Source: JBBIVP01 sp037439705 [NCBI: bacterium] (GTDB lineage: Bacteria; JBBIVP01). From it: a stretch of 9,075 nucleotides of DNA. The notes beneath the pieces were generated by a model. It searched no databases, had not been told where the DNA came from, and worked only from the letters and a program-made list of their open reading frames with translations. Below are positions 1-9,075 of the stretch, piece after piece. The stretch is taken from positions 1 to 9,075 of the forward strand of contig JBBIVP010000081.1 in the NCBI GenBank assembly GCA_037439705.1, in the 5' to 3' direction. Made by a program: the position numbers and the translations under genes. Numbering within the stretch: the first letter of the stretch is position 1; every line of letters starts with the position of its first letter.

Positions 1-37
1 TAAAAATGAAAAAATTCAAAAATAAACCAATTGCCAA
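1..37 (-). CDS. Possible start of a divergent gene, cut by the left edge
   Basis: On the minus strand a very strong Shine-Dalgarno sequence (AGGAGGGG, plus-strand 44-51) lies 6 bases before a TTG codon at 37-35. The frame then stays open to the window edge for 12 codons, reading M-A-I-G-L-F-L-N-F-F-I-F if TTG is read as Met. That stretch is hydrophobic, as in a signal peptide or first membrane segment. No ATG or GTG start is available in this stretch. The gene would be divergent from nrdJ and share its control region. With only 12 codons visible no function can be given, and the purine-rich stretch could be chance in AT-rich DNA. Confidence 0.35.
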   Translation of the reverse strand, partial: MAIGLFLNFFIF

Positions 38-77
38 AAATATCCCCTCCTTTTTCAGAGACCATTTCACAAAATAC

Positions 78-107
78 TTGACAAATACTATATATTGTGG
101 TAATAAT
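78..107 (+). promoter_or_regulatory. Sigma70-type promoter of nrdJ
   Basis: A perfect -35 box TTGACA (78-83) is followed after 18 bases by AATAAT (102-107), a 5/6 match to TATAAT. A 17-base spacing gives the weaker TAATAA. Transcription would begin near 113-115, leaving a leader of about 25 bases that contains the Shine-Dalgarno sequence of nrdJ. The spacer holds an NrdR-box-like palindrome, so repressor and RNA polymerase would compete directly. Confidence 0.7.
85..100 (+). promoter_or_regulatory. NrdR-box-like operator in the nrdJ promoter
   Basis: The 16 bases ATACTATATATTGTGG match the published NrdR box, as I recall it (acaCwATATaTwGtgt), at 14 of 16 positions, including the C and G flanking the core. 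NrdR is the zinc/ATP-cone repressor that controls ribonucleotide reductase genes across bacteria by sensing ATP/dATP. The site lies between the -35 and -10 elements, the expected place for a repressor operator. NrdR boxes usually occur in pairs about three helical turns apart. I see no good second box; AATTATATAC (110-119), about two turns downstream, is at best a degenerate partner. Confidence 0.6.
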
Positions 108-126
108 AAAATTATATACAACATTT

Positions 127-132
127 AGGAGG
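127..132 (+). promoter_or_regulatory. Shine-Dalgarno sequence of nrdJ, which decides its start
   Basis: AGGAGG lies 6 bases before the ATG at 139. The same reading frame is open upstream to a GTG at 97, but that codon lies inside the operator and upstream of the predicted transcription start, and has no ribosome site. This fixes the start at 139. Confidence 0.85.
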
Positions 133-138
133 TTAAGG

Positions 139-2385
139 ATGTTAAATCTATCTTCCAATGCGTTGGTGGTTCTTAAGAAGAGGTATTTAAAAAAGGACGA
201 AAAGGGGGAAGTTGTTGAAACTCCTGAGGAGATGTTCAGGAGGGTAGCAAGGCATATCGCAAGTGCAGAGAAACTTTATAATCCGAATGCTCCCGTAGAG
301 GAATGGGAGGAAAAATTCTATGAACTTATGGCATCTCTTAAATTTCTTCCAAATTCTCCGACCCTTATGAATGCTGGAAGGGAGCTCGGACAGCTCTCCG
401 CATGTTTTGTGCTTCCCATTGATGATTCTATGGAAAGCATCTTTGAAGCGATAAAGCACACAGCCCTCATTCACAAATCAGGTGGAGGAACGGGTTTTTC
501 CTTTTCAAGGATTCGTCCAAAAAACGATGTTGTAAAATCCACCAAGGGTATTTCAAGTGGTCCAGTATCTTTTATGACAGTTTTTGATGCAGCAACAGAA
601 ACGATAAAACAGGGAGGAACGAGGAGGGGAGCAAATATGGGAATATTGAGGGTTGACCATCCTGATATCCTTGAATTCATAACTTGTAAAACAAAAACAG
701 ACAAACTGAACAATTTCAATATCTCCGTTGCTTTGACTGATAAGTTTATGAAGGCTGTTGAAAACGATGAGGAGTATGAACTCATAAATCCAAGAAATGG
801 AACAGTTACAGGAAAACTCAGGGCAAGAGAGGCTTTTGAGAAAATTGTTGAGCAGGCATGGCTCAACGGAGAACCCGGAATTATTTTTATAGATAGAATT
901 AACGAAAAAAATCCAACTCCCCACATCGGAGAGATAGAAAGCACAAATCCATGCGGTGAGCAACCGCTTTTATCATACGAATCCTGTAATCTCGGTTCAA
1001 TAAACCTTTCAAAATTTGTAGTTTCAAATGGAAATGGAGCTTTTATAAACTGGGATGACCTCAGAGAGACAGTTAGGCTTGCTGTTCGTTTTCTTGACAA
1101 TGTGATAGATGTGAACAAATTTCCCATTCCAGAAATAGAAAAAATGACAGTAGGGAACAGAAAAATCGGTCTCGGAGTAATGGGTTTTGCGGATATGCTT
1201 CTTGAACTTATGATTCCATACGATCTTGAAACAGCCCTTGAAATGGCGGAAAAAGTCATGAAATTCATAAGGGATGTGGGATGGGAAACCTCCGAAGCGC
1301 TCGCTGAGGAAAAAGGAGTATTTCCCAATTACAAAGGCTCAATTTTTGAAAAGATGATGAGGAAGATGAGAAACGCTACAGTAACAACCATTGCACCAAC
1401 CGGTTCCATAAGTCTGATAGCAGGCTGTTCATCTGGAATAGAACCTATCTTCTCCGTATGTTATTTCAAAAATGTGCTTGACGGAGAAAAGCTTGTTGAG
1501 GTAAATCCTGTTTTCAAAAAATTTGCCATAAAAGAAGGTTTTTATTCGGAAAAACTTATTGAAAAGATTGCTGAACGCGGGACTTTAAGGGATATTGAGG
1601 AAGTCCCTGAAAAGTTCAAAAGGGTTTTCGTGTCAGCCCTTGAGATTTCTCCTGAATGGCATGTTAGGATGCAGGCCGCATTTCAGAAATATACAGATAA
1701 TGCTGTAAGCAAGACTGTGAACTTTTCACGAGATGCAACGAAAGAGGACATAAAAAAGGTTTATCTTTTGGCATATAAATTAGGATGTAAGGGAGTAACT
1801 GTTTACAGGGATGGAAGCAGAGAAAATCAGGTTGTTGAATTTAAAAAGGAAGAGAAGAAGGAAATAAGATATGTCACTCCAAGGGAGAGGCCGTTGAAGG
1901 TAAATGGCGCTACATACAGGATGGTAACTGGTTGCGGAAATCTATATGTCACTGTCAACTACGATGAACTCGGTCTTTTTGAATGTTTCGCTGCTATGGG
2001 AAAGGCTGGAGGGTGTGCTGCTTCGCAGGCAGAGGCGGTAAGCAGGATGATTTCCCTTGCTCTGAGGTCAGGGGTTGAACCTGAGGCTATTGTCAAACAA
2101 CTTAGAGGGGTGAGATGTCCTGCCCCTGGCTGGACAAAGGAAGGCATCATCTATTCCTGTGCGGATGCCATAGCAAGGGCTATTGAACTTGCCCTATCAG
2201 AAAGAGAGGGATTTCTTCACAGGTCTCAGGAAGGTCCACCAGAAAGAAAAATTTCTTCACAGGAAAAAAAGGCTTTAAAGGGGATTGACAGAATTTTTGG
2301 AATATGTCCCGAATGTGGAGGAACAACCGAAATAGGAGAGGGCTGTTTTAAATGCCTCTTCTGCGGATATTCAAACTGTTATTGA
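139..2385 (+). CDS. nrdJ: Adenosylcobalamin-dependent (class II) ribonucleoside-diphosphate reductase
   Basis: This 748-residue cytoplasmic enzyme reduces ribonucleotides to deoxyribonucleotides for DNA synthesis, using a thiyl radical generated from coenzyme B12, and needs no oxygen. Visible catalytic residues are the NPCGE motif (N270, radical Cys C272, E274) and the redox pair C89 (QLSACF) and C283 (ESCNLGSINL). SGGGTGF (114-120) and APTGSIS (419-425) are typical of the 10-stranded barrel. There is no N-terminal ATP-cone. A TSCPD domain follows at about 582-684. The tail has CPEC (723-726), CFKC (736-739) and CGYSNC (742-747), the usual NrdJ C-terminal zinc-ribbon/redox cysteines that re-reduce the active site. 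The length is normal and the gene appears intact. It stands alone with its own promoter and NrdR-like operator. No class I or III reductase genes are in the window. Confidence 0.97.
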   Translation: MLNLSSNALVVLKKRYLKKDEKGEVVETPEEMFRRVARHIASAEKLYNPNAPVEEWEEKFYELMASLKFLPNSPTLMNAGRELGQLSACFVLPIDDSMESIFEAIKHTALIHKSGGGTGFSFSRIRPKNDVVKSTKGISSGPVSFMTVFDAATETIKQGGTRRGANMGILRVDHPDILEFITCKTKTDKLNNFNISVALTDKFMKAVENDEEYELINPRNGTVTGKLRAREAFEKIVEQAWLNGEPGIIFIDRINEKNPTPHIGEIESTNPCGEQPLLSYESCNLGSINLSKFVVSNGNGAFINWDDLRETVRLAVRFLDNVIDVNKFPIPEIEKMTVGNRKIGLGVMGFADMLLELMIPYDLETALEMAEKVMKFIRDVGWETSEALAEEKGVFPNYKGSIFEKMMRKMRNATVTTIAPTGSISLIAGCSSGIEPIFSVCYFKNVLDGEKLVEVNPVFKKFAIKEGFYSEKLIEKIAERGTLRDIEEVPEKFKRVFVSALEISPEWHVRMQAAFQKYTDNAVSKTVNFSRDATKEDIKKVYLLAYKLGCKGVTVYRDGSRENQVVEFKKEEKKEIRYVTPRERPLKVNGATYRMVTGCGNLYVTVNYDELGLFECFAAMGKAGGCAASQAEAVSRMISLALRSGVEPEAIVKQLRGVRCPAPGWTKEGIIYSCADAIARAIELALSEREGFLHRSQEGPPERKISSQEKKALKGIDRIFGICPECGGTTEIGEGCFKCLFCGYSNCY

Positions 2386-2409
2386 AAGAAGAACAGCACA
2401 GTTAAAAAT

Positions 2410-2438
2410 TTGAAAATAAAAAATGATATCTTTATGAT
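2410..2438 (+). promoter_or_regulatory. Promoter of dctP, probably giving a leaderless mRNA
   Basis: TTGAAA (2410-2415) and TATGAT (2433-2438) are separated by exactly 17 bases; each matches consensus at 5 of 6 positions. Only 8 bases separate the -10 from the ATG at 2447, so transcription should begin at or within about two bases of the start codon. No Shine-Dalgarno sequence precedes that ATG, consistent with a leaderless transcript. No terminator hairpin separates this site from the end of nrdJ. Confidence 0.65.
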
Positions 2439-2446
2439 AATTAATA

Positions 2447-3445
2447 ATGAAGGGGTTAAAATTCATAATTCCATTTCTCTTTTTTAGTTTTCCTTCAAAT
2501 GCAGATGAATACATCTTGAAGATGTGTGCTATTGCTCCTGAAGGGACAAGATGGGCTCATTACGGTTATCTATACAAAGAAATGGTGGAGAAAAAGACGG
2601 GAGGAAGGGTAAAGGTTAAATGGTATCTTGGAGGGATAATGGGTGATGAACCCACTGAAGTAAGAAAGATGATGCTCAATCAGCTTCAGGGTTGTGGATT
2701 TACTTTAGTAGGTTTAGGAATTATTGCGAAGGAGGTAAAAATTTTTGAACTTCCATTCCTGTTTGAAAATTTTGAAGAAAAGGACTTTGTTCTTTCAGAA
2801 TTGACCCCTGATTTCAAAAAGATATTTGAGGATAAGGGATTTATTCTCGCAGGATGGCTTGAAGTGGGTTTCGCAAGGTTGTTTTCCATGAAACCCCTTA
2901 AAACCATTTCCGAGCTCAAAAACACGAAAATGTGGGCATGGTCAGGAGATGAACTTGCAATTTCTGCACTAAAGGGATTCGGAGTTACCAATATAATTCC
3001 CCTTCAACTTACCGATGTTTTAACTGCGATTCAGACAGGAATAATAGATGCCCTTTATGTGACCTGCTATGCAGGTTTAAGCCTTCAGTGGCACACAAGG
3101 ATGAAGTTCATCACGGACTTGCCTTTTTCCTATACCCCTGCGGGCATCCTTTTTACAAAAAAGGCAATTGATTCCCTTCCAGAGGATTTGAGGAAGACAG
3201 TTCTTGAATTGTGGAAGGATATATTTCCACAGATGAACAGGGATTTGAGGGAGGATGAGATGAAAGCATGTGAAGTTCTTGTTGAAGGCGGTCTTAAGCC
3301 AGTGGGATTTGACCCAGTAGATTTGAAAAGACTGAAGGAGGCATCCTCGGAGCTTCATAAAAAGTTTGTTGATATCTTTTATCCGAAATGGCTTCTTGAA
3401 AAGGTTTATGAGAAAAGGGAGGAGTTCAGGACAAAGAAGAGATGA
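2447..3445 (+). CDS. dctP: DctP-family TRAP-type solute-binding protein, orphan
   Basis: This 332-residue protein begins with a signal peptide (MKGLKFIIPFLFFSFPSNA, likely cut before DEY), so it should act outside the cytoplasmic membrane. The rest fits the DctP fold: an N-terminal ligand region (APEGTRWAHYGYLYKE), the family G-x-x-R stretch (GFARLFSMKPL, 141-151), a DVLTAIQTGIIDALY segment (190-204) and the C-terminal helices after LPEDLRKTV. DctP proteins normally feed organic acids to the DctQ/DctM membrane subunits, but neither is present. By eye, the arginine that in SiaP/DctP pairs with the ligand carboxylate (K-L-R-V) is W163 here (KMWAWSGDE). I recall such W-containing DctP-like proteins as a distinct subgroup, so the ligand is uncertain. 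The last bases overlap the phosphoesterase start (ATGA), implying co-translation. Confidence 0.88.
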   Translation: MKGLKFIIPFLFFSFPSNADEYILKMCAIAPEGTRWAHYGYLYKEMVEKKTGGRVKVKWYLGGIMGDEPTEVRKMMLNQLQGCGFTLVGLGIIAKEVKIFELPFLFENFEEKDFVLSELTPDFKKIFEDKGFILAGWLEVGFARLFSMKPLKTISELKNTKMWAWSGDELAISALKGFGVTNIIPLQLTDVLTAIQTGIIDALYVTCYAGLSLQWHTRMKFITDLPFSYTPAGILFTKKAIDSLPEDLRKTVLELWKDIFPQMNRDLREDEMKACEVLVEGGLKPVGFDPVDLKRLKEASSELHKKFVDIFYPKWLLEKVYEKREEFRTKKR

Positions 3446-4512
3446 ACTTTAGGCTCATAGTTTCTGACCTTCATCTCGGGAAGGGAAAATTCAAGAAGGA
3501 CGGAAGTTTAAATCCATACGAGGATTTTGTTGATGAGGAGATGTTTTGTGAATTGCTCAGGTTTTTCTCCACCGGAAAATACGAAGGTGTAGAGGCAGAA
3601 ATAGTTTTCAATGGCGATACATTAAATATCGTTCAGACTGCTGTTGAGGAAAATCCTGATAAAATAGAGATTACAGAGGAAGATGTGCTTTCTGCAGCGT
3701 ATGAAACAATTGAGGGACATCCGAAATTCTTTGAGGCTATAAATTCATTTTTTTCAAAGAGAAAATGGGGAAAGGTTATTTTCGTAGCTGGAAATCACGA
3801 CCAGGCAATTCTTCATCCTGAGATTCAGAGGATGATAAGGGAAAAAATTGAAGGAAATGTTCTGTTCTGTCCGGTTTCATACGATATAGGAGATGTGCAC
3901 ATTGAACACGGGCACAATATGGAGTTTATCCACCAGTACAATCCCGAGGAGATGTGGTACATAAAAAATGGAAAAAGGTTTCTCAAAATACCTTGGGGAA
4001 GCCATTTCATAATCCAGATAATAGTTCCTTTGAAGGAGAAACTGCCGGTAATTGACAAAATAAAACCCTTCGGAACATTTATCAAATGGGGATTGTTTTT
4101 CAAAACAGGATTTGCCTTAAAAGCCCTTGCAAAGATGCTCTGGTTTTACATATACAATCGTTTCTTTCATCCATATAAAGAACACAGGGATACCTTCAAA
4201 CTCAATATACCCGCTATAATTGATGGCGCCACCCACAGAAATGTCTGGAAATATGTTACAGCACTTGGAAGAAGAGGGTTCAAAACCGTTATAATGGGGC
4301 ACACCCACATTCCAATGAAGAGATACATAAATGGGGTTTATTATATAAATAAAGGTACTTGGATAAATATGGAAAGCGTAGCCCTCGGTTCATTTGGAAT
4401 GAAGTGGAAAAAAACCTTCGTGCTTGACGAGAATATTGATGGAAAAAGGAAAATCTCGCTTAAGGTTTGGAGGGGAGGAAGAAGGGAAAAATCAGAGATT
4501 CTTTATTTATGA
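3442..4512 (+). CDS. Calcineurin-like metallophosphoesterase
   Basis: This 356-residue phosphoesterase has the full two-metal site: SDLHLG (D9, H11), NGD (D59), GNHD (N118, H119), HGH (H156, H158) and GHTH (H287, H289). The family hydrolyses phosphomonoesters, diesters or pyrophosphates. The motif order resembles LpxH-type UDP-2,3-diacylglucosamine pyrophosphatases, but the second motif is GDTLN rather than the GDxFD of classical LpxH, and no lipid A genes are nearby, so I do not assign lpxH. About 100 residues between HGH and GHTH (roughly 160-260) hold basic and aromatic-rich hydrophobic segments around 183-243 (for example FIIQIIVPLKEK and KMLWFYIYNRFF). These could bind a membrane surface or form a lid over a lipid substrate. 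There is no signal peptide, so it should be cytoplasmic. It starts within the end of dctP (ATGA overlap) and is probably translated with it. Confidence 0.85.
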   Translation: MNFRLIVSDLHLGKGKFKKDGSLNPYEDFVDEEMFCELLRFFSTGKYEGVEAEIVFNGDTLNIVQTAVEENPDKIEITEEDVLSAAYETIEGHPKFFEAINSFFSKRKWGKVIFVAGNHDQAILHPEIQRMIREKIEGNVLFCPVSYDIGDVHIEHGHNMEFIHQYNPEEMWYIKNGKRFLKIPWGSHFIIQIIVPLKEKLPVIDKIKPFGTFIKWGLFFKTGFALKALAKMLWFYIYNRFFHPYKEHRDTFKLNIPAIIDGATHRNVWKYVTALGRRGFKTVIMGHTHIPMKRYINGVYYINKGTWINMESVALGSFGMKWKKTFVLDENIDGKRKISLKVWRGGRREKSEILYL

Positions 4513-4516
4513 GAAG

Positions 4517-4545
4517 TTGAAGTTAAATGGAATTAAGAATATAAT
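4517..4545 (+). promoter_or_regulatory. Promoter of the DUF2905-kinase-queF-ade operon, probably leaderless
   Basis: TTGAAG (4517-4522, 4/6) lies 17 bases before a perfect TATAAT (4540-4545). Seven bases after the -10 comes the ATG at 4553, so transcription should begin at or next to the A of the start codon. It lies wholly in the 40-base gap after the phosphoesterase gene. The first AUG has no Shine-Dalgarno sequence. The arrangement repeats that seen before dctP. Confidence 0.7.
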
Positions 4546-4552
4546 TTTTATC

Positions 4553-4768
4553 ATGCAGGAAATGGGAAAACTCCTTATAACTTTTGGGTTATTTTTCATT
4601 TTTATAGGAGGGATTTTAACACTTTTTTCAAAGTTTTCATTTATCGGTCACCTGCCGGGAGATATAATAATAAAAAGGAATTCGTGGTCCTTTTACTTTC
4701 CGCTGACCTCTTCAATAATTATAAGCCTCATTCTTACCCTACTTTTAAATCTCTTGTTAAGAAAATAA
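4553..4768 (+). CDS. DUF2905 family small membrane protein
   Basis: This 71-residue protein has two hydrophobic helices (about 6-24 and 48-67) joined by a short loop with the family hallmark GHLPGDIIIKRN, followed by FYFPLTSS. DUF2905 proteins are widespread in bacteria and uncharacterised; many are 60-75 residues, so this one appears complete. I chose ATG 4553 (M-Q-E-M-G-K) because a perfect -10 lies 7 bases upstream, giving a leaderless first AUG. The alternative ATG at 4562, matching the M-G-K start common in the family, has an AGGA only one base away, too close to work as a ribosome site. The frame is open further upstream, but only because it overlaps the phosphoesterase end. The kinase gene follows after one base, so the two are almost certainly co-transcribed. 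Confidence 0.85.
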   Translation: MQEMGKLLITFGLFFIFIGGILTLFSKFSFIGHLPGDIIIKRNSWSFYFPLTSSIIISLILTLLLNLLLRK

Positions 4769-4769
4769 A

Positions 4770-7079
4770 ATGGAAGGACTTCTTTACGAGATATTGAAGG
4801 GAATTCCCGTTTTTCTTTCTATACTTCTATTAGTAATCCTTATCTTCAAAAGGAGTCCTTCAAAAGAAGAAAGTTCAGATGCATTGATAAATTTCTACAA
4901 AAGGAAAAAGGATTTTTTGAGGGCAGGATTTCTCTATGAAAAAAAGGGGGATATTAAAAATACAATTTCCATGTACGAAGAAGCAGGAGCACACGGACTT
5001 ATGCTTAAACTGAGCGAAAAATATGGGTTGAAAGAAGAAGAGGCTAAAGCACGCTCCTGTCTTGGAGATAATGAAACAGCAGGTCAGATTTATGAGGATT
5101 TAAAAAATTTCAAAAAGGCTTTTGAAGAATATGTGAAAGGAAAAAGGATGAGAAAATCAATGGAATGTGCAAGAAAAATTGGAATGGATTTCCTTCCCCT
5201 TGAATCCATTGAAGAGGTGGGAGGTTATGAAAAGGTATTTTTTACGGAACTCAAAAGGGGGAACATAAAAAGGGCTTTAGATGTAGGAAAAATTCTTTTC
5301 AAGGAGAAATTTACCAGCCTTCCAGATGAACTTAGGGCATCGAATCCCTTTCTGAAAAGAATAGCAAAAGAGATGGGAAAAATATGCGAAAAAGAAAATC
5401 TGCTTGCGGAAGGAGGAAGGTTTTATTTTTATGCTGGAGAGCTTTCAAAATCCGCTCAACTTTACGAACTTGCTGGAGATAAAAAAAGGGCTGCGGAGAT
5501 ATTTTTTCAGGTAAGGGATTTTAAAAATTCAAAAAGGATTTATGAGGAACTAAAAGATAAAGAGATGCTGAAAAAGGTAGAGCTGGAGATAGCAATTGAA
5601 GAAAAAAAATTCTTTGATGCAGGAAGGATTGCGGAAGAGATGGGTGATTTTAAGAGGGCTGCGGAATTTTACGAAATAGCCGGGAATTACATGAAGACCG
5701 GGGAGATGCTTTTAAAGGATGGAGAGCCGATAAGGGCAGGAGAGATGTTTGAAAGGGCTGGGAATTTTATGATGGCAGCGGAAGCATTTGAAAGGGGAGG
5801 AAATTTCAGAAAAGCCGGAGAGATTTACAGAAAATTAGGAAACAAAAAGAAAGAAATAGAATGCTATATTGGTGCAGGAGACTTTTTCATGGCGGGCATA
5901 ACCTCCTTTGAAACCGGGGATATAGAAAATGCGATGAAATTTCTTCAGAAGGTTCCTTCAAATTCAGAGAATTATTTAAAAGCCTCTGAACTTCTTGGGA
6001 TAATATTTGCTGAAAGAGGACTTTACACACAGGCAATAGAGAGATTAAAATCCGCATTGAAAGACCAGTCCTGTGATTCCTCAAATATAAGAGCCTTTTA
6101 TGCTCTTGGACTTTCCTATCAGGTAACTGGAAATGTAAAATCCGCTCTTTCCGCTTTTGAAAAGGTTCTGGCGGTGGATATAAATTACAGGGATGTTCCA
6201 CAGAGGGTTCATGAATTGAAACAGCTTTTAACTCCTTCTTCAAGGAGGGATTTTGAAGTAGAGACAAAAGATATGAGAAAGAGGGAAAAACCCATTGAAA
6301 AATACGAGATAATTGAGGAGATAGGAAGAGGGGGGATGGGAATACTCTATAAGGCAAGGGATAAAATTCTTGACAGAATTGTTGCATTAAAGGTTCTTCC
6401 ACAGGAACTGGCATCAAATAAAGAGGCAGTTGATAGTTTTATAAAAGAAGCAAAAGCCTGCGCTTCCCTTCTTCATCCTCATATTGTAACAGTTTATGAC
6501 GCTGGCTTTTTCAGGGACTCACTTTTTATGTCAATGGAATTCATAGATGGACCGAGCATAAAAGAGTTGCTTGAAAAGGGGAGGTTGAATTACAAATATG
6601 TTATTTTTATATCCGCTCAGGTGTGCAAGGGACTGGATTTCGCCCATTCAAAAAAAATTATTCACAGGGACATAAAGCCCGGTAATATAATGCTTACAAG
6701 CAAGAAAGTGGTAAAGATAGTGGATTTTGGGCTGGCAAAGGTAATTGAGGAGGTGAGAAAGGGATACACGGTAGCTTCAGGAACTCCTTATTACATGTCT
6801 CCGGAGCAGACCCTCGGTGAGGAGGTAGATCATCGGGCAGATATATACTCTTTCGGAGTTACTATGTTTGAAATGTTAACAGGAGAACCACCTTTTACAG
6901 GTGGAGATGTTGGCTACCATCATGTTCATACTCCTCCACCACCGATAAGAGAGTTTGCTTCTGATGTTCCTCCTGAGCTTGAGGCGATTGTTCTGAAATG
7001 CCTTGAAAAGAAGCCAGAAAACAGGTTTCAATCGGTTAAGGAACTTTTCATTGCATTGAGGAATGTTTATAAAGGATGA
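4770..7079 (+). CDS. Membrane-anchored Ser/Thr protein kinase with a helical-repeat N-terminus
   Basis: This 769-residue protein has four parts. One membrane helix (about 11-27) is followed by KRSPSK, which by the positive-inside rule places the rest in the cytoplasm. Residues 47-395 are short helical repeats with a 13-residue period. Residues about 400-485 contain one or two ordinary TPRs (for example 438-471). Residues 511-765 are a Hanks-type kinase: glycine loop GRGGMG (519-524), K541 (VALK), E560, HRDIKPGN (632-639), DFG (652-654) and SPEQ (677-680). All catalytic residues are present and the RD pair suggests activation-loop regulation; T667, S670 and T672 are candidate sites. It should phosphorylate Ser/Thr on unknown partners, with the repeats as the protein-binding part. 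There is no extracellular sensor such as PASTA, nor a neighbouring phosphatase of the PP2C type. It follows the DUF2905 gene by one base without a Shine-Dalgarno sequence and overlaps queF by ATGA. Confidence 0.93.
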   Translation: MEGLLYEILKGIPVFLSILLLVILIFKRSPSKEESSDALINFYKRKKDFLRAGFLYEKKGDIKNTISMYEEAGAHGLMLKLSEKYGLKEEEAKARSCLGDNETAGQIYEDLKNFKKAFEEYVKGKRMRKSMECARKIGMDFLPLESIEEVGGYEKVFFTELKRGNIKRALDVGKILFKEKFTSLPDELRASNPFLKRIAKEMGKICEKENLLAEGGRFYFYAGELSKSAQLYELAGDKKRAAEIFFQVRDFKNSKRIYEELKDKEMLKKVELEIAIEEKKFFDAGRIAEEMGDFKRAAEFYEIAGNYMKTGEMLLKDGEPIRAGEMFERAGNFMMAAEAFERGGNFRKAGEIYRKLGNKKKEIECYIGAGDFFMAGITSFETGDIENAMKFLQKVPSNSENYLKASELLGIIFAERGLYTQAIERLKSALKDQSCDSSNIRAFYALGLSYQVTGNVKSALSAFEKVLAVDINYRDVPQRVHELKQLLTPSSRRDFEVETKDMRKREKPIEKYEIIEEIGRGGMGILYKARDKILDRIVALKVLPQELASNKEAVDSFIKEAKACASLLHPHIVTVYDAGFFRDSLFMSMEFIDGPSIKELLEKGRLNYKYVIFISAQVCKGLDFAHSKKIIHRDIKPGNIMLTSKKVVKIVDFGLAKVIEEVRKGYTVASGTPYYMSPEQTLGEEVDHRADIYSFGVTMFEMLTGEPPFTGGDVGYHHVHTPPPPIREFASDVPPELEAIVLKCLEKKPENRFQSVKELFIALRNVYKG
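4908..5954 (+). repeat. Protein-level tandem repeat, 13 residues (39 bases) per unit, in the kinase
   Basis: Reading the kinase in steps of 13 aligns the same pattern again and again: G-[DN]-x-x-x-A-[AG]-E-x-[YF]-x-x-[AG]. The clearest block is residues 279-395, nine units in strict register, with glycines at 292, 305, 318, 331, 344, 357, 370 and 383. Examples are GDFKRAAEFYEIA, GNFMMAAEAFERG and GNFRKAGEIYRKL. Residues 210-274 give five more units and residues 47-176 about ten, with glycines at 60, 73, 86, 99, 138, 151 and 164. The phase breaks only around 177-209 and by four residues at 275-278. The DNA copies are diverged, so this is an old protein repeat rather than a recent DNA duplication. 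Confidence 0.85.
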
Positions 7080-7441
7080 AAAGAAAGGATAGAATCAATT
7101 CTTCGGTCCTCAAGGCAATTCCTTACGAAATGGAGAAGAAGGTAGAGGTTTCTTACATAACTGAAGAATTCACATGCCTTTGTCCATGGACAGGACTTCC
7201 TGATTTTGGAAAACTTACTATAACCTATGTTCCTTCGGATAAGCTCATTGAGCTCAAGTCACTCAAGTATTACCTCCTTTCCTTCAGAAATGCAGGCGTA
7301 ATAAATGAGCATGCTGTAGCAAGAATATTGAAAGACCTTTCTTCCCTTGTAAAGCCCCAGAGAATGGAAGTAAAGATAGAATTTAATCCTCGCGGCGGTA
7401 TAACAACAGTTGTGAGTGCAAAATTTCCGGATGAGAAATGA
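7076..7441 (+). CDS. queF: NADPH-dependent 7-cyano-7-deazaguanine reductase (QueF, single-domain type)
   Basis: This 121-residue cytoplasmic enzyme reduces the nitrile of preQ0 to the amine preQ1 with two NADPH, the step before insertion into tRNA for queuosine. The nucleophile C36 is in FTCLCPWTGLPDF (32-44), with D43 as the catalytic acid. The QueF motif E59-L-K-S-L-K-Y-Y, SFRNAG and the conserved E78 follow, and FNPRGG lies near the end. The size matches the unimodular B. subtilis type, not the two-domain E. coli type. By eye, the second cysteine that forms a protective disulfide in B. subtilis QueF is an alanine here. Start ATG 7076 overlaps the kinase stop (ATGA); GAGG at 7058-7061 is far for a ribosome site, so translational coupling is likely. 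No queC, queD, queE or tgt is in the window, so queF is separated from the rest of its pathway here. Confidence 0.95.
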   Translation: MKRKDRINSSVLKAIPYEMEKKVEVSYITEEFTCLCPWTGLPDFGKLTITYVPSDKLIELKSLKYYLLSFRNAGVINEHAVARILKDLSSLVKPQRMEVKIEFNPRGGITTVVSAKFPDEK

Positions 7442-9075
7442 AGGTTAAAAAAATAGAAGGACATGTGGTTGATCCGGAGCTTGAAAATATTTCTCCTCAG
7501 AGGATTGTATTTACTGATAAAATTGAAGAAATAAAAAACCTCCAGAAAGCACCTTCCCGTTACATCCTCCCAGGATTTATTGATGCCCACATTCATATTG
7601 AAAGTTCAATGCTGATTCCATCAAGGTTTGCAAAACTTGTTGTCCCGAGGGGAACGGTAGCGGTTGTTTCAGACCCTCACGAAATTGCTAATGTTCTTGG
7701 AGTAGAGGGCATTAAATTTATGATAAAGGATGGAAAAAGTGTGCCACTGAGATTTTACTGGACAGCCCCTTCGTGCGTTCCTGCAACGGAATTTGAGACT
7801 GCTGGTGCGAAAATTGGAGAAAAAGAAATAGAGAAGCTCCTTTCAATGGGAGAAGTAGTTGCTCTCGGAGAGATGATGAATTTCCCTGGTGTGATAAATG
7901 AGGATGAATCGGTGATGAGAAAAATAGAAGTTGGAAGGAAGACGGGAAAACCAATTGACGGACATGCGCCAGGTCTCATCGGAGAGGATATAAAAAAGTA
8001 TTTCGGAAAAGGGATAACCACCGACCACGAATGCTTAACCCTCAAGGAAGCAATTGAAAAGGCTGAATGTGGAGTGAAAATCATGGTGAGAGAAGGTTCA
8101 AGTGCAAAAAATTTTGATTCCCTCTGGAGGGTCTCGGAAAGATTTGAAGTTTTTCTCGTGACCGATGATATCCATCCACATGACCTCCTGAACGGGCACC
8201 TTGACCTTCTTTTAAACAGAGCCATATCTTCCGGCATGAACTTTTTCAAGGCATTGAGGGCAGTAACATCTAATCCGTCAAAGCATTATTCTCTTCCCAC
8301 CGGAAGGATTAAAGAGGGAATGAAGGCAGATTTTGTCATTTCAAAAAGCATAGAAAGAATAGAACCGGATGAGGTTTACATAGACGGGAAAATTGTGGCA
8401 AGAAAGGGGAAGGCACTTTTTAAAATTCCAACTGTAAAACCTGTAAACAGATTTATGGTAAAAAAATTTAAAAAGGAGAATTTCATCATAAAGGGTGAGG
8501 GTGAGGAAGTCCCTGTGAGAGTGATACTCGCGAGGGACGGAAGTTTGATGACGGAGGAGATAATTGAGATATTAAAAGTAAAGGATGGGGTCATCCTTCC
8601 AGACCCTGAAAGAGACATCCTGAAAATCGCTGTTCTTGACAGATACGGAAAGGGAAGAATTGCTAATGGATTCATAAGGGGGTTCGGATTGAAAAAAGGG
8701 GCGATAGGAAGCTCAATCGCCCATGACAGCCACAACATACTGGTGGTTGGTGTTGATGATGGTTCAATTTTCTCAGCTGCGAAAGAAATTTCAAAAATGA
8801 AAGGAGGAATTGTTGCTCTAAATGGAAAGAAGGTGGTTAAAATTCCGTTGAGGATAGCGGGATTGATGTCCGATGAGGATGGAAAAAAACTCTCAAAAAT
8901 GCTTGAAAGGATAAATTCTTTCGTAAAGGAAGAACTTGGTTGTAGTCTTAAAAATCCCTTCGGAACACTGAGCTTTATGGCTCTTCTTGTCATACCTGAA
9001 TTAAAAATAAGTGATATGGGACTTTTTGATGGAAGGAATTTCAGGTTTACAGGGCTCGTATATGAAAAGGGAGGA
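7438..9075 (+). CDS. ade: Adenine deaminase, C-terminus cut by the window edge
   Basis: The 546 visible residues form an amidohydrolase that converts adenine to hypoxanthine and ammonia in purine salvage, in the cytoplasm, using bound metals such as Mn or Fe. Family marks are PGFIDAHIHIESSM (H51, H53), VSDPHEIANVLG (78-88), GEMMNFPGV (E144), DGHAPGL (H176), TTDHE (H197) and VTDDIHPHDL (D243/D244). The Ade C-terminal domain includes IAHDSHNILVVGVDDGS (428-444) and the near-terminal stretch KISDMGLFD. The N-terminal beta-sandwich part is short: only about 45 residues precede the metal site. Related proteins end soon after this point, so few residues seem to be missing. The ATG at 7438 overlaps the queF stop (ATGA), so ade is probably the fourth gene of the DUF2905 operon. 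A guanine or other base specificity cannot be fully excluded, but the motifs are those of adenine deaminase. Confidence 0.93.
   Translation, partial: MKVKKIEGHVVDPELENISPQRIVFTDKIEEIKNLQKAPSRYILPGFIDAHIHIESSMLIPSRFAKLVVPRGTVAVVSDPHEIANVLGVEGIKFMIKDGKSVPLRFYWTAPSCVPATEFETAGAKIGEKEIEKLLSMGEVVALGEMMNFPGVINEDESVMRKIEVGRKTGKPIDGHAPGLIGEDIKKYFGKGITTDHECLTLKEAIEKAECGVKIMVREGSSAKNFDSLWRVSERFEVFLVTDDIHPHDLLNGHLDLLLNRAISSGMNFFKALRAVTSNPSKHYSLPTGRIKEGMKADFVISKSIERIEPDEVYIDGKIVARKGKALFKIPTVKPVNRFMVKKFKKENFIIKGEGEEVPVRVILARDGSLMTEEIIEILKVKDGVILPDPERDILKIAVLDRYGKGRIANGFIRGFGLKKGAIGSSIAHDSHNILVVGVDDGSIFSAAKEISKMKGGIVALNGKKVVKIPLRIAGLMSDEDGKKLSKMLERINSFVKEELGCSLKNPFGTLSFMALLVIPELKISDMGLFDGRNFRFTGLVYEKGG
9067..9075 (+). 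promoter_or_regulatory. Possible Shine-Dalgarno sequence of a next gene at the right edge
   Basis: The last nine bases, AAGGGAGGA, complement the 16S rRNA tail well. They fall where adenine deaminase is expected to end, so they may serve a following gene starting within about ten bases of the edge. They also encode the last visible residues (K-G-G), so chance is possible. Confidence 0.3.

Follow-up and report, generated by a model that had tools for sequence, protein, structure and literature searches.

The TPR domain of PknG, a kinase of Actinobacteria, has been proposed to serve as a scaffold for localisation, linking a signal to the phosphorylation of substrates (PMC8546545). Ser/Thr kinases bearing TPR or WD40 repeats are reported to be common in Planctomycetota and myxobacteria (PMC11032199), and TPR-bearing kinases were listed by 2005 (PMC1262709). 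The tails of intraflagellar-transport (IFT) proteins are named TPR in the literature, and IFT-A subunits touch one another via these TPR tails (PMC9674347).

The window analysed here, a stretch of 9,075 nucleotides (contig JBBIVP010000081.1), encodes a Ser/Thr kinase with a repeat region between its N terminus and its kinase domain. An earlier note on this DNA had described that region (4908-5954, which is residues 47-395 of the open reading frame 4770-7079) as a helical solenoid with a strict 13-residue unit in place of 34-residue TPRs. Features are given in window coordinates.

4553..4768, + strand, gene for a DUF2905 small membrane protein (PF11146, 5e-22)
4770..7079, + strand, Ser/Thr kinase gene, 769 aa (open reading frame; PF00069, 7.8e-55)
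4791..4847, + strand, single hydrophobic (transmembrane) segment, residues 8-26 (hydropathy 2.77)
4908..5297, + strand, solenoid block 1, residues 47-176, 13-residue units (Gly at 7/10; z 4.1 over residues 30-183)
5298..5396, + strand, inter-block break, residues 177-209 (longer helix 193-208 in the models)
5397..5600, + strand, solenoid block 2, residues 210-277 (predicted helices)
5607..5954, + strand, solenoid block 3, residues 280-395 (eight in-phase Gly; predicted helices; z 7.2-8.1)
5973..6173, + strand, two canonical TPRs, residues 402-468 (Pfam TPR_8 at 441-469; predicted helices)
6303..7031, + strand, Hanks-type kinase domain, residues 512-754 (PF00069)
6768..6770, + strand, T667, Thr of the activation segment, candidate autophosphorylation site (31/31)

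Gene, membrane anchor and kinase domain

On the same strand, 5′ of the kinase gene, Pfam and NCBIfam identify genes for a B12-dependent ribonucleotide reductase, a TRAP-type solute-binding protein, a calcineurin-like metallophosphoesterase and the DUF2905 protein; QueF and then adenine deaminase are encoded 3′. Since a single base separates the DUF2905 stop codon from the kinase ATG, and the kinase and QueF genes overlap by four bases, the kinase gene probably lies in an operon. The upstream metallophosphoesterase (3442-4512) was considered as a cognate phosphatase and rejected, its Pfam Metallophos match being weak (2.1e-5) and no link to the kinase having been found.

The membrane anchor proposed in the earlier note is present as one N-terminal hydrophobic segment, residues 8-26. 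Lys and Arg come right after it, so the rest of the protein is probably cytoplasmic. Of 31 relatives (described below), 27 have two hydrophobic segments N-terminal to the solenoid, with some 46 residues looping between them; three others have one and the last has none in the available stretch. Among the 27, the density of Lys/Arg is 0.22 before the first segment, 0.07 in the loop and 0.13 after the second segment. The topology argument uses this density only, since 22 of the 27 carry a net negative charge beyond the second segment. The distribution suggests that solenoid and kinase both face the cytoplasm.

The kinase domain scores 186.5 bits against PF00069 (gathering cut-off 31.7). K541, E560, H632-R633-D634 and D652-F653-G654, as well as the Gly loop, are found in all 31 aligned sequences (window included); every Hanks catalytic motif tested is thus intact, as would be expected of the active kinase in the earlier note. 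The kinase is of RD type. T667, judged from its position and conservation, may be phosphorylated. A linker of about 40 residues lies between TPRs and kinase, and 15 residues follow the kinase domain. Assignment to the PASTA kinases (PknB/Stk1) was rejected: NCBIfam NF033483 gave 317.5 bits against a cut-off of 450, aligning profile positions 7-269 of 563.

Period and predicted structure of the repeats

Periodicity was measured by BLOSUM62 autocorrelation against 2000 shuffles. Residues 30-405 gave z 9.3 at lag 13, 6.2 at lag 26 and 6.5 at lag 39, far above the shuffle maxima over lags (99% level 3.7, highest 4.4), and z -1.3 at lag 34, so that the period of canonical TPRs is missing. The signal at lag 13 is z 9.0 in residues 205-405, and block 3 by itself gives z 7.2-8.1 at lags 13, 26 and 39. 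The period of residues 30-183, taken alone, is borderline (z 4.1 at lag 13; 99% level 3.7, highest shuffle 4.7). By the same autocorrelation, residues 400-480 and the kinase domain have no period of 13. A chance repeat is ruled out by the shuffle tests together with the same period in relatives.

While the period of 13 in the earlier note was borne out, its strictness was not. The repeat falls into three blocks (47-176, 210-277, 280-395) that are out of phase with one another, with breaks near 177-210 and 264-280, rather than keeping a single register. In block 3 the eight described G-D/N turns have Gly in phase at 8/8 positions (292, 305, 318, 331, 344, 357, 370 and 383), and the next residue is D/N in seven of the eight, with E following the Gly at 318. 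The repeat reported for 47-176 is there too (Gly at 7/10 positions in the best phase); the one reported for 210-274 is weak by Gly, with just 2/6 in-phase positions over 210-280. Most units have Ala/Gly at positions 6-7 (Ala at position 6 is found in 31/31 sequences in six of the nine block 3 units), whereas Tyr/Phe at position 10 is common rather than strict, with Leu in places.

Two AlphaFold2 runs were made, each with the window protein and its relative L001, the second being limited to residues 29-500. They agree over residues 212-393, where helices of 9-11 residues recur every 13, apart from one of 14 (264-277). Block 2 helices are placed at 212-221, 225-234, 238-247, 251-261 and 264-277 in both runs, and block 3 helices start at 281, 294, 307, 320, 333, 346, 359, 372 and 385 in both. 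Ten-residue means of pLDDT over 201-400 were 86-94 in the first run, and pLDDT over blocks 2 and 3 was about 88-97 in the second. Block 1 was not resolved in the first model; in the second it has helices at 49-58, 62-71, 75-84 and 88-98 (pLDDT about 72-88), then low confidence over about 99-158. The models therefore predict one helix of about 10 residues in every 13, with high confidence over 210-395 and lower confidence over 47-98, and short G-D/N turns between the helices, as the earlier note had expected. The kinase domain was modelled poorly in the first run (pLDDT <50), probably because the alignment was shallow, and for this reason contact between solenoid and kinase could not be seen.

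Replacement of 34-residue TPRs by 13-residue units, as first described, holds for residues 47-395, which lack the marks of canonical TPRs (a period of 34 and, over 212-393 in the models, paired helices of about 12-14 residues). It does not extend to the kinase, which is preceded by two ordinary TPRs: residues 402-468 are canonical by Pfam match and by helix length, both runs placing helices of 11-14 residues at 402-415, 419-429, 440-453 and 456-468. Neither of the outcomes that would have told against the 13-residue unit, TPR hairpins in steps of 34 or lack of a 13-residue period, was seen in the solenoid, given z 9.3 and the predicted helices, confident in 210-395.

Relatives and likeness to solved repeat proteins

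A single-sequence scan of named genome contigs gave one match to solenoid plus kinase, L001 from a Myxococcales MAG (35% identity over residues 209-759), and three further matches to the kinase part only. At E≤1e-68, residues 201-769 have matches in 122 of the 377 genomes searched from the phylum of this MAG, and nearly all of those listed (best first) take in TPRs and kinase along with some of the solenoid. In the phylum of a Planctomycetota MAG, 5 of 199 genomes have such a match. Only the best few candidates were scored per genome, making copies per genome lower bounds. The window protein is thus one member of a large family rather than an isolated case. In two scans, both confined to viral contigs, no relative turned up, and a viral origin has no support.

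The period was examined in 43 distinct relatives (the 30 best matches, L013-L042, with L001 and 12 further members, the last counted after six of 18 family rows had been set aside as duplicates), and all keep it. At lag 13, z is 4.7 in L001, 7.7-10.7 in the 12 further members (four belong to the Planctomycetota phylum, and among these L062 was picked up through its kinase alone) and 7.5-12.0 in L013-L042, which are best matches, mutually close (mean kinase identity 78%) and so not independent samples. Among these 30 the signal peaks at lag 13 in 12 and at lag 26 in 18, as would be expected if two 13-residue halves pair into a 26-residue hairpin. At lag 34, z is at most -0.2 in the 30, 1.0 in L001 and ≤1.0 across all 43. 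No period of 13 was found on those flanks of 14 other kinase ORFs that were long enough to test (z ≤2.1 at lag 13). In two of these, L012 and L010 from Planctomycetota MAGs, the C-terminal flank, where Pfam confirms TPRs, has a period of 34 (z 6.4 and 6.2).

Compared with its relatives, the window protein is on average 53% identical over the kinase, 36% over the TPRs and 24% over the solenoid; since the solenoid is so much less alike than the kinase, what it binds may vary from lineage to lineage. Across 31 sequences, pairs that are alike in the solenoid tend to be alike in the kinase (Mantel r 0.89, 0/2000 permutations as high), a co-variation that may partly reflect close kinship of many of the 30 relatives. 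Solenoid and kinase are inherited together.

Gene neighbourhoods were examined in 16 regions with crude gene calls. A family kinase showed in 14 of them; L044 and L057, where the gene list held none (probably lost by the crude caller), were dropped. Neighbour clusters were identified by Pfam from one example per cluster. Seven regions belong to one lineage and have a ruvB cluster in four, ruvA in three, lpxC in three, a PilZ gene in four and dnaK in four. All seven regions of the other lineage have a PEGA/TPR cluster protein directly upstream, with rsmA nearby in six and moaC in four. Such recurring chromosomal positions fit a vertically inherited kinase gene. The neighbours name no pathway, because they differ between the two lineages and many are housekeeping genes, and no partner, substrate or cognate phosphatase of the kinase was found. 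At E≤1e-150 the window's own NrdJ has matches of 48-53% identity in 8 of the 140 genomes searched from the phylum of the Myxococcales MAG and none in the other 132, so the genome behind the window is probably not from that phylum.

The earlier note had likened the repeat to IFT solenoids and called for a profile search. A solenoid-only profile, built from 18 of 32 sequences, matched 34 distinct PDB sequences at E≤0.01, with IFT144 first among solved structures (E 1.6e-9). By hand count these are 18 IFT chains, eight SNAPs and eight engineered or designed repeat proteins; 13 of the IFT chains are named as intraflagellar-transport proteins and five as WD-repeat proteins, which likewise belong to IFT complexes. 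All three kinds are mostly binding scaffolds. IFT144 is itself 13-periodic (z 5.5 in its best-scoring stretch, 951-1065, and 5.1 in a weaker stretch, 836-946), with no signal at lag 34, while an engineered TPR control gave z 24.3 at lag 34 and none at 13. The likeness to IFT solenoids was thus upheld by profile and period, and the claim of novelty was narrowed: a 13-residue unit is not new in itself, being present in the IFT144 stretches tested, although no study describing this kinase family was found in the literature searched, most subscription papers lying outside its reach.

With the window solenoid as a single query, IFT144 again ranked first in the PDB but weakly (E 0.001), and queries that included the TPR tail put engineered TPRs first in PDB sequence searches. 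VIA-align 2 matches listed (top 50) for both models mostly cover the canonical TPR tail. Foldseek matches listed (top 50) for the second model have rmsd of about 15-35, and the IFT-A chains 8fgw, 8bbg and 8bbe are present, not above other TPR proteins. Because the fold searches do not single out IFT, we describe the likeness as one of sequence profiles and period, not superposition.

Proposed role and comparison with known systems

We think it somewhat probable that the protein is a membrane-tethered cytoplasmic Hanks Ser/Thr kinase whose solenoid is a docking rod passing partner binding to the kinase. From the N terminus the layout would be an anchor, an alpha-solenoid of 26-residue hairpins in three blocks, two TPRs, a linker and an RD kinase. 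The solenoid would bind at least one partner, from the cytoplasm or the membrane, and keep it near the kinase; binding would be relayed via TPRs and linker to the choice of substrate or to activation of the kinase, in which T667 would be the likely autophosphorylation site. This proposal starts from what was computed, namely the period, the helices (confident in 210-395), the hydrophobic anchor, the intact catalytic motifs and the joint inheritance of solenoid and kinase; the docking role, and its coupling to kinase activity, are suggested by analogy with PknG.

The solenoid might instead be a self-assembly module, bringing kinases side by side in membrane clusters where they activate in trans, as IFT-A tails join. 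IFT chains make up 18 of the 34 solved matches of the solenoid profile, IFT144 first, contacts between IFT-A subunits run through TPR tails (PMC9674347), and an RD-type kinase with an invariant activation-segment Thr would suit such activation; still, the IFT similarity may be just a shared amphipathic pattern, and we consider self-assembly unlikely. Quite unlikely, in our estimate, is an arrangement in which solenoid and TPRs fold onto the kinase and inhibit it until ligand binding releases it, with no docking of substrate. The position of solenoid and TPRs directly before the kinase in one chain, and the co-variation of solenoid and kinase, would agree with it, but the model, with the kinase at pLDDT <50, yields no contact surface, and no inhibitory segment is known.

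That the 13-residue pattern is a decayed array of canonical TPRs, with no identity of its own, is extremely unlikely. Pfam TPR models do match the protein (TPR_7 falls within 285-303), canonical TPRs adjoin the solenoid, and engineered TPRs are the best match for queries with the TPR tail. Against this, z at lag 34 is -1.3 over residues 30-405 and ≤1.0 in 43 relatives, at a lag where kinases with Pfam-confirmed C-terminal TPRs reach 6.4 and 6.2, and the predicted helices have about 10 residues, not about 14. For residues 47-395, such decay was rejected on period and predicted helices. At the other extreme we judge it very unlikely that the solenoid of this bacterial family is truly homologous to that of IFT-A and serves to build membrane assemblies for signalling in trans; the sequence match to IFT-A can be convergence between repeats of like composition and does not imply common descent.

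These proteins look like a separable kinase family, in which a 13-residue solenoid lies between the anchor and the kinase domain. Generic annotation would likely label them 'kinase with TPR'; once recognised, the unit is a target for testing how a helical rod steers a bacterial kinase. It also raises the question of a common origin of IFT-type and bacterial 13-residue solenoids. If the solenoid were a true IFT-A homologue, the helical half of IFT and coat proteins would have a relative in bacteria, joined to a signalling enzyme.

The TPR tails of IFT-A proteins (IFT144, IFT140, IFT122 and IFT121/WDR35) resemble the solenoid in their Ala-rich helical units and Gly turns. IFT-A proteins differ in being eukaryotic and in bearing WD40 heads on these tails (PMC9674347); no WD40 appears among 25 of the 34 Pfam rows for the kinase protein, and residues 29-500, where modelled with confidence, are helical in the prediction. 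SNAP and clathrin repeats are also alike, the Pfam SNAP model matching 31/31 and Clathrin 29/31 sequences of the solenoid-plus-TPR alignment at E≤0.001, but these matches are partial, and for the window protein Clathrin scores 20.3 bits against a cut-off of 29.6.

Among kinases, PknG likewise joins a Hanks kinase and a helical-repeat domain in one chain (PMC8546545). Its TPRs are C-terminal to the kinase and the protein is described as cytoplasmic (PMC8546545, PMC11032199), whereas the window protein is membrane-anchored, with a 13-periodic solenoid N-terminal to the kinase (repeats at 47-468, kinase at 512-754). The TPR kinases of Planctomycetota and myxobacteria mostly carry their repeats C-terminally, and in Ca. 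Uabimicrobium the repeats are mostly periplasmic (PMC11032199); in the family described here, by contrast, the repeats stand between anchor and kinase, probably on the kinase side of the membrane. The family falls among bacterial kinases with a proposed helical-repeat scaffold, here in a 13-residue form.

A small membrane protein beside the kinase

A single base separates the start of the window's Ser/Thr kinase gene from the end of the gene before it.

4553-4768, DUF2905 small membrane protein

Since the window kinase has one hydrophobic segment, while most of its relatives have two, we speculate that the DUF2905 protein and the kinase might act together.

Other upstream genes of the window

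3442-4512, calcineurin-like metallophosphoesterase (weak Pfam matches)
2447-3445, TRAP-type solute-binding protein (DctP)
97-2385, NrdJ, B12-dependent ribonucleotide reductase

The metallophosphoesterase gene lies just 5′ of the DUF2905-kinase pair. Of the window's genes scanned with Pfam, none was recognised as a TRAP membrane subunit. The best identity found for NrdJ was ~53%, in a search of 140 genomes from the phylum of the Myxococcales MAG that carries relative L001.

Relatives of the kinase

L001:2551-7908, Myxococcales relative, 1785 aa
L045:5961-7022, protein of the PEGA/TPR cluster, directly upstream of a relative's kinase gene

In L001 the solenoid and kinase are preceded by a long N-terminal region and by a hydrophobic segment. 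A gene of the PEGA/TPR cluster, so named from a Pfam scan of one example, is found directly 5′ of the kinase in all seven regions (7/7) of one lineage, and its product is a possible envelope partner of the kinase.
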